Shown here: piece by piece, positions 1 through 64,000 of the stretch
How positions within the stretch are numbered: the first letter of the stretch is position 1
Layout: every line of letters begins with the position of its first letter
Assembly (NCBI RefSeq): GCF_017309185.1
Contig: NZ_JAEKJZ010000001.1
Coordinates: 2,542,001 to 2,606,000, forward strand
Direction: 5' to 3'
DNA from: Roseibium aggregatum
Lineage (GTDB): Bacteria > Pseudomonadota > Alphaproteobacteria > Rhizobiales > Stappiaceae
Length of the DNA stretch: 64,000 bases
Position numbers and translations under genes: made by a program
The notes under the pieces: generated by a model
What the model saw: the letters and a program-made list of their open reading frames with translations, nothing else
The model's database searches: none
Told to the model about the DNA's origin: nothing

Positions 1-893
1 TCCATTCCTTCGGCCTGACGGCGGGAACAATCCTGCCGCTGATTTCCGGCGTGCCGACCTATCTCTACCCTTCGCCGCTCCACTACCGGATCGTGCCGGA
101 GCTGATCTACGCATCCAACGCCACCATCCTGTTCGGCACCGACACGTTCCTGAACGGATATGCACGCGTGGCTCACGCTTACGATTTCCGCTCCCTGCGC
201 TACTGCTTCGCCGGCGCCGAGCCGGTCAAACCCGCGACGCGGCAGACCTACATGGAGCGTTTCGGTGTCCGGGTGCTGGAAGGCTACGGCGTTACCGAGA
301 CGGCGCCCGTCATCGCGCTCAACACACCGATGTTCAACAAGGCGGGAACGGTCGGCCAGCTGATGCCCGGCATGTCCGCGCGCCTCGAACCCGTGCCCGG
401 TGTCGAAACCGGCGGCCGTCTTTTCGTCACGGGCCCCAATGTGATGGTCGGCTATCTGAAGGCGGACAAGCCAGGCGTCGTCGAACCGCTGGTCGACGGC
501 TGGCACGACACCGGCGACATCGTCGAGATCGACAAGGAAGGCTTCATGACAATCAAGGGGCGCGCAAAGCGTTTCGCCAAGATCGGCGGAGAGATGGTGT
601 CCCTGGCCGCCGTGGAAGCCATCGCCGGGAGAATCTGGCCGGAGCATCTTTCCGCCGTCGCCGCCGTCAAGGACCCGCGCAAGGGTGAAAAACTCATCCT
701 GATCACCGAGTGCCCGAACGCGACACGGTCCTCCTTCATCGAAGCCGCGAAGACATCCGGCGCGCAGGATCTCATGATCCCGGCGGACGTTCGCGTGGTG
801 CCGAAGGTTCCGGTTCTGGGCAGCGGCAAGGTGGATTTCGCGGGTGTGGCCAACCTTGTGTCGGTGGACCGAACAGTCAAGGCGGCGGCCTGA
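1..893 (+). CDS. Acyl-ACP synthetase / 2-acylglycerophospholipid acyltransferase, C-terminal part (5' truncated)
   Basis: The reading frame is open from the first complete codon of the window (base 3) to a TGA at 893, so the gene starts upstream. The visible ~297 residues are the C-terminal half of an AMP-forming acyl-CoA/ACP synthetase. They contain the aromatic/acidic core motif GYGVTETAP, the hinge-region GWHDTGD and the C-terminal lid with IKGRAKRFAKIGGEMVSL. The lid sequence closely resembles the synthetase half of Aas (lysophospholipid acyltransferase/acyl-ACP synthetase), which reacylates lysophosphatidylethanolamine at the inner membrane. The acyltransferase half, if present, would lie outside the window, so a stand-alone synthetase is also possible. 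The internal GTG at 51 is not a real start, because the coding sequence continues upstream of it. Confidence 0.85.
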   Translation, partial: HSFGLTAGTILPLISGVPTYLYPSPLHYRIVPELIYASNATILFGTDTFLNGYARVAHAYDFRSLRYCFAGAEPVKPATRQTYMERFGVRVLEGYGVTETAPVIALNTPMFNKAGTVGQLMPGMSARLEPVPGVETGGRLFVTGPNVMVGYLKADKPGVVEPLVDGWHDTGDIVEIDKEGFMTIKGRAKRFAKIGGEMVSLAAVEAIAGRIWPEHLSAVAAVKDPRKGEKLILITECPNATRSSFIEAAKTSGAQDLMIPADVRVVPKVPVLGSGKVDFAGVANLVSVDRTVKAAA

Positions 894-1048
894 CAAGACC
901 CTCAAGCCGGCGCTCAGGCTCTTCGAGATTGCCTTGAGCGCCGGCGGACCGCTTTGGTCCATTTCGCTCTTGCTCCGCCCACGAATGTGCGCTTAGTCTC
1001 GCGCGCAACCCTTCGGAGCGCCAATCAATTCAATCGGGAACTTGCAGC

Positions 1049-1477
1049 ATGTCCACGCCCGCTTACGACGATCAGAATGTCTTCGCGAAGATCCTGCGGG
1101 GCGAATTGCCCAGTCACAAGATCTACGAAGACGACAATACCCTGGTGATCATGGATATCATGCCGCGTGGAGACGGTCACATCCTCGCCATTCCGAAGGA
1201 ACCGTCACGCAACATTCTCGACATTGCTCCGGAGGACCTGTCGTCGCTCATGGCGACCGTGCAGAAAATGGCTCGCGCGGTCCTGAAGGCCTTCGACGCG
1301 GACGGAACCACCATCCAGCAGTTCTCCGAACCGGCCGGAGGCCAGGTGGTGTTTCATACCCATGTCCACATTATCCCGCGTTTCGAGGGCGTTCGCCTGA
1401 AACCGCACACGGGAGAAATGGCAGATAACGATCTTCTGGCCGCGCATGCGGAAAAAATACGCGCGGCCCTTGCCTGA
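1049..1477 (+). CDS. HIT family protein (Hint-like nucleotide hydrolase)
   Basis: A 142-residue protein with the histidine triad H-x-H-x-H at residues 103-107 (HTHVHIIP), preceded by the QFSEPAGGQ segment typical of Hint proteins. Hint proteins are nucleoside phosphoramidate or AMP-lysine hydrolases that act as small cytosolic homodimers. The physiological substrate cannot be read from the sequence. Length and motif spacing are normal. The ATG follows a weak GGGAAC ribosome site. The gene is convergent with the GST gene, with only 5 bp between the stop codons. Confidence 0.93.
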   Translation: MSTPAYDDQNVFAKILRGELPSHKIYEDDNTLVIMDIMPRGDGHILAIPKEPSRNILDIAPEDLSSLMATVQKMARAVLKAFDADGTTIQQFSEPAGGQVVFHTHVHIIPRFEGVRLKPHTGEMADNDLLAAHAEKIRAALA

Positions 1478-1482
1478 CCGGT

Positions 1483-2133
1483 TCAGACGACGCCGGCCCT
1501 TTCCGCAGCGTCGTCCTGTTCCTGGGCCAACTGCTGATCTTCACGCATGACCTTCTGAGCGGCCGGACGATCGAAATTGCGCTCGATATAATCTTTGAAT
1601 TCCTCAAGGTCCGGCACGATGCCGAAGAGCATGCCCCATCTGAGACCGGCCGACCAAAGAACATCGACCGCCGTCATTTTTTCGCCAAGCACATAAGGCC
1701 CCTCGGCCAGTTGCGCGCGCATGTTTTCAATGACCGTGTCGAAGCTGCCGTACGGCGACATGGATTGCGGCGGCTCCTCCCGCTGCATCGCCTTGTCGAC
1801 AAGAGCCGGTTCGAAACAGGACGCCATGTGGACGAACCAGCGCAGGTAAGGGCCCCGCAGCGGATCGTCCAGCGCCGGAGCCAGGCCTTTTTCCGGAAAC
1901 AGGTCAGCCAGATAGATGTAGATGGCAACCTGCTCCGTGATCACCGCGTTGCCATGACGGAGCGTTGGAACCTTGCCGGAAGGGTTGACGGCCAGAAACT
2001 CCGGCTTGCGGTTTTCCCCGAGCTTCAGGTTCAAGACGTTGAGTTTGTAGGGAGCATCCAGCTCCTCCAGAAGCACCCGCACGCCGGTTGCCCGTGTTCG
2101 TGGGCTGTAGAAGAGTTCCAGCTGATCCGCCAT
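1483..2133 (-). CDS. Glutathione S-transferase family protein
   Basis: 216 residues. The N-terminal thioredoxin-fold domain (about residues 4-80) starts LELFYSPRTRATGVRVLLEE and carries the NPSGKVPTL segment with its cis-Pro, followed by a helical C-terminal domain (about 90-205). The position after SPR that would activate glutathione is Thr/Ala rather than a clear Cys or Tyr, so a beta/theta-like assignment is only tentative. The protein is probably cytosolic and acts in conjugation or reduction of electrophiles. A good ribosome site (AGAGGCGGGCA) immediately precedes the ATG. Confidence 0.88.
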   Translation of the reverse strand: MADQLELFYSPRTRATGVRVLLEELDAPYKLNVLNLKLGENRKPEFLAVNPSGKVPTLRHGNAVITEQVAIYIYLADLFPEKGLAPALDDPLRGPYLRWFVHMASCFEPALVDKAMQREEPPQSMSPYGSFDTVIENMRAQLAEGPYVLGEKMTAVDVLWSAGLRWGMLFGIVPDLEEFKDYIERNFDRPAAQKVMREDQQLAQEQDDAAERAGVV

Positions 2134-2200
2134 TGCCCGCCTCTTGTTCTCCGAGCACCTGTCCGAAACGATAGCGCAACCTGTCCGTGTCCGCTACAGG

Positions 2201-2557
2201 TCAGAGCATCCAGGCCTCGGCATCGAGCAGCACCCACCCGCAGATGAGGAACGCCTCGCCGGCCAGAACGCCGGCGATAACTCTCTGCTTGGCGATCAGA
2301 AACATGGCAAAGCCGAAAGCCGCGGCCGCGAGACGCAACCACATCGGCGTTTCGGACAAGGTGCCTTGCGGAAACAGGATCAGCTTGGCGATCAGTCCTG
2401 CCACAAGCGCCGTCGCGACGCACCGGACCCAGATGAGAAGTTCGCCGTCTTCCCGCAACCTGCCGCCTGCGAACACACCGATCCAGCGCCAGACATCGGT
2501 TGCCAGCCAACCGGCAATCAGGATCATCGCGAGCGGCCACCACCATGTCTGCGTCAT
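2201..2557 (-). CDS. azlD: AzlD family branched-chain amino acid export subunit
   Basis: 118 residues with about four hydrophobic segments and the short AzlD architecture (TM - loop - RCVATALVAGLIAKLI - TM - TM). AzlD partners AzlC in the inner membrane to export branched-chain amino acids or their analogues. The start ATG overlaps the azlC stop by 4 bases, which indicates translational coupling. The pair is transcribed leftward from upstream of azlC. Exact substrates are not deducible. Confidence 0.85.
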   Translation of the reverse strand: MTQTWWWPLAMILIAGWLATDVWRWIGVFAGGRLREDGELLIWVRCVATALVAGLIAKLILFPQGTLSETPMWLRLAAAAFGFAMFLIAKQRVIAGVLAGEAFLICGWVLLDAEAWML

Positions 2558-3318
2558 GACAACAGCCCCTTGCGCATGAACCGCGAGCCGACATAAGCGA
2601 GCGTTCCGCCGATGACACCCGTCAAGAGCAGATCAAGCCCGGGAAAATAGACGTAGAACACCGGCCCGAGAACAAGACCGACGGCCAAGGCGACCTTGTC
2701 GGCACCGAGCCGCGCCGCACCCCAGAGAGAACAGAGAAAATAGATCGGTGTCAGGAGGAACAACGCACCGGCCACAACCTGTGGAAGTTGCTCAACCAGA
2801 AGATAGGCAATGCCCGTTATGCAAAACACGAAACCCGTCAACGCCCCGCCGAACCCCAGAAAAAACGGCAGACGGGCTTCCCTGGGGAGCTCCGGCAGGT
2901 TCCTCATCGCAAAGACCCAGGCTGTCACGGCAACGAAATGGGAAGCGAGAAGAAGCTGCCAGGTCTTGGTCTTCCCCGGAACCTTGATGATCGGAAGAAG
3001 CGCCATGGTCATGGGCATGAGCCGGACGGACGCCAGAGCGACGGCGATGGCCGCCGGTATCATGCCCATGCCGGATTGCAGGGCGCCCGTCAGAACGACG
3101 ATCGACGGCAGTGCCCAGACAAGTCCTGTCATGGCGAGGGTTTCTATAAGGGTCAGTCCGGTTTCCCGGGCAAGCCCCGCATAGCCGACAAAGGCGGCGC
3201 TCAGGATAAAGGCGGGTATGGAGATGGCAGAGAACGCGCCGCGCAGCACCCAGACCCTTGACGGGACCAATGGATCTAGCGGTGTTTTGGCGGATGCGGA
3301 CCGGTCCGAAGCCGTCAT
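2554..3318 (-). CDS. azlC: AzlC family permease, branched-chain amino acid export
   Basis: 254 residues, polytopic. A hydrophilic stretch of about 25 residues is followed by the AzlC signature AFVGYAGLARETGL and the SGMGMIPAAIAVALASVRLMPM region, then further TM helices. With the overlapping azlD it forms a two-component exporter. It is the first gene of the unit. An overlapping inverted repeat (3345-3359) just upstream may be its operator. Confidence 0.88.
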   Translation of the reverse strand: MTASDRSASAKTPLDPLVPSRVWVLRGAFSAISIPAFILSAAFVGYAGLARETGLTLIETLAMTGLVWALPSIVVLTGALQSGMGMIPAAIAVALASVRLMPMTMALLPIIKVPGKTKTWQLLLASHFVAVTAWVFAMRNLPELPREARLPFFLGFGGALTGFVFCITGIAYLLVEQLPQVVAGALFLLTPIYFLCSLWGAARLGADKVALAVGLVLGPVFYVYFPGLDLLLTGVIGGTLAYVGSRFMRKGLLS

Positions 3319-3344
3319 GAAGCTGACTCATCTTTCGGCAGTTA

Positions 3345-3359
3345 GTAAGGTAGCCTTAC
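3345..3359. promoter_or_regulatory. Inverted repeat upstream of azlC, candidate operator
   Basis: GTAAGG-TAG-CCTTAC has perfect 6-bp arms and lies 27 bp upstream of the azlC start. Read leftward it overlaps a second symmetric arrangement, AAGGTA-N4-TACCTT. The position fits a repressor site over the azlCD promoter. No cognate regulator gene is adjacent, so the binding protein is unknown. Confidence 0.4.
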
Positions 3360-3544
3360 CTTTTCGCAAAAATGCTGTCCAGTGCACCCAATGGAGGATT
3401 GGTACGCAGGCACATGGTGTCGGTCGACCAATCTCTTAAACTTCCCAAGATGTTGGGATCAGCAAGTTTTGCAACCGTTGACTGCATTAAAGCCGCATTT
3501 TCGAAGGATCAAGTTACAACCATACTTGATGCGGAGCAGTCCAG

Positions 3545-5422
3545 ATGTCTCGCGAATTGTTCTTTTTCTCAGTCTTCCTCTTCTCATTTCTGCTTACGGG
3601 TTCGCTGAGCGTCGCTGACGCTACCACCTTTTCGTTCAAATGTGGCGGGGTGTTCAACCTTTGCGGATATGTCGACCGCAAATCGGGACAAACCTTGATC
3701 CCCTTCAAGTTCGAAGAAGCCTCCCCTTTCGCCGGCGGACTGGCGGCGGTCAAAAGCCACGGCAAATGGGGCTACATCGACAGCACGGGCTCGATGGTCA
3801 TTAAGCCGCGCTTCGAACTTGCTGGTGCCTTCACGTCCGGACATGCGGAGGTCGTTCTGGATAATCAGGCAGGTGTCATCGACCGAAACGGTAAGCTCGT
3901 CGTCGAGACGCAATTCGCCCGCGCAATTCCGTTGACTGAAGACATTGTTCTTATAGCGGAGGGACAACGGCACCCCGAAGAAAGCTGGAGACTTGCGCCC
4001 TTCGAAAGCCTAAGCGACATCATTTTCAAAAGGCGATTTGGGCTTTACCGCATCAACCGGGGTTGGTTGTCGGAAAAACGCTACAAAATAAACTTCTTTG
4101 ATAGGCCAAGCCAAGGCCTGTTTTGGGCCTCCGAAGCGGAAGGCAAAGATCCGCTCTTTGGCCTCCTAAGAGCGGACGGCACCTGGCAGGTTACACCTCG
4201 CTACACCAAGGTCCATAGGGTCATCGGCAACTTTGCCACGGTGCAAGGTTTTTCCGACGATGCCGAAGAAACGTCTTCCCAAACCCGGAAAAAGATGTCT
4301 GGAGCGGTAGATAAAAACGGCAGATTGGTCATTCCGCTGAAGTACGAGGGCCTGAGCTACTGGATGGGCGGCTATGGCCTTGCCCGCAAGTTTGGGGATA
4401 ATCCCAAACTCGGCTTGGTAACACCAAAAGGAGAACTACTGACTGGCCGCTATTACGAGAATGTCGAACGATCGACTGACCGACGGTTGCCGCGCGTTCT
4501 TAAAAACGGAAGGTGGTACAGCGTCACTTCGGAAGGAAAACTGCTCGAAGACCAGCGAAACGGCCATGTTCACCTAAGTTGCCCGGACGGCCTCCAGATA
4601 ATTGAAATAAATGGTTTCTTTTCCGTAGTTCATCCAAAACTGCCCCGTTTGATACGGTCAAAAAGAAGCGCGAAAAATTTACTTCTTACCAGCGACCATT
4701 GCAGGAATCCGTATCTGGTGTGGGCCGACAAAGGTCGGTACAAATTCGTGACGCAGGATGGAAAGATCCTGCCTGCAACCGGTTGGTATGACAATGTTTT
4801 CCAATTCCAAAGCGGAAGGGCGGTAGTCTCTTTTGAAGGGAAATGGGGTATTATCAGCGAAACCGGACTTTTCTTGGTTCCACCGGTGTACGACAAGCTC
4901 TCCCCACATTTGGGTAACAGCCATTGGTACACAGCCACTTCTCCGACCGAAAGATTGCTAAATGTATTCAAAGCCGAGCTAAACGGCAGACACTTCTGGA
5001 TTGACTCACAAAACAACGAGATTTCAAAACCCAGCGGCCCGACCGGAGAAGAAGGCGAAGCGATCTTACGTTGCGGCGGTATTTTGAAACGTTTCGAAGA
5101 AGACGGTCTTTGGGGAATGAAAGACCGTGAGGACAATGTGTTTATAGAACCGAAATACCGGGCGCTAACATGTTACGAGCGTGGCATCGCCTGGGGCGCA
5201 CTCGCCAACCAAAAACTCTGGTGCCCGATTGGTATAGACGGCAAGAGAACGTCGTTTCCAGCGTGCAAAAAGTTTGAGAATGTTGCACGCGTTATTGACA
5301 CCCGCCCGGAAGAGCTTTCCAAGGATACCTTTGAAAGTGGTGTCTTGTGGCTCCGTGGGCTGCTTGACTATGCCCAGGGAAACCGAGCGGAACCACCTCG
5401 ACTTGTTGGTATGACCTTCTGA
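3545..5422 (+). CDS. WG repeat-containing exported protein
   Basis: 625 residues. The N-terminus (ELFFFSVFLFSFLLTGSLSVADA) is a strong signal peptide or anchor. The rest is built from degenerate WG repeats, seen as GKWGYIDSTGSMVIKPRF, GVIDRNGKLVVETQF, GAVDKNGRLVIPLKY, GKWGIISETGLFLVPPVY and GLWGMKDREDNVFIEPKY. WG repeats are thought to form beta-propeller-like or solenoid scaffolds in the periplasm or at the surface; no enzyme motif is visible. The gene is visibly more AT-rich than its neighbours, which suggests lateral acquisition. It stands alone, with a 226-bp AT-rich upstream region, and is convergent with the SDR gene. Confidence 0.85.
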   Translation: MSRELFFFSVFLFSFLLTGSLSVADATTFSFKCGGVFNLCGYVDRKSGQTLIPFKFEEASPFAGGLAAVKSHGKWGYIDSTGSMVIKPRFELAGAFTSGHAEVVLDNQAGVIDRNGKLVVETQFARAIPLTEDIVLIAEGQRHPEESWRLAPFESLSDIIFKRRFGLYRINRGWLSEKRYKINFFDRPSQGLFWASEAEGKDPLFGLLRADGTWQVTPRYTKVHRVIGNFATVQGFSDDAEETSSQTRKKMSGAVDKNGRLVIPLKYEGLSYWMGGYGLARKFGDNPKLGLVTPKGELLTGRYYENVERSTDRRLPRVLKNGRWYSVTSEGKLLEDQRNGHVHLSCPDGLQIIEINGFFSVVHPKLPRLIRSKRSAKNLLLTSDHCRNPYLVWADKGRYKFVTQDGKILPATGWYDNVFQFQSGRAVVSFEGKWGIISETGLFLVPPVYDKLSPHLGNSHWYTATSPTERLLNVFKAELNGRHFWIDSQNNEISKPSGPTGEEGEAILRCGGILKRFEEDGLWGMKDREDNVFIEPKYRALTCYERGIAWGALANQKLWCPIGIDGKRTSFPACKKFENVARVIDTRPEELSKDTFESGVLWLRGLLDYAQGNRAEPPRLVGMTF

Positions 5423-5437
5423 TGCAGCCTGTCGCTG

Positions 5438-6142
5438 TCAAACCGACCGCGTCAGCCCGCCATCGATCCTGATATTCTGCCCCGTGATATAGGCGGCCGC
5501 ATCGCTGGCAAGATAGGAAACCAGACCGGCGACCTCGTCGGAGCGGCCATATCGGCCCATCGGAATGCGCGCCTTGCGGTCTTCTTTCTCAGGCAGACTG
5601 TCGATGAAGCCCGGCAGGATATTGTTCATGCGCACGTTCCGGTCCGCGAATTTGTCGGAGAACAGCTTCGTAAAGCTCGCCAGGCCGGCGCGGAAGACCC
5701 CGGAGGTCGGAAACATCGGATCCGGTTCGAATGTTGCGAAGGTGGAGATATTGAGGATGGTGCCACCGCCTTGCGCGGCCATCAAGGGAGCCACCAGACG
5801 GCTCGGGCGGATGACATTCATGAGATAGACATCCATGCCAAAATGCCAGTCCTCATCGCTGATATCCAGGATATCCCCTTTCGGCCCATGACCAGCCGAG
5901 TTCACAAGAACATCAATTCTTCCATAAACTTCTTGAGCTTTATCGACAAACGACTTCAAGTCGACGGATCTCAGATTGGAGCCGGTGAAACCCAGCCCGC
6001 CAAGCTCTTCCGCCAAGGCTTCCCCCTTTCCGGAAGACGACAGGATCGCAACCTTGAATCCGTCGGCGGCAAGCTGCCGAGCGGCCTCCGCCCCCATGCC
6101 GGACCCTCCGGCGGTAACCAGGGCAACCTTGGTATCCGTCAT
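5438..6142 (-). CDS. SDR-fold oxidoreductase with atypical active site
   Basis: 234 residues from the ATG at 6142, chosen because AGGAG precedes it; an upstream in-frame ATG at 6166 lacks a site. The Rossmann glycine motif TAGGSGMG (residues 10-17), the VNSAG segment (80-84) and the PGFIDSLP and C-terminal IRIDGGLTRSV parts are standard for classical SDRs. The serine of NIS is present at 133. The canonical Tyr-x-x-x-Lys is replaced by Ser147-G-V-F-Arg151. This is either a divergent SDR subfamily with altered catalysis or a binding protein. It stands alone, divergent from the patatin-like gene. Confidence 0.8.
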   Translation of the reverse strand: MTDTKVALVTAGGSGMGAEAARQLAADGFKVAILSSSGKGEALAEELGGLGFTGSNLRSVDLKSFVDKAQEVYGRIDVLVNSAGHGPKGDILDISDEDWHFGMDVYLMNVIRPSRLVAPLMAAQGGGTILNISTFATFEPDPMFPTSGVFRAGLASFTKLFSDKFADRNVRMNNILPGFIDSLPEKEDRKARIPMGRYGRSDEVAGLVSYLASDAAAYITGQNIRIDGGLTRSV

Positions 6143-6336
6143 TCGATTTCTCCTCTGCACATCCAATCAAGCTAGGAAGCCTTCATCCGACACGCAAACA
6201 AATTTGCTGAATGAATTTCATCAAGGCCCGGAATGACTTCCATGGCAAACGCACCGGCAGGCATTTTTTTGAGCACCAAGAGGCGAGATTTTTGTTAATG
6301 TAAACCTCTAATTGTTTTTCTTTAGAGGATAGACTT

Positions 6337-7761
6337 ATGCCTATTGGACTGGTTTTGGGCGGAGGCGCCCCGAATCTGCCGCTCATGAGCGGCGCCTTGC
6401 TGGCCCTGGACGAAGCGGGGCTCGAATACAAGGTCATATCGACAACCGGCGCCGGCATGCTGGCGGGACTGCTTTATGCCTCGCCGCAGAAATCGCGGCC
6501 GGACGATGACCTGATCGCCGCCCGCCGCGATGCACTCTTTCAAACCCAGTTCCTGGGCATCAACGACCTCATCTACAAGGTCATGCCCATCAACTACAAG
6601 ATTTTCCAGAAGCCGGGTCCGGCCGCGGAATTGCTGGCTCCGGTTTTCAATGCCTGGTTCCTGCGCCCCTTCGAAAACGAAACACCCGCGCAGCAGTTTT
6701 TGCGGGACTGGACGGCGCTTGTGGCGGCAACGCTGATGCCATCCAACCTCACCCCCTTCAGCAAGGGCCTCTGCCAGGCGCCCTCCTGGATCGAAGCGAT
6801 TGTCGATTTCGAACAGCTTGTCGAGAACCTTGGCGACACCCTCTTCCGGCTCACCGCCTACAGTGTCGAGGACAGGAAGGAAATCACCTTCAACCGGAAC
6901 GAAATCACCATCGATCACACCAAGGCGGCCCTCGCGATGCCGCTGATCTACGAACCCTTCAAGCTTAAGTTGCCGGACGCGGACAAGCCGAAGACCTTCC
7001 TGGAGGGATCCGCGTTCAACCCACTCGAATTCAACCCGGGCGACGTCATGGTCGAAAACGATATCGACACCATCGTCTTCATGGACGTGCTCGGCTACCG
7101 GGAACTGATCGACGAACCTCGTGACCTGACCGATGCCTGGGTCCAGTCCATCATCGCCCCCCTCACCCGGCTTGCCGAAAACAGCCTGACCGAATTCAAG
7201 AACAGGCGGGAGATTCACGCCCACGAGCTGTTCCTGAGAGAAATGCAACAGGCAGCCGAAACGGCGGGGACGAAGACAACGGACTTCAAGAAAGGTTGCG
7301 ACCTCATTCAGAGAAAGCGCGACCTCTACCAACTCGTCGATCTTCTGGGCAGCGCGGACGCGGATATGGCGGCCTTCGACAACCGCGCCCAGGCCTATCT
7401 GGACAAAACCAGCGACCCGGCATTCAAGGACCTTGTCGATCTCGCGATGGCGGAAGACCCGAGCTTTGCGAATGAGCGCGAATCCTATCTGAAAAACAGG
7501 GAAACGGAGATGGTCGGCAAGTCGGAAGGCTCCATCCACCGCAGCCGGACCGAACTCCTGCGCATGCCGTTCAGACAGCACATTCCAGAAGACCACTGGC
7601 CTCACGTGCTCGACTGGAGCAACTTCAATCTGACGGAACTCTTCGAGATCGGCCGGAAGACGGGAGAGGTATTCGTCAGAACCCACAAGAACAGGCTGGA
7701 AAACAGCATGGGAAAGCCTTTGGCTCCGGAACCTCAAAAGGAACTTGAAGCTGCGGAATGA
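6337..7761 (+). CDS. Patatin-like protein with degenerate catalytic motifs
   Basis: 474 residues. The N-terminal region follows the patatin phospholipase plan: a glycine-rich oxyanion-hole motif (LGGGAPNLPLMSGALLAL), then the strand-turn that normally carries the nucleophile. Here that turn reads T36-T37-G38-A39-G40, with Gly at the Ser position. The later Asp-Gly-Gly/Ala motif reads E223-G-S. Both members of the catalytic Ser-Asp dyad are therefore absent as judged by eye. About 230 further residues are largely helical and charged with no recognised domain. The protein may bind lipid without hydrolysing it. It is a monocistronic gene followed by a strong terminator. Confidence 0.7.
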   Translation: MPIGLVLGGGAPNLPLMSGALLALDEAGLEYKVISTTGAGMLAGLLYASPQKSRPDDDLIAARRDALFQTQFLGINDLIYKVMPINYKIFQKPGPAAELLAPVFNAWFLRPFENETPAQQFLRDWTALVAATLMPSNLTPFSKGLCQAPSWIEAIVDFEQLVENLGDTLFRLTAYSVEDRKEITFNRNEITIDHTKAALAMPLIYEPFKLKLPDADKPKTFLEGSAFNPLEFNPGDVMVENDIDTIVFMDVLGYRELIDEPRDLTDAWVQSIIAPLTRLAENSLTEFKNRREIHAHELFLREMQQAAETAGTKTTDFKKGCDLIQRKRDLYQLVDLLGSADADMAAFDNRAQAYLDKTSDPAFKDLVDLAMAEDPSFANERESYLKNRETEMVGKSEGSIHRSRTELLRMPFRQHIPEDHWPHVLDWSNFNLTELFEIGRKTGEVFVRTHKNRLENSMGKPLAPEPQKELEAAE

Positions 7762-7783
7762 AAGGCCTCCACTCCGGAATCGG

Positions 7784-7809
7784 AAAGCCCCGGATCGCTC
7801 CGGGGCTTT
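7784..7809. terminator. Intrinsic terminator between patatin-like gene and clpA
   Basis: A perfect 11-bp stem AAAGCCCCGGA / TCCGGGGCTTT with a TCGC tetraloop. On the plus strand it is followed by GACCTGTTTTT, so it ends the patatin-like transcript. It sits 33 bp beyond the clpA stop and may serve both convergent units. Confidence 0.85.
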
Positions 7810-7841
7810 GACCTGTTTTTGCGGGGTCAAGCAGCGGACGT

Positions 7842-10283
7842 TCAGTCCGCCAGCGGCACCTTCGGGACAAGGCTTTTCTTGGGTGTGCCCCCCTTCCCGG
7901 GGGAAGCCTTGGCGTCCTTGGCCGCAGCGGCTCTTGAGGCCGGCTTGCGTTTGCGTTTCGGCTTGGGCTTTGCAACCGTCTTGGCCTTAGGTGGCGTTGC
8001 CCGTTCCTCGACGCTTTCAAGAAGCAGACCCTTGCCGTCCTCGGAAACCGAAACCTTGACCATGCCGCCCTTCTTCAGCTTGCCGAAGAGAACTTCATCG
8101 GCGAGCGGACGCTTGATGTGTTCCTGGATGATCCGGCCAAGCGGACGGGCGCCCATCTGGCTGTCGTAGCCCTTTGTCGCCAGCCATTTGACGGCATCGT
8201 CGGTCAGCTCGAAGGTCACATTCCGGTCCGCGAGCTGGACTTCCAGCTGCATGACGAATTTCTCGACCACCTTGTAGACGACCTCGATCGGCAGATTGCC
8301 GAACGGAATGATCGCATCGAGCCTGTTCCGGAATTCCGGCGTGAACAGCTTGTTGATCGCCTCGGCGTCGTCGCCCTCGCGCTTCACCCGGTTGAAGCCG
8401 ACCGGCATTTTCGCCATGTCCGCCGCGCCCGCGTTCGTCGTCATGATCAGGATGACGTTTCGGAAATCGACCTGCTTGCCATTGTGATCGGTCAGCTTGC
8501 CATGGTCCATGACCTGCAGGAGGATATTGAAAAGATCGGGATGGGCCTTTTCGATTTCATCGAGCAACAGCACGCAATGCGGATGCTGATCGACACCGTC
8601 CGTCAGCAGACCGCCCTGATCGAAGCCGACATAGCCCGGGGGCGCACCGATCAGACGCGAAACCGTGTGCCGCTCCATGTACTCCGACATGTCGAAGCGG
8701 ATGAGTTCGACACCCAGAGAGGATGCCAGCTGACGCGCCACCTCGGTCTTGCCGACGCCTGTGGGCCCGGAGAACAGATAGCTTCCGATCGGCTTGTCCG
8801 GCTCACGCAGGCCGGCTCGGGCAAGCTTGATCGCCGATGCAAGCGTGCTGATGGCGTCGTCCTGACCGTAGACCACCCGTTTCAGGTCGGTCCCGAGGTT
8901 TTCAAGCACCTCCGCATCGTCCTTGGAGACGGATTTGGGCGGAATACGCGCCATCGTCGCGATGGTATTCTCAATCTCCTTGACGCCGATGGTCTTCCGG
9001 CGCCGAGCCTCCGGAACCAGCATCTGCGAAGCGCCCGTCTCGTCCAGAACGTCAATGGCCTTGTCCGGCAGTTTCCGGTCGGAAATATATTTCGCCGACA
9101 ATTCCACCGCTGTCTTGATGGCGTCGTTGGTATAGCGGACCTTGTGGAAGTCCTCGAAATAGGGTTTCAGGCCGCGCAGAATGTCGATGGCGTCCGGAAT
9201 GGACGGTTCGTTCACATCGATCTTCTGGAAACGGCGAACCAGCGCGCGGTCCTTTTCGAAGAACTGCCGGTATTCCTTGTAAGTCGTCGAGCCGATGCAG
9301 CGGATCGCACCGGAGGCCAGCGCGGGTTTCAGCAGGTTCGAGGCATCCATCGCGCCGCCCGAGGTCGCGCCCGCGCCAATGACGGTGTGGATCTCGTCGA
9401 TGAACATCACCGCGCCGGGGTAATCCTCGATTTCCTTGACCACTTGCTTCAAGCGCTCTTCGAAATCGCCGCGATAGCGGGTTCCGGCCAGCAACGACCC
9501 CATGTCCAGGGAGAAGATGGTCGCTTCCTTGAGCACGTCCGGAACGTCACCCTTGACGATCCGGTGCGCCAGGCCTTCGGCGATGGCTGTCTTGCCGACA
9601 CCCGGATCGCCTACGAAAAGCGGGTTGTTCTTCGAGCGGCGGCACAGGATCTGGATCGTGCGCTGAATTTCGCTGTCGCGACCGATCAGCGGATCGATCT
9701 TTCCGCCCTTCGCCTTGTCGTTGAGATTGACGCAGTAGGCTTCGAGCGCGTCGGTCTTCTGGCTGGACTTCTTCTCGGCTTCCGCACCGGGCAGCACGTC
9801 TTCCTCTTCCGCCCCTTCGACGGGACGGGCTTCCGACATGCCGGGACGCTTTGCGATGCCATGCGAAATGTAGTTGACCGCATCGTAGCGGGTCATGTCC
9901 TGATCCTGAAGGAAATAGGCCGCATGGCTTTCCCTCTCGGCAAAGATCGCTACCAGGACGTTCGCACCGGTCACCTCTTCCCGCCCGGACGACTGGACGT
10001 GAATGACGGCGCGCTGAATGACACGCTGGAATCCGGCTGTGGGCTTTGAATCCTCGTCACTGTCGGTGACCAGATTGTCGAGCTCCGTCTCGATATATTC
10101 CAGAAGGTTTCGCCGGATCGTGTCCAGGTCCACGTTGCAGGCCCGCATGACAGCCGCGGCATCCTGATCGTCCAGCAATGCAAGAAGCAGATGCTCGAGA
10201 GTCGCGTACTCCTGTTGCCGCTCGTTTGCGAAGGCGAGGGCCTGGTGAAGAGCTTTTTCAAGACTGCGTGAGAAAGAAGGCAC
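7842..10283 (-). CDS. clpA: ATP-dependent Clp protease ATP-binding subunit ClpA
   Basis: 813 residues, slightly longer than enterobacterial ClpA. An N-terminal double-Clp domain (about 1-145) is followed by two AAA+ modules with Walker A motifs GDPGVGKT and GPTGVGKT, and a D2-small domain ending in the usual [21 protein letters not shown]. About 50 extra C-terminal residues form a Lys/Pro/Ala-rich tail. ClpA unfolds substrates for ClpP and receives N-degron substrates from ClpS, which is encoded 12 bp upstream on the same strand. Confidence 0.97.
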
Positions 10284-10295
10284 GTGCGTTTGTCC

Positions 10296-10628
10296 TCACT
10301 TTTTTTCCATGACGCATTGCAGAGGATGCTGATGCTTGCGGGCAAAGTCCATCACCTGGGTCACCTTGGTCTCCGCGACTTCGTAGGAGTAGATCCCACA
10401 TTCCCCGACACCGTGATGATGGACATGCAACATTATACGGGTCGCTTCTTCCCTATTCTTCTGGAAGAAGTTCTCCACAACATGGATGACGAACTCCATC
10501 GGAGTGTAGTCATCGTTTAGAAGCAGCACGCGATAGAGGTTTGGCCGCTTCGTAACTGTTTTGGTTCTGGTAACAACAACCGTACCGGTGTCGCCACCGT
10601 CATTGTCATAGTCAGAGCCTGCCGACAT
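10296..10628 (-). CDS. clpS: ATP-dependent Clp protease adaptor ClpS
   Basis: 110 residues with a disordered acidic N-terminus and the ClpS core: [21 protein letters not shown], the [10 protein letters not shown] segment, and the C-terminal [15 protein letters not shown]. The NDDYTPM loop forms the N-degron pocket. ClpS is cytosolic, binds the ClpA N-domain and directs N-end-rule substrates. A GAGG element lies 18 bp before the ATG. It is the first gene of the clpS-clpA unit. Confidence 0.97.
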
Positions 10629-11049
10629 TACTGTTTCTTACGCCTCTATCGTTCCGGACGCGCTCAACTCCCGCGCCGTGGATTGCCCAGCACTGCAGAT
10701 CACCCTACTCAGTGAAACTGGTCCGGGGCTCTCTCCGGCATCGCCCATGGCCCGCCGGATGAAAGACTTGTCTGGTAATCCTGCCGCGCGAGCCGCATTC
10801 GTGCAATGGTCGATTTCATCAAGTACCCTGGGGACCCGCATTTTTCGCAAACGGGCCCACCGTTACGAATGAATGTAGGTGTCTTAAAAGCGAAATAAAG
10901 ATGGGCAGACGGCGCGGGATGGCACAGGTCACGAGTCGAAACCTGAAAACCCCAGGTTTCTGGGCATAACTTTCGAAAACAAAAAAACCCGGCCTCGATG
11001 AGCCGGGTTTCATGTCCTGATGCCGTCATGCGGCAATCGAAAACGGAAT
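10629..11049. other. Intergenic region between clpS and phasin genes
   Basis: 421 bp with no convincing gene on either strand. It holds the clpS promoter region on the left and the phasin terminator at 10985-11010. Just left of the terminator, at 10938-10960, is a second perfect 8-bp inverted repeat, GAAACCTG-N7-CAGGTTTC, without a T-tract. Confidence 0.6.
10985..11010 (-). terminator. Intrinsic terminator of the phasin gene
   Basis: Read leftward, the stem AAACCCGGC / GCCGGGTTT (9 bp, 8-nt loop) runs straight into a T-rich tail (the A-run at 10978-10987 on the plus strand). It lies 40 bp past the phasin stop. Confidence 0.9.
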
Positions 11050-11382
11050 TTACTTCGCCATTTTGCCCAAAACGCCTTCGTAAGGCTTGTAGGCATCCTT
11101 GGACATGTCGGTGACCATTTCACCCAATTTGGTCATCTCACCGACAAAACCTTCGTAAGCGGTCTTGACGTAGTCAGCCTGAGCCTCGAATGCCTTGTCC
11201 AGGGATTTGGACGCAACCAGCTTCTCGACCGCTGCCGTGCCTTCTTCGAAGGATTTTTTCTGGTAATCGGCGACTTCTGCAGCGATCGCCTGAAAACCCT
11301 TGCTCATGGTCCCGAAGGACGCCATGGCCATATCCATGTTGTCTTTGCTCAACTTCTGCATTTCTTCAAAGTTGCTCATCAT
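11050..11382 (-). CDS. Phasin family protein (PHB granule-associated)
   Basis: 110 residues from the ATG at 11382, preceded by GGGCAGGAAA (a second ATG follows immediately). The helical, amphipathic, Cys-free sequence MSNFEEMQKLSKDNMDMAMA...FQAIAAEVADYQKKSFEE...LDKAFEAQADYVKTAYEGFVGEMTKLG is typical of alphaproteobacterial phasins (Phasin_2). These coat polyhydroxyalkanoate granules and control their number and size. An in-frame ATG at 11448 with a possible AGGTAA site would add 22 residues and lies only about 13 nt from the predicted transcription start, so it cannot be excluded. The gene is monocistronic, with its own promoter and terminator. Confidence 0.88.
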   Translation of the reverse strand: MMSNFEEMQKLSKDNMDMAMASFGTMSKGFQAIAAEVADYQKKSFEEGTAAVEKLVASKSLDKAFEAQADYVKTAYEGFVGEMTKLGEMVTDMSKDAYKPYEGVLGKMAK

Positions 11383-11467
11383 TTTCCTGCCCTTTTCCGG
11401 CGAACCGGAAGCCACGGACGAACCCGACTGGCTGACCGGTGCGCGCATCGCGTTACCTACGGGAAAT

Positions 11468-11517
11468 CTGATAATGCACTGCACAATCGAAGTCAAGGTT
11501 TTTTTGCACCGCAAAAA
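11468..11517 (-). promoter_or_regulatory. Phasin promoter with two TGC-N3-GCA palindromes (PhaR-like operators)
   Basis: Read leftward: -35 TTGACT (11496-11491), a 17-bp spacer, -10 TATCAG (11473-11468). A TGC-N3-GCA palindrome (11475-11483) lies inside the spacer. A longer one, TTTTTGCACCGCAAAAA (11501-11517), lies 4 bp upstream of the -35. TGC-N3-GCA-type palindromes are reported for the PHB-responsive repressor PhaR that controls phasin genes. The assignment to PhaR is inferred; phaR itself is not in the window. Confidence 0.65.
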
Positions 11518-11949
11518 CAACCTGAGCGAGAAATATCGAACAACCCGACATGGACAGGTTCGACACCATACGTGAAAAAGGCTTTCGCGCGCCAGAGTAT
11601 AGACAGAAACAACCTCAAACAATCGCGCCGGACAACAGAACAAAAAACAATATAAGCATGAATTTTTCTCATAGAACAAAACTTTTAACAAATTAAGATT
11701 CGAAAAACTACATTTGAAAAGAAAATAAAGCGGCAGAAAACAGAATTAACAAACGATTAACTCTAACGGAAGTGAAAATTTTAAAGTGTTTTTTGGCCGG
11801 ACTATTTACACATTCGTAACCGTAATTCCCTCAAATAATCCGTACAGAAAGAACGCGGCACCGATTCAAAACGGGGGTTCAGGAATTCGGTCCGCGAAAG
11901 TCAGAACACTTATCACGTGACCCGAATTGGGATAGTAACTGTGTTTGGT
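11518..11949. other. AT-rich intergenic region upstream of the D,D-carboxypeptidase gene
   Basis: About 430 bp, conspicuously A/T-rich at 11640-11830, with no credible coding potential. It separates the divergent phasin and carboxypeptidase genes. It should hold the carboxypeptidase promoter, but no clear -35/-10 pair stands out by eye. Confidence 0.5.
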
Positions 11950-13620
11950 ATGCGTCTTCTCCGCAAAATAAAGGCTCTGCTCGGAACTGGCAGGGCATTG
12001 GGTCTCGGCCTCCTCCTCGTAAGCTTGAGTATTCCGGCAACGGCTCTCGCCAACTCCAAGTATGCCGGAATTGTCATAGACGCGAAGACCGGCAAGACCC
12101 TCTACTCGTCTTCAGCGGACGCCTACCGGTACCCGGCATCTCTGACCAAGATCATGACCCTTTACGTGGTCTTTGAAGAACTCGAGGCGGGCCGCCTGTC
12201 ACTGAACAGCGCCTTGACCGTGTCGAAATACGCCTCCGGCCGGCCGCCGACCAAACTTGGTTTGAAGCCAGGTCAAACCATCAAGGTCAAGGACGCCATC
12301 CTCGGACTGGTGACGAAATCCGCCAATGACGCATCCACCGTTATCGCAGAAAACATCAGCGGATCCGAGGCAAGGTTCGCGGAGCGCATGACACGCACGG
12401 CCCGCAGCCTTGGCATGTCGAAAACCACATTCCGGAACCCGCACGGCCTGCCCGATAGCCGTCAGCGGACCACGGCCCGGGACATGGCGACGCTTGGAAG
12501 GGCTATTCAGGAGCACTTTCCGCAATACTACGGTTACTTCAAAACCCGCGCCTACAAGTACAAGGGACGCACCTATGCGAACCACAACAAGCTTCTCGGT
12601 CGGGTCAAGGGCGTTGACGGGATCAAGACCGGTTACACGCGCGCGTCGGGTTTCAACCTCGTCTCCTCCGTCAAACGCAACGGCCGGCACATCGTCGCCG
12701 TCGTCATGGGCGGGCGAACAGGCTCCTCCCGCGATGCCCAGATGGTAAAGCTGATCAAGGGCTACCTGCCCAAGGCCAGCCGTGGCGCAAGAACCGCCCC
12801 GGCCATTGCAAAACGGGGTGCGCAACCAAGCTTCCAGGCAGCCAAACTGGATACGGTACCTTTGCCCACTGCAAAACCGCAGACCGGAAAGTCGACAGGA
12901 GCTCCGATGGTGCTCGCCCTCACCGCTCCCGCCCCGGTATCCGTCGTTCCTGCGCCGCCGCCCGTCCCCGGTTTCGGTGACGCGGTGCCGGTTCCGCCGA
13001 AGATGGTCAAGCAGCGCTTTGACGCCGCCTTTGCCGTCGCGACGTCGCTTCCACCGATACCGCCACAAAGTCCAGGCGCTTCCTTCACCACCAACTCCAT
13101 CAGCAGGGCCGAGTTGCTGCAAGCCGCGAAGAAGGAAGTTTCAGGAACCGGAAAAGGCCAGCCCGCATCGGTGCAACCCGCCCGAACCGTAAAAGTCGAA
13201 ACAATCAGAATCGACCCCGTTCCGGTGACAGTCGTCAAGGCGGACAACGTGGCCGGCGCGACCAAGGTCGCCAGCACTGCTCCTGTCTCCGTCAGCGCCG
13301 AACAGGCCGCCACGGAAATCGAGGACAAGGACGACACGGTAACGGTCGCCACCAGCGATACCCAGGAGGCAGATCCGGGCTGGCAGGTGCAGATCGCAGC
13401 GACGGAAACGGAAAACCAGGCCATCGAAATGCTGAAAAACGCCAAGGCCAGAGCCGGCTCAGCGCTTAGGGGCCGCAAACCTTACACAGAACCCGTGGAA
13501 TCCGGCGGCCAGACGCTCTACAGAGCCCGCTTTGTCGGCTTCGACACGAAATCCGCAGCATGGAAAGCCTGTTCTTCCCTGAAGAAGGCCAAATATGCTT
13601 GCTTCGCCATCTATCAGTAA
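11950..13620 (+). CDS. D-alanyl-D-alanine carboxypeptidase with C-terminal SPOR domain
   Basis: About 556 residues from the ATG at 11950; in-frame GTGs at 11917 and 11941 are alternatives (11941 has GGGATAG before it). A signal peptide ends near ATALA-NSK. The S11 peptidase domain (about 36-275) has all three motifs: S64-L-T-K67, S124-A-N126 and K226-T-G. A long Pro/Ala-rich linker (about 280-460) leads to a SPOR domain (about 475-556; WQVQIAATETENQAIEMLKNAK) that binds denuded septal peptidoglycan. The enzyme trims pentapeptide stems in the periplasm, and the SPOR domain suggests it acts at the division site. The gene is convergent with the J-protein gene. Confidence 0.92.
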   Translation: MRLLRKIKALLGTGRALGLGLLLVSLSIPATALANSKYAGIVIDAKTGKTLYSSSADAYRYPASLTKIMTLYVVFEELEAGRLSLNSALTVSKYASGRPPTKLGLKPGQTIKVKDAILGLVTKSANDASTVIAENISGSEARFAERMTRTARSLGMSKTTFRNPHGLPDSRQRTTARDMATLGRAIQEHFPQYYGYFKTRAYKYKGRTYANHNKLLGRVKGVDGIKTGYTRASGFNLVSSVKRNGRHIVAVVMGGRTGSSRDAQMVKLIKGYLPKASRGARTAPAIAKRGAQPSFQAAKLDTVPLPTAKPQTGKSTGAPMVLALTAPAPVSVVPAPPPVPGFGDAVPVPPKMVKQRFDAAFAVATSLPPIPPQSPGASFTTNSISRAELLQAAKKEVSGTGKGQPASVQPARTVKVETIRIDPVPVTVVKADNVAGATKVASTAPVSVSAEQAATEIEDKDDTVTVATSDTQEADPGWQVQIAATETENQAIEMLKNAKARAGSALRGRKPYTEPVESGGQTLYRARFVGFDTKSAAWKACSSLKKAKYACFAIYQ

Positions 13621-13637
13621 CCGCGTAACGGATGCCG

Positions 13638-14336
13638 TCAATGTCCTCTGAGAAGCGTGTCTTTAGCCTCGTTGATTTTCGCCGCGAGGAAACTGGATCC
13701 ACCCTGGTCGGGATGGACTCGCATCATAAGCCGTCGGTGCGCGGCTCGAATTTCCGCGTCCCCGGCATCGGGAGAAAGCCCCAGGATCTGGTAGGCCTCC
13801 TCATCTGTCATGGGGCCCGCGCCCGCCGCGCTTCCCTGCCGCTCTGTTCCATCCGACTGGAAGTGTTCACGCCATCCGGCAAGCCGGCGGTCGAGATAAG
13901 CTTCGACTAACTTGCGGCTCTGCTCGTCCTGCGCCGTTTCCTGCCAGAAGGCATGCAGGTCCTGCTCATTCAGATCGTCAAGGCCGCGGCCGTGAAAGCC
14001 GCCGGCCAGGATCGTGCCGGTCATGGTTCCGGTGTCGTGATCCAGCTCCATTTCAATCATCGCCGTGCGCACCCGCGACCTTTGCCCAGACGCCTTGTTC
14101 GGTTTGTAACCGCCGCCCAGCCCGGCGAGACCAAGCACCGACAGACCCAGGCCGAAGAGCGGAACCGCAAAACCAATCCTGCCGGTAAAAGCGAAAATCG
14201 CGGCCAGCAGAACAAGAAATATGCCGCCATAGATTTTGAGGCTTTTGGCCAGGGCAGCGGTGTTCGCCTGCACAAAACTCTGTCCTACAACCAGCAGAGC
14301 AACGAGAAGAACCGTTCCGATAACCAGATAAAGCAT
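13638..14336 (-). CDS. Membrane-anchored J-domain protein
   Basis: 232 residues from the ATG at 14336; an in-frame TTG at 14360 is less likely. Two hydrophobic segments occupy about residues 1-22 and 30-70. A cytosolic linker follows, then a C-terminal J-domain (about 175-232): [35 protein letters not shown] with an intact HPD. This TM-then-J layout resembles Pam18/Tim14-type co-chaperones that stimulate DnaK at the membrane. It lies 29 bp downstream of the VWA gene on the same strand and is probably co-transcribed. Confidence 0.85.
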
Positions 14337-14365
14337 TGCGTCTTTCTTAGCCGACGGCAATTTCG

Positions 14366-15103
14366 TCAGCGTTTAAGTTGTTCCAGCAGCCTCCGGGCGC
14401 CCTGCCCTCCCTGCTTTCCGAGTTTCTCAAGCGCGGCCCGTCCACCGCTGGCAAAAATGGCCACGGCCTTCAGCAGGTCCGCCAACTGCTTGGCGGAGCC
14501 CGCATCGAAGGGACAATAAGCGCCACCGGTCAGCCTGGCCATCTCCCGGAAGGCCCTCTCGGCGACGCCATCGCGTCCCTCTTGAAACAGAAACATCGGC
14601 ACACCGAGCATTCCCAACTGACCTGCCCTGTCACACAGAAGATCGACATCCTCCTCCATGCAGTCGCCGACGTAGACCAGGGCCGCAATGTTTTCCTTTT
14701 CGGCAGCGGAAAGAGCGGCGGAAAGAACTTTGCGAATTTGCGTACGCCCCCCCTGGCAGTAAATCCTGCTCATGGCGTGTGCAAGCTCTTCCCCCCGCTC
14801 GAACCAGCGCGAGGCCCTGCATTCGCCAAATCCACGGAAATAGACAAGCTTGATATTCAAGCCACCGATCTTGCCGGCCTCCTGGAACATTTCTGCCTGG
14901 ATATGACAGGCTTGATCCCAGGTCGGTTGCCGGCTCATGGTTGCATCCAGCGCGAAGATCAGACGACCGCCACAGTCCCCCGCCGGCTGGAGACCCTTGG
15001 CCTTGTCGAGAAAAGCCGAGATTTCCGTATCGGCGGATCGGAGCGAACCTGTTTCCGTCCGGGTGGCAATCGCCTCTTTTCCGCTTTCGCCCGTTTTGGT
15101 CAT
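14366..15103 (-). CDS. VWA domain-containing protein
   Basis: 245 residues from the ATG at 15103, with GGAGGAA just upstream; a start at 15235 would add 44 poorly ordered residues. The von Willebrand A domain (about 40-230) begins [20 protein letters not shown]. Its MIDAS-like motif is D-A-T-M-S instead of D-x-S-x-S, so metal binding is plausible with Thr in the first hydroxyl position. The later [12 protein letters not shown] supplies a conserved acidic loop. There is no signal peptide. It is followed by the membrane J-protein, which suggests a shared function in protein assembly or chaperoning. Confidence 0.8.
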
Positions 15104-15200
15104 TTCCTCCGGTCCCGGTCCCTGCTTCCAAAACCTGAAATTGGGACCGAAGAGCCGTTTTGGCAAGCACCGCGCGTCTCCATGTGCCACAGAGGAGAGC

Positions 15201-15845
15201 TCATTCAGCCGCCACAGGTCTCGAAATGCAGTCAAGCGCGCCAGAAACCCTCAGGTAAATCTCGATCGCCAGCGCATTCGGCACCCAGCATAGCCAGGCG
15301 ATCACGGTGTAGGCGATGGAAAAATCCCAATCGAGCGCCAGTGCCGTCCCGAGATAGATCCTGAGCGTGACAGCAGCGAAAGTGAGCGATGCAGACCGAA
15401 GCATCCAGATACGGTGCAGAGCAAAACGGCGCCGGACCGCATATATGACGCCCTGGGCGGTCGTGGCGAGCCAAAGGACGGCAAGGCATGCAAAGCCTGC
15501 GCTTGCGACACTTCCGGCGGTCGAATGGAAGGCAAGCTGAAACCCGGCAAGTCCCGACACAAGGATAGCGGCCGCGTAGGCTCGTCCCATCCATCGATGC
15601 AGTGCCGGCCTGCCTGCGCGCAGCCGCCCCATGAACTGGAAAGGCATCAGGGCAAGCGCAATCGGCGCGACCCCGATGTGGGCGTAGAGCGGTATCGCGT
15701 TCCCATCGAGATTGTGCGCCAGAAAATCCATTGCCACCTCCACGCCGAGTGGAAGAAACCGGTAGGAGATCAGCGCGACCGCAAGCGCGCTTACGGTCGC
15801 ACCCCAGAAAGCCGTACGCCGCGCCGAGAGGATTGATGGATGCAT
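15201..15845 (-). CDS. DUF2306 family integral membrane protein
   Basis: 214 residues with six or so TM helices. Family marks include NAIPLYAHIGVAPIALALMPFQF and LHRWMGRAYAAAILVSG, with conserved His residues that could bind a cofactor. The function of DUF2306 is unknown. It is divergent from a TetR regulator across an 85-bp region with two palindromic operators, so it is the likely repressed target. Confidence 0.85.
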   Translation of the reverse strand: MHPSILSARRTAFWGATVSALAVALISYRFLPLGVEVAMDFLAHNLDGNAIPLYAHIGVAPIALALMPFQFMGRLRAGRPALHRWMGRAYAAAILVSGLAGFQLAFHSTAGSVASAGFACLAVLWLATTAQGVIYAVRRRFALHRIWMLRSASLTFAAVTLRIYLGTALALDWDFSIAYTVIAWLCWVPNALAIEIYLRVSGALDCISRPVAAE

Positions 15846-15868
15846 GGCTCTTGATCCTTCGCTGCAAA

Positions 15869-15909
15869 CTTGACAGTGTCAAGATATCGATTGACTTGAC
15901 ACTGTCAAG
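15869..15909. promoter_or_regulatory. Twin palindromic operators in the DUF2306/TetR divergent region
   Basis: Two 15-bp perfect palindromes (odd centre): CTTGACAGTGTCAAG (15869-15883) and CTTGACACTGTCAAG (15895-15909). Their centres are 26 bp apart, about 2.5 helical turns. The TTGACA inside each can also act as a -35 element, so repressor binding would block RNA polymerase in both directions. The adjacent TetR protein is the obvious ligand. Confidence 0.75.
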
Positions 15910-15930
15910 TAGATCCTTCATCAAGGTTCC

Positions 15931-16584
15931 ATGCCAACAGCCGCTTCTTTGAAACGAAAGAGAGACGGGTCTCTCAGGAATGACCTGATCGATGCGGGGG
16001 TGTCGCTTCTGCGCGACCGTGGTCCCGATGGCCTCTCCTTGCGCGAGTGTGCCGCGAATGCGGGTGTTTCCCATGCGGCACCCGGCTACCATTTCAAGAA
16101 TCTCATGGGACTGTCCACGGCGATCGCCGCCCGTGGCTACCGGTTGTTTTGCGAAGCGATGAAACAACGTTTGGCCGCGGCGGACGAAGCGCCCTTCAGC
16201 CGCCTGGAAGCCATCTGCCAAGGCTACCTGGACTATGCGTCCGCGCACCCCGAACTGTTTCTGTTCATTTTCTCAGGCCAGAAATTCAACGAGTCGGACG
16301 AGGAGTACGATGCTGCGGCCCGGGAGGCCTATGCCATCCTGCGCGAGGTCTGCGCACCGCTGGTGCCGGAAGGGTCGGAGCCCGCGCATCTGGAAATCCT
16401 CGTCTGGTCCTTTGTGCACGGCTACGCTCATCTGAGTATGACGAGAAAAAGGGAAAACCCGGAAATCGGCCTGACATGGCCTGACCTTGGATCGCTGCTC
16501 CAATACCTGGAGCGGGCTCTTGCTGCCGACAAAGCGGAAGGACTTCTGCCCGGCGACAGGAGCAACGGGCACGGAAGCTCCTAA
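15931..16584 (+). CDS. TetR/AcrR family transcriptional regulator
   Basis: 217 residues. The N-terminal helix-turn-helix (about 10-60) reads RNDLIDAGVSLLRDRGPDGLSLRECAANAGVSHAAPGYHFKN. The C-terminal ligand domain resembles the WHG type (YLDYASAHPELFLFIFSG...LVWSFVHGYAHL). It is a one-component repressor that probably controls itself and the divergent DUF2306 gene through the twin palindromes. Its 3' end overlaps the DUF1489 gene by 4 bp in convergent orientation. Confidence 0.92.
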   Translation: MPTAASLKRKRDGSLRNDLIDAGVSLLRDRGPDGLSLRECAANAGVSHAAPGYHFKNLMGLSTAIAARGYRLFCEAMKQRLAAADEAPFSRLEAICQGYLDYASAHPELFLFIFSGQKFNESDEEYDAAAREAYAILREVCAPLVPEGSEPAHLEILVWSFVHGYAHLSMTRKRENPEIGLTWPDLGSLLQYLERALAADKAEGLLPGDRSNGHGSS

Positions 16585-17015
16585 AGGAGGCAGAGTTCGG
16601 TCAGTTCCTGACGCATGGCCTCCGAGAGCGCCGAACTGTCGCCGGCAAGCCGTAGATCCTTCGGAGCATCCGACGCCTTGAGATAACGCCACCCCTGAAA
16701 GGGACGCTTCGGCTGAAACTGGGTCAGAACGACTCTCGGCTCGAGCACGAGGTCGCAGCGCTTGATGCCGGCTTCGTCCGTAAACGGCCTGATATCGACC
16801 AGATGCTGCCGGGCTTGAATTTTTCCCTTGATCACCCAGTAGAGCGACCCGCCGTCGAGAAGCTCGTCGCGCCGCGTCGGTACCATCCGGGTCGTATGGG
16901 TCGTTTCCGCCGGCAGCCCGGCTGCCCGCGCCTGATCGACGCGAAAGTCGATCCAGGCCTGCAACGACTCCACACTGTCCGCACCGACACACAGTTTTAC
17001 AAGATGCAAGGTCAT
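16581..17015 (-). CDS. DUF1489 family protein
   Basis: 144 residues beginning MTLHLVKLCVGADSVESLQAW, the hallmark of the alphaproteobacterial DUF1489 family, followed by THTTRMVPTRRDELLDGGSLYWVIKG and the RPFQGWRYLKASDAPKDL block. It is cytosolic with no catalytic motif, and the function is unknown. It is monocistronic and overlaps the TetR gene tail to tail by 4 bp. Confidence 0.9.
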   Translation of the reverse strand: MTLHLVKLCVGADSVESLQAWIDFRVDQARAAGLPAETTHTTRMVPTRRDELLDGGSLYWVIKGKIQARQHLVDIRPFTDEAGIKRCDLVLEPRVVLTQFQPKRPFQGWRYLKASDAPKDLRLAGDSSALSEAMRQELTELCLL

Positions 17016-17135
17016 GCCCCTGACCTAGCAGCCCCGCCGTCCGCGTCAAGCTGGGGGATAATCCGGCGCCGGATTTTGCACAGGGTTGGAACGTGGGTCC
17101 TTGCACGGTGGCGCCGAAACAGGTTCTCTTTGGTC

Positions 17136-18020
17136 ATGGATATTTTCGTGTCTGGCGGCACGGGGACCATTGGCGCCCCGGTCGTCGCCAAACTGCTCCA
17201 GGAAGGCGCTCATGTTATCGGCTTGGCCAGGTCCGATGCCGCATCCGAGGAACTGCGCTCTGCGGGCGCAAGCGCCTATCCCGGCGACCTGCGCGCTCCG
17301 GAAGGCTGGGTGAGCCGGGCCGCCTCCTGTGACGCGGTTATCCACGCGGGCGCCACCTTTGCAAGCGACATGGGCCGGATCGATCGCCATGCCATGCTCT
17401 GCCTGAAACAGGCCGCCAGACACCGAAAACAACCCTTGCAGGTTATCTATACCGGTGGCATCTGGCTGTATCCGCCATGCGGCACAGGCAAGATCATTAC
17501 CGAAAAGACGCCGTTTTCTCCACTACCGGCATTTCGCTTCATGAGCGAAACGATCCGCTTCCTGTCCAACGGAACCGACCTTGCCCTTGCCGTGATACAC
17601 CCGGCTCTGGTCTGCAGCCGGACGTCGGGTCCGATCGCAGAGATGACCCGTGCGCTCAAGGCGGGCAGCGCATTTCAGACCCGGGCGCGTCCCGAAACAG
17701 TCTGGCCTCTGGTTGAAGCGCGGGACCTTGCGGATCTCTACCTTGCAGCGCTCAAACAGGCCCGGTTTCGCCTCTCGCTCATCGCCGCCGGCGTTGCTGG
17801 CATTTCCGTAGCGCACCTGGCCTCACATATCTCGGCACGCCATGGTCTGCCGCTCGAGATTGAAACGCAGGCAAGCCCGAAAGATATCGATCCGGCAAGC
17901 GACTGGACCGCTGGCTACGCACTTTCGCAAACCGTGGACATCGACCATGCCCGGCGCGCTACCGGCTGGCAACCGGAGCACTCAACCGTCGAGGACCTGA
18001 TCGTCGCCCTGTCAAAATAG
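17136..18020 (+). CDS. NAD(P)-dependent epimerase/dehydratase-like oxidoreductase
   Basis: 294 residues from the ATG at 17136 (MDIFVSGGTGTIGAPVVAKLL); upstream in-frame sequence has no support. An N-terminal Rossmann fold has GGTGTIG (residues 7-13). The region expected to hold the catalytic Tyr-x-x-x-Lys is weak: the sequence reads IYTGGIWLYPP, with no clear YxxxK downstream. It belongs with the extended/atypical SDR epimerases, and the substrate is unknown. It stands alone. Confidence 0.78.
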   Translation: MDIFVSGGTGTIGAPVVAKLLQEGAHVIGLARSDAASEELRSAGASAYPGDLRAPEGWVSRAASCDAVIHAGATFASDMGRIDRHAMLCLKQAARHRKQPLQVIYTGGIWLYPPCGTGKIITEKTPFSPLPAFRFMSETIRFLSNGTDLALAVIHPALVCSRTSGPIAEMTRALKAGSAFQTRARPETVWPLVEARDLADLYLAALKQARFRLSLIAAGVAGISVAHLASHISARHGLPLEIETQASPKDIDPASDWTAGYALSQTVDIDHARRATGWQPEHSTVEDLIVALSK

Positions 18021-18138
18021 ACACATGGAAAATTTACTTAGTCTTTTCAATCGCCTATGATATGCTCAACAAGGCTTTTTAAAGGTTTCCCTGCTAGCGT
18101 TTCCCGACCTTAGCTTTGTGGCCGGCAGGGAACAGACA

Positions 18139-18726
18139 TTGGCAACAAACCTGAATCTATTCGCGCGCGCTCAGGCGATCGCAGGGCTGATCGCGATTTT
18201 TTGCCTGACAACCCCTTTGAGGGCGGAAAGCAACTTTCCACTCGGCACGTTTCAGGTGGTCAACTCGGCAGGCTTCGTGGAAGAAAACGGTATCCGCCAA
18301 CCACTTGAACTGGATCAGAACGCCGGAGTCGCCACGATCGGCCGCGAGAACGACGGCACACTGCTTCTGGAAATCAACAATACGCAAATCGGTCTGTTTC
18401 CGGTCGCCAACGGGCTGGACGCCCTGAGCTGGGACGCCGAGGCAACCGCCCTTTTGCACGACGTAGACATTCAGGCGCTGTTGGGCGAAAGCGACCGCGC
18501 CGAGATCCCGGTCTGGGGGGCTCGTGTCGACTGGCCTGGGAACGGGACCGTGGAAATTGTCCTTCTGCCGCTTGGTATCGATGCACTCACAGGGTTTGTT
18601 ATCAGCCACCCAGGAGAAAAAACCGTCGTCCGTCAGATGGAGTTCCGCCAAACGTTTGGTCCCGCGAACCGGCCGGAGTTTTCGCACCCGTCTCACGAAA
18701 TGGCTGCAAACGCGGACAACGACTGA
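18139..18726 (+). CDS. Hypothetical exported protein
   Basis: About 195 residues from the TTG at 18139, chosen because AGGGA lies 8 nt before it; a GTG at 18118 is the alternative. The N-terminus (ATNLNLFARAQAIAGLIAIFCLTTPLRAESN) is a signal peptide with probable cleavage after LRA. The mature part is acidic, beta-rich by appearance and without recognised motifs. It is probably periplasmic with unknown function. It is followed by a terminator hairpin. Confidence 0.65.
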   Translation: MATNLNLFARAQAIAGLIAIFCLTTPLRAESNFPLGTFQVVNSAGFVEENGIRQPLELDQNAGVATIGRENDGTLLLEINNTQIGLFPVANGLDALSWDAEATALLHDVDIQALLGESDRAEIPVWGARVDWPGNGTVEIVLLPLGIDALTGFVISHPGEKTVVRQMEFRQTFGPANRPEFSHPSHEMAANADND

Positions 18727-18733
18727 AAAACAA

Positions 18734-18758
18734 AAGGCGCAGCCAGTGGCTGCGCCTT
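18734..18758. terminator. Bidirectional terminator-like hairpin
   Basis: AAGGCGCAGC / GCTGCGCCTT, a 10-bp perfect stem with a 5-nt loop, flanked by A-runs on the left and weak T content on the right. It lies 8 bp after the exported-protein gene and 25 bp beyond the stop of the small convergent gene. Confidence 0.7.
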
Positions 18759-18782
18759 CGTTCTGAAAACGTCCCGTTTGCC

Positions 18783-18917
18783 TTACTGGGCAACGGCGAC
18801 GGCTTGCTGGGCAGATTCCACATCGTTGAACAAAAGGATCATCGTCAACGCAATGCCTGCTGCTGCAACGGTCCACAAGGTGACGCTCCAGCAAGATTTC
18901 TGCACGTTTTCGTCCAT
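18783..18917 (-). CDS. Small single-pass membrane protein (44 aa)
   Basis: The 44-residue sequence MDENVQKSCWSVTLWTVAAAGIALTMILLFNDVESAQQAVAVAQ has a charged N-terminus, one TM segment (about 12-31) and a short polar tail. An AGGG element sits 7-8 nt before the ATG and a hairpin lies downstream. The frame opens further upstream, but that part has no membrane character or start signal. It is supported by topology and ribosome site only; no family is recognised. Confidence 0.5.
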   Translation of the reverse strand: MDENVQKSCWSVTLWTVAAAGIALTMILLFNDVESAQQAVAVAQ

Positions 18918-19311
18918 GAAAGCCCTACATTTCGATTGTCGGCGCCATCCCCCTGAGAACCCAATTATGGCGCCATTGGGGCAACGAGGTAAACGATCCC
19001 TTACCATTTCGCAAGTGCAAAATTAGAGCATCTGACCTCACTTTTTCGCAGGGCGGAAAAATGCCCTGATCGACGAGATATTTAGCGCTTCGCCACCTCA
19101 AGACTGACCGTTTGGAAACTCGCTCCCGCAGGCCTTCCCACCCTCTCCAAACTCCCTGCCCGATGGGATTCACCTACCTTGGCGACACGCCTGTTGGACA
19201 GGTACGCAAAGTCGAGCAATTAAGCCAAAATCGGCCGGGCCTGTGTATTATCGTTGGGTTCGGGTCACGATTCGGCCAGTAATCATCGACGATTGAACGG
19301 AAAGGGTCACG
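18918..19311. other. Intergenic region without a recognisable gene
   Basis: 394 bp between the small membrane protein (leftward) and the DUF599 gene (rightward). Short open frames here have neither ribosome sites nor family resemblance. It is presumed to contain two divergent promoters; no operator-like symmetry was seen. Confidence 0.5.
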
Positions 19312-20034
19312 ATGCACGCCTTATCGCAACTCGACCAGGCAGCGGCAGCGTGGTTCCTTCTTGCCTGGTTCGGTTTCAATTTCCTGATTGATGTCAGCCC
19401 ATTGCGCAAGAAAACCCTGTCAAGTGCCATGGAGGGCTTCCGCCGAGGCTGGATGATTTCCATGTGTTTGCGCGAGGTACGCATCATGGATACCTCCATC
19501 ATGTCCGGTCTGCAGCAAGGCACCGCCTTTTTTGCATCCACCTCCCTCATTGCCATCGGTGGCGGTTTCGCACTGCTCGATGCAACCGACACGATCCTCC
19601 AGGTTGCCGGAGACCTCTCGATTCCGGTGGGCGAGAGCCGGGCCCTGTGGGAAATCAAGGTGCTGGGCCTGATGCTGATCTTCGCCTACGCCTTTTTCAA
19701 GTTCGGATGGGCTTACAGGCTGTTCAACTATGCCAGCATCATCATGGGGGCGGTGCCGGACCGGGGTCGTGCGAGTGACACGGAGATACGCAACATCGCT
19801 CTCCAGGCGGCAGAACTGAACATTCTCGCCGGCCGCCATTTTAATCGCGGCCAGCGTGCGTTTTTCTTTTCGATCGGTTTTCTCGGCTGGTTCGCCGGCC
19901 CTTACGTTTTCGCGGCAACCACGCTAGCGGTCTTTCTGGTCCTTGCCCGCCGTCAGTTCGCCTCCAAGGCCCGCGCGGCGGTATTGTCCGGGCAGTATCC
20001 GGATACGGTATCGCTGGACAGGTCCGGAGAATAG
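19312..20034 (+). CDS. DUF599 family membrane protein
   Basis: 240 residues with about four TM segments. The central signature CLREVRIMDTSIMSGLQQGTAFFASTSLIAIGG is characteristic of DUF599. It is an inner-membrane protein of unknown role. Its last 82 bp overlap the 3' end of the convergent cyclase gene, so the two mRNAs are complementary over that stretch. Confidence 0.85.
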   Translation: MHALSQLDQAAAAWFLLAWFGFNFLIDVSPLRKKTLSSAMEGFRRGWMISMCLREVRIMDTSIMSGLQQGTAFFASTSLIAIGGGFALLDATDTILQVAGDLSIPVGESRALWEIKVLGLMLIFAYAFFKFGWAYRLFNYASIIMGAVPDRGRASDTEIRNIALQAAELNILAGRHFNRGQRAFFFSIGFLGWFAGPYVFAATTLAVFLVLARRQFASKARAAVLSGQYPDTVSLDRSGE

Positions 20035-21200
20035 ACAGAGACCGGGTCTTCAAATCCCTTGACCCTATAGCTGCCGAACAATCCCGACCGGCACCCCATG
20101 ATGTCGGCCACCGCGTCGGAAACAAGGATCGGACGCTCCATGTCCTTTGCCAATTCCGCAATGCGTGCGGCCAGATTGACAACGGGGCCGACGACAGTGA
20201 AGTCCAGCCGCGTCTCGCTGCCTACGTTACCGTAGAACACATCCCCTGCATGCAGCGCGATACCGACACTCATGTCGGGAGTGACCATACAGGTCTTTTT
20301 GGTGTTGATTTCCGCGATCCGCAGCATCGTGTCACGCGCGGCCGCGAGCGCCCGGTGCGCTGCTTCGACCGCCTCGCTCTCGGTGTCATAGGGAAAGATC
20401 GCCATGACCTCGTCGCCGATAAATTTCAACACCTCGCCACCGTGCGCTTCAACGGCCGCCGTCATAACCCCGAAATACTTGTTCAGGAACAAAACGATTT
20501 TGTCGGCAGGCAAAGTATTGGAAAGAACCGTGAATCCCCTGATATCTGCAAAGCTGACGATAGCCTTGATCCACTCGCCCTCACCTCGTCTGGTCGTTCC
20601 GTCGAGCACCCTCAGACCGGCGCGCGGTCCGACATAGGTATCGAGCACCGTTTCTGCCGTGCGCCGCAGCGTTTTCAACTCACAGACAAGCGCAAGCGGC
20701 CGCACGATGGAGTCGAACACACTCAGATGCTTGTCCGTAAAACCGTCCGGGGTTTTGGTCGCGAAACTCACGACCTTGACCGAGCCGTCGGAAAACGGCA
20801 TCGGAAGCGCGATATAGTCTGTATATCCTTCTTCCCGAAGCGTGGCTGTAACCGGAAACTCTGCCGCCTTCCGAGAATGTTTGCCGATTTCAACGCGAAC
20901 CGGTTTCAGGGTTTCGTGTACCCTTCTGATCGGACTGGTCTGATAATCCTTGTCCGAACCGTCGTCCTCCGTATAGAGGCGGAGTTCACGCGTGCCTTCG
21001 CTTCTCCAGATGGAGGCTTCCGCCCGGACGTTCGGATGAACCACCCAGATCCCGGTAGTCGCCCGATCGACAGGAACATTTCCAGCACGCAAGCGCTCAG
21101 CGGTTTCGCTGATAATCTCAAGCGTGCCCTTCAATTGCGGTGCTTCGCTATAAAGCCACTGTACGACGTCGGCCGAAACGATCGGTGCCTCAAGGACCAT
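19953..21200 (-). CDS. Class III adenylate/guanylate cyclase with N-terminal sensor domain
   Basis: 415 residues from the ATG at 21200, with AGAGGG upstream; an earlier TTG at 21218 is less likely. Residues 1-190 look like a GAF/PAS-type sensor (GNVPVDRATTGIWVVHPNVRAE...IALPMPFSDGSVKVVSFATK). The cyclase domain follows: metal-binding Asp in SFADIRGFTVLSN, second Asp in IGDEVMAIFP, and FTVVGPVVNLAARI with the Asn and Arg of the active site kept. It probably makes cAMP. There is no TM segment. Its 3' end overlaps the DUF599 gene. Confidence 0.88.
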   Translation of the reverse strand: MVLEAPIVSADVVQWLYSEAPQLKGTLEIISETAERLRAGNVPVDRATTGIWVVHPNVRAEASIWRSEGTRELRLYTEDDGSDKDYQTSPIRRVHETLKPVRVEIGKHSRKAAEFPVTATLREEGYTDYIALPMPFSDGSVKVVSFATKTPDGFTDKHLSVFDSIVRPLALVCELKTLRRTAETVLDTYVGPRAGLRVLDGTTRRGEGEWIKAIVSFADIRGFTVLSNTLPADKIVLFLNKYFGVMTAAVEAHGGEVLKFIGDEVMAIFPYDTESEAVEAAHRALAAARDTMLRIAEINTKKTCMVTPDMSVGIALHAGDVFYGNVGSETRLDFTVVGPVVNLAARIAELAKDMERPILVSDAVADIMGCRSGLFGSYRVKGFEDPVSVYSPDLSSDTVSGYCPDNTAARALEAN

Positions 21201-21312
21201 TTTCGAGCGCCCTCTCAAATCATGATTCAGGCGTTATATGGTGCCTGGCGACCAATTGAGAAAGGGGTTTCTTACTGAAAACGCGACGTTGCCTGGAACA
21301 AATTTCCAAACC

Positions 21313-22110
21313 TCAGGGGGCGGGAAACAGTGACGAGCAACGACCCGTAAGCCAGTAGACCAGGAGACCAACCCATTCCCTGAAGGCCACATCGAAGCGC
21401 CTCAGCCCTTTCGATGCCCCGCCGAACCCAAGCGACCTGTCTTCCGGCCCGCGAGTGCGGTAGTCCACCGGATAGGCCGTCAAACCTGTCCAGCCCGCTT
21501 TTTCGAAGACACCCATGGATCGGGGCATGTGGTACGCCGAAGTCACCAGCAGCCATGTTTGTCCCGGTTTGGGATCGACAAGGTCTTTCGTCAGCACAGC
21601 ATTTTCCCAGGTGTTTCTTGAGGCGTCTTCCAAGATCACCCTTTCGGCGGAGATCCCGAAGTCCTCAAAGAGCCGGGCGGCGCCTTCCGCCTCCGTCGCC
21701 TGCGCGGGAACGATGATGCCGTGCCCGCCGCTGTGAATGACCTTGGCCTGCGGAAATCGCTTCGCCAGTCTGGCCGTGATGGTGATGCGCTCCGCCGACG
21801 TGGTGAGCGCGGTATCGCCCCGGGTGCCGGTTACGATCGTGTCAACGGCGCCTCCGAGGACGATAATGCCGTCGACAGCGCGCATTTCCACCGGTCGCGC
21901 AAAGCGGTCTTCAAGAGGCAGGATCAGCCAATTGGCTGCCGGAGAGAACCCGCAGATCAGTAGCCCGAGGCAGCCGGTCCAGGCAAGTCCGAGCCCCAGC
22001 CTCTTCCGTCTCGTGACAGCCCTCATCAGCAATCCGAAAACGACCATGGCAATCAGAAAATTCGAAGGCTGGATCAGGAAATATCCAATTTTGGCGAGGT
22101 AAAAAAACAT
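21313..22110 (-). CDS. YdcF/SanA/ElyC family membrane protein
   Basis: 265 residues from the ATG at 22110, chosen for its GGAGGT ribosome site. Two N-terminal TM helices (about 5-55) precede the DUF218 domain: DGIIVLGGA, VIHSGGHG, VILEDASRNTWENA and LLVTSAYHMPRSMGVFEKAG. The family includes ElyC, linked to envelope and peptidoglycan homeostasis. The catalytic function is unproven. The DUF218 domain is expected in the periplasm. Confidence 0.88.
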   Translation of the reverse strand: MFFYLAKIGYFLIQPSNFLIAMVVFGLLMRAVTRRKRLGLGLAWTGCLGLLICGFSPAANWLILPLEDRFARPVEMRAVDGIIVLGGAVDTIVTGTRGDTALTTSAERITITARLAKRFPQAKVIHSGGHGIIVPAQATEAEGAARLFEDFGISAERVILEDASRNTWENAVLTKDLVDPKPGQTWLLVTSAYHMPRSMGVFEKAGWTGLTAYPVDYRTRGPEDRSLGFGGASKGLRRFDVAFREWVGLLVYWLTGRCSSLFPAP

Positions 22111-22573
22111 GGGCCGGACCTCCAGACCGTTGCGGGCAAGGACATCTACAGCAGGATCGGCACCAGTGGAAAGCCCCTTCCCCCGGCATGCGCCGGACCA
22201 TCGCGGCGCGCGACCAAAGAGCTCCACAAACCGCTTCAAGCCTCGAATCTGACGTCTTTCCAACGAAATCAGAAAAGGCTTTTCCAAATAATATTAATTA
22301 CTTACGCAAAATCCGCAAAACACTTCCACTTACTGCCGGTCAGAATCACGCCTGTTACAAATCTGTAAACTGCCTGTCACAGTTTACCGACATTCTCCGC
22401 CGCGCCAACGAGCCAACTTGCCGTCACGAGATCCGAAACTTTGCCCCTGCCGCGCAACAGGAAGCCTTGTCGTTTTTCTCAAAGGTCAGATTAGTGATCT
22501 GAGTCACTGGGTTCGCCGACTGGATGCGGCAATTTACTGGAGCAGTTTCGAAGGCTTAAGTGAGGTTAGCCAG
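22111..22573. other. Divergent intergenic region, YdcF gene / globin-like gene
   Basis: 463 bp with no supported gene. It is AT-rich at 22280-22330 and carries a perfect 8-bp inverted repeat (22365-22387). Overlapping short repeats occur at 22487-22508: CAGAT-N5-ATCTG and AGTGA-N6-TCACT. Both lie upstream of the globin-like gene. Confidence 0.5.
22365..22387. repeat. 8-bp perfect inverted repeat, candidate operator
   Basis: GTAAACTG-CCTGTCA-CAGTTTAC, perfect 8-bp arms and a 7-bp spacer, centred about 200 bp upstream of the globin-like gene and 265 bp upstream of the YdcF gene. It lacks a T-tract, so a protein-binding site is more likely than a terminator. Confidence 0.45.
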
Positions 22574-22978
22574 ATGACACTCTACAATAAACTCGGTGGG
22601 CGCAAGGCAATCATGCAGGCCATGCCGCTCCTTCAAGTCCGTCTCGAGCAGGACCCCTGTTTCGACCTAACGAAGTTCCGCCAGGAGTTCGAACGTTCCG
22701 ACGATCTGACGGAGTTCCTGGTGTTTCTGTTCGGAGGCGCTCCATTCTACGACGGCAAACCGGTGAATGCTCTGTTGTCGCCGATTTGCACCTGCGCGGA
22801 CGTCTATGATCGTTTCGTCGATCACCTCGTCGCCGTGTTCTTCGACGGTACCGCCATCGCCGCGGCGGAAGAGGATCTGCGAAACCTGATGGACAGGCTG
22901 AGGCCTCAGGTCCTGTGCCCGAAACCGGTCGCGCCGGTCCTGGTTTATTCCCTCGAGACGGACATGTTGAGTGCTTGA
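22574..22978 (+). CDS. Truncated-hemoglobin-like protein lacking the proximal histidine
   Basis: 134 residues from the ATG at 22574, with GAGG 8 nt upstream. MTLYNKLGGRKAI (1-13), EFLVFLFGGAPFYDGKP (47-63) and DVYDRFVDHLVAVFF (76-90) follow the group I truncated hemoglobin pattern (TLYxxLGG, FLxxxxGGPxxYTG, HFxxVxxHL). At the F8 position, where these globins have the haem-ligating His, this protein has Leu68. The distal Tyr of helix B appears to be Gln21. A C-T-C motif (72-74) follows. Haem binding by the usual mode therefore looks lost. The last ~20 residues extend beyond the fold. Confidence 0.65.
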   Translation: MTLYNKLGGRKAIMQAMPLLQVRLEQDPCFDLTKFRQEFERSDDLTEFLVFLFGGAPFYDGKPVNALLSPICTCADVYDRFVDHLVAVFFDGTAIAAAEEDLRNLMDRLRPQVLCPKPVAPVLVYSLETDMLSA

Positions 22979-23044
22979 AGCGGACCCGTTGTCCGATGCG
23001 GGCAACCCGGCAACGCTCGAATTCAAAGGAGAGACCCAGAACGA

Positions 23045-23071
23045 AAAACGCCGGGATGTTCCCGGCGTTTT
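23045..23071 (-). terminator. Terminator downstream of clpP-like gene
   Basis: AAAACGCCGGGA / TCCCGGCGTTTT, a 12-bp perfect stem with a 3-nt loop; A/T runs on both sides make it functional in either direction. It lies 21 bp past the clpP-like stop and 66 bp past the globin-like stop. Confidence 0.85.
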
Positions 23072-23092
23072 CGCTTGTTGCGAAGGCTTTGT

Positions 23093-23707
23093 TCAGCCCA
23101 GTTCGTCGACCGTGACGACAACCTTGCCGACGAGGCCGTACTCGATGCCCTCTTCCGGGCCCATCCAATAGTCGCGGTCGGTGTCTTTCTCGATACGCTC
23201 GATCGGCTGACCGGTCGCATCCGCGAAAATCTTGTTCAGACGATCGCGCATCTTGATGATCTCCTTAGCCTGGATCTCGATATCGGTGGCCATGCCGCCG
23301 GCCCCGCCGGACGGTTGGTGCAGGAGAAAACGCGTGTTCGGCGTGCAGAAGCGCTTGTCCTTGGGAACGGAGACGTAGATCAGCGCTCCGGCGCTAGCGA
23401 CCCATCCCATGCCGAGAATGCGTACTTCCGGCGCCACGAACTTGATGGTGTCGTGGATCATATCACCGGATTCCACATGACCGCCCGGAGAAGAAACGAT
23501 GACCGTGATCGGATCGTTGGACACCTGTGCCAAAGCAAGAAGGCGGGCGCAGACATCGCGCGCCATTTCCTGAGTGACCGGACCGGTGATCAGAACCGTG
23601 CGCGCGTCGAACAAATGCTTGTCGACCTGAATCGACTGCTGGCTCTTGGTCTTTTCCTCGTCGTCATCGTCGAGGTGTGCTGGCACCGTGGTCGAGTAGT
23701 TTTTCAT
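23093..23707 (-). CDS. ClpP-family serine protease (divergent paralogue type)
   Basis: 204 residues of the ClpP/crotonase fold. Catalytic Ser106 is in GWVASAGALIY rather than the canonical QAASMGA. His130 is in LLHQPSGGAGG. The Asp is in the IEKDTDRDYWM segment (about 174-181). An acidic, charged N-terminus (AHLDDDDEEKTK) replaces the normal propeptide. The catalytic triad looks intact. The divergent Ser context suggests an auxiliary ClpP rather than the housekeeping subunit encoded with clpX. It is monocistronic with its own terminator. Confidence 0.88.
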   Translation of the reverse strand: MKNYSTTVPAHLDDDDEEKTKSQQSIQVDKHLFDARTVLITGPVTQEMARDVCARLLALAQVSNDPITVIVSSPGGHVESGDMIHDTIKFVAPEVRILGMGWVASAGALIYVSVPKDKRFCTPNTRFLLHQPSGGAGGMATDIEIQAKEIIKMRDRLNKIFADATGQPIERIEKDTDRDYWMGPEEGIEYGLVGKVVVTVDELG

Positions 23708-23910
23708 GCGCAGGATTTAGCTCCCTTGGCTGTTGAGCCGGTCGGCCCGGCAATTTGACGTTTGACGGCCGGATACGCCGGTCCGGCTTTTACGGTATGT
23801 GTAAGCCATGTGACGGGCGCTCGCAAATCGTGTGAACCTGAATAGCCTGAAAAGAGTTATCAGATTGGCAACAAGCCTCCTGACAGTCCTCAGCGGTCGG
23901 CCTGCCCGGT

Positions 23911-24750
23911 CTAACCATTCAGCTTCTTGTCCTTCTGACCCACGAGAAAGTGCCAGGCCAGCATGGCGGCGAACGGCAGCGAAGGCCACACGAACCAGAA
24001 TTCGTGGAAACCGGTGGTCAGCAGATTAAGAACCAGAAAGAAGCCGATCATGAAGACGCACCCCTGAACGCGCCTCGGTTGGCCTCTCAGCCAGCGGCGT
24101 GCCTGTTCCAGGCCATCTCCCACTGCCCGCGTGTCCTTTTCCCAGTCGTGCGGGCCGCGTGAAGCCGCGTGGCCCTCTGCGGCCGCGTCCGGCTCCTCGC
24201 GTCCGAGACTTGTCTCGGGAGCATTGCGGCCTCCGAGCCTGACCGAATAGGTTTCGACCGGCTCGCTGACATTCTTGACCTTTCGAGGTCCGAGATTCTC
24301 GAACCCGAGGGCCAGCTTGGTCCGGACCTGATCGTAAACCGATTGCGACAACATGATTCCGCCGCGCGGCGCAAGCTCCTGCAGCCGGGCGGCGACGTTG
24401 ACGCCATCGCCGTAGATGTCATCGCCCTCGACCATGATATCGCCGAGGTTGATTCCAATGCGGAATTCCATCCGGTTGTTGTCAGGCAGATCGCTGTTGC
24501 GGTGAGTCAGCTCGTTCTGGATCTCTACCGCGCATTGAACGGCTTCTATGACCGAGGTGAACTCGACGATGACCGCATCGCCCCAGGTGTTGACGATCCG
24601 ACCGCTGTGACGGTCGGTGAGCGACGACATGACCTCCCGGTAAGCCTTCAACCGGTCGAGTGTCCCATCCTCATCGCGTTCCATCAACTTGGAATACTGC
24701 TCGACATCGGCGCACATGATCGCCGCCAGACGCCGCTTCACCCGTTGCAT
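23911..24750 (-). CDS. Class III adenylate cyclase with C-terminal 2TM domain
   Basis: 279 residues. The cyclase catalytic domain is at the N-terminus (1-170): AAIMCADVEQYSKLMERDEDGTLDRLKAYR with the first metal Asp, VNTWGDAVIVEF with the second, and IYGDGVNVAARLQEL. A short linker leads to a two-helix membrane region (about 225-270; FMIGFFLVLNLLTTGFHEFW...LPFAAMLAWHFLVGQ) of the 2TM type. It is probably a membrane-tethered cAMP synthase. It stands alone on the minus strand. Confidence 0.88.
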   Translation of the reverse strand: MQRVKRRLAAIMCADVEQYSKLMERDEDGTLDRLKAYREVMSSLTDRHSGRIVNTWGDAVIVEFTSVIEAVQCAVEIQNELTHRNSDLPDNNRMEFRIGINLGDIMVEGDDIYGDGVNVAARLQELAPRGGIMLSQSVYDQVRTKLALGFENLGPRKVKNVSEPVETYSVRLGGRNAPETSLGREEPDAAAEGHAASRGPHDWEKDTRAVGDGLEQARRWLRGQPRRVQGCVFMIGFFLVLNLLTTGFHEFWFVWPSLPFAAMLAWHFLVGQKDKKLNG

Positions 24751-24877
24751 ACGCTTACCCCTGATTGCTCATGCTTAGGAATGGGAAGCCAGCCCGCAAA
24801 ATGCAAGAACATTTCCCCGGAAATTGTAACATATGATAGCGAAACGCGTGGACCGGGACGCCTTGCGACACAATCCT

Positions 24878-25294
24878 CTATCCACCTGCGGATAACTCCC
24901 GAAGCGCGTCCATGGCGTCCTTCGAGCGCGCTTCGGGAACGAAAACATGATCGTGATAGAAGGCAGCGACAACATTCGCGGAGATCCCCTTTGCCGCAAG
25001 CACCCTCGATACGGCTGCTGTCAGGCCGACGGCTTCGAGAGAGGAATGCACCGTGAGGGTTATCCTTCTGAACACTACCTGCTCTGAAAGTCCCATCTCG
25101 TTTGCCTGTTCCGCAGTGAATATCGCGGTCATCCCCTCTTTCTCGGCAATAAGTCCGGCAGGGTCGTAGACAGCCAGCTCGCTCATGGTTTTTTCCGGAA
25201 AACTGCAAAACACGTAGCGCAGCGGGTCCAGAACCGGCCGCATCTTCGAGATCAGTCTTTCCAGATCGGTCTCACCGTTCGACTGGGTTTTCAT
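24878..25294 (-). CDS. ACT domain-containing protein
   Basis: 138 residues from the ATG at 25294 (GGGAGA upstream); a start at 25330 would add 12 residues. Two tandem ACT-like halves: LERLISKMRPVLDPLRYVFCSFPE...AIFTAEQANEMGL (about 10-75) and FRRITLTVHSSLEAVGLTAAVSRVLAAKGISANVVAAFYHDHVFVPEARSKDAM (75-130). This matches small bacterial stand-alone ACT proteins related to amino-acid-sensing regulators. The ligand and partner are unknown. Confidence 0.83.
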   Translation of the reverse strand: MKTQSNGETDLERLISKMRPVLDPLRYVFCSFPEKTMSELAVYDPAGLIAEKEGMTAIFTAEQANEMGLSEQVVFRRITLTVHSSLEAVGLTAAVSRVLAAKGISANVVAAFYHDHVFVPEARSKDAMDALRELSAGG

Positions 25295-25459
25295 GAAGGC
25301 ATTTTCTCCCGCTTTCATGACAGCACGCAACTCTTTGGCTGTCGGGACGGTTTCATCATTCCCGGAACTAATCAGGCATTCTCGACGCTCAACCTTCTAT
25401 TTATAATTGCACCTTTAGAGTTCCACAGTTTTTACCGGTGTAGTCATTGAGGTTCGCAG

Positions 25460-26371
25460 ATGGAGCGCTTCATACGTTTTGCGATCAGTCTTTTTCTGAG
25501 TGGCATGATGGTCTTCACGGGGCTAGGTCTAATTCTCTACTCCCTGGTGAATTTCCACTCCACCTACAAATTCATGGCGACGATGCCCGGCGAGAAAGAG
25601 GCTGGGGCGAGTCTCGCCCTGTTGCTGGCCGATTCCCTTGCTGGTGCGATGGAACAACCGGAACTGTTCCTTCAGCCACCGATTTTGTGGTTGTGGCTTC
25701 TCTTTCCGGCCCTGCTTCTTATTGGGTACGGAATCCGCAGAATGGCCCGCAGACTCATCGACGGCGTCCCCCTGCAGGAAATACAGCGTCCGACATCCGG
25801 CCCCGCTCTCTGGGGTACAACGGTAGCCTTTGTTCTCGGTCTGTTGTTAACCGGCCCCTCCTTCATCAGCGGGGTCATCAAGGCTCCAAAGTCTATTCCA
25901 GCTATCTTTTTCGGTGTGGATGTCCAAGCCCAGACCGTAGCTGTGTGGGAAGAGGACACCAAACGGACTTACGGCGAGAAGGAGTATTACGCCCGGTTTT
26001 TCTTCCCCGCCGCCGGGATGGAACACCAGGCAGAGCTTCAGGTCCGTCGGAGCAGGTTCGACTGGCTGCGTAAGCTGCCAACAGTGCGCCTCACCTATGT
26101 TAGAGGTAACCCTGACGAGATATACCTCACGAACGACATTCCGGGACGGTTGTCATACGCGTGGTCCTTTGTCTGGCGTTTTGCGCTCCTGTACGTCGCG
26201 ATCTGCGGACTACTCAGAAATTTCCTTCCCAAGCGATCTCTCCATACCGGAACCGTTATCGCTCCTGATTTGCACACGACAGGAAATTCAATCCCTTCCG
26301 CTTCACCACAGAACCGTGCCGTCGGCAGCGGCCGACAGAGAAAACAGTTTGGCACGCGCGGCCAGACCTAG
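25460..26371 (+). CDS. Hypothetical membrane protein, DUF3592-like
   Basis: 303 residues. TM segments lie at about 8-32, 72-92, 116-140 and 235-255. A soluble region between the third and fourth (about 150-230; YYARFFFPAAGMEHQAELQVRRSRFDWLRKLPTVRLTYVRGNPDEIYL) resembles the beta-rich extracytoplasmic part of DUF3592 proteins. The C-terminal 45 residues are polar and low-complexity. Composition is a little less GC-rich than its surroundings. The function is unknown. Confidence 0.6.
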   Translation: MERFIRFAISLFLSGMMVFTGLGLILYSLVNFHSTYKFMATMPGEKEAGASLALLLADSLAGAMEQPELFLQPPILWLWLLFPALLLIGYGIRRMARRLIDGVPLQEIQRPTSGPALWGTTVAFVLGLLLTGPSFISGVIKAPKSIPAIFFGVDVQAQTVAVWEEDTKRTYGEKEYYARFFFPAAGMEHQAELQVRRSRFDWLRKLPTVRLTYVRGNPDEIYLTNDIPGRLSYAWSFVWRFALLYVAICGLLRNFLPKRSLHTGTVIAPDLHTTGNSIPSASPQNRAVGSGRQRKQFGTRGQT

Positions 26372-26639
26372 CGAGAAGACCCAGGCTGAAAACTTGTTCC
26401 GCTCCTGAAGAACTGTCACGTATTCACCTAATTGGAACACTCTCCGCGTTCAGGTCAAATATTTTGTGCGGATACCCCTTTGCCGCCCGCTATCCATCGG
26501 AAGATGTAAAAAGCTGGATCTCCGGTGACCTGTCGAAGCCACCGAAAGCCTTGCATTCGCCCGAACATGTCACACCCACAGCCTCAATCGCTTTTGAGGA
26601 TCACAGGTTCCCAAAAAGATCCGCTGTGTATTGGTCTCT

Positions 26640-27812
26640 TCACGCCGTCTTGTTGAAGATTTCTCGCCCGATCAGCATGCGGCGGATTTCAGAGGTTCCG
26701 GCGCCGATTTCGTAAAGCTTGGCATCGCGCAACAGGCGCCCCGTCGGATACTCATTGATATAGCCGTTGCCTCCCAGAAGCTGGATGGCATCAAGCGCGA
26801 GCTTGGTGGCGTTTTCCGCCGCGAAGAGAATCGCTCCGGCCGCATCCTCCCGCGTGGTTTCCCCACGGTCGCAGGCCCGAGCGACCATGTAGACATAGGA
26901 TTTGGTCGCGTTCATGGTGACATACATGTCCGCAAGCTTGCCCTGGACAAGCTGGAACGTACCGATCGGCTTGTCGAACTGTTCGCGCTCGTGCACATAG
27001 GGAATGACGACGTCCATCGCCGCCTGCATGATCCCCACCGCGCCCGCGGCCAGAACGGCACGTTCGTAGTCGAGGCCGGACATGAGAACGTTGACGCCCT
27101 TGCCCACCGAGCCGAGAACGTTTTCCTCCGGAACTTCACAGTCCTGAAACACCAGCTCACCGGTTTCCGACCCGCGCATGCCGAGTTTGTCGAGTTTCTG
27201 AGCCACCGAAAAGCCTGCGAACCCTTTTTCTACCAGAAAGGCGGTAATGCCCTTTGGGCCCGCGTCCGGATCGGTCTTGGCATAGATGATCAGCGTATCT
27301 GCGGTCGGCCCGTTGGTGATCCACATCTTGGAGCCGTTCAGAATATACCGATCGCCTTTCTTTTCGGCGCGCAGCTTCATTGAAACCACATCGGATCCGG
27401 CGCCGGGTTCGGACATGGCCAGGGCGCCGAGATGTTCCCCGGAAACCAGTTTGCCAAGATACCGCTTTTTCTGCGCGTCCGAACCCCAGCGGCGCAACTG
27501 GTTGACGCAAAGGTTGGAATGCGCGCCGTAGCTGAGTCCGACGGACGCCGACGCCCGGCTGACTTCCTCCATGGCGATACAGTGCTCGAGATACCCGAGG
27601 CCGGAACCGCCCCATTCTTCTTCGACAGTGATGCCATGCAGGCCGAGTTCGCCCATTTCCGGCCAGATCTCTCGCGGGAACCAGTCGTCCCTGTCGATTC
27701 TTTCGGCCATGGGCGCGATCCGGTCCTGGCTGTAGGACCGCACGGTATCGCGCAGCATGTCGGCTGTTTCGCCGAGATCGAAATTGAAGGTGGGAAAATC
27801 GTTGCGGATCAT
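26640..27812 (-). CDS. ivd: Isovaleryl-CoA dehydrogenase
   Basis: 390 residues of the acyl-CoA dehydrogenase family. The catalytic Glu is at the isovaleryl-type position, E250 in [13 protein letters not shown]. The position used by short/medium-chain enzymes reads [12 protein letters not shown] without a base. FAD-binding motifs are complete ([32 protein letters not shown]). It oxidises isovaleryl-CoA in leucine degradation and passes electrons to ETF. It is last in the liuR-thioesterase-GNAT-ivd unit, 26 bp after the GNAT gene. Confidence 0.93.
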
Positions 27813-27838
27813 TCTTGCTCCTCCCGGCCCCTTGAGAT

Positions 27839-28288
27839 TCAGGGGCGATCGTACCGCACAAAGTCACTCAAAACGCCGATCCGGTCATAGAGAAGCCGGG
27901 CGCGTTCATTGTAATGATGGGTATGCCAATAGACCTTGCCGCTGGCGTCCGGCTTCGCGTCGGCGGCCGCATAAACGGCCTCGATCAGCTTGCGGCCGGC
28001 TCCTCCGCCACGTGCAAGTTCGCTGACATAAAGATCTTCCAGGTAACACGTCGCCTGCGTCGACCATGTGCTCGCATGGAAAAGGTAATGCACGAAACCG
28101 ACAAGCCGTCCGTCCTGTTCGGCCACAAGCCCGTCATGCCCTTTCGTTTCGGACAACAGCCTGTCAAACAGTGTTTCTGTGACTTCTCCAGGCAGCTCCT
28201 GCTTGTAGAATTCCAGGTATCCCCGCCAGAGGGCCAGCCATTCCGCTTTGTCGGACGGGCGCAAGTCCCTGATGGTCACGTCCGTCAT
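27839..28288 (-). CDS. GNAT family N-acetyltransferase
   Basis: 149 residues: [25 protein letters not shown] at the start, then [28 protein letters not shown] containing the acetyl-CoA pyrophosphate-binding loop (R/Q-x-x-G-x-G/A as [10 protein letters not shown]), and [19 protein letters not shown] at the C-terminus. The substrate is unknown. It lies 4 bp after the thioesterase gene in the LiuR operon. Confidence 0.9.
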
Positions 28289-28292
28289 CGGA

Positions 28293-28736
28293 TCAGTCCT
28301 TCATTCCCGAGACGCTCATCAGCGTGAAAAGTCCGGTCGCGACATGCACCTGTTCGGCGTCACCGAGACCGTAGACATCGGCCTTGGCAATGGTCAGGGT
28401 CCGTCCCGGTTTCACCACCCTGCCGCGCGCGATCAGGACCGGCTGCCTGGCCGGGTTGAGCAGGTTGATCTTGTATTCGCTGGTCAGCACGCCGAAGCCT
28501 TCCGCGAACAGGCTGAGTGCCGCGTAGCCCGCCGCGCTGTCGGCGATCGACGACGTGGCGCCGGCATGGAAGAAGCCGTGCTGCTGGGTGAGTTCGGGGC
28601 AAAGTTTCAGCTCCAGATCCACCGCCCCTGGCGAAAGATGGACCAGTTCCGCTCCCAGATGGACCATGAACTTCTGGCTGGCAAAACTGGTTCTGACACG
28701 GTTCTCCCAATCGGGATCGCGCGGTTCCAAGTTCAT
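28293..28736 (-). CDS. PaaI-type hotdog thioesterase
   Basis: 147 residues from the ATG at 28736, which overlaps the liuR stop as TGATG and has GGAGGAAG upstream. The hotdog-fold signature is HGFFHAGATSSIADSAAGYAALSL (about 57-82), with the Asp of the PaaI/DUF4442 active site. It is a likely acyl-CoA thioesterase. Position in the operon suggests relief of acyl-CoA accumulation during branched-chain catabolism. Confidence 0.87.
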   Translation of the reverse strand: MNLEPRDPDWENRVRTSFASQKFMVHLGAELVHLSPGAVDLELKLCPELTQQHGFFHAGATSSIADSAAGYAALSLFAEGFGVLTSEYKINLLNPARQPVLIARGRVVKPGRTLTIAKADVYGLGDAEQVHVATGLFTLMSVSGMKD

Positions 28737-29137
28737 CACACTTCCTCCTGCGTCGCGCCCGGAGCGAGTTCGGCCATTCGGGTGCGTGCCCCGGCCTCCA
28801 CCTCCTCAAGTTCCAGCAGGGTAAGTTCGATGTCCCGCTGCTTTTCCAGAAGCTCTTCACGGCGCGCGGCGATTTTTTTCAACAGCAGCCGCAATTGCCC
28901 GGTCTCTCCAGGTGCGCTGTCGTACATCTCTATGATTTCCTTGATTTCATTCAAGGAAAAGCCGAGGCGCTTGCCTCTGAGGATCAGCTTGACGCGGGTC
29001 CGGTCCCCCTGGCTGTAAAGACGCTGGCGCCCACGCCGGGTGGGCGAGACCAGCCCCTGCGCCTCATAAAACCGCAAGGTGCGCGTGGTGACATCCAGTT
29101 CCCGGGTCAGTTGGGTGATCGTGAAGTACCGCTGCAT
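28736..29137 (-). CDS. liuR: MerR family regulator, LiuR-like (branched-chain amino acid degradation)
   Basis: 133 residues. The N-terminal MerR winged helix (YFTITQLTRELDVTTRTLRFYEAQGLVSPTRRGRQRLYSQGDRTRVKLILRGKRLGFSLNEIKEIIEMY) is followed by a coiled-coil dimerisation helix. There are no effector Cys residues. Co-occurrence with ivd and a matching upstream site (29171-29186) support LiuR, the regulator of leucine/isovalerate catabolism in proteobacteria. It is translationally coupled to the thioesterase gene. Confidence 0.85.
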   Translation of the reverse strand: MQRYFTITQLTRELDVTTRTLRFYEAQGLVSPTRRGRQRLYSQGDRTRVKLILRGKRLGFSLNEIKEIIEMYDSAPGETGQLRLLLKKIAARREELLEKQRDIELTLLELEEVEAGARTRMAELAPGATQEEV

Positions 29138-29170
29138 GCCCTCTCCTTTTGGCGGGCACAGTTCAGCCTT

Positions 29171-29186
29171 TTTACGTTTAAGTCAA
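29171..29186 (-). promoter_or_regulatory. Candidate LiuR operator
   Basis: Read leftward: TTGACTTAAACGTAAA, which matches 14 of 16 positions of a symmetric TTTACGTAAACGTAAA-type LiuR box. It ends 34 bp before the liuR start. The left end TTGACT could double as a -35 element. The consensus is recalled from LiuR regulon work, so the match should be scored with a matrix. Confidence 0.5.
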
Positions 29187-29225
29187 TACGTCTTTGTTTT
29201 TATTTTATTTACAGATGATTAGCAA

Positions 29226-29936
29226 TCACTCAACCAGATCCTCGACCGCTATGCCGGGGCCAAGAACATTCAGATCAACGCTGCCGGAGATTCCCTCGAC
29301 CGATCCCTGATGATGGTATTGCCAGATCGTCCAATCCCTGGCGTAGGAAGGCGACCGCCAGATGGAACGGGTCCACAGACGCCGGTTCAGGCCCTGGTCC
29401 TTCAGATAGGCAACGAAAAAATCCTTCGGTGCGTAAAAAATCACCTGCCGACCCCTGGCCTGTTCGACCTGCGCGGCGAAATCGCTGATCTCCTTGAGTA
29501 CCTCCGTCACCTGCGGGCGCCGTGCGCAATTGCCCGTGAACTCGAGATCGACCATGGGGGCCAGCATCCGGCTGTCTTGCGGCAGCACGCTCAGGAAGTT
29601 TTCCGCCTGCTCGAGCCCCGGTTTACACAAGCTGAAAAAATGATAGGCGCCCCGGGCAATTCCGGCAGCGCCGGCTCCCGCCCAATTGCGGGCAAAGGCG
29701 CCATCCTTGAAGTCGCCTCCCTCACTTGCCTTGATATAGGCAAAGGCAACATCGTCGCCGGCAACCGTCGGCCAATCGATCTCTCCTTGATGATGAGACA
29801 CATCGATACCGCGGATCGGAAATTCGTCCCGGTCAGGTTCCCAGTTCATGAAGAAATACGCCGCTCCGGCAATCGATATCACTCCGCCGACCACAATATA
29901 AAATATGGTCCGCAAAACCGCTTGCAAGAAATTCAT
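29226..29936 (-). CDS. Membrane-anchored GH25 lysozyme-like muramidase
   Basis: 236 residues. An N-terminal TM/signal anchor (about 7-30) is followed by a glycoside hydrolase family 25 domain: IRGIDVSHHQGEIDWPTVAGDDVAFAYIKASEGG, ARGAYHFFSLCKPGLEQAENFL and APMVDLEFTGN with the catalytic Asp-x-Glu, ending DWTIWQYHHQGSVEGISGSVDLN. It cleaves the beta-1,4 bond of peptidoglycan in the periplasm. It may act in wall remodelling or lysis control. It stands alone. Confidence 0.92.
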   Translation of the reverse strand: MNFLQAVLRTIFYIVVGGVISIAGAAYFFMNWEPDRDEFPIRGIDVSHHQGEIDWPTVAGDDVAFAYIKASEGGDFKDGAFARNWAGAGAAGIARGAYHFFSLCKPGLEQAENFLSVLPQDSRMLAPMVDLEFTGNCARRPQVTEVLKEISDFAAQVEQARGRQVIFYAPKDFFVAYLKDQGLNRRLWTRSIWRSPSYARDWTIWQYHHQGSVEGISGSVDLNVLGPGIAVEDLVE

Positions 29937-29993
29937 TTCACCACCCGAACAGTTCCGAAGGCAAATCTTAAAATAGCCGGAACATGTTAATAT

Positions 29994-30416
29994 TCAGGTT
30001 AGGAAGTTTGGCCAGAGAGGTGCAGCGGCCAGTTCCAGAACATTGCCGTCCGGATCGTTGAAATAAAGACTGGTTCCCCCTGCCGGCCAAACCACTTCGC
30101 TGATGATTTCGACCTTCTCGCGGGACAGGAAATCGCGCCAGGGCTGCACCTGGTCCGCGGGGATCTTGAACGCGAAATGACTATGCCCCGACGTGTCATG
30201 GCCCGGCACCATGCCTCCCGGCGTCTCGACATCCTCACCGGTGTGACCGCGATGGAACACAAGCAGCACCTGAGACGGCCCCGCGTCATAGGCATAGAGC
30301 CGGTCGCCGGCGACCATGCGTGTCAGGCCAAGCACGCCTGAATAAAAGGCATGTGCCAATTCCATGTCATCGACATAGACCGCCGTTTCGAGAATTCCCC
30401 CCAGATTTGGCCGCAT
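29994..30416 (-). CDS. VOC family protein (glyoxalase/dioxygenase superfamily)
   Basis: 140 residues from the ATG at 30416, preceded by a G-rich ribosome site; an upstream ATG at 30491 gives an implausible tail. Two paired beta-alpha-beta modules: LETAVYVDDMELAHAFYSGVLGL and GHSHFAFKIPADQVQPWRDFLSREKVEI...SLYFNDPDGNVLELAAAPLW. Metal-ligand candidates are the His and Glu residues of GHSHFAF and NVLELA. The substrate cannot be assigned. Confidence 0.87.
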   Translation of the reverse strand: MRPNLGGILETAVYVDDMELAHAFYSGVLGLTRMVAGDRLYAYDAGPSQVLLVFHRGHTGEDVETPGGMVPGHDTSGHSHFAFKIPADQVQPWRDFLSREKVEIISEVVWPAGGTSLYFNDPDGNVLELAAAPLWPNFLT

Positions 30417-30604
30417 GCCACCCCCCCCTTTGTCAAACACGCCCCGCGAAAGCGGTTGGCTCAAGGCATCAGGTCCGCACCAGCTTCCCAACCTAGCATG
30501 CCGGAAGGACGACCCGGATCACAATCCCGGTCCCCGTTCGGACACTCCTCTGCCAGGCCGGTCTTCGCGCAGCGCAAGACCCCGGAAACCACGGACAGGA
30601 CAGC

Positions 30605-32479
30605 GTGCAATATCAGACGGTACCGAAAACAGACGCTCAACCGCTTCAACTCAAGATCAAGGAAGGCATGACCTGCCTGCAGACGAAGCAGTACGACAAG
30701 GCCGCGGCAATCTACAAGTCCGTGGTCAAGAAACTGCCCAAGTCGCCGGAACTGCAAAACCTTCTGGGAACCGCCTATCAAGGCCAGCAGAGATACGGCA
30801 AGGCAGCCGATTGCTTCAGGAAGTCCCTGAAACTGACAGGGCAGAACAGCGCCACCCTGATAAGCTTGGCCCGTTGCCAGTTTCTTGCCGGCGAGAGCGC
30901 CGAAAAGGTCCTCGACACGCTGGATGCGGCAGTTGCGCTCGATCCCGAGCGCATGGAAACCGTCGCGCTTAAAGTCGACGTGATGGTCAAGGCCGGCCGC
31001 TACGCCGACGCCTTCGAACTCATCAAGCGCCATGCCGCGACCGACACCCCAGACATCGTCTTCCTGAGATACTGCGTCAGTGCGTTTGCGAAGGTCGAGC
31101 AGCGCAAAGCCGCCTGCGCCTTCCTGAACCGGATGATCGAACTCGACCCGGACACGGTTACCCATTACGCGGACCGGGCATGGCTGAGAATATCAGACGA
31201 GGATTATTTCACCTGCTTTGACGAACTATCCCAGGCGCTGCTCAGGTTTCCGGCGGACCTGAACCTGTCCCTCCTGTTCTCGGAGCTTCTGCTGAGACTG
31301 TCCAGGCACCACGAAGCCCTGAAATACATCGAGTACTACACGAAAAACGTGCCCGACAGCGGCATGGGCCATCTGATCCACGCGCATATTCTGAACCAGC
31401 TCGAACGCTATGACGAAGCTTACGATGCAATCGTCTTGGCCGAAGAACATCGCGCGGAGAAAGCGGAACAACTCAAATGGATCAAGTCCAACATTGAACT
31501 CGCACGCGGCAATCTGAAGGAAGGCTGGGAACTCCACCCGGCCCGCTTCCACGAAAAGGGAGCGAAGTGGTGGGACTACCCGGCCCCCTTGTGGAACGGC
31601 GAAGACCTGACGGACAAGGCGATCCTGATCTGGTCGGACCAGGGGCTGGGAGACACGATTAAATCGACGACGATGCTATCGGACCTGAAACAGATGGCCG
31701 GCAAGGTCATCCTTGAAACAAATCCGCGCTTCGTTCCGTTTTTCTCACAGGCCCTGGAAGGCATTGAGTGCCGGCGCATCGGCGGTTCCCCGGGGCAGAA
31801 CTCCGCGCCGCAGGATGATCCGGACCGGGACTATGACTTCGTCTCCAACACCACCGACATCGCCCGGTTTCTGCGCCCCTCCCTGGCAAGTTTCGACAAG
31901 CTTCGCTGCCCGTCCATCCGTTTCGACAGGGAAAAAAGCCTAGGCTTCATGGAGCGTTTACCCGGGGCGGCCGACAAGCCTGTCATCGGTCTGTGCTGGC
32001 GGTCCAAGAAGATGGAGGCCTACCGGGCGCGCTACTACATGACCGCGGAGCAAATGTGCGCGATCGTGGAAAGCGAGGACGCGGTGTTCCTCAATCTTCA
32101 GTATCTCGCCCACCCTCCGGAACTCAAGGCGCTGTCATCCGTGCCAGGACGCGCGTTTCATCATTTCGAGGATGTCGATCTTTACAACGATCTCGGTTCC
32201 GTGGCGTCGCTGATCGCCATTTGCGACGTCGTCATCTCGGCCAACACCAACATTGCCGACCTGGCGGGTGTGATGGACGTTCCCTGCGTCCGCTTCGGGG
32301 GCACCTCCGTGCCCTTGACCCTCGGCAAGGACTACGTCCCGTGGAGTCCCTCCGTCACCTTCGTTCGGGTCGATGAACGGGAGCTTGCTCACCACATGAT
32401 CCCCACCATCCTGGAAAAGACCCACGGGTACCTGAAAGACGTTTTCCCGCAGGCGAAAAAGAAGCGCCTTGCGATTTAG
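30605..32479 (+). CDS. TPR protein with GT-B type glycosyltransferase domain
   Basis: 624 residues from the GTG at 30605 (AGGA 5 nt upstream). The N-terminal ~290 residues are tandem tetratricopeptide repeats (YDKAAAIYKSVVKKLPKSPELQNLLGTAYQGQQRYGKAADCFRKSL and onward). The C-terminal ~300 residues look like a GT9/GT41-type transferase: ILIWSDQGLGDTIKSTTML, PVIGLCWRSKK and ICDVVISANTNIADLAGVMDVPCVRFGG. This resembles bacterial proteins used for protein or flagellin glycosylation. No partner gene is adjacent. A terminator follows. Confidence 0.8.
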   Translation: MQYQTVPKTDAQPLQLKIKEGMTCLQTKQYDKAAAIYKSVVKKLPKSPELQNLLGTAYQGQQRYGKAADCFRKSLKLTGQNSATLISLARCQFLAGESAEKVLDTLDAAVALDPERMETVALKVDVMVKAGRYADAFELIKRHAATDTPDIVFLRYCVSAFAKVEQRKAACAFLNRMIELDPDTVTHYADRAWLRISDEDYFTCFDELSQALLRFPADLNLSLLFSELLLRLSRHHEALKYIEYYTKNVPDSGMGHLIHAHILNQLERYDEAYDAIVLAEEHRAEKAEQLKWIKSNIELARGNLKEGWELHPARFHEKGAKWWDYPAPLWNGEDLTDKAILIWSDQGLGDTIKSTTMLSDLKQMAGKVILETNPRFVPFFSQALEGIECRRIGGSPGQNSAPQDDPDRDYDFVSNTTDIARFLRPSLASFDKLRCPSIRFDREKSLGFMERLPGAADKPVIGLCWRSKKMEAYRARYYMTAEQMCAIVESEDAVFLNLQYLAHPPELKALSSVPGRAFHHFEDVDLYNDLGSVASLIAICDVVISANTNIADLAGVMDVPCVRFGGTSVPLTLGKDYVPWSPSVTFVRVDERELAHHMIPTILEKTHGYLKDVFPQAKKKRLAI

Positions 32480-32501
32480 ATCGCCATCAATCAGATAAGG
32501 C

Positions 32502-32526
32502 CCGGCTGTGTAGCCGGACCCTTTTT
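32502..32526 (+). terminator. Terminator after the TPR-glycosyltransferase gene
   Basis: GGCCCGGCT-GTGT-AGCCGGACC, a 9-bp stem with one mismatch, followed by CTTTTT. It lies 23 bp past the stop and just ahead of the convergent ohr stop. Confidence 0.8.
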
Positions 32527-32530
32527 CCGA

Positions 32531-32956
32531 TCAGGCAATCGACAGTTTCACGTCAATATTGCCGCGAGTTGCGTTGGAATAGGGGCAGACTTCGTGCGCC
32601 TTGACCACGAGGTCCTGCGCGACCTCCTTGTCCAGGCCGGGGAGCGAAACCTCCAGCGCGACCTCCAGCCCGAAGCCTCCTTCCGACCGCGGCCCGATGC
32701 CAACGGTGGCAACAATGGCCGTATCCGCCGGTACGGCGACCTTTTCCTGACCGCCGACAAACTTCAGCGCTCCGATGAAACAGGCCGCATAGCCTGCCGC
32801 GAAGAGTTCCTCCGGGTTGTTGCCCGCCCCACCGGCTCCGCCGAGTTCCTTCGGCGTCGCGAGATCGACCTTCAAGGACCCGCTCAGGGTTTCCGCGACA
32901 CCGTCGCGGCCACCGGTCGCCTTTGCCTTCGTTTCGTAAACGACATTCACAGCCAT
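32531..32956 (-). CDS. ohr: Organic hydroperoxide resistance protein (OsmC/Ohr family)
   Basis: 141 residues from the ATG at 32956 (AGAGGAG upstream). The two catalytic Cys are in the Ohr context: first in AAGYAACFIGALKFV, second in AHEVCPYSNATRGN. TPKELGGAGGAGNNPEELFA is the family signature. It is a cytosolic thiol peroxidase that reduces organic and lipid hydroperoxides using lipoylated proteins. It is divergent from ohrR across a region with two palindromic operators, so peroxide-inducible expression is expected. Confidence 0.95.
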   Translation of the reverse strand: MAVNVVYETKAKATGGRDGVAETLSGSLKVDLATPKELGGAGGAGNNPEELFAAGYAACFIGALKFVGGQEKVAVPADTAIVATVGIGPRSEGGFGLEVALEVSLPGLDKEVAQDLVVKAHEVCPYSNATRGNIDVKLSIA

Positions 32957-33012
32957 CGTTTTCTCCTCTGTCTTCACCAGTTCAACCAACTCACTTTATA
33001 TCGCTTACGTTA

Positions 33013-33090
33013 ATATCGTGCACGATATAAATATCCACATATGCCGCCGCCGCCAGCTCGTCAACCTCTTGCGATCATATCGTGCACGAT
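33013..33090. promoter_or_regulatory. Two OhrR-type palindromic operators
   Basis: ATATCGTGCACGATAT (33013-33028, perfect 16-bp palindrome) and a second copy with the perfect 12-bp core ATCGTGCACGAT (33079-33090). Both lie in the 148-bp ohr/ohrR divergent region, about 60 bp and 15 bp from the two start codons. The sequence and place fit OhrR repression of both genes. Confidence 0.8.
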
Positions 33091-33104
33091 TTATAGATTG
33101 CGGA

Positions 33105-33815
33105 ATGAGCGAGACAACAGACCAGATGTCCCTACTGGACGCGATCGGTTTTTCCGTGCGCAAGGAAACCGAAAAGGCGAAACAGCCGCCCGAAGTCAAA
33201 GGCTCCGGCGCAGCCGCCAAGCCCAGGAGGAAAAAGCCTGCCAGGCAGAACGCACCAGATGTGGAAACAGAAACGGATATCCGGGTTCCGGAACAGGCAC
33301 CGAGCGCGCCTGAAAGCCGCCAGGAGCCCGCGCTCCCCGCACCCGAAGCCGCCGTTGAAACGGATGAGCTGCCTGAAGGTCCCCTGCCCCTCGACAAGTA
33401 TCTCTGCTTCGCGCTTTATTCGGCGAACCACGCCATGCACGGCGTCTACAAAGTGCTTCTGAAGGAAATCGGGCTTACCTATCCTCAGTTTCTGGCCATG
33501 ACCGTTTTGTGGGAGACAAACAACGTTCCAGTCGGTGCGATCACCTCAAAACTGCAGCTCGACACCAACACGCTGACACCGCTTCTGAAGCGTCTGGAAG
33601 CCATGGAACTGCTCACGCGAACGCGCAACGTCAAAGACGAGCGCCAGGTGATCCTGAAGCTCACCCGAAAAGGCCGCGCCCTGCAGAAGAAAACCGCCCA
33701 TTTCGGGAACTGCGTCTTCGGCGCGACCGGCATGCAGCTCGAGGAAGTCGCCGATCTGCAGCGCAAGATCATGAAGCTTCGCGACAATCTGCGGCAAGCG
33801 GAGCCAAGCTCCTGA
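33105..33815 (+). CDS. ohrR: OhrR-like MarR family peroxide sensor with long N-terminal extension
   Basis: 236 residues from the ATG at 33105, just after the second operator. Residues about 93-236 are a MarR/OhrR domain: LDKYLCFALYSANHAMHGVYKVLLKEIGLTYPQFLAMTVLWE, with the peroxide-reactive Cys101, and the winged helix KLQLDTNTLTPLLKRLEAMELLTRTRNVKDERQVILKLT. Residues 1-92 are a Lys/Pro/Ala/Glu-rich low-complexity extension not present in typical ~150-residue OhrR. The start could instead lie nearer the MarR domain, but no better ATG with a ribosome site is visible. Confidence 0.88.
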   Translation: MSETTDQMSLLDAIGFSVRKETEKAKQPPEVKGSGAAAKPRRKKPARQNAPDVETETDIRVPEQAPSAPESRQEPALPAPEAAVETDELPEGPLPLDKYLCFALYSANHAMHGVYKVLLKEIGLTYPQFLAMTVLWETNNVPVGAITSKLQLDTNTLTPLLKRLEAMELLTRTRNVKDERQVILKLTRKGRALQKKTAHFGNCVFGATGMQLEEVADLQRKIMKLRDNLRQAEPSS

Positions 33816-33875
33816 ACTGGAGCCCCCTCTCCTTGAGCGTCTTCTTCAAAGAAAGACCGCAGCGTGTGCCGGATT

Positions 33876-34472
33876 CTATCCGCCGGCCCTCAACAGCGTT
33901 TGACAGAGGGTCCGTTTCAGGACGCTTGACGCATCCTGCGTGCTCCAGCGGCAGTCCTCGGTCAGCAGTCCCCACACCTGCACACTGAAGGAAGCCCAGA
34001 GAAACTCGGACGCTGTCTGAGCACTCCAGACCGGCTGCAAGGCCCGGTCGTTTTCGAGAGAGCTGGTCAGAACCTTCAGCCAGGCTCTCAAGTCGGACAT
34101 CCTGTCCTCCCATGCGGCCGAGGCATCTTCATCCGTCTTCCGGAGCCGGATCAAATCGCTCGCGACAGGATAGATTTCCCGCACGAAACATATCCAGACA
34201 TCGATCGTTACCCTGAGCCGCTCCTCCGGATCCTGCAAATCGAACGCGGTAAAAAGACTGTTCTTGATGTCAAGCCGCTCATCGGCCCGACGGACCAGCG
34301 CCAGAATCAGCCCGCCCCGGGACCCGAAATGGTCATAGACCGACTGTCGGCTGACGCCCGCGGCCTTGGCAATTTCCCCCAGCGAAACCTCCGCTCCCTG
34401 CTCGGAAATCAGACTCCAGGCCCTGTCCAGAATCTCGTTACGGGTTCGCTGCACCCTGCGCTGACTTGACAC
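33876..34472 (-). CDS. TetR/AcrR family transcriptional regulator
   Basis: About 198 residues from the GTG at 34472. The helix-turn-helix is RNEILDRAWSLISEQGAEVSLGEIAKAAGVSRQSVYDHFGSRGGLILALVRR, with a helical ligand domain behind. An ATG at 34523 is in frame but would place both operators inside the coding region and abut the divergent gene start, so it is less likely; the true start is uncertain. It probably represses the divergent DUF1330 gene. Confidence 0.85.
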   Translation of the reverse strand: MSSQRRVQRTRNEILDRAWSLISEQGAEVSLGEIAKAAGVSRQSVYDHFGSRGGLILALVRRADERLDIKNSLFTAFDLQDPEERLRVTIDVWICFVREIYPVASDLIRLRKTDEDASAAWEDRMSDLRAWLKVLTSSLENDRALQPVWSAQTASEFLWASFSVQVWGLLTEDCRWSTQDASSVLKRTLCQTLLRAGG

Positions 34473-34505
34473 GTGTAAAGTTTCTCTTATTTTGACACCT
34501 GTCAA
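34466..34505. promoter_or_regulatory. Paired palindromic operators in the TetR/DUF1330 divergent region
   Basis: TTGACACGTGTAAA (34466-34479) and TTGACACCTGTCAA (34492-34505), centres 26 bp apart. The second is a near-perfect 14-bp palindrome just upstream of the DUF1330 start. The TTGACA half-site and the 26-bp spacing repeat those seen at 15869-15909 next to another TetR gene. Confidence 0.65.
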
Positions 34506-34521
34506 GTTATGGAGTTGCCGC

Positions 34522-34962
34522 ATGGACGTCAATCAGCAGATCGCTCAATTCACGGAATGGTATGGCCCCGGAAACGACGGAAATTGCCCAACGGGGTCGC
34601 AGTGGACCAGAATATTGAACCGCTCGCCCGAACAGCCGCTCACACTGATCAATTTCTTCAAATTCCGAGGCAAGGCCGCGTATGAGGACAAGACGCCCGA
34701 GGTGAGCGGTCAGCAAGCCTTTTCGGACTACGCGGCGGTTAGCCTTCCCGCCATGCAAAGGGCCGGAGGCAAATTTCTTTTTGTAGGTCCCTATCAGGGA
34801 ATGTTCCTCGGAGACGACGAAGATTGGGATCTTGTCGCTATCGGCGCTTATCCGAACCTCAAGTCTTTCATGGCCCTCTATTCCGACGACCACTACAGAC
34901 GAGCGTTTCACCACCGCACGGCGGCTTGCGAGCGTCAGAAAGTCATGATTTGCGGAGAATGA
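34522..34962 (+). CDS. DUF1330-like (ferredoxin-like fold) small protein
   Basis: 146 residues from the ATG at 34522. LTLINFFKFRGKAAYE (40-55), AFSDYAAVSLPAMQRAGGKFLFVGPYQGMFLGDDEDWDLVAIGAYPNLKSFMALYSDDHYRRAFHHRTAA matches the dimeric alpha-beta barrel fold of DUF1330, including the F-x-A-x-x-x-D-x-x-Y pattern. It is possibly a small-molecule-binding or modifying protein and is likely TetR-controlled. No ligand can be assigned. Confidence 0.8.
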   Translation: MDVNQQIAQFTEWYGPGNDGNCPTGSQWTRILNRSPEQPLTLINFFKFRGKAAYEDKTPEVSGQQAFSDYAAVSLPAMQRAGGKFLFVGPYQGMFLGDDEDWDLVAIGAYPNLKSFMALYSDDHYRRAFHHRTAACERQKVMICGE

Positions 34963-35046
34963 AATGAGAGAGAGCCTGAAAAGCACGGAAACGGACACGC
35001 GCCCGAACCCCGGTTGTCAGAGCCTCTCCTGCAGTCATGCAACAGC

Positions 35047-36465
35047 CTAAAAAGGCAGGCCGAACCAGAGCGCGGCAATGCCGAGAAAGGCGAAGAAGCC
35101 GACCACGTCCGTAACAGTCGTCACGAACACGCTGGACGCAATTGCCGGATCGACATTGAGTTTGTCCAAAACAATCGGGATCAGCAGCCCCGAAAGACCC
35201 GCGAACAGCATGTTGATGACGATCGCACCGCCAATCACCACACCGAGCCCGACGCTTGAGAACCACAACCAGGCGGTCAGACCGATCAACAGGGCCAGGG
35301 CCACACCGTTCAGAACGCTCACCAGCACCTCGCGATTGAGCACCCTCATCATGTTTCGGGCGCTCAGTTCCTGGGTCGCGATACCGCGCACGGCCACCGT
35401 CATCGTCTGGGTGCCGGCATTGCCGCCCATGGACGCAACGATCGGCATCAGCACCGCAAGCGCGACCATGGCTTCGATCGTGTCCTCGAACAGCGCGATC
35501 ACCACGGAGGCCAGGACCGCGGTCCCGAGGTTCACCACAAGCCAAGCAAGCCTGGAACGGGCAATGGTGATCACATTGTCGGAAATCTCTTCGTCGCCGA
35601 CACCGGCAAGCGCGCGCAGGTCCTCTTCCGCCTCTTCCTGGATGACATCGACGATGTCGTCGACCATGAGCACCCCGACCATGCGGTCGTTTTCATCCAC
35701 GACAGCCGAGGAAACCAGGTTGTAGCGCTCGAACCGTCTTGCGACTTCCTCCTGGTCCTCGGTCGCCAGAACCGCCTGCCGGGTTTCCTCCATGATGGAG
35801 GTAACCTTCTCCGCCCGCTTGGTCCGCAGGATCTTGTCCAGATGGACGGACCCGAGCAGCTTGAAGGTCGGATCGACGACATAGATTTCGTAAAAACTGT
35901 CGGGAAGGTCCCGGGCCTCGCGCATGTAATCGATGGTCTGTCCCACGGTCCAGAACGGCGCGACCGCGATGAATTCGCTTTGCATGCGCCGCCCGGCGCT
36001 TTCTTCCGGATAGTCCAGCGCTTTCCGAAGCTGGGCCCGGTCGGCGTAGGGCAGCTCTTCCAGGATGGCCGCCTGATCGTCCGCGTCGAGATCTTCCAGG
36101 ATGTAGACGGCATCGTCGGAATCGAGCTCTCCGAGACCCTCCGCGATCACCTCGTTCGGCAAGTCTTCCAGAAGCTGCAGACGAACCGCTTCGTCTGTTT
36201 CCGTGAGCGCCGTGTAATCGAATTCGTCGCCAAGAAGGTGGATGAAGGCCGCCCGCTCGTCGGCGGCCAGCGTTTCAAGCAAATCGCCGGTGTCGGCCTC
36301 GTGAAGATTGGCGGCAAGCTGCTTCAGGGCAAACTGGTCGCTGGCCTCGATGGCCGTCTCTACGGCTGCGATGAAATCCGGATTGAGACGCTCGTCCTCG
36401 TCGCGTACCGGAATCGTTTGCGGATCCGGGGAAACCGTCTTTTCAAGCTCGGTAGCGTCGCTCAT
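35047..36465 (-). CDS. mgtE: MgtE family magnesium transporter (copy 1)
   Basis: 472 residues from the ATG at 36465, with AGGAGGGA upstream. The cytosolic MgtE N-domain (acidic helices, 35-145; VYILEDLDADDQAAILEELP), tandem CBS domains (about 150-275; LLGSVHLDKILRTKRAEKVTSIM...MVGVLMVDDIVDVIQEEAEED) and a five-helix C-terminal channel with VLMPIVASMGGNAGTQTMTVAVRG. It is a Mg2+-gated Mg2+ channel. No magnesium riboswitch is evident upstream. A second copy lies at 61.7 kb. Confidence 0.95.
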   Translation of the reverse strand: MSDATELEKTVSPDPQTIPVRDEDERLNPDFIAAVETAIEASDQFALKQLAANLHEADTGDLLETLAADERAAFIHLLGDEFDYTALTETDEAVRLQLLEDLPNEVIAEGLGELDSDDAVYILEDLDADDQAAILEELPYADRAQLRKALDYPEESAGRRMQSEFIAVAPFWTVGQTIDYMREARDLPDSFYEIYVVDPTFKLLGSVHLDKILRTKRAEKVTSIMEETRQAVLATEDQEEVARRFERYNLVSSAVVDENDRMVGVLMVDDIVDVIQEEAEEDLRALAGVGDEEISDNVITIARSRLAWLVVNLGTAVLASVVIALFEDTIEAMVALAVLMPIVASMGGNAGTQTMTVAVRGIATQELSARNMMRVLNREVLVSVLNGVALALLIGLTAWLWFSSVGLGVVIGGAIVINMLFAGLSGLLIPIVLDKLNVDPAIASSVFVTTVTDVVGFFAFLGIAALWFGLPF

Positions 36466-36645
36466 ACGTCTCCCTCCTTTCCGCACGATATTTCGCCCGG
36501 AAAACAGGCCCGGAACGGTTCTCCAGAACTATCCCTTGAAGCGCCAAAGCGCCACAGGAAAAGAAACGCCGGTCCACAGTCTTAGGCACGTTTCCTGAAT
36601 TCGCGGAGGAAGCCCGTCTGCGGCACGCGCGAGAAAATTCGGCAC

Positions 36646-37077
36646 CTAAGAACCGGGGCACCCTTTCTCTCTGGCAACGCCACGCAAATTCGCAAGGTAA
36701 TCGCGAGCCTTTACCGGCAGGATGTCCTCGTCGGGCGAGATACATCGTCCTGACTTGCGAAACGCTCGTCGCGCTCGCTCGGTCTTGAGGCAGACGCCGC
36801 CCTCCGCAAGTACCTGCTGCTCCACATACCAGAGCTGCTGACAGGTCATGGCTCCGAACCGGCCCGGATCGACGGAAGGGGTCTGCCCACCGGCTGCAAG
36901 ACAAGTCAGCGCCCAGAAAAACCCCGTCAGGACAAACCGTCCCGTCCTGACCGGCTTAAGCTGGAATACGCTCGCGGAGGTATGCGGGGTCTTCCAGCAA
37001 GAAGGCCGTCCGGCTCTGACCCGCGAGGCCCCCAGCCACGCAGGCGCGGGCAAGTCGATCCGGGTTTCTATTGCCAT
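36646..37077 (-). CDS. Small exported YARHG-like protein
   Basis: 143 residues from the ATG at 37077, which overlaps the helicase stop by 10 bp; no alternative start codon is visible nearer the hydrophobic segment. An odd 45-residue basic leader precedes a signal-like stretch (FVLTGFFWALTCLAAGG). The rest, MTCQQLWYVEQQVLAEGGVCLKTERARRAFRKSGRCISPDEDILPVKARDYLANLRGVAREKGC, resembles the YARHG domain with paired Cys. It is probably periplasmic. Coupling to the helicase gene suggests co-expression. Confidence 0.6.
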   Translation of the reverse strand: MAIETRIDLPAPAWLGASRVRAGRPSCWKTPHTSASVFQLKPVRTGRFVLTGFFWALTCLAAGGQTPSVDPGRFGAMTCQQLWYVEQQVLAEGGVCLKTERARRAFRKSGRCISPDEDILPVKARDYLANLRGVAREKGCPGS

Positions 37078-39827
37078 CTTCCCAACCGTTCCGCGACTGC
37101 CGCTTCTTCGCTCGCATAGGCCCTGGCACGAGCCCGCAACAGAACCTTCCGCCCTTCCCTGGACCTTGCCGATACCAGAACCGCATCTGAAACCCGGCCG
37201 TTCCAGAGCCTGGCGAATACTTCCGCGTCGGCCTTTTTACCCGAGAGGCAGTCCGGCACCGGATGATAGTCCTCCAGAAGCTTGCCGAGCCCCCTGGCAC
37301 GGCGTAGCAAGATATACTTGGGGTTATCGATCGGGCCGAGAAGCTGCGCAAGACAATCCAGAAACACGGCCCGCTCCTTTGGCTGCGCGCCTTCAAGACT
37401 GCAAAGATGGTCCTCATGCAGTTTTTGCACGACCGGTGTCAAATCCGCCAAAGGGCTTTCGAGCTGATCGGTCGCAGCCAGCGCCTCCAGAACCACCCGC
37501 GCGATCTGTGACAGGTTCCGGGTCTTGTTTCTGTTCCGAAAAACGAGGGCCGCGGTCCGCAGAGGATTGAATCCGCGCAGGAAGGCCACACCCAATCCCA
37601 GCAGAGCCGTCGCTGTCAGGACAACAGCCGAAGTCACCGACACTCCGGAAACCGCCATGCCGGCAACTGGAAGAAGCGCCGCAAGCCCCGAGTACGACAG
37701 CGAACGCAGGGGATGGCGATAGACCCACTTTTGCGCCGGTCGGCGGGTGGTCACCATCGGACGCAATCGGGCACCCGGGGTGTCGAGGTACAAGGCACTC
37801 TCCCACCGCACGGCAAGCGCCACGCGGTCGGCGCTCCTGGCGAAGGTCGCGCCATTGATCCGTTCCAGCCCCTCCGGTGTCCAACTGACGTTTTCAAAAC
37901 CGAGCCGGCCGAGACCCGTCTCTATGAAAGGGGGATCGGACACGCTCAGGCCTTCAAAGGCCTTGAAGCGGCGCACCAGCAGATCCCGGTCCTGGCCAAG
38001 ATCTTCAGGCAGCGCGCCGCGAGGATAACCGGGCCGGCCGCCCGGCAGCTTCACTCCGCCAATCCTGTCGAGGCTATTCAGTGGTCCCTTTGGTTCAGGA
38101 AGGGTCACACAGGCCAGGTGCCAGATATTGGCGGTCTTTCGCGGCGCGTTCGGATCCGTTCGGATAGCCCGTCCGCGCATCTGGTTGGAAAGCATGAACG
38201 ATCCCACCGTGCTTGCCAGCACGAGCGCGTTGATGGAGGGCGCATCCCAGCCTTCGCCGAGAAGAGATTGGGTGCCAACAAGAACCGTGACGCCTCCGCG
38301 TTCGAAAACCTCGGTCACCAAACGAACGCTTTCGTGCTGAAAAGCGCCACGCAACTCGATTTCGACATAGTCCGGAGCATGCGACAAAGGGCGCGTGCTG
38401 AAGTCCTTTTCAGCGATCCCTTTCGCTGCGGCGGCTTCGCGATAAAGAGGAACCGCCTCCACCGGCAGAACAACAAGAGATCCGGTGAGCACGCCGACCT
38501 TGTAAAAATAGTCTCCGTGTTCCCTGAGAACCTCAAACAGCGGTACAACACCGATTTTCACCGGCTCATAGACCCGTTGAGAGGGGGATGGCATCAGATC
38601 GCGGTAAATATGGTCGGTCAGAATGACCATGCGCAGCCCAGCGCCAAGATTTGAACTTTCCGCGGCGACAATCGATCTGATGCTTTGTATCTTTCCGAGA
38701 CTGTTGCGTAGCAGTCGGTCGATCTTGTCCATGTTGGCCAGCATCGGACGGTCGCCGCGAATGCCACCGAACGCCTTGAGATCCGTTTTCAGCCTTTGGT
38801 GACAGCCTTTTTCATCGAACCAGTCAGCACCGTCTCCGGTCAGAACTCCGGCAACGAGGCGTTCGAGAAAATCGCGGTTGAGCGCGGGGACATGCTCTTC
38901 CTCAAGACCGAAGAGCTGAAGCGCCTCAGCCGGAAGCGTCCGGCCAGCTGCCTTGAGGAAGACCAGCCCGGCCAGGAAGAACCCGGAGTTCTTGAACACC
39001 TCCTCCTCATGCTGCAACGGGTCTGCGAACCAGGGCATGCGGGCCATGTTTGACAGAAAACGCTCGTCGTTCAGCAGATTATAGGCGAACCCGTTTACGT
39101 TTTCCGCGAAGGCGTCGATAAACCTCGTTTCATCATCGGTGGGAGCGGAAAAACAGACCAGATCCTGATGCGGACACAAATCGCCGGTTTTGATCAACTC
39201 CGGGACGGAGATCTCGCAATCGATCGGGCCGCATAGCGCTTCGTAACTATCCCATTCGGAGGCATCAGTGTCGTAGGGCGGGGTCGCCGTCAACGAAACG
39301 GTGGTCGCACAGGCTGGCAGCGCTTCGCGAAGACGGACCAGCGAACGTTGCCAGTCCTTTCTAAGGTGATGCGCCTCGTCGAAGACGAGCGTTCCGACAC
39401 CCTGGTCTTTGAAACGGGTGATCAAATCCAGCCCGGAGAGGTCCCGTTCTTCACCATCCTCTGAAGAGGCATCTCCACTCAAGGCCGCATGAAAGCCCTG
39501 ATAGGTGACAATCGTCAGCGGCCCGGGGTTGCGTACGTCGAAGGAAATCCAGCTGATGTCAGCATCTTCCGGCAAAAACAACTCAACCAGACGGGCCTTC
39601 CACTGGTTGCGGATTGCAAGGGACGGCGCAAAGACGATCGCCGGCCTCCCCAGACGGCGCATGACTTCCAGGCCGAGGACAGTCTTGCCCGACCCGGGCG
39701 CGGCAACCACATGCAGTTGCGTGTCCTCCATGTGCCGTTCCAGCTCCTGAAGCACGCGCTTCTGATAACTGCGCCAGTCGTGCTTGAACGCCAGACTTTT
39801 CAGGATCGTCTCGAAGCTCAATGTCAC
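37068..39827 (-). CDS. SF2 DEAD/DEAH-box helicase with C-terminal transmembrane helices
   Basis: 919 residues. Helicase domain 1: Q-rich start WRSYQKRVLQEL, Walker A APGSGKTV (43-50), DEAH box VFDEAHH (148-154), SLTATPP (178-184). Helicase domain 2: VLVGTQSLLGEGWDAPSINALVLAS and QMRGRAIRTD. After about 700 residues come two hydrophobic helices (about 711-728 and 731-750), then a basic helical tail ending LLRARARAYASEEAAVAERLGRWQ. The ATPase core resembles type III restriction R and ERCC3-like helicases, but there is no nuclease or methyltransferase neighbour. Membrane anchoring of such a helicase is unusual; substrate and role are unknown. Confidence 0.82.
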   Translation of the reverse strand: MTLSFETILKSLAFKHDWRSYQKRVLQELERHMEDTQLHVVAAPGSGKTVLGLEVMRRLGRPAIVFAPSLAIRNQWKARLVELFLPEDADISWISFDVRNPGPLTIVTYQGFHAALSGDASSEDGEERDLSGLDLITRFKDQGVGTLVFDEAHHLRKDWQRSLVRLREALPACATTVSLTATPPYDTDASEWDSYEALCGPIDCEISVPELIKTGDLCPHQDLVCFSAPTDDETRFIDAFAENVNGFAYNLLNDERFLSNMARMPWFADPLQHEEEVFKNSGFFLAGLVFLKAAGRTLPAEALQLFGLEEEHVPALNRDFLERLVAGVLTGDGADWFDEKGCHQRLKTDLKAFGGIRGDRPMLANMDKIDRLLRNSLGKIQSIRSIVAAESSNLGAGLRMVILTDHIYRDLMPSPSQRVYEPVKIGVVPLFEVLREHGDYFYKVGVLTGSLVVLPVEAVPLYREAAAAKGIAEKDFSTRPLSHAPDYVEIELRGAFQHESVRLVTEVFERGGVTVLVGTQSLLGEGWDAPSINALVLASTVGSFMLSNQMRGRAIRTDPNAPRKTANIWHLACVTLPEPKGPLNSLDRIGGVKLPGGRPGYPRGALPEDLGQDRDLLVRRFKAFEGLSVSDPPFIETGLGRLGFENVSWTPEGLERINGATFARSADRVALAVRWESALYLDTPGARLRPMVTTRRPAQKWVYRHPLRSLSYSGLAALLPVAGMAVSGVSVTSAVVLTATALLGLGVAFLRGFNPLRTAALVFRNRNKTRNLSQIARVVLEALAATDQLESPLADLTPVVQKLHEDHLCSLEGAQPKERAVFLDCLAQLLGPIDNPKYILLRRARGLGKLLEDYHPVPDCLSGKKADAEVFARLWNGRVSDAVLVSARSREGRKVLLRARARAYASEEAAVAERLGRWQ

Positions 39828-39870
39828 CGCCAGCCGCCACCACCCGCAATCGCACCCAAGCGCAATGCCC

Positions 39871-40443
39871 TCACTCCACGATGCATTCGCGCGGCTGGGT
39901 TTCCATGGTCCATTCGGCGACCGGCAGGGACGGAAGTGACGTCTTGAAGGTCTTGCCGTTCAAGTTGCCCTTGCCGGTCAGCAAATTGACGTCGCACTGA
40001 CCCGCGCCGTTCGGATCCAGCGTATCGTAGTAGCTGTAGGTGTATCCCGCGACGAGGAACTGGTTCTTCCTGTAGGCGATGGTCAGCACCTGTTCCCAGC
40101 GATTGCGGCCGATCGCGGAATTCTCCGAGTGAATTTTCAACGATCCGTGTTCGGTCGCTTCCATCCACGGTTCCGTACCGTACATGGCGCCACGCCAGAC
40201 GAGTCCCCTGGCATAAACCGCCTGCTGCCAACCGTTGCCAGCGTCGGTGAAAATGTAAAGATCGCCGCCATCCTCGCCATCCGCCAGAACGGCCCGGTAG
40301 CGAAAAATATCGCCGTCAACCGGAACGGTCTCAACACCGGCGACCGACATGGCCGGGACCATCGCCTGCTGTGCGAGTGCCAGCTGGGAACTCCCCGCAA
40401 GTGCAACAAAAGCCATTGAAACAAGAAAGGAAATGGGTCTCAT
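39871..40443 (-). CDS. Hypothetical exported protein
   Basis: 190 residues from the ATG at 40443. The signal peptide MRPISFLVSMAFVALAGSSQLALAQQA has a likely cut after ALA. The mature part (VPVDGDIFRYRAVLADGEDGGDLYIFTDAGNGWQQAVYARGLVWRGAMYGTEPWMEATEHGSLKIHSEN...) is beta-rich with no recognised domain and two Cys. It is probably periplasmic. It lies 43 bp upstream of the helicase gene on the same strand and may be co-transcribed. Confidence 0.72.
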   Translation of the reverse strand: MRPISFLVSMAFVALAGSSQLALAQQAMVPAMSVAGVETVPVDGDIFRYRAVLADGEDGGDLYIFTDAGNGWQQAVYARGLVWRGAMYGTEPWMEATEHGSLKIHSENSAIGRNRWEQVLTIAYRKNQFLVAGYTYSYYDTLDPNGAGQCDVNLLTGKGNLNGKTFKTSLPSLPVAEWTMETQPRECIVE

Positions 40444-40563
40444 TCCCTGACGCTCCCGATTTGCGCGACAAAACAGCGTGGACCGAATGCTACTAAGCAC
40501 ATTCGCAAGATGACGAACAGAGAGATTTCGAATTGGCCGGAAGCAGGACGGCGCCTGAAAAGC

Positions 40564-40591
40564 AAAAAAGCCACCCGAAGGCGGCTCTTTT
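40564..40591 (-). terminator. Terminator of the tRNA-Leu gene
   Basis: Read leftward: AAAAGAGCCGCC-TTCG-GGTGGCTTTTTT. The stem has two G-U pairs, a TTCG loop and a T6 tail. It begins 25 bp after the tRNA 3' end. Confidence 0.8.
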
Positions 40592-40615
40592 GAACAACGT
40601 CTTTCGACTTGAATA

Positions 40616-40702
40616 TGGTGCGGTCGAGAAGACTCGAACTTCCACGGGTTTTACCCCACAGCGACCTCAACGCTGCGCGTCTACCAATTCCGCCACGACC
40701 GC
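40616..40702 (-). tRNA. tRNA-Leu, anticodon GAG
   Basis: 87 nt including an encoded CCA. The acceptor stem is GCGGTCG / CGACCGC and the D-loop is of GGAATTGGTAGACGC type. The anticodon stem CAGCG / CGCTG encloses the loop TTGAGGT, giving anticodon GAG, which reads CUC/CUU Leu codons. A long class II variable arm (TGGGGTAAAACCCG) and a T-loop TTCGAGT complete the fold. Confidence 0.97.
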
Positions 40703-40836
40703 ATATTCAGTTGCTCCCGGCGCCTGTCAGCGTCGAGGCGCTCCATGTAGCAAAAGGGCTTTCTGGGCGCAAGAGCGGAAATCGGAATAATTCACAGGCA
40801 CAGGAAATTTCTTACACGCTTCGATTTCGCACGGCT

Positions 40837-41103
40837 TCAGAGCGGCCCGTCGCTTCGCATCGGTCTCTGGTCCGGCGCACGCATCAGGACTTCCGTGATG
40901 GAAATGCCGATCCGTTCGCCAAGCAGCACCACTTGCCCCTTGGCCACGAGCGTGTTGTTGGCATAGATTTTCACGTCGTCGTCTTCCGATACATCGAGGT
41001 CGATAACCGCGCCACGTCCCATGCGCAGGAGCTGATGAACCGGCATTTCGGATTCGCCGAGCACGACGGAAATGTCGACATTGATCTCATCAAAGGTGGC
41101 CAT
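40837..41103 (-). CDS. FliM/FliN family SpoA-domain protein
   Basis: 88 residues from the ATG at 41103 (a TTG at 41112 with AAGGA close before it is possible). It is almost entirely one SpoA domain: [65 protein letters not shown]. This is the fold of flagellar switch FliN and of type III secretion C-ring proteins. No flagellar or secretion gene lies nearby, so its partner is not shown. It is divergent from lipB. Confidence 0.88.
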
Positions 41104-41199
41104 CAGACGCAACGATCCTTAAATAGGGCAGAACCTGCCAGCGCTGAAGTGTACCACGGCATTGCAAGCCCGCTCAAAAAACAAAGAAGTGTCATCCAC

Positions 41200-41916
41200 A
41201 TGTCACCTTCCCAAAGAGACGCCCTGGAGTTCAGTTTCCTGCCCAAGGACGGCGCTCCACCGGTCGAATGGCGTATATCCGACGATCTCGTCCCCTACGA
41301 GACCGCCCTTGCCGAAATGGACGACCGGGTGCAGGGAATCAGTTCCGGAGAAGCGGGCGAACTGGTCTGGCTGTTGGAACATCCTCCGCTCTACACAGCC
41401 GGGACCAGGGCACAAGACAGCGACCTGATCTCTCCGGACCGGTTCCCGGTCTACAAAACCGGACGCGGCGGGCAGCACACCTACCACGGCCCCGGCCAGC
41501 GGGTTGCCTACGTCATGCTGGATCTGAAGCGGCGGAAACAGGATGTGCGCGTCTTTGTCTCCGCCCTGGAAGCCTGGCTCATAAATACCCTCTGGCACTA
41601 CCACATCCGGGGAGAGCGCCGGGAAGACAGGGTCGGTGTCTGGGTACGGCGGCCCGAGCGCAGCCAAACGGCGGAAGACAAGATTGCCGCCATCGGCATC
41701 CGACTGCGCAAATGGGTGACCCTTCACGGCATCAGCTTCAATGTCGAACCTGAGCTGGAGCATTTTTCCGGCATCGTTCCCTGCGGTGTCAGCGAACACG
41801 GCGTCACCAGTCTGGTCGATCTCGGCATTCCGGTGACGATGGCGGAAAACGACATCGTGTTGAGAGCGGAATTCGAAAAGATTTTCGGGCCGGTTGTTTC
41901 GTCAGGCAGCGCGTGA
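41200..41916 (+). CDS. lipB: Lipoyl(octanoyl) transferase LipB
   Basis: 238 residues from the ATG at 41200; the long open frame upstream runs across the tRNA and is not coding. LipB motifs: [36 protein letters not shown] (88-109), catalytic Lys161 in [18 protein letters not shown] and catalytic Cys195 in [15 protein letters not shown]. It moves octanoate from ACP to the lipoyl domains of 2-oxoacid dehydrogenases and GcvH in the cytosol. The ribosome site is weak. It is convergent with the sqd operon, 12 bp away. Confidence 0.95.
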
Positions 41917-41928
41917 CTTGCGGATTCT

Positions 41929-42804
41929 CTAGGAATGGCCTTTGACTAGGCAGGTCAGAAACGATCTCAATTTCTCGATACCGCCCGGCGTCCACCCAAG
42001 CTCTCGAAGTCTTCCGGTGTCCATGACACCTGGCGCCCCCCCGGACCGCTCAGGCAACGGACGGGATATCCCGGCAAGCTCTCCATAAAGTGTCAGCAGA
42101 TCCCGACGGTCGAGCAGAAGATCCGACACGTTGAACACATTGAAGGCCGGGCGCTTGTCGTGCGGCGTGTTCAGCACCAGCGAGACGGCGGCGGAAAGGT
42201 CGTCGCCATGGACTTCCGTTCCCACTCTCGGAGAAATGTCGCCGCCTCGGTCGAAGTCTTTCAGGAGCTCAGACCATTTATGAGCCGTTTCCCCCGGAGG
42301 ACAGCCGTAAATGCCTGTGGCTCGCAACACGGTTCCCTTGAATTCCGCTCCCGACAGGCCCTTCAGCGCCTCCTCACCTGCAAGCTTCACCCGGCCATAG
42401 AGCGTGTCCGGCTCGGGCCGGTCGGTTTCCAGAAGGGTCTCGCCCTTGCGGTGATCGCCATAGACCGACCGGCTGGACAGGAACACCGCGTCCCGGCAGC
42501 CGGCATTGCGAGCCGCTTCAAACAGCCGCCGCGTACCGTCCGCATTCAAACGCCGAAAGCGCTCTGGATCGTCCCCTTCCCCGCCCCGGAACCGCCCCGG
42601 TTCGTGAAGCAGAGCACAATGGACGAGTGCATCCGACTGCGGCACCACAGGTACGTCGTCACCAAGGTCGAAGGGGTGAAATGCTGTGGGCCAGCCTTGC
42701 AGCGGCCGACGCCCCAGGGCCGTCACCGCATGGCCTTGGTCCAGAAGACCTTTCACAATGAACCGCCCGACCGTTCCGCTGGCACCGGTCACCAGAACAT
42801 GCAT
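41929..42804 (-). CDS. sqdC: NAD-dependent epimerase/reductase, probable SqdC of the sulfolipid operon
   Basis: 291 residues from the ATG at 42804, which shares one base with the stop of the preceding glycosyltransferase gene. Rossmann motif GASGTVG (7-13), SSRSVYGDHR with the Ser/Tyr context, and DTLYGRVKLAGEEAL with Y-x-x-x-K. In Rhodobacter sphaeroides the sqdBDC operon has a reductase-like sqdC in this third position, whose loss gives a sulfoquinovosyl-dihydroxyacetone lipid. The symbol is inferred from operon order. Confidence 0.7.
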   Translation of the reverse strand: MHVLVTGASGTVGRFIVKGLLDQGHAVTALGRRPLQGWPTAFHPFDLGDDVPVVPQSDALVHCALLHEPGRFRGGEGDDPERFRRLNADGTRRLFEAARNAGCRDAVFLSSRSVYGDHRKGETLLETDRPEPDTLYGRVKLAGEEALKGLSGAEFKGTVLRATGIYGCPPGETAHKWSELLKDFDRGGDISPRVGTEVHGDDLSAAVSLVLNTPHDKRPAFNVFNVSDLLLDRRDLLTLYGELAGISRPLPERSGGAPGVMDTGRLRELGWTPGGIEKLRSFLTCLVKGHS

Positions 42805-43661
42805 CAGGAAGCCTGTTTGACAGACCGCTCGGCCAGCTTGGAACTGTCCTCCGGGATACCGTTCCCGGTGGCGTAGGCCTGCCACAAGTCGATCAACGGC
42901 TTGAGTTTCTCGCTCTTGTCGTGGCCAACTTCCCAGGGCTTTTCGTACTGGTAGTGCAGAATATGGATCTGCTCCCAATCCCACAGATCGGGCAGATTGA
43001 ACCAGACATATTGCAGCATGTTGTAAAAGACCGGCAGGCCGTGCCAATCCGGGAAATAGCTTTGCAGGAACGTCTGGTCAGTGCGCCGCCAGAAGGCATC
43101 CGGCTGGTCAAGGCGTGCCAGCATATCCTTGTAGGTGGCCGCGTTCGGGCAAGCGGTGAAGACACCGCTGTTCATCCGGTGAAAATCGACAAGTGATTCA
43201 TAGACATTCGGCGCGGCGCAGAATTCCGGATAGCCGAAAAGCTTGTCACAATTTTTCAAGACAAGCGCATCCGCGTCAATGAACACGATTTTCTCGTATT
43301 CCTCCAGCTGCCACAAACGCAGCTTCACGAAATTGTCCAGAGGCGTATGAAACACGGGCTTGCCGCCCTTGGTGAACGGGGCTGCCGTGTGCAGCCTGCC
43401 CCGTTCGTGGCGCTCGTTGAAGGACTCCGATGTCGGCAGGCGTTCGCAGCGCCCCAGCCGGGGCTCGAATTCCCGCAACGCCGCCAGATCTTCGTCTGCC
43501 ACACCCGGCGTATAGAGCACGACGAGATCAGCTCCCGTTCCGGTCCGGCGCAACGAGCGCAGCAAGGCGCAAGCTCCCGAAACGTAGTCAGGATTCGTGA
43601 CCAGCGTGACATAGGCGAGCGGGCTCGCCGGTGCCCGGTCGAACTCGGGAGCATCCGTCAT
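42804..43661 (-). CDS. sqdD: GT8 (glycogenin-like) glycosyltransferase, probable SqdD
   Basis: 285 residues. A GT-A fold with the metal-binding D-x-D in KIVFIDADALVLKNCDKLF, NSGVFTACPNAATYKDML, DQTFLQSYFPDWHGLP and a final WDWEQIHILHYQYEKPW. R. sphaeroides SqdD is a glycogenin-like transferase proposed to move sulfoquinovose from UDP to the lipid acceptor. It lies 9 bp after sqdB and overlaps the sqdC-like gene. Role inferred from family plus operon. Confidence 0.82.
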   Translation of the reverse strand: MTDAPEFDRAPASPLAYVTLVTNPDYVSGACALLRSLRRTGTGADLVVLYTPGVADEDLAALREFEPRLGRCERLPTSESFNERHERGRLHTAAPFTKGGKPVFHTPLDNFVKLRLWQLEEYEKIVFIDADALVLKNCDKLFGYPEFCAAPNVYESLVDFHRMNSGVFTACPNAATYKDMLARLDQPDAFWRRTDQTFLQSYFPDWHGLPVFYNMLQYVWFNLPDLWDWEQIHILHYQYEKPWEVGHDKSEKLKPLIDLWQAYATGNGIPEDSSKLAERSVKQAS

Positions 43662-43670
43662 GGTGCAGCC

Positions 43671-44891
43671 TCAGGAAACTGACTTGAGCCGCGGGTGTTC
43701 CGGATCGCGCTCGATCTCTTCCGCGATTTCCTTGGTCCAGGCCGAAACGGCAGGCACCCGGCTGCGGTCGACCCGGTAGGCGAAATTTTTCGCGACATCG
43801 ACGACTTCGCTCAGAAGACCGTCTTCCAACGTGATCGGATTCAGGCCGAGTTCGAGGAACTGCTTGTTTTCCACGACCAGGTCGTTTTCAGGCGCTTCCT
43901 TGCGCGGGTTTGGCAGATAAGCGACCTTCGCGCCCGTGAGCTTCGAGATCAACTCCGCCAGATCGCGCACCCGGTGGGTCTCCGTCATCTGGTTGAAGAC
44001 CTTCACCCGGTCGCCCTTCGCCGGCGGGTTTTGAAGGGCGAGCTCGACGCAGCGCACAGAATCCTGAATGTGGATGAAGGCTCTGGTCTGTCCACCGGTG
44101 CCATGCACCGTCAGCGGATAGCCGATGGCCGCCTGGATCAGGAAGCGGTTCAGAACGGTGCCGTAATCGCCGTCATAGTCAAACCGGTTGATGAGCTGCT
44201 TGTGGCGCAACGTCTGCTCGGTATGCGTACCCCAGACAATGCCCTGATGGAGGTCGGTAATCCTGAGCCCGTCGTTCTTGGCGTAGAACTGGAACAGAAG
44301 CTGATCCAGACACTTCGTCATGTGATAGATCGAGCCCGGATTAGCCGGATAAAGAATTTCCTGTGACGCCTTCTCGCCGCTCAGCGTTTCCACATCGACG
44401 CTGAGATAGCCTTCCGGAATAGCCGCCCCCACGTTGGAATAACCGTAGACGCCCATGGTGCCCAGATGGACGAGATGCGCGTCAAGGTCCAGCTCGACCA
44501 TCGCGTTCAGGAGATTGTGGCTGGCGTTGACGTTGTTGTTGACCGTGTAGTTCTTGTGCTGGTCCGACTTCATCGAATAAGGGGCGGCGCGCTGCTCGGC
44601 GAAGTGGACGATGGCATCGGGTCGGTTGTCAGCAAGCCACGCCTTGAAAACCTCGTAGTCCTTGGCGATGTCGATCAGATGGAAATGGATGGTGTTGCCG
44701 GTTTCCTGCTTCCAGATACGCACGCGTTCCTGAATGGAATCCATCGGCGTAAGCGACTGGACGCCGAGCTCCGCATCGATCCACCGGCGGCTGAGATTGT
44801 CGATCACGTGAATTTCGTGGCCCTGGTCCGACAAATGCAGGGATGTGGGCCAGCCGACAAATCCGTCACCACCGAGTATCGCGATCTTCAC
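43671..44891 (-). CDS. sqdB: UDP-sulfoquinovose synthase SqdB
   Basis: 406 residues. Extended SDR with LGGDGFVGWPTSLHLSDQGHEI at the N-terminus, sulfite-pocket region HFAEQRAAPYSMKSD, catalytic Thr145 (HLGTMGVYGYS) and Y189-H-M-T-K193, matching the T/Y/K triad known from SQD1. It converts UDP-glucose plus sulfite to UDP-sulfoquinovose, the committed step of SQDG synthesis. It is the first gene of the sqdB-sqdD-sqdC unit. Confidence 0.93.
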   Translation of the reverse strand: MKIAILGGDGFVGWPTSLHLSDQGHEIHVIDNLSRRWIDAELGVQSLTPMDSIQERVRIWKQETGNTIHFHLIDIAKDYEVFKAWLADNRPDAIVHFAEQRAAPYSMKSDQHKNYTVNNNVNASHNLLNAMVELDLDAHLVHLGTMGVYGYSNVGAAIPEGYLSVDVETLSGEKASQEILYPANPGSIYHMTKCLDQLLFQFYAKNDGLRITDLHQGIVWGTHTEQTLRHKQLINRFDYDGDYGTVLNRFLIQAAIGYPLTVHGTGGQTRAFIHIQDSVRCVELALQNPPAKGDRVKVFNQMTETHRVRDLAELISKLTGAKVAYLPNPRKEAPENDLVVENKQFLELGLNPITLEDGLLSEVVDVAKNFAYRVDRSRVPAVSAWTKEIAEEIERDPEHPRLKSVS

Positions 44892-45024
44892 AAGCAGTCT
44901 CCCTAAACGAAACGGATCAAGACGTTAATCGGGTACCATGGATGAGCAGATTAATGCGATACCTAAATGACAAACGACTTTGATTTTCGCCGCTGCGACA
45001 AAGCGGAGCCCGCAACGGCTGGTT

Positions 45025-45312
45025 TCAGGCGGTCTCAAGGACCGCAAACGAACCTTTCGCCGGATCGACGGGATCAAGATCCCGGATGGCACTGACACGT
45101 GCGAAAGCCGGACCCTGCCAAAGCTGATCCATCATGTCCACCACCGTATCGGAGGGGCCGCTCAGAACCGCCTCGACCGCGCCGGTTTTCAGGTTCCTCA
45201 CCCAGCCTGACAATCCGCGCGCTTCGGCCGCCGAGGCGCACCAGGCTCGGTAACCGACGCCCTGCACCCTGCCTTCTATCAGAACATGTACGGTCAAGGG
45301 ATCGGTTGTCAT
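45025..45312 (-). CDS. acyP: Acylphosphatase
   Basis: 95 residues, normal length. Active-site Arg22 is in IEGRVQGVGYRAWC and Asn40 in GWVRNLKTGAVEAVLSG, the two catalytic residues of the family. It hydrolyses carboxyl-phosphate bonds such as acetyl phosphate or 1,3-bisphosphoglycerate in the cytosol. It is 70 bp downstream of the HD-Pnk gene on the same strand, so it may share its transcript. Confidence 0.95.
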   Translation of the reverse strand: MTTDPLTVHVLIEGRVQGVGYRAWCASAAEARGLSGWVRNLKTGAVEAVLSGPSDTVVDMMDQLWQGPAFARVSAIRDLDPVDPAKGSFAVLETA

Positions 45313-45382
45313 CTGTCTCTCCCGATTTGCAACTGTCCGCCGAACTTAAATCGAGAACGGCGGACAGGCAAAGTACCCGTGG

Positions 45383-46549
45383 TCAATCGCCGCCGCTCCC
45401 TTCCACAACCCTGTGAACCGCGTGAGCTTCCCAGTCTCCGGGCGGCTCGAACTTGTTCAAAAGGTTCGCCAGGGCCGTTTCAGGCACCGCCTGGTACCGG
45501 TTCCTGTTCTGGGCCAAGAGCCTGTCCGGGTGCGGTTCAAGATAAACAATTTCGATCCGGGCTCCATAGTCGCGCAGCAACCGTATCGGCTTGGCGCGCA
45601 GTTGCTCGGTGACATTCGTCGCGTTCCAGACGAAATCCTGCCTTTCCCTCAGGAACCCACGTGCCATTTCATAGGCAGCCTGGACCACCCGCCCCTGATT
45701 GCCGGTACCCTTTTCATCGAGTTCTTTTCGGATGGCATCGAGACTGACCACGGGAAGATCCGGCCTGTTGTTCCCGATCCAGGTGTCCTTTCCCGAACCC
45801 GGAAGGCCCGACATTATGATGACGTTGCACCTGAAATCCTCGTGGGCCGCGAAATACGGATCCCGGTCCGATCGTTCGAAAAACGCAACGCGGCTCTCGT
45901 CATTTGCGAATGCAAAGCTTTCCGAGAGACACTTATTGTCCTCAAAGAGCTGCCGAGCGAGGGCCACATTGTCCAAGATCGAATTCTTGTCACCGCAAAT
46001 CCGTCCCCGGGCATCCGCCTCCGCATGCAGGCAAAGCAGGTCCGGCCGGCACTTCCAGGATGTCTTGATCGCCAGCCGGTCACACTCCTCGCGCTCGATC
46101 AGCCAGAAAGGCAGCTGATGACCGGAGATCAGCCCGCAGATCTGCTCCCGCCACTCGAAGGGCGCTTCCACCTCCCAGAGGAGTTTTCTGGCGATGGCCG
46201 CTCCAACCCGGGAGTGTCCCCGGGACGTGATCCGGCCATCTTCCTCGTACCGCGTCGTGGCGGGTTTGCCGATGTCATGGAGCACCGCCGTCCAGAACAG
46301 ACAGGACTGGTCCGAACGGGAGAGCGCGCGCCAACCCGGCGAGGCAACCAGTTCCTCCACAACCATGCGCGTATGCGTTCCCGCATCTCCTTCGGCATGA
46401 TGAACGGGATCCTGGAGACAGGTATCGAGCTTAGCAAGCTCCGGCCAAAGGCCCCAGACACCGCCCCAGTCCACGATCCAGCCGGGTGCGGTGGGGACAA
46501 GATCCATGAGCCTCTTGAAGGGAACGCGCCTTGAGCCGTCATACTTCAT
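45383..46549 (-). CDS. HD-Pnk: HD phosphohydrolase fused to polynucleotide kinase
   Basis: 388 residues from the ATG at 46549, which overlaps the RNA ligase gene by 11 bp. The N-terminal HD domain (about 45-200) has H50-H51, FWTAVLH91-D92-IGKPATT and downstream His residues for metal binding. The C-terminal P-loop kinase (about 240-388) has Walker A GLPGSGKD (248-255), SLDAIRKEL and WNATNVTEQLRAKPI. This is the layout of the HD-Pnk enzyme characterised from Runella slithyformis, which removes 2',3'-phosphates and phosphorylates 5'-OH ends. Together with the overlapping ligase it makes a complete heal-and-seal unit. Confidence 0.85.
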   Translation of the reverse strand: MKYDGSRRVPFKRLMDLVPTAPGWIVDWGGVWGLWPELAKLDTCLQDPVHHAEGDAGTHTRMVVEELVASPGWRALSRSDQSCLFWTAVLHDIGKPATTRYEEDGRITSRGHSRVGAAIARKLLWEVEAPFEWREQICGLISGHQLPFWLIEREECDRLAIKTSWKCRPDLLCLHAEADARGRICGDKNSILDNVALARQLFEDNKCLSESFAFANDESRVAFFERSDRDPYFAAHEDFRCNVIIMSGLPGSGKDTWIGNNRPDLPVVSLDAIRKELDEKGTGNQGRVVQAAYEMARGFLRERQDFVWNATNVTEQLRAKPIRLLRDYGARIEIVYLEPHPDRLLAQNRNRYQAVPETALANLLNKFEPPGDWEAHAVHRVVEGSGGD

Positions 46550-47354
46550 CGTAAGCTCCCTCAAGCCCCAGAACCGGCGCAAAGATGTCCACGTCCGGCG
46601 CAAGCTTGTTGGGCAGGACAGGCCGGGAATGCCAGTGCCCCTCCGAAGAGGTTATCGTCTGAAGAAATCCCGATCGGACAAACTTGTAGCGCCCCTGGAC
46701 CGTCGACGCGTCTTCCTGTTTGACATAGAGCCCTTCCGCCAGATCCGTGTCCTCGGTCTGCCGCCTGACCATTTCGAGCCGGTTCCCGGACGCTTCGGCA
46801 GACACGCGCAACGCTTCGCGCCAGTTGGGCGTCTTGTAGAGGGACGGACTAATCAGTCCCTCGACCTGCGCAACCGAGCTCAACTCGCCACGGTGAATGA
46901 CCGGGACCGGCATGACGGGAAGACCTTTTAGTTTTTCCCGGCGATGGTCGGTGCTCAGGAAGAGCCCGCTCTTCCTGTCATAGATGTCGAACTCCAGAAA
47001 GAAGTGCGGCAAGGCGTCGTAATAGACCGTGTGCTTGGCAAAGAGCCACTCGCCATACATGATGTAACGGCTCCCCAGCGCCTGCCATAACCGCGGAGCG
47101 TGAACGGAGCCCCAGGTCTTGAGCAGGTCAAAGTGGCGTTCGCGGTAACCTCCGCCGAGAAAATGACCACGACTTTGCAGGCGCAGTCCGCCACTCCGGT
47201 CGAAGGACACGGCACAGTTGGCCCCATCGAGTTTTTCTTCGACGACCAGCAATTTCCCGGCGAGATCCGCGATCGGTTGGTCGTCCGGCAAGTCTCCCGC
47301 TTGCAGCCGCGACCCCTCCAGGTGCCGCGTGCGCGGGTATTTTGTCAGTTCCAT
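46539..47354 (-). CDS. ATP-dependent RNA ligase
   Basis: 271 residues from the ATG at 47354. Nucleotidyltransferase motifs are in order: motif I with AMP-accepting Lys41 (VEEKLDGANCAV), motif III/IIIa around YIMYGEWLFAKHT and FFLEFDIYD, motif IV EGLYVKQE, motif V GRYKFVR. The short C-terminus and motif spacing suit the PF09414-type RNA ligases rather than NAD DNA ligases. It seals 3'-OH/5'-PO4 RNA ends made ready by the kinase/phosphatase encoded by the overlapping next gene. The start is supported by the motif I distance; the ribosome site is weak. Confidence 0.87.
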   Translation of the reverse strand: MELTKYPRTRHLEGSRLQAGDLPDDQPIADLAGKLLVVEEKLDGANCAVSFDRSGGLRLQSRGHFLGGGYRERHFDLLKTWGSVHAPRLWQALGSRYIMYGEWLFAKHTVYYDALPHFFLEFDIYDRKSGLFLSTDHRREKLKGLPVMPVPVIHRGELSSVAQVEGLISPSLYKTPNWREALRVSAEASGNRLEMVRRQTEDTDLAEGLYVKQEDASTVQGRYKFVRSGFLQTITSSEGHWHSRPVLPNKLAPDVDIFAPVLGLEGAYDEV

Positions 47355-47784
47355 GGTTTTGCTCTTTGCTGTCCGCCATCCACGCACAAACCTTCGATTG
47401 CCTTCGCCGGCTCCGATCGAGCGCGACAGGCAGTTTAATTCGGAAATGGACATGGGTGCGGAAATTGCACATGCACCGGCTCAACGCGCATTCAATGCCT
47501 ATCGACTGAATGTTCGAAGTTGATCGATGTTGCAGCGACCGCGACAACGGTCGCGATGAAAATGGCGATGTGCGAAAAGGCGTTACATTGAACTGGCCGA
47601 AACGGTTCGGGATTGCGACGCAGGCTATTTACGCTGCGTCGCCATGCGCGTAAAGCAACGAACGTGTTTCAACTGACGTTTGTTGTCACGGCGATGACAT
47701 TTTGCAACAAGGCAAGTCGTTCACTCCGGCAAGGCCGTTGGCTCCCGTAATACAACCTTGCCTATTGAGGTCTGTAGGGAGCGT
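47355..47784. other. Intergenic region upstream of the RNA-repair genes, with three inverted repeats
   Basis: 430 bp without a gene. It contains GCGACCG-N6-CGGTCGC (47535-47554), GCGACGCAG-N10-CTGCGTCGC (47615-47642) and CAACGAACGT-N10-ACGTTTGTTG (47656-47685, one mismatch). Leftward, it should end the GGDEF transcript and start the RNA-repair transcript. No sigma-54 type promoter was seen. Confidence 0.55.
47615..47642. repeat. 9-bp perfect inverted repeat upstream of the RNA-repair genes
   Basis: GCGACGCAG / CTGCGTCGC with a 10-nt AT-containing spacer. It has no T-tract on either strand, so it is either an operator or an RNA hairpin in the leader of the RNA ligase mRNA. Confidence 0.5.
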
Positions 47785-49074
47785 TCAGGCCGTAATGACC
47801 CGGTTACGGCCTTCTTCCTTGGCCCGGTAGAGAGCCTGATCGGCGCGAATGATTGCCTGACTCAGCTTTTCTCCGTCACCGACGTCGGCTACGCCGATAC
47901 TGACCTTCAAGAAGATTTCCAGTCCGTCGAAGTTATAAGGTGAAACATCCACCTTCGCCCGGATGGCATCGGCAATTCGGTAGGCCTTGCGGATATCGCA
48001 GTCGTAGAGCAGGCAGAAGAATTCTTCGCCGCCGGCCCGTGCGAAGACGTGCGGTTCCGGCAGTTCCTTTTCGAGTATCCCGACAAGGTGACACAGCGAA
48101 TTGTCGCCGCACGCATGGCCGAAACGGTCATTGATCTGCTTGAAATGGTCGACATCGACCACGAGAACGGAAAGGTCGATACCTTCCTGCCTGGAGCGGA
48201 TCTCGATTTCGCCCGCCATCTCGAAGAACTTCCGGCGATTATAGGCATTTGTCAGGTCATCGCGCTCGGCGGCCCGCTTGAGCCGCTCCTCAAGCCTCTT
48301 GCGGTCGGTGATATCCAGCATGGCGCCGGCAAGCCCGCTCACTTCGCCTGTAGACTTGTCATGGGTGACCGCCTTGTGAAACGTAACGTTGCGGATGTCG
48401 CCGTTCGCATAGCGGACTTCGGCTTCATAGATCTGCACGCCGCCCCGGCTCATCAGCTCCTCGTCGGCGCTTTCATAGATTTTCGCCAGTTCCGGAGGCG
48501 CCACATCGTAAACGCTCGAACCGTGCACTTCGTCCGACGGCAGACCGATGTACTCTTCGAAAGCCTTGTTGCAGCCACTGTAAATTCCGGCTCTGTTCTT
48601 GAAAAAAATCGGTGACGGCAGATTGTCGATCGCCGCCTGCAGGTTGTTTCGCTCGACCACGGCTTGCCGATGCAACTGGCGAAGGCTGTTTTCCCGATCC
48701 ACCGCCCTCGTCGCGCGTTTCAACGCCAGAGCAACACCGTCCTTGTCGCTGGCGACAACCACATCGTCCATCCCCATGTCGAGCAGGTTCAGCGAATGCT
48801 GAACATCCAGACGGTTCTGGACACATGCGATGAAATGGCAATCGTCACCCAGCAAGGACCTCGCCTCTGCCAGCAAGTCTTCGAACTCGGCCAGTTCAGC
48901 TCCTAAGAGGCAGATCTGGAAGGTGCAAATGTCCGAATGCAAAAAGGCGTCGAAAGTCTGCAGGTCGTATCCATCGGGCAGTTCCGGAGATGGATGACCG
49001 GACTTCATATAACAACCGATGCCAACCGGCTCCGTGCAGGTTGCCGTTTTGCGTCCGGCGTCCCCAACGTTCAT
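47785..49074 (-). CDS. PAS-GGDEF diguanylate cyclase
   Basis: About 429 residues from the ATG at 49074; an ATG at 49095 is also possible. An N-terminal region (1-140) is receiver-like (LLGDDCHFIACVQNRLDVQHSLNLLDMGMDDVVVASDKDG). A PAS domain (about 155-275; AIDNLPSPIFFKNRAGIYSGCNKAFEEYIG...AGAMLDITDRKRLEERL) and a GGDEF domain (about 275-429) with active-site GGEEF in ARAGGEEFFCLL follow. It makes cyclic-di-GMP. The N-terminal part resembles a degenerate receiver, which is inferred. No phosphodiesterase is adjacent. Confidence 0.88.
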   Translation of the reverse strand: MNVGDAGRKTATCTEPVGIGCYMKSGHPSPELPDGYDLQTFDAFLHSDICTFQICLLGAELAEFEDLLAEARSLLGDDCHFIACVQNRLDVQHSLNLLDMGMDDVVVASDKDGVALALKRATRAVDRENSLRQLHRQAVVERNNLQAAIDNLPSPIFFKNRAGIYSGCNKAFEEYIGLPSDEVHGSSVYDVAPPELAKIYESADEELMSRGGVQIYEAEVRYANGDIRNVTFHKAVTHDKSTGEVSGLAGAMLDITDRKRLEERLKRAAERDDLTNAYNRRKFFEMAGEIEIRSRQEGIDLSVLVVDVDHFKQINDRFGHACGDNSLCHLVGILEKELPEPHVFARAGGEEFFCLLYDCDIRKAYRIADAIRAKVDVSPYNFDGLEIFLKVSIGVADVGDGEKLSQAIIRADQALYRAKEEGRNRVITA

Positions 49075-49439
49075 CGCAATCGCCCATATTACCATAATCA
49101 AGCGGTGAGTTTGCGCGATACCGTTAAATCTACGGTTAATAGCAGGCTTTTTGTTTTTTCCCGCCAGGAGCTTCGAATGTAAGCCCGCCCCATTGAAATC
49201 GCACTGGAATCCATGCTCTCCCGTTGAAACCGAAGGTCCGGACCTCTGAAGCCTCGTCCGTTTCCGCGATGCACAAGCGCACATCGTCGCGAGGCTCGGC
49301 GCGAGTATCTGGCAGGGAAACTCCAGGCGGACGACCTCCGGATCACAACGGCCTTCTCAAGGACTGTGTTGTGTTTGCGCCTGGGTTCGGACTAATTGCA
49401 CTGATCCAACAAGTACTCAGGCAGAACAGAAGGTGACCC
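49075..49439. other. Divergent intergenic region, GGDEF gene / LplA-like gene
   Basis: 365 bp, no supported gene. A perfect 12-bp palindrome, AGGTCCGGACCT, lies at 49234-49245 and could be an operator. Two promoters are expected here. Confidence 0.45.
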
Positions 49440-50096
49440 TTGATTGATTTCCTGGATGCATCGGAGGCACTTGCCAAAGAGCTGGATCTTCTCGACGATG
49501 TCAGCCGGAATCCCGACCGGCGGCATCTCTGGTTCTGGGAGAGCCCCAAATGCCTTGTCGCCCCGAAGAGTTTGAGCAACAAGGCCAACTTTGAACAGGC
49601 GTCGAGCGTGCTCGAAGCGGAAGGTTGGCCGGTTAATCTGCGCAGTACCGGTGGGGATGTTACACCGCAGGGCGCGGGCATCGTGAACGTTTCTCATGTC
49701 TACGCGACAGAGCCTGGAAAACCGGTCGATCTGAAGCGAGAGTACGACCGGCTGTGCACACCGCTCGAACAGGCGCTCGGCCCCGGTGCAGGCAGGGGCT
49801 GGCAACCCGGCGCTTTTTGCGACGGTGAGTTCAATGTTCAGCTGAACAACAGAAAATTCGCCGGAACGGCCATGCGCGTTCGCCGCGGAAAGGCGGACAG
49901 AAATAGAAGCGCCATTCTTGCGCACGCAATCATGCTGATCGATCCTGTCTCCACCGACGCAATCGATGCCATAAACCGCTTCTTGTCCCTTTTGGGCGAA
50001 GACCGCCGGATAGACGTCCAGGCTCACGCCTGCCTTCCGCGCAACATCTCCAGGCAAGCCTTCGTCGCAACGCTCACTGAAACCTTCTCGAAGTGA
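49440..50096 (+). CDS. Lipoate-protein ligase A-like protein
   Basis: 218 residues from a TTG at 49440 with AAGGTG upstream. The biotin/lipoate ligase fold is visible: LWFWESPKCLVAPKSL (30-45), VNLRSTGGDVTPQGAGIVNVSHVY (matching RRTGGGxVxHxxGxLNxS) and GEFNVQLNNRKFAGTAMRVRRGK (matching the xDIxxxGxKIxGxAxR motif with the active Lys). The third Gly of the GGG motif is Asp. It probably attaches lipoate or octanoate, or a related acid, but may have another substrate. It is separated by 493 bp from the hydroxy-acid dehydrogenase gene on the same strand. Confidence 0.72.
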   Translation: MIDFLDASEALAKELDLLDDVSRNPDRRHLWFWESPKCLVAPKSLSNKANFEQASSVLEAEGWPVNLRSTGGDVTPQGAGIVNVSHVYATEPGKPVDLKREYDRLCTPLEQALGPGAGRGWQPGAFCDGEFNVQLNNRKFAGTAMRVRRGKADRNRSAILAHAIMLIDPVSTDAIDAINRFLSLLGEDRRIDVQAHACLPRNISRQAFVATLTETFSK

Positions 50097-50589
50097 GCGG
50101 AGCTCCTCCCGGATAGACTGCGTGAGAAATCGCACATGAGGCCGGCAAGTTTCGTGACCAAGGTGACCGCGCAGACACTCTCCGGGACCCTGTTTTTGGC
50201 TTCCCGTTTCTCGTCATTGGACCTGCCTCGGCTAACACCGAGAGACAGGCCTTGCTCGGCAGTCATGCAAGACAGTGGCTGCTGCGCCGATGCCCGCAAC
50301 CGGATGACGAATTGCTCTCGAAAACAAACATCCGGGGTCCTGAACAGCGCTTTGCAACCGAGTCCTATTGGAAAAGCACTTTTTCTTCCCTTGAAAGCCA
50401 ACGAAGGGATTGAAACCTTCAAAATCGCGTAAGATACTGATTTTTATTTCTTTTACCCCATTCGACTGCGAGTGGAACCCGTCCACGCGCTTTGAAGGGC
50501 CTCGATCAGGAAAAAAGTGGCCATTGAAAAATTGGTAAGAAAAATACACCAAAGCACATCTTGGTTGGATTTAGTTTGGGAGAGCTGCT
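50097..50589. other. Intergenic region upstream of the FMN dehydrogenase gene
   Basis: 493 bp. Overlapping open frames on both strands lack ribosome sites and family resemblance. The last ~120 bp are AT-rich and likely contain the promoter of the downstream gene; no clear operator was found. Confidence 0.5.
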
Positions 50590-51747
50590 GTGAATCTCGG
50601 TGATTGCAATAATTTCAAGGATTTCCGGAGACTCGCCAGCAAGCGGCTTCCCGGTCCCATTTTCAACTACATCGACGGTGCGGCGGACGATGAGGTCACC
50701 TACCGGCGGAACACCGAGGCTTACGACAGTTGCGACCTCGTGCCGAACGTGCTCGCGGGGGTCGAGACTGTCGACATGAGCGTCGAAGTCATGGGGCAGA
50801 AGCTGGACATGCCGCTATACTGCGCTCCGACCGCGTTGCAGCGGCTCTTCCATCACGATGGCGAACGCGCGGTGGCGCGTGCTGCGAGCAAGTTCGGCAC
50901 CATGTTCGGCGTGTCATCCCTTGCGACCGTGACGGTCGAGGAAATCGCCCAGATCGCAAGTTCCCCGAAGATGTTCCAGTTCTACTTTCACAAGGACCGT
51001 GGCCTGAACGATGCCTTGCTGGAACGGGCGCGGGACGCGAACTTCGAGGTGATGGCGCTGACGGTTGACACGATCACGGGCGGCAACCGGGAACGGGACC
51101 TCAGAACAGGCTTCACCTCGCCGCCCAAGCTTACGCTCGGCTCTCTCCTGAGTTTCGCAATGCATCCGATGTGGGCCTGGAACTTCTACACCAAGCCCAA
51201 ATTCGACATGCCTCACTTGTCCGGCTACGTCAGCGAAGGCACCAATGTTGCCGTTTCCGTCGGAAACTACTTCTCGACGATGCTGGATCAGTCCATGAAC
51301 TGGAAGGATGCGGAAGAGCTCTGCGCCAGGTGGAACGGCCAATTTGCGCTCAAGGGCATCATGAGCGTCGAAGACGCCAAGCGCGCCGTCGACATAGGGT
51401 GCACCGGCATCATGGTTTCCAACCATGGCGGCAGACAACTTGACGGCTCGCGCAGTCCGTTCGATCAGCTTGCCGAAATCGTCGATGCGGTCGGCGACAA
51501 GATCGACGTCATCTGTGAAGGCGGAATTCAGCGGGGCACACACGTGCTCAAGGCGCTCTCGGTCGGTGCGAAAGCCTGTTCAGGAGGCCGGCTTTACCTC
51601 TACGCCCTGGCCGCTGCGGGCCAGGCTGGTGTCGAGCGCGCTCTGGGCAACCTGAGAACCGAAATAGAACGCGACATGAAGCTGATGGGCATCACCAGTC
51701 TCGACCAGCTCAGCCGCGACAATCTTCGCTTCCGCAATCCGGCCTGA
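50590..51747 (+). CDS. lldD: FMN-dependent alpha-hydroxy-acid dehydrogenase (L-lactate dehydrogenase type)
   Basis: 385 residues from the GTG at 50590, with GGGAGAG upstream. TIM-barrel FMN family: GPIFNYIDGAADDEVTYRRN at the N-terminus, PTALQRLFHHDGERAVARAA, the active-site SNHGGRQLDG with His279, and a conserved Lys/Arg in FALKGIMSVEDA and EGGIQRGTHVLKAL. It oxidises a 2-hydroxy acid such as L-lactate and feeds electrons to quinone or cytochrome. The substrate is not certain, so the symbol is provisional. Confidence 0.88.
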   Translation: MNLGDCNNFKDFRRLASKRLPGPIFNYIDGAADDEVTYRRNTEAYDSCDLVPNVLAGVETVDMSVEVMGQKLDMPLYCAPTALQRLFHHDGERAVARAASKFGTMFGVSSLATVTVEEIAQIASSPKMFQFYFHKDRGLNDALLERARDANFEVMALTVDTITGGNRERDLRTGFTSPPKLTLGSLLSFAMHPMWAWNFYTKPKFDMPHLSGYVSEGTNVAVSVGNYFSTMLDQSMNWKDAEELCARWNGQFALKGIMSVEDAKRAVDIGCTGIMVSNHGGRQLDGSRSPFDQLAEIVDAVGDKIDVICEGGIQRGTHVLKALSVGAKACSGGRLYLYALAAAGQAGVERALGNLRTEIERDMKLMGITSLDQLSRDNLRFRNPA

Positions 51748-51862
51748 CCGACAACCGGGACCGGATCGCATTGCCGGCGGCATCGGGTGCGGACAGGGGT
51801 ACGGTCGATCGTGGCGAACAGCTTGCCGCGAAGCGCGCAACGTTGGTCAGCGGCAGGCGTTT

Positions 51863-51895
51863 CAATACCGGTTCGCGCTTGGTGAACCGGTATTG
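51863..51895. repeat. 12-bp perfect inverted repeat downstream of the dehydrogenase gene
   Basis: CAATACCGGTTC-N9-GAACCGGTATTG, perfect 12-bp arms, 115 bp after the dehydrogenase stop and about 98 bp before the convergent HAD gene stop. There is no T-tract. It may be an mRNA-stabilising or rho-associated hairpin, or a protein site. Confidence 0.6.
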
Positions 51896-51992
51896 CAGGA
51901 CCTGAAGAAGTGCGGGTCATCGGACACGACGTGCGTGCGCATCCGAAACGCCTCAAGAGCTCTTGACGATCCGGTGTCTTCCGGTCCCGGTC

Positions 51993-52649
51993 TCAAGAAG
52001 CCCTTTGGAAATAAGCCTCAACCTGCCCCGGCGTCTCTGCAATCAGGACAGGCTTTTCCATTTCGAGTTCCTGCCGGCTGCCATATCCCCAAAGCACGCC
52101 GATGCCGGCAACGCCGTTGTCCTTCGCGCCAATCAGATCGTGTCTCCGGTCACCGATCATAAGGACTTCCGACGGCGACGCCTGTTCACCAGACAGAATA
52201 TGAGCAATCAGCTCGGTCTTCGAGGACCGCGTACCGTCGAGCTCGGAGCCATAGACCGTACCGAAAAAACGCCTCAACCCGAAATGCTCGACAATCCGGG
52301 AGGCATAAACATGCGGTTTTGAGGTGCAGACATGAAGCTGCCGGTTCTCGGCGCGCAACATGGAGAGCAATTCCGGTATTCCGCCGATCAACGAGTTTTC
52401 GAACAGTCCGGTCTGTGTGTACCGTTCCCTGTAAAACGCCACTGCCCGGTCCAGTTCCGGCTGCTCGTCCGTTCCCAGAAGAACCCTGAAGCTCTCCCAG
52501 AGCGGCGGACCGATGCACCAGCGAAGGTCGTCTCCGTCCGCCACCGTGCTCCCCATCTTTTCAAGGGCGTATCGAATGGACCTGGAAATTCCTTCGTAAG
52601 GATCCGTCAGCGTCCCGTCGAGATCGAACAACACGGTTGAGATTGGCAT
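51993..52649 (-). CDS. HAD-superfamily phosphatase (phosphoglycolate phosphatase-like)
   Basis: 218 residues. HAD motif I FDLDGTLTD (Asp8, Asp10), motif II Thr in QLHVCTSKPHVYASRI, and motif III/IV GVAGIGVLWGYGSRQELE preceded by VLMIGDRRHDLIGAKDN. The cap insertion between motifs I and II is of the Gph type. The substrate could be 2-phosphoglycolate or a nucleotide. It is the gene next to the propionyl-CoA carboxylase alpha gene on the same strand, but a terminator separates them. Confidence 0.9.
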   Translation of the reverse strand: MPISTVLFDLDGTLTDPYEGISRSIRYALEKMGSTVADGDDLRWCIGPPLWESFRVLLGTDEQPELDRAVAFYRERYTQTGLFENSLIGGIPELLSMLRAENRQLHVCTSKPHVYASRIVEHFGLRRFFGTVYGSELDGTRSSKTELIAHILSGEQASPSEVLMIGDRRHDLIGAKDNGVAGIGVLWGYGSRQELEMEKPVLIAETPGQVEAYFQRAS

Positions 52650-52666
52650 GCGCCCTCCAGCAAAAA

Positions 52667-52699
52667 GAAACCGACCTGGAAAAGCTCCGGACCGGTTTC
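52667..52699 (-). terminator. Terminator of the pccA gene
   Basis: Read leftward: GAAACCG...CGGTTTC with a 7-bp outer stem and imperfect inner pairing, followed by T5. It lies 46 bp beyond the pccA stop. Confidence 0.7.
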
Positions 52700-52744
52700 A
52701 AACAAATGAGCGAGCGTGCCAATCGTGTCAATGCGTGGCGTGGA

Positions 52745-54757
52745 TCAGGAAAACTCCATGATCACGGCATCGACCGCCAGGCTGTCTCCAGGGACTGCCT
52801 TGACCGCTGAAACCACGCAATCCCGCTCGGCCCGAAGCACATTTTCCATTTTCATGGCTTCGACAACGGCGAGTTGTTCCCCCGCCTTGACTTCCTGGCC
52901 TTCCGAGACCGCGATGGAAACCACAAGGCCCGGCATCGGACACAGCAGCATCTTCGAGGTATCCGGCGGCAGCTTCTCCGGCATGAGCTCCTCAAGCTCC
53001 GCGATCCGCGGTGTCATCACCTTTGCGATCACCGAGTAGCCCTGCCAGTCAAGTCGATAGCCACCGGTTACCGGGCGAACCTGAACCGTAACCTGCTCCT
53101 CGCCGACCCGGCCCGTCCAAAGCGGGGCACCCGGTGCCCAGTCGGATTCCACGTTCAGAATAGGTCCCTCGCCGATGGCCACGTCGATTTCGACAGGGGT
53201 GCCCGGGTAGCCCGCGGCAAGGCGGATCGGCACGAACGTATCGTCCAGCTTGACCACCCAGTCTTCGCGAATGGCGCCGGAATGCGCCCGCAGCCGTCCG
53301 GGAAGGTGATCCAGACGCTCGCGTTCCAGTGCGCCCATCGAAAGCGAAACCGCGGCAAGCACGGAATAGGCCGTGTCATCGGGGACAGCGGGAGAGAAAC
53401 CGTCCGGATACTCATCCGCGATGAAACTGGTCGCCAGTTCGCCGGAACGCCAGCGGGGATGGTTCATCAGCGCCGTCAGGAACGGAACATTGTGCTGGAT
53501 TCCATCGACGTAAAAGCCATCCAGAGCGGAACTCATTGCCTCAATGGCTTCATCGCGGCTCGGTGCGTGTGTAATCAGCTTGGCGATCATGGGGTCGTAG
53601 AACATGGAAATCTCCGACCCCTCGACCACGCCGGTGTCGTTGCGGATCGTCACCGTCCCGTCGGCGCTTTCCTCCGGCGGCTGGTAACGCACAAGGCGGC
53701 CGATGGAGGGAAGGAAGTTCCGGTAGGGATCTTCCGCGTAGATGCGGCTTTCGACGGCCCAGCCGGTCAGCTTCACGTCATCCTGTGCAAGGGAGAGCTT
53801 TTCCCCGGCTGCGACCCGGATCATCTGTTCGACCAGATCGATGCCGGTAACCAGTTCCGTAACCGGGTGCTCCACCTGGAGGCGGGTGTTCATTTCCAGG
53901 AAGAAAAAGCTCTTGTCCTGGCCTGCGACGAATTCCACCGTACCGGCGCTGTCATAGTCAACCGCCTTGGCAAGAGCAACCGCCTGCTCACCCATCTTGC
54001 GGCGCGTCTCCTCGTCCAGAAGCGGCGACGGCGCTTCCTCGATCACCTTCTGGTTCCGGCGCTGAATGGAGCATTCGCGTTCGCCCAGATAGATCGCGTT
54101 GCCGTGCTTGTCGCCCAGCACCTGAATTTCGATATGCCGCGGATTTTCGATGAACTTCTCGATGAACACGCGGTCGTCGCCAAACGAAGAGGCCGCCTCG
54201 GACTTCGAACGCGCAAATCCGTCGTGCACTTCCGCATCGTTCCAGGCGATGCGCATGCCCTTGCCGCCGCCGCCAGCGGACGCCTTGATCATCACCGGAT
54301 AGCCAATCTCCTTGGCGATCTCCACTGCGTGTTCCGGCGTTTCGATCACTCCGAGATAGCCAGGAACGGTGCTGACTTTCGCGTCGTTGGCGAATTTCTT
54401 GGATTCGATCTTGTCACCCATCGCCTCGATGGCGCGCGGGTTCGGACCGATCCAGACGATGCCTTCTTTCGCAAGTGCTTCGGGGAAGCTCGCCCGTTCG
54501 GACAGGAATCCGTAGCCCGGATGCACCGCTTCCGCGCCCGTTTCCTTGCAGGCTGCGATGATTTTATCCGCGATCAGATAGGATTCCGCGGCCGCCGCGG
54601 GTCCGATGTGAACGGCTTCGTCCGCCATCTCCACATGCAGCGCCTCACGATCCGCGTCGGAATACACCGCAACGGTCTTAATCCCCATCCGGCGAGCGGT
54701 TTTGATGACCCGGCACGCGATCTCGCCCCGGTTGGCGACAAGTATTTTTGAGAACAT
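52745..54757 (-). CDS. pccA: Propionyl-CoA carboxylase alpha subunit (biotin carboxylase + BCCP)
   Basis: 670 residues from the ATG at 54757 (MFSKILVANRGEIACRVI). The biotin carboxylase domain (1-450) has the ATP-grasp loop KASAGGGGKGMRIAWN and the EMNTRLQVEHPVTE core. A BT linker domain follows, then the C-terminal biotinyl domain with the target Lys636 in VEAMKMEN. It carboxylates its biotin for transfer to propionyl-CoA by the beta subunit encoded at 55.5 kb. This is the first step of the methylmalonyl pathway for propionate, Val and Ile carbon. Confidence 0.93.
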   Translation of the reverse strand: MFSKILVANRGEIACRVIKTARRMGIKTVAVYSDADREALHVEMADEAVHIGPAAAAESYLIADKIIAACKETGAEAVHPGYGFLSERASFPEALAKEGIVWIGPNPRAIEAMGDKIESKKFANDAKVSTVPGYLGVIETPEHAVEIAKEIGYPVMIKASAGGGGKGMRIAWNDAEVHDGFARSKSEAASSFGDDRVFIEKFIENPRHIEIQVLGDKHGNAIYLGERECSIQRRNQKVIEEAPSPLLDEETRRKMGEQAVALAKAVDYDSAGTVEFVAGQDKSFFFLEMNTRLQVEHPVTELVTGIDLVEQMIRVAAGEKLSLAQDDVKLTGWAVESRIYAEDPYRNFLPSIGRLVRYQPPEESADGTVTIRNDTGVVEGSEISMFYDPMIAKLITHAPSRDEAIEAMSSALDGFYVDGIQHNVPFLTALMNHPRWRSGELATSFIADEYPDGFSPAVPDDTAYSVLAAVSLSMGALERERLDHLPGRLRAHSGAIREDWVVKLDDTFVPIRLAAGYPGTPVEIDVAIGEGPILNVESDWAPGAPLWTGRVGEEQVTVQVRPVTGGYRLDWQGYSVIAKVMTPRIAELEELMPEKLPPDTSKMLLCPMPGLVVSIAVSEGQEVKAGEQLAVVEAMKMENVLRAERDCVVSAVKAVPGDSLAVDAVIMEFS

Positions 54758-54984
54758 GAACTCCACCCAGCAGGATCGTTTTTTGAATTTGTAGGCCGGG
54801 GGTCCCTCACGCGCAACTTATCCAAAGGGCGAGAGGGGCTTTTCCCGATGCTTTCACCCGAGCTGTGCGCACGATCACAGCAGCGGCCAATGCCGCTCCC
54901 TAAATTCTTTGTGTCACACGCTGCCGGAAATGAATGGTAAAATCCGGACGGCCAGTGGATTTTGGAAGCTACTAGGAGCTATCG

Positions 54985-55296
54985 ATGCGAATTCGTCATC
55001 TCGCGACAGCCACGCTCGCGCTTGCCGGCGTTGCCCTGACCACCGCCGCCGAAGCGGCCCGCCCCGACCTTCGCCGCATGACCTGCGCACAGGCCCAGAA
55101 CCTGGTCCGGCAGCACGGCGCTTTGGTCTTCACAACCGGACAACACACATTCTCAAGGTTCGTCTCGAACCTGAGCTATTGCGATCGCGGACAATCGCTC
55201 TTCACCCAATACGGGCCGACCCTGGACACCCCGAAGTGCCCCGTGGCGTTTAAATGCCAGGAACGCCTGTTCCGCCACGGGATCAGGCGCTGGTAG
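54985..55296 (+). CDS. Small exported hypothetical protein
   Basis: 103 residues. The signal peptide MRIRHLATATLALAGVALTTAAEAARP is cut near AEA. The mature 78 residues include MTCAQAQNLVRQHGALVFTTG and three further Cys (SYCDRG, PKCPVAFKCQ), suggesting disulfides in the periplasm. No function is recognised. It is inserted between pccA and pccB on the opposite strand, which is the usual position for similar small genes in relatives (inferred). Confidence 0.72.
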   Translation: MRIRHLATATLALAGVALTTAAEAARPDLRRMTCAQAQNLVRQHGALVFTTGQHTFSRFVSNLSYCDRGQSLFTQYGPTLDTPKCPVAFKCQERLFRHGIRRW

Positions 55297-55460
55297 TCCT
55301 GCCCGCAGCAGAAACCTCCCGTCGAGAACGGCGGAGACGACTGCGAAAGCAAATGTATCGGCAAACCGCCCCGGGTCCCGCGCGAAAGGATCGGCGGAAC
55401 GACAACAGCACCGCGTTTCCCGTTCTAAACGGAGCGCGGCGACTGTCAGCGGGATCGGGT

Positions 55461-56993
55461 CTACAACGGAATGTTGTCGTGTTTCCGCCAGGGAATTTCG
55501 ACCTGCTTCGACCTGAGCAGCGCGAGCGCCTTGGCTATGCGGCGGCGGGTGGAATGCGGCCGGATGACATCGTCGATGTAACCGCGTTCCGCCGCGACGA
55601 AAGGATTGGCGAACCGGTCCTCGTAGTCCTTCGTCCGCTTGGCGATCTTTTCCCGGTCGTCGAGTTCCGAACGGTAGAGGATCTCGACCGCGCCCTTGGC
55701 ACCCATCACCGCAATTTCGGCGGACGGCCAGGCGTAATTGACATCACCGCGAATGTGCTTGGAACTCATGACGTCGTAAGCGCCGCCGTAGGCCTTGCGG
55801 GTGATCACCGTGATCTTTGGCACCGTTGCTTCCGCGTAGGCAAACAGCAGCTTGGCACCGTGCTTGATCAGCCCGCCATATTCCTGTGAGGTGCCCGGCA
55901 GGAAGCCCGGCACGTCGACGAAGGTCACGATCGGGATGCTGAAACAATCGCAGAACCGGACGAACCTGGCGGCCTTGCGGCTTGCATCGGCATCGAGGAC
56001 GCCGGCCAGCACCATCGGCTGATTGGCGATGATCCCGACGGTGCGCCCTTCCATGCGGCCGAATCCGGTGATGATGTTCTTCGCAAAACTGCCCTGGATC
56101 TCGAAGAAATCCCCCTCGTCAACCGTCTTGGAGACAAGCTCCATCATGTCGTAGGGTTTGTTCGGGTTGTCCGGGATCAGGGTGTCCAGACTGGTGTCGA
56201 TCCGCTCCGGATCGTCGTAGTTCGTCAACTCGGGAAGCTCTGCCTGATTGTTCATCGGCAGGAAGTCGATGAGACGGCGCATTTCGAGGAGAGCCTCGAC
56301 ATCGTTGTCGAAGGCGCCGTCGGCGATCGAGGACTTGGTCGTGTGGATCGATGCCCCGCCGAGTTCTTCGGCCGTCACGGTTTCGTTGGTCACCGTCTTC
56401 ACCACGTCGGGCCCGGTAACGAACATGTAGGACGTGTCCCGCACCATGAAGATGAAATCCGTCATCGCGGGCGAGTAGACATCTCCGCCGGCGCACGGGC
56501 CCATGATCAGGGAGATTTGCGGAATAACGCCGGAGGCAAGCACGTTGCGGTGAAACACCTCGCCGTAGCCGCCCAGCGCGGCGACACCTTCCTGGATTCG
56601 TGCACCACCGGCATCGAACAGGCCGATGATCGGGGCCCGGTTCCGAAGGGCCATGTCCTGAAGCTTTGTGATCTTTTCGGCATGTGTCTCCGAAAGGGAG
56701 CCGCCGAAAACCGTGAAGTCCTTGGAAAAGACATAGACCGTGCGGCCGTTGACCGTTCCCCAGCCGGTGACCACACCGTCACCCGGAATATGCTGTTCTT
56801 CCATCCCGAAATCGGTGCAACGATGCTGCTTGAACATGTCGAACTCCTCGAAGGAGCCCTCATCCAGCAAAACCTCGATCCGTTCGCGCGCGGTCAGCTT
56901 GCCTTTTTTGTGCTGGGAATCGATGCGGCGTTGTCCGCCGCCCATGCGCGCGGTTTCACGGCGTTGTTCCAATTCGGCCAGAACTTCTTTCAT
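55461..56993 (-). CDS. pccB: Propionyl-CoA carboxylase beta subunit (carboxyltransferase)
   Basis: 510 residues, with GGAGGA just before the ATG. Acyl-CoA carboxyltransferase beta fold: N-half [27 protein letters not shown] and [19 protein letters not shown] (oxyanion-hole glycines), C-half [52 protein letters not shown]. It transfers CO2 from biotin to propionyl-CoA. It is the partner of pccA, 0.7 kb away, with a small gene in between on the other strand. Confidence 0.95.
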
Positions 56994-57588
56994 CCGGTCC
57001 TCCCAAAATTCGGTTTTTCAGGCCGTAACATGAACCAAATGCGAGGCAAAGTCAGCACAAGGGCTTATGGCACCGGTTCATCGCCGGTTCCGGGTCCGCT
57101 CATGCCCGTGAACCGGCATCCTCTGGTGCCAGGTGCCGGCCCGGCGCATACCGTCGGTCCAGGTTGAAGTCCGAAGCAGAGTATTGAATTCAAGTTGCAT
57201 ATCAAATGAGCAAATACGGGGAGCCGGCTGAATTCGGCATTGCTGTTCACGCATTTCCTAAGATCGCGGTTTCGAGTTGCCTGGTCGCCCAGCCGGGCAG
57301 AAATCAATAAATTGCCGCGTCTATCGGCAGGAAAAATGCTTCGGAGGCAAACCGATCGTTTCGCCCTGGTTTCCAGCTTCGGCTTTTTTGCAAGTCGTTG
57401 GCCGTTTTGCTTTTAAAGGTTTACCGGCCGTTTGACGACAAGGCCCACAGGCGGGAGAAAAACAGGGATTTTCGTCTTTCTCAGCCCATTTGCCCAATTA
57501 CTAGTCACGGCCGCTGAGATATTGCGCTTTGACAGCCTTCGGAATTTTGCGATGATGCATAAGAAGAAAGCACACCGAAGGGGAGGCA
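56994..57588. other. Divergent intergenic region, pccB / ATP-grasp operon
   Basis: 595 bp, the largest gene-free stretch. No RNA gene or convincing small gene was seen. It must contain the pccB promoter at its left end and the promoter of the ATP-grasp/Anbu operon at its right end, where the sequence turns AT-rich (57350-57430). Short CCGGTT/AACCGG repeats occur at 57072-57118. Confidence 0.5.
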
Positions 57589-59013
57589 ATGCCGGACGAC
57601 CGCAACTTCTTCAATGAAATGCTCGATGAAAACGGCGGGCCACGCCCGCCTTACGCCCGCCTTGCCCAATGGCTTGAAGACAAGCCCGCCAATTTTCTGA
57701 CGAAGAAGAGCCGCGACGCGGAAATGATTTTCCGCAGACTGGGAATCACATTCGCGGTTTACGGTGCCGAAGAGGCCACCGAGCGTCTGATTCCCTTCGA
57801 TCCTATTCCCCGCATAATCTCCGCCGCGGAGTGGCGCCGGCTTTCCATAGGCATCGATCAGCGTGTCAGGGCGCTTAATGCCTTCCTGCACGACATTTAC
57901 CACCGGCAGGAAATACTCCGCGCAGGCGTCATTCCGGAAGCGCTCATCCTGCAAAACGAGGCCTTCCTGCCTGAAATGGTGGGTTTCACCCCGGCACGAA
58001 AGGTCTACGCCCACATCATAGGAACCGATCTCGTCCGTGTGGGCGAAGACGAGTTCTACGTTCTGGAAGACAATACCCGCACACCGTCCGGCGTCTCCTA
58101 CATGCTGGAGAACCGCGAAACGATGATGCGCCTTTTCCCGGAACTCTTTCAGACCAACCGGGTCGCCACCGTCGAGCAGTATCCCGAACTCTTGCGCCGG
58201 ACTCTGGAAAGTGTCGCCCCCGACGGCGGCAAATCCGATCAGACCGTCGCGGTTCTGACTCCCGGGATCTACAACTCCGCTTATTTCGAGCATGCCTTCC
58301 TGGCCGACTCCATGGGTGTCGACCTTGTCGAAGGCCGCGACCTCTTCGTCGACGCCGGCAAGGTCTACATGCGCACCACCCGCGAGCCGAAGCAGGTGGA
58401 CGTCATCTATCGGCGCATCGACGATGCCTTTCTGGATCCCCTCACCTTCAATCCGGACAGCATGCTTGGCGTTCCGGGCCTGTTCGACGCCTACCGGGCC
58501 GGAAATGTCACGATCTGCAACGCACCGGGCACGGGCATTGCCGACGACAAGGCTATCTATGCCTATGTCCCCGACATCATCGAATTCTATACCGGTCAAA
58601 AGCCGCTTCTGAACAATGTCCCGACCTGGAATTGCTCCCGGAAAGAGGATCTGGCCTATGTGCTCGACAATCTCGACGACATCGTCGTCAAGGAGGTTCA
58701 CGGCTCGGGCGGATACGGCATGCTGATCGGCCCGACCGCATCGAAACGGGAAATCGCCGAATTCCGGAAGGTCCTGCAGCACAATCCTTCCAACTACATT
58801 GCCCAACCCACCCTTGCCCTTTCCGCCTGTCCGACACACGTCGCCTCCGGCGTCGCCCCCCGGCACGTCGATCTGCGTCCCTTCGTCCTGATTGGCGATC
58901 AGGTTCGCATCACACCTGGCGGACTGACCCGGGTCGCGCTCAAAAAGGGGTCGCTCGTCGTCAATTCAAGCCAGGGCGGCGGCACCAAAGACACCTGGGT
59001 ACTAGAAGACTGA
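57589..59013 (+). CDS. Circularly permuted ATP-grasp type 2 protein
   Basis: 474 residues, AGGGGAGG 3 nt before the ATG. Features of the DUF404/DUF407-derived circularly permuted ATP-grasp family: FRRLGITFAVYGAEEATERLIPFDPIPRIISAAEWRRLSIGIDQRVRALNAFLHDIYH, YVLEDNTRTPSGVSYMLENRE, VDVIYRRIDDAFLDP and VVKEVHGSGGYGMLIGP. The family is predicted to make peptide-like bonds. It is the first gene of a four-gene set with alpha-E, transglutaminase and Anbu proteins (gaps 7, 27 and 72 bp). Confidence 0.93.
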   Translation: MPDDRNFFNEMLDENGGPRPPYARLAQWLEDKPANFLTKKSRDAEMIFRRLGITFAVYGAEEATERLIPFDPIPRIISAAEWRRLSIGIDQRVRALNAFLHDIYHRQEILRAGVIPEALILQNEAFLPEMVGFTPARKVYAHIIGTDLVRVGEDEFYVLEDNTRTPSGVSYMLENRETMMRLFPELFQTNRVATVEQYPELLRRTLESVAPDGGKSDQTVAVLTPGIYNSAYFEHAFLADSMGVDLVEGRDLFVDAGKVYMRTTREPKQVDVIYRRIDDAFLDPLTFNPDSMLGVPGLFDAYRAGNVTICNAPGTGIADDKAIYAYVPDIIEFYTGQKPLLNNVPTWNCSRKEDLAYVLDNLDDIVVKEVHGSGGYGMLIGPTASKREIAEFRKVLQHNPSNYIAQPTLALSACPTHVASGVAPRHVDLRPFVLIGDQVRITPGGLTRVALKKGSLVVNSSQGGGTKDTWVLED

Positions 59014-59020
59014 GGATTAA

Positions 59021-59971
59021 ATGCTCGGAAGAACCGCCGCCTCGCTTTTCTGGATGTCGCGCTATCATGAACGCGCCCAGAATGTCACTCGTCTGCTGGA
59101 GGTCGCCTATCGCGGCGCCATCATGTCGCACAACGGTCAGGAGCACGGCACTCATCTTACCTTCGCCCTGACCAACTCCGGGCTCGAAAGCGACTACCGC
59201 CAGAAATACGAAGAGCTGAATATTCGCAACGTCTCGATGTTCATGATCTTCGCCAAGGACAATCCGCTCAGCGTTCGGAACTCGCTCGAGCTTGCCCGCA
59301 ACAACGCAAGGGCCGTGCGCACAAGCATTACCGCCGAACTCTGGGAGGCCATGAACACCACCTGGATCGAGTTCACCGAAGTCAATCCGCAAAGTGTCAC
59401 CCAGGAAAAGCTGCCGGATTTTCTGGCATGGATCAATCAGAGAGCCCACCTGTTCCGCGGCGCGCTTTTGAACACCGTTCTCAGGAATGACGGATACTTT
59501 TTCAGTCAGATGGGCAATTTCGTCGAGCGCGCGGACAATACGGCCAGGATCCTCAACACCCAGTACTGGTCCCTGCTGCCGGATAACGACATCATCGACG
59601 ATGGCTCAACGGAGCGCTACCAGTGGTCGGCAATCCTGAGAGCGTTGTCCGGACGGCGCAGTTACCGTTTCGCCTATCCGCATGCGCGCCTGAAAGCCTT
59701 CAACATCGCGGAATTCCTCATCCTGAGGCAGGAAATGCCACGTTCGCTCGCGCATTGCTTCGACTGGATCGCCGACACGGCAGAGGACCTGGCGCAGTAT
59801 TACGGTTCGCGCGAACCCAGCCTGGACCTGGCAATCGAGATCCATCGGGAACTGTCCGGCAAACAGATGCGCGACATCTATCAAGAAGGTCTCCACGATT
59901 TTCTGACAATTTTCATTGGCAAGAACAATCAGTTCGCACAACAGTTATCTGAAGACTATAATTTCGCCTGA
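59021..59971 (+). CDS. Alpha-E domain-containing protein
   Basis: 316 residues, all-helical. It starts MLGRTAASLFWMSRYHERAQNVTRLLEVAYRG, the typical alpha-E opening, with repeated conserved Glu and Arg residues (NFVERADNTARILNTQYWSLL). The role is unknown; it is always found beside permuted ATP-grasp proteins. It starts 7 bp after the ATP-grasp gene with GAGG at its start and is translationally coupled. Confidence 0.93.
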   Translation: MLGRTAASLFWMSRYHERAQNVTRLLEVAYRGAIMSHNGQEHGTHLTFALTNSGLESDYRQKYEELNIRNVSMFMIFAKDNPLSVRNSLELARNNARAVRTSITAELWEAMNTTWIEFTEVNPQSVTQEKLPDFLAWINQRAHLFRGALLNTVLRNDGYFFSQMGNFVERADNTARILNTQYWSLLPDNDIIDDGSTERYQWSAILRALSGRRSYRFAYPHARLKAFNIAEFLILRQEMPRSLAHCFDWIADTAEDLAQYYGSREPSLDLAIEIHRELSGKQMRDIYQEGLHDFLTIFIGKNNQFAQQLSEDYNFA

Positions 59972-59998
59972 TCCTCGAACCCGACAACCCGGTGCCGC

Positions 59999-60817
59999 AT
60001 GCGACTGACCGTCCGACATACCACCAGCTACCGATACGACTCGCCGCTAGCCAACGCCATGCAGCAGCTCCGCCTGACACCGGAGGACGGCCCGGCACAG
60101 AAAGTCATCGACTGGGAAATAGATGCGCCCGGCATCGCGCGGGCCACCACCTACAAGGACGCGTTCGGCAATCAGGTGCATATGGTCTCGCGCAGCGGCC
60201 CTGTCGAAGACGTCGCAATTACCGCCTCCGGCACGCTGGAAACCATCGATACGAACGGTGTCATTGGCTTCGAGCCCGATGCAAAGGCGCCGCCGCGCAT
60301 CTACACCAGGATCACGCCGCTCACGCACTTCAATCAGGCTATCCGCAAACTGGCAGCCCATGCGGACGTCGCGGACAAAGTCTCCGGCTTCCATGACCTC
60401 ATGCACGCGATCCGGGACAAGGTCGACTACAAGGTCGGGGTGACGGAGACCCATGCTTCGGCGACATCCGCGCTCGCGGCCGGCGAAGGCGTTTGCCAGG
60501 ACCACGCCCATATCTTTATCTCCGCGGCAAGGTCGCTCGGCGTTCCGGCACGCTATGTCTCGGGCTATCTCCTCCTGGAAGAGGAACAGGCCTCGGAAGC
60601 TCACCATGCCTGGGCTGAAGTGATGATCGACGGACTGGGCTGGACCGGGTTCGACATCTCCAACGCCGTGTGCCCGACGGACCGCTACATCCGGTTGACG
60701 GTCGGCCTCGATTCCCGATCGGCCGCGCCGATCAGGGGCATCCGGTTCGGCGGCCTGGAAGAAAACCTTCATGTTGAAGTCGATGTTGCACAAGCCGCTT
60801 TTCAACAGCAGCAATAG
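59999..60817 (+). CDS. Transglutaminase-like cysteine protease
   Basis: 272 residues. An N-terminal beta domain (1-90, LTVRHTTSYRYDSPLANAMQQLRLTPEDG) precedes a transglutaminase core with a complete triad: Cys166 (GEGVCQDHAHIF), His203 (AHHAWAEVMID) and Asp219 (GFDISNAVCP). Members of the family usually act as cysteine peptidases or amidases. It lacks a signal peptide, so it acts in the cytosol with the neighbouring ATP-grasp and Anbu proteins. Confidence 0.93.
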   Translation: MRLTVRHTTSYRYDSPLANAMQQLRLTPEDGPAQKVIDWEIDAPGIARATTYKDAFGNQVHMVSRSGPVEDVAITASGTLETIDTNGVIGFEPDAKAPPRIYTRITPLTHFNQAIRKLAAHADVADKVSGFHDLMHAIRDKVDYKVGVTETHASATSALAAGEGVCQDHAHIFISAARSLGVPARYVSGYLLLEEEQASEAHHAWAEVMIDGLGWTGFDISNAVCPTDRYIRLTVGLDSRSAAPIRGIRFGGLEENLHVEVDVAQAAFQQQQ

Positions 60818-60889
60818 CTGTCATTTTCCGGACGCCAAAACCGGGTTCACTGGCAAGAAGAAACCATTGTTAGGCTGGGGGGCGCGGCC

Positions 60890-61621
60890 ATGACTTACTG
60901 TGTCGGCTTAAAACTGGATCGCGGCCTGGTGTTTGCCGCGGACACGAGAACCAATGCCGGCGTCGATAACATTTCGACCTTCAAGAAGCTTCACGTCTGG
61001 GAGGACCCCGGCGAGCGGGTGATCACGCTGCTTTCGGCGGGAAACCTGGCCGTGACCCAGGCGGTCGTTTCCCTGCTCAGCGAACACATCGCATCGGCGG
61101 ATAGCGACCGAGCGACGCTGATGACGGCCAAGACCATGTTCCAGGTTGCGCGCCTGGTCGGCAGTGCGGTACGCGAAGTCAAGGAAATCGACGGAGAAGC
61201 CCTTGCGGCCAACGCCGACAACTTCTTCGTCACCTTCATTCTCGGAGGTCAGATCAAGGGTGAGCCGCCTCGCCTGTTTCAGGTCTATGCGGCAGGCAAC
61301 TTCATCGAGGTCTGCGAGGATACGCCCTATCTGCAGATCGGCGAACACAAATACGGCAAACCCATACTTGACCGGGTCACGCGCGCGGAAATGCGCCTTG
61401 GCGAAGCTGCCAAGCTGGTACTCTTGTCGTTCGATTCAACGCTTCGGTCCAATCTTTCGGTCGGCATGCCGATCGACATGCTGCTCTACAACACCGATTC
61501 CTTTACCGCTCAGCGCCAGGTGCGGATCGACCAGGACGATCCCTATTTCCAGAAGCTGTCCCGAGGATGGTCCGACAAATTGCGCGAAGCCTTTGCCGAC
61601 ATTGACGAATTCGAAGTCTGA
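60890..61621 (+). CDS. Anbu proteasome-type peptidase
   Basis: 243 residues beginning MTYCVGLKLDRGLVFAADTRTNAGVDNISTF. Removal of Met exposes Thr as the N-terminal nucleophile. Asp18 and Lys33, of ADTRT and KKLHV, complete the proteasome-type site. Longer than HslV or the 20S beta subunit and matching Anbu (ancestral beta subunit) throughout (VTFILGGQIKGEPPRLFQVYAAGNF). Anbu forms open helical ring particles with unknown substrate. It is the last gene of the ATP-grasp/alpha-E/transglutaminase set. Confidence 0.93.
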   Translation: MTYCVGLKLDRGLVFAADTRTNAGVDNISTFKKLHVWEDPGERVITLLSAGNLAVTQAVVSLLSEHIASADSDRATLMTAKTMFQVARLVGSAVREVKEIDGEALAANADNFFVTFILGGQIKGEPPRLFQVYAAGNFIEVCEDTPYLQIGEHKYGKPILDRVTRAEMRLGEAAKLVLLSFDSTLRSNLSVGMPIDMLLYNTDSFTAQRQVRIDQDDPYFQKLSRGWSDKLREAFADIDEFEV

Positions 61622-61714
61622 CACCACTCGTTCCAGACGCAGGAACAAACCTTCAGGCAGACGTCATATTGCACCGGTAGAAGCGTTCAGGATCTTTCCG
61701 GAGAACATGTTGCA

Positions 61715-63139
61715 ATGAGTAGCTCCAGCACCGTCACGGATCTTGACGCCATCACCTGGACGCGGGAACCGGCCAACAAGCCGCTGGAAGAAAACGATAC
61801 GGCGCTCAGGGCGATCCGGTCCATGATCAAGTCCGGCGAACGCAATCAGACCGTAGATCTGCTCAAGCGCTGGGACCCGGTCGACGTCATGCAGCTTCTG
61901 ACGCGGCTCAGGCTCAAGCACGCCCGCAAACTATTCCAGTGGCTGCCCGCGAACCCGTCCATCAAGGTGGTGGCCGAACTGAGACCCGAGTTCCGTTCGA
62001 TCCTCATGGAAGAATCGACGCTCGAACAGTTCCGGGACATTCTGGCGGGACTCGATCCCGAAGACGCCACCGAAATCCTGAACGAATTTCCGGAAGATGT
62101 TGCCGACGAATTGGCGGCGCGCCTGCCGGACGTTGAAGAGATCTCCACCCGCGCCGGCTATGCCGACGATTCCGCCGGGCGGGTCATGGCCCGAAAATTC
62201 GTCGCGTTGCCGGAGAACTGCACCACAGGCGAGGCCGTCACGCAAATGCGTGAGGAAGCGGACCGGATCCGCAAGATCTTCACGGTTTATGTGATCGATG
62301 CGGCAGGTAAGCTCACCGGCACGGTCGAAGTCGGAAAGCTGCTTCTCGCCCCCAGGGAAACACCTCTCAAGGACATCATGAACAAGGATGTCATCGCGGT
62401 GTCCGCGGATACGGATCAGGAAGAGGTCCTGCGTCTGGCGCGCAAGCGGGACATGCGTACCGTGCCCGTGGTCTCCGCAGACGGGCATCTTGTCGGACGC
62501 ATCACCCCCAAGCAGTTGACCCGTATCGCCGCGGACGAGGCCAACGAAGACATGCTGCTGATGAGCGGCGTGTCGGGTGAAGCCCGCTCCGACGACACGA
62601 TATTCAGGATTGTCCGGGGCCGTCTTCCCTGGCTTTTGGCCGGACTTGTCGGCGCGAGCATCGCCGCCACGGTGGTTGGTTCGTATGAAGACCAGTTGGC
62701 CGAAGCCGCCATTCTCGCCGCCTTCATTCCCGTGACGATGTCCATGGCCGGCAATGCCGGCCTTCAGGCCTCCGCCGTCGCCGTGCAGGGCATCGCCACG
62801 GGCGCCCTATGGTCCGGCGATATCTTCTTCCGGCTCTTGAAGGAACTTGTCGCAGCGTTGTTCAACGGAGCGATCGCCGGAGCCATCCTTGGAGGCCTGG
62901 TGATGACCGCGTCGCTTGTCGTCCCTCTGGAAGCTCCCTTCCATCTGGCGATCGCCACGTCCCTGTCCCTGTTGTGCGTGACGACTCTCGCTGCAATGGT
63001 CGGCGCGACAATTCCGATTGTCCTCGACAAGATCGGCATCGATCCGGCCATGGCCATAGGAGTGTTCATCACGTCTTCGAACGATGTCCTGGGCGTGCTG
63101 ATCTTCTTCCTGATGGCAACGACATTTTACATCACATGA
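61715..63139 (+). CDS. mgtE: MgtE family magnesium transporter (copy 2)
   Basis: 474 residues. N-domain MQLLTRLRLKHARKLFQWLPANPSIKVVAEL (about 50-150), CBS pair (about 150-280; FTVYVIDAAGKLTGTVEVGKLLLAPRETPLKDIM...RTVPVVSADGHLVGRITPKQL) and a C-terminal five-helix channel (FIPVTMSMAGNAGLQASAVAVQGIATG...ITSSNDVLGVLIFFLMATTF). The pore motif is MSMAGNAGLQ compared with VASMGGNAGTQ in copy 1, so the two may differ in gating or selectivity. It lies 93 bp after the Anbu gene on the same strand. Confidence 0.93.
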   Translation: MSSSSTVTDLDAITWTREPANKPLEENDTALRAIRSMIKSGERNQTVDLLKRWDPVDVMQLLTRLRLKHARKLFQWLPANPSIKVVAELRPEFRSILMEESTLEQFRDILAGLDPEDATEILNEFPEDVADELAARLPDVEEISTRAGYADDSAGRVMARKFVALPENCTTGEAVTQMREEADRIRKIFTVYVIDAAGKLTGTVEVGKLLLAPRETPLKDIMNKDVIAVSADTDQEEVLRLARKRDMRTVPVVSADGHLVGRITPKQLTRIAADEANEDMLLMSGVSGEARSDDTIFRIVRGRLPWLLAGLVGASIAATVVGSYEDQLAEAAILAAFIPVTMSMAGNAGLQASAVAVQGIATGALWSGDIFFRLLKELVAALFNGAIAGAILGGLVMTASLVVPLEAPFHLAIATSLSLLCVTTLAAMVGATIPIVLDKIGIDPAMAIGVFITSSNDVLGVLIFFLMATTFYIT

Positions 63140-63184
63140 GAGTTTTGCGGCCGCGCCGCCTCCTGCCGGCGAGGCCTAGCCGCC

Positions 63185-63958
63185 TCACCCGTCCTTGAGG
63201 ACCAGCACCGCCGCTTCGAACTCGGTTTTCTTGCGTGCGCGAAGTTGCGCGGCCTCGGCGTCTTCGCCCCAGCGCTCGATGTTGAAATCCTCCTCGACAT
63301 GCGCAGCCTTCCAGGCCGCGTCCGCGTCGAGATATGATTCTCTCACAGCAAGCGCCAAGAGAGCTGAACCTGTCAGGCCCGTGATTGTATGGAGCGCTGC
63401 GAGACGCAAGGGCGTTTCATCCGCCAGCCGCTCCCCGAAAGCCCGCAACACGGTTTCCGGCTGCGGCTTGTGAATGATCCCCTCGATCAGGACAAAGCGT
63501 CCGTCAAGCAGACGGCCTGCCCATTCGACCACCGGATCCCACAAACTCGCTTGTGTTTGAACCAGACTTTCAGGATCATCCGCCCGATAGCAGAGCGCAT
63601 CGTTCCCGGCATACCGGACAATGTCCTCGACAACCTCCCGGAAACGATCGCGGACGGCGTCCTGTGCGGAATTCGCAATCCGCGTCAACGGCATGCGCAC
63701 CGGGTCGATTTCCGTTTCCTGTGCGTCCCACTCCGCGGCAACCGCGGCTGCGAGCGTTTCGGTCGGCAGGAGCAGCGTCGCCTTGGCCGGCGTCTTGACA
63801 GTACGGCCGTCCAGGTGGATCGCAAAGCCGTCTTTCCCCGCGACATAAGTCACGTCCTTGTAAAACCTCTTGGGCAGTTCACGTTTGGACAGCTCACGTG
63901 CACGCTGTTCCGGATCTTTTGACAACTCCTCATTCGAAGCTTCAAGAAAATCGCGCAT
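63185..63958 (-). CDS. ATP12 family F1-ATPase assembly chaperone
   Basis: 257 residues: KRFYKDVTYVAGKDGFAIHLDGRTVKTPAKATLLLPTETLAAAVAAEWDAQ is the conserved N-domain. RADDPESLVQTQASLWDPVVEWAGRLLDGRF and LRLAALHTITGLTGSALLALAV form the helical C-domain. ATP12 binds the free F1 alpha subunit during ATP synthase assembly. It occurs in alphaproteobacteria and mitochondria. Its ATG overlaps the stop of the preceding gene by one base (TAATG). Confidence 0.95.
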   Translation of the reverse strand: MRDFLEASNEELSKDPEQRARELSKRELPKRFYKDVTYVAGKDGFAIHLDGRTVKTPAKATLLLPTETLAAAVAAEWDAQETEIDPVRMPLTRIANSAQDAVRDRFREVVEDIVRYAGNDALCYRADDPESLVQTQASLWDPVVEWAGRLLDGRFVLIEGIIHKPQPETVLRAFGERLADETPLRLAALHTITGLTGSALLALAVRESYLDADAAWKAAHVEEDFNIERWGEDAEAAQLRARKKTEFEAAVLVLKDG

Positions 63959-64000
63959 TAGACTGTTTCCTCGTCGAATTTAAACAATTCCGCGACTGCC
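63958..64000 (-). CDS. 3' end of an upstream gene (partial)
   Basis: Only the last 13 residues (AVAELFKFDEETV) and a TAA are inside the window. The stop shares one base with the ATP12 start, so the two are in one operon. In many alphaproteobacteria a HAD-type phosphatase gene precedes atp12, but the fragment is too short to confirm this. Confidence 0.4.
   Translation of the reverse strand, partial: AVAELFKFDEETV

Follow-up and report, generated by a model that had tools for sequence, protein, structure and literature searches.

A solitary XPB-like SF2 helicase with a predicted membrane hairpin from Roseibium aggregatum

SF2-class DNA motors are generally regarded as soluble proteins. DNA is the substrate of XPB, Hef and UvsW. 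XPB is characterized by an N-terminal damage-recognition domain and a RED motif, and Hef has a helical domain between its RecA domains. RIG-I-like receptors carry a four-cysteine zinc site in their C-terminal domain, and ComFA, the DNA-uptake helicase, has a four-cysteine motif. Here, we describe a helicase gene of Roseibium aggregatum and its surroundings, located within a stretch of 64,000 nucleotides that was analyzed as a whole and is called the window below. The features are compiled in Table 1.

Table 1. Features of the helicase locus, with positions in the window
Feature	Position	Strand	Basis or remark
Solitary SF2 helicase, XPB-like, predicted to have a membrane hairpin	37068..39827	(-)	919 aa, GTG start
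RecA-like domain 1, residues 1-227, motifs I-III	39147..39827	(-)	Pfam ResIII and AF2 model; boundaries by eye from secondary structure
All-helical insert between RecA domains, residues 231-397	38637..39137	(-)	Secondary structure of AF2 model
RecA-like domain 2, residues 398-573, motifs V and VI	38109..38636	(-)	Motif conservation and AF2 model
Predicted membrane helix 1, residues 704-727	37647..37718	(-)	Hydropathy, flanking charge, AF2 model
Predicted membrane helix 2, residues 733-750	37578..37631	(-)	Hydropathy, flanking charge, AF2 model
C-terminal alpha/beta domain, residues 768-918	37074..37526	(-)	AF2 model; without a Pfam family in the window protein or a convincing PDB match
Upstream protein P0003, signal-like N-terminus	39871..40443	(-)	ORF call may extend to 40500; occurs also without the helicase
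YARHG-like protein P0002	36646..37077	(-)	In 42/45 congeners; start codon uncertain
Terminator-like stem of 11 pairs followed by a T tail	36926..36951	(-)	Between helicase stop and conserved YARHG part; inside 5' part of P0002 ORF
mgtE-type transporter gene	35047..36486	(-)	In 44/45 congeners; flanks the site
tRNA-Leu(gag)	40616..40702	(-)	Borders the variable site

The initial annotation had proposed an SF2 helicase with a complete set of motifs, and both the reading frame of this length with its GTG start and the conserved motif set were confirmed. In Pfam, the protein matched ResIII (E 2e-16, residues 16-184) and DEAD (E 9.7e-8). The conserved core begins at about residue 14, and the motifs GKT (47-49), DEAHH (150-154), LTATPP (179-184), GEGWD (524-528) and QMRGRAIR (549-556) were invariant or at least 90% conserved among 76 homologues. 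The alignment of these homologues draws on 75 of the 80 fetched loci, and five loci (L121, L128, L140, L170 and L179) lie outside the range of 850-950 aa. The two RecA domains, the Walker A motif, the DEAH box, motif III and the motif VI arginines place the protein in the SF2 superfamily. No further Pfam domain above the cut-off was found in the helicase, and no nuclease or toxin domain was recognised.

The SF2 core is XPB-like. Among solved structures, XPB/RAD25 proteins (archaeal XPBII and the TFIIH subunit) were the best relatives both in a profile search (E 9.7e-17) and by fold (Foldseek E 3.9e-13), and a structural alignment covered 382 residues (Z 18.6, rmsd 3.7) within residues 4-660 of the model, with Hef and UvsW among those next. 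However, the helicase is not an XPB by the NCBIfam model, where its 42.7 bits stay far below the required 610. It has no room for the N-terminal damage-recognition domain, the string RED is absent, and it differs by the helical insert, the predicted membrane hairpin and the unmatched C-terminal domain. With Hef/FANCM and UvsW it has the RecA core in common, and with Hef also a helical domain at the same place, whereas it lacks a recognised nuclease domain and has its own hairpin and C-terminal domain. The resemblance to ComFA is a working one, that of an SF2 motor at the membrane; ComFA was not among the NCBIfam matches up to an E value of 1, in a library that may lack a ComFA model. The phage-encoded PHROG 16 ('DNA helicase') matched with E 4.5e-33 for the protein as a whole and best at residues 17-244, and this is a match to the core. 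A fold search of viral models brought up mostly phage and giant-virus helicases. A phage origin was considered and rejected, as a scan of viral contigs with the family profile yielded nothing related to the protein over its whole length. The two matching 'phage' records are unverified faecal scaffolds devoid of annotation, and they are perhaps bacterial.

For the C-terminal domain, searches of the PDB brought up no convincing match. Foldseek gave no match at E 0.001 or below, the best match in VIA-align (Z 5.9 over 69 residues) was within the stated background, and a profile search against PDB sequences reached E 0.26 at best; these results apply to the folds listed, beyond which a similar fold may exist. 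Pfam matches to this domain were weak and confined to one to three of the 76 family members. The domain carries conserved Arg and Lys residues. A single column has cysteine in most of the 76 sequences (59), another has it in 27, none reached 90%, and the domain showed no four-cysteine pattern.

Next to this domain, two adjacent hydrophobic helices had been noted near residues 711-750. Their existence was verified, while their extents in the AF2 model differ and are those of Table 1. In 68 of the 76 aligned homologues, both helices were found at the same place with a mean hydropathy of at least 1.2; in the other eight, which include Erythrobacteraceae, a segment fell below this value, and a Rhodobacterales relative lacks the hairpin. 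The two highest peaks of the family-mean hydropathy of the whole protein start at residues 735 and 710. The mean net charge fell from +2.1 ahead of the hairpin to +0.6 in its loop and rose to +3.6 behind it, and the C-terminal flank was more positive than the loop in 69/76 homologues. In a larger set of 93 rows, which contains two pairs from the same genome (L119/G020:C4 and L120/G006:C37), a hydrophobic segment of at least 1.6 was present in 86 and two segments of at least 1.4 were present in 71. Two rows of this set without any segment (L170 and L179) represent split genes, in which the hydrophobic segments are encoded in the second of the two reading frames. The AF2 model is less certain here, with pLDDT block means of 57-71 over residues 701-750. 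Recurring hydrophobic helices with positive flanks are hallmarks of an integral membrane protein, as judged by hydropathy and charge only. We infer insertion into the membrane, and the best reading of sequence and model would be a membrane hairpin with a cytoplasm-facing helicase. At the level of prediction, a membrane-fixed helicase, as initially suggested, is therefore probable.

The helicase family is distributed over eleven named phylum-level groups and a Lokiarchaeota bin; its members include Bacteroidota, Bacillota, Pseudomonadota, several candidate phyla and Asgard bins. In the scan of genome contigs, relatives were retrieved with an alignment as query and none with a single sequence. 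Titles and abstract openings in the literature revealed no described function for the family. With 12 label changes, versus a minimum of 10 and a shuffled mean of 27.8, the family tree follows the phyla for the most part; odd placements occur, e.g. a Bacteroidaceae row amid Melainabacteria rows. One full-length relative is located on a large plasmid.

The family is solitary, without a specific neighbour common to its lineages. Among the 40 largest neighbour clusters no specific neighbour recurred across lineages, and the clusters that cross lineages look generic, e.g. ABC-ATPase-like and response-regulator-like proteins. The largest cluster (16 loci) was discarded as a recurring partner since it consists of two unlike proteins chained together, which we take to be transposase-like and coproporphyrinogen-oxidase-like, respectively. 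In Weeksellaceae, one sequence family adjoins the helicase at 7/9 loci; all four members tested are uracil-DNA glycosylases, which lie upstream of the helicase in three cases and downstream in one, and this link is limited to one bacterial family. In Flavobacteriaceae, the helicase lies beside a hemB-like gene at 11 of 15 loci.

In the window, the helicase gene is flanked on the same strand by two small genes, which led to the initial view of a compact unit with two exported partners. The upstream gene runs from an ATG at 40443 to a stop codon that ends at 39871, and its distance of 43 bp from the helicase start was confirmed. Signal-like N-termini were seen on both proteins, as judged by eye, and to this extent the label 'secreted' or 'exported' holds. 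For P0003, searches of Pfam, NCBIfam, PADLOC and PHROGs gave no family match. P0002 does match YARHG in Pfam, but with 20.9 bits it stays below the cut-off of 27. The overlap of its start with the helicase stop exists for the window ORF as called (37077 versus 37068), but is not conserved elsewhere. A P0002 match exists in 41 other congeners, and in 36 of these the alignment to the window ORF begins at residue 39 or later. For the other six helicase copies at the site, a distance of 99 bp to about 1.2 kb separates the helicase stop from the YARHG frame or from the first residue of it that is matched (in G017 the P0002 start is ambiguous). In this strain, ATG 37077 and TTG 37053 are the sole in-frame ATG, GTG or TTG codons before the signal-like stretch, so the true start is ambiguous. 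The terminator-like stem is a weak feature because six such sites were found in the region compared with a shuffled mean of 6.1.

Gene content across the genus did not bear out the three-gene order. P0003 had a match in 24 of 45 congeneric genomes; in four of them (G003, G004, G007 and G008) it lies far from P0002 and was not scored as a pair. The two genes are neighbours in the other 20, with the helicase in between in just five and a gap too short to hold it in 15, one of which (G024) has the helicase about 9 kb away. The helicase was searched for in 37 of the 45 congeners and was found in eight; for G445, G447, G448, G449 and G451, its absence was established for the gap between P0003 and P0002. 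Two of the eight holders have no P0003 match, and the third exception is the genome with the distant helicase. Wherever P0003 and the helicase share the site (five genomes, window strain included), P0003 lies directly upstream. Mapped onto a tree of mgtE with 24 scored genomes, helicase presence changed five times (shuffled mean 6.9; as low in 39 of 500 shuffles). The site is variable, lies near tRNA-Leu(gag), and holds T6SS-type cargo in one congener. At 88 family loci outside the genus, searched at E 1e-3, neither P0002 nor P0003 was detected nearby.

Among congeners, helicase identity is 57-66%, compared with 88-89% for MgtE in the same genomes. The helicase diverges about as much as P0002 and P0003 do, and the divergence is therefore no mark of defence. 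The patchiness in the genus, a divergence above that of MgtE as in accessory or defence genes, the odd tree placements, the restriction of the glycosylase link to one bacterial family, the Rhodobacterales relative without a hairpin and the less certain model at the helices count against the reading favoured below.

The earlier proposal of DNA uptake or of plasmid or phage sensing gained no positive evidence. PADLOC matches to the helicase were weak and partial, the best being PbeA (E 7.4e-5, 19.4 bits over 89 residues), and PADLOC-DB 2023 yielded no strong near-full-length match to a known anti-phage system. Among 54 of the 59 listed window ORFs, seven models were matched by one member each. 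The neighbours of relatives (146 of 249 listed ORFs, at 67/80 loci) matched 21 models, each of them through one to three members, after removal of twelve loci (near-duplicates, close kin and congeners) and of two ORFs that are halves of split helicases. A defence island was rejected, as no cluster is visible around the helicase; the uncontrolled PADLOC counts do not establish that enrichment is lacking.

We tentatively favour a membrane-tethered dsDNA translocase that would serve in accessory genome upkeep or DNA surveillance and would need no co-encoded partner. The XPB-like RecA pair and the all-helical insert would face the cytoplasm, and the short two-helix hairpin would anchor the motor in the inner membrane with both ends cytoplasmic. 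The C-terminal domain with its conserved Arg and Lys would probably recognise the nucleic-acid substrate, which we infer to be dsDNA. The motor most likely would translocate on dsDNA near the membrane and remodel or clear DNA structures or bound proteins there. The conserved catalytic motifs, the XPB-like core, the PHROG 16 match, the recurring hairpin with its positive flanks, the lack of a specific neighbour across lineages, the mostly phylum-faithful tree and the glycosylase neighbour in Weeksellaceae speak for this reading. If the hydrophobic helices were to form a dimerisation or core hairpin instead, the helicase would be soluble, in line with the lower model confidence at the helices and with the homologues that have a weak hairpin or none; however, the hairpin keeps its position though its sequence drifts, its family-mean hydropathy tops the rest of the protein and both flanks are positive, and we regard a soluble protein as improbable. 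Similarly little probability is given to a pan-prokaryotic family of one-protein sensors, in which the motor and the C-terminal domain would grip DNA (or RNA) that enters or is stuck at the inner membrane and the hairpin would convert this into an effect on the membrane or on DNA passage. A membrane-bound sensor of foreign or structured RNA might be suspected from the additional Foldseek matches to LGP2, RIG-I, MDA5 and Dicer and from an order of core, helical insert and basic C-terminal domain that seems similar to that of RIG-I-like receptors and Dicer helicases. Yet XPB outscores these by profile and by fold, no CARD was found, and the missing four-cysteine pattern and the lack of an extra Pfam domain above the cut-off make this role very improbable.

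A single-gene defence, in which the membrane-fixed motor would meet entering phage or plasmid DNA and strip it, unwind it or signal, appears possible but rather unlikely. The patchy occurrence, the variable spot near a tRNA with its T6SS-type cargo and the plasmid-borne relative are consistent with it, whereas the low PADLOC scores and scattered small models, the mostly phylum-faithful tree, the stable place beside the hemB-like gene and the missing nuclease or toxin domain argue against it. Least probable is a single functional unit of all three genes. Their common strand and close packing in the window strain, together with the constant upstream position of P0003 where both are at the site, had pointed to such a unit, but it is contradicted by the short gap in most pairs, by helicase holders with P0003 absent or distant and by the loci outside the genus, and it was rejected.

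These results underscore that the tight packing of three genes in a single strain can mislead. If true, a widespread, lone SF2 motor tied to the membrane would raise the question of which DNA work takes place at the inner membrane beyond the known machines for secretion, division and competence.

The fold of the helicase, its hydrophobic hairpin and its lack of shared partners were all established computationally. The protein matched the Pfam families ResIII (E 2e-16) and DEAD (E 9.7e-8), and the residues of Walker A, DEAH, motif III, GEGWD and QMRGRAIR were invariant or at least 90% conserved in 76 homologues, so that the ATPase should, on this conservation, be functional. In the AF2 model (mean pLDDT 86.9, pTM 0.87), the RecA pair comprised residues 1-227 and 398-573, with an all-helical insert between them. 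This core was nearest to XPB by sequence profile, Foldseek and VIA-align (Z 18.6, rmsd 3.7, 382 aligned), and the helicase also matched PHROG 16, a phage DNA helicase family (E 4.5e-33). The C-terminal residues 762-919, modelled alone, gave a pLDDT of 87.5; its sequence in the window protein matched no Pfam family, the domain had no Foldseek match at 0.001, and its best VIA-align hit reached only Z 5.9. Among its columns conserved at 90% or more are R76, K104, R127, R132 and R139 and one acidic residue, E67 (numbered from 762), a set that would fit nucleic-acid binding better than a metal nuclease.

The two adjacent hydrophobic helices on which the initial annotation had based a membrane location were found to recur in homologues. 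In the region aligned to residues 690-790, 86 of 93 rows contained an 18-residue hydrophobic segment with a mean of at least 1.6, and 71 of 93 contained two such segments of at least 1.4. When hydropathy was averaged over 76 rows, no other part of the protein peaked as high as two stretches beginning at 735 and 710. The hairpin carries positive charge on either side (mean net charge +2.1 before and +3.6 after it in 76 homologues), and the loop, with a median length of 10.5 residues, is less so (+0.6). The AF2 helices 704-727 and 733-750 had a pLDDT of 57-71, amid better-predicted domains. From hydropathy and charge, we infer that the hairpin would insert into the membrane. The anchor can be absent, because a Rhodobacterales (Tritonibacter) plasmid relative aligned only to residues 3-574 and 770-903, lacking a counterpart of residues 575-769 and any hairpin-type hydrophobic segment. 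This protein is a natural version without the predicted anchor.

Positions of the helicase, its neighbours and related features (window or fetched loci, L)
Feature	Position	Strand	Basis or size
YARHG-like gene P0002	window 36646-37077	-	ORF call
Terminator-like stem	window 36926-36951
Helicase	window 37068-39827	-	ORF, 919 aa
Upstream protein P0003, signal-like N-terminus	window, ATG 40443, stop ending 39871	-	ORF call
tRNA-Leu(gag)	window 40616-40702
tRNA-Leu(gag) near variable site	L019, L020, L021, L023, L024, L025
G024 protein set	L021:724-7998
G031 helicase	L025:7498-10783
Tritonibacter plasmid relative	L032:8001-10337		778 aa
Uracil-DNA glycosylase (PF03167)	L126:8256-8951, L162:8273-8962, L142:11681-12367, L161:8294-8983
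hemB-like gene upstream of helicase	L168, L174, L179, L183, L184, L185, L190, L193, L194, L196, L197

The helicase had also been proposed to form a compact unit with P0002 and P0003. All three same-strand ORFs are present, with the claimed 43 bp between P0003 and the helicase; P0002 did match YARHG, but with a score under the curated Pfam cut-off. The gene order, however, is not kept. Among 45 congeneric genomes, mgtE was detected in 44, P0002 in 42 and P0003 in 24 (E-value limits 1e-100, 1e-3 and 1e-5, respectively). P0003 and the YARHG gene were adjacent in 20 of these 24, and the helicase lay between them in just five (G000, G006, G017, G029 and G034); in the remaining 15, a gap of at most about 1.5 kb, with its length read for 13, is too short for the helicase. 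The helicase-bearing genomes G020 and G031 had no P0003 match at E 1e-5, and in G024 some 9 kb separate the helicase, located close to the tRNA-Leu(gag), from the pair. Both partners were absent near all 88 non-congeneric family loci searched. The overlap of the helicase stop with the YARHG start exists in the window ORF as called but is not conserved elsewhere: at the six further copies located at this site, the distance between the helicase stop and the YARHG frame or its first matched residue ranges from 99 bp to about 1.2 kb. In 36 of the 41 other congeners that had a P0002 match, the alignment to the window ORF began no earlier than residue 39; in the window strain, an in-frame ATG and TTG sit at or just past the helicase end, and the terminator-like stem lies inside the 5' part of the ORF, ahead of the conserved portion. 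The overlap may represent real translational coupling acquired in the window strain, or an annotation accident.

The window site has a tRNA-Leu(gag) nearby, as do six of eight other neighbourhoods scanned, the exceptions being G020 and the non-congener G059. This variable site, with mgtE on one side and fliN/lipB on the other, is likely an insertion hotspot in the genus. At the G024 site, DUF2169-pentapeptide, PAAR-like, Gp5_C-type and TPR proteins are encoded; DUF2169, PAAR-like and Gp5_C-type proteins are of the kind accompanying type VI secretion, and the set resembles a type VI secretion cargo cassette. The G031 helicase is split over two reading frames, the second of which contains a string of N that is either an assembly gap or a masked stretch. 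On the mgtE tree, five changes in helicase presence were needed for 24 scored genomes, versus a shuffled mean of 6.9. The gene content around the site thus marks the helicase as accessory cargo, or as an old gene with frequent losses, at a variable location.

A profile search of contigs, with one genome taken per species, listed at least 345 relatives, from which 80 loci were kept. Matches occurred in 3 of 385 genomes of a class-wide sample and in 4 of 398 of a phylum-wide one, the window genome being counted in both. The FastTree tree, built after removal of the hairpin columns, comprised 76 rows: 43 Bacteroidota, 11 Bacillota, 6 Pseudomonadota, 3 Thorarchaeota, 2 Omnitrophota, 2 Melainabacteria, a single row from each of five further groups, and four rows that had no label; a Lokiarchaeota bin was excluded because of length. 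The tree was mostly phylum-faithful, with 12 label changes (minimum 10, shuffled mean 27.8) and a few unexpected positions, for example a Bacteroidaceae row amid Melainabacteria rows. The archaeal bins may contain foreign contigs, but all three Thorarchaeota rows group in a single branch with full support and have neighbours in common.

None of the specific neighbours at the 80 loci recurred outside one bacterial family, and clusters crossing lineages looked generic. Of 15 Flavobacteriaceae loci, 11 have a gene directly upstream on the opposite strand that we take from its sequence to be hemB-like; other heme-gene-like neighbours also surround the helicase there. One sequence family adjoins the helicase in seven of nine Weeksellaceae loci. 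All four members tested were uracil-DNA glycosylases, three upstream and one downstream, and in L138 and L161 the family member and the helicase gene share 4 bp. A response-regulator-like gene (Pfam check in L165 only) lies 8-23 bp ahead of the helicase in the related loci L165, L167, L169 and L178.

That the helicase defends, as a single gene, against incoming DNA appears rather unlikely to us, and its patchy occurrence within the genus keeps this explanation alive. PADLOC matches were weak or scattered for the helicase, the window ORFs and the neighbouring ORFs of relatives. Congeneric helicases share 57-66% identity versus 88-89% for MgtE; this divergence says little, because P0002 and P0003 are about equally divergent. 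In literature searches covering open-licence full texts, no description of such a helicase family was found. We favour the view that the helicase is a solitary membrane-tethered translocase, probably acting on dsDNA, which would help to maintain the genome or survey DNA at the membrane.
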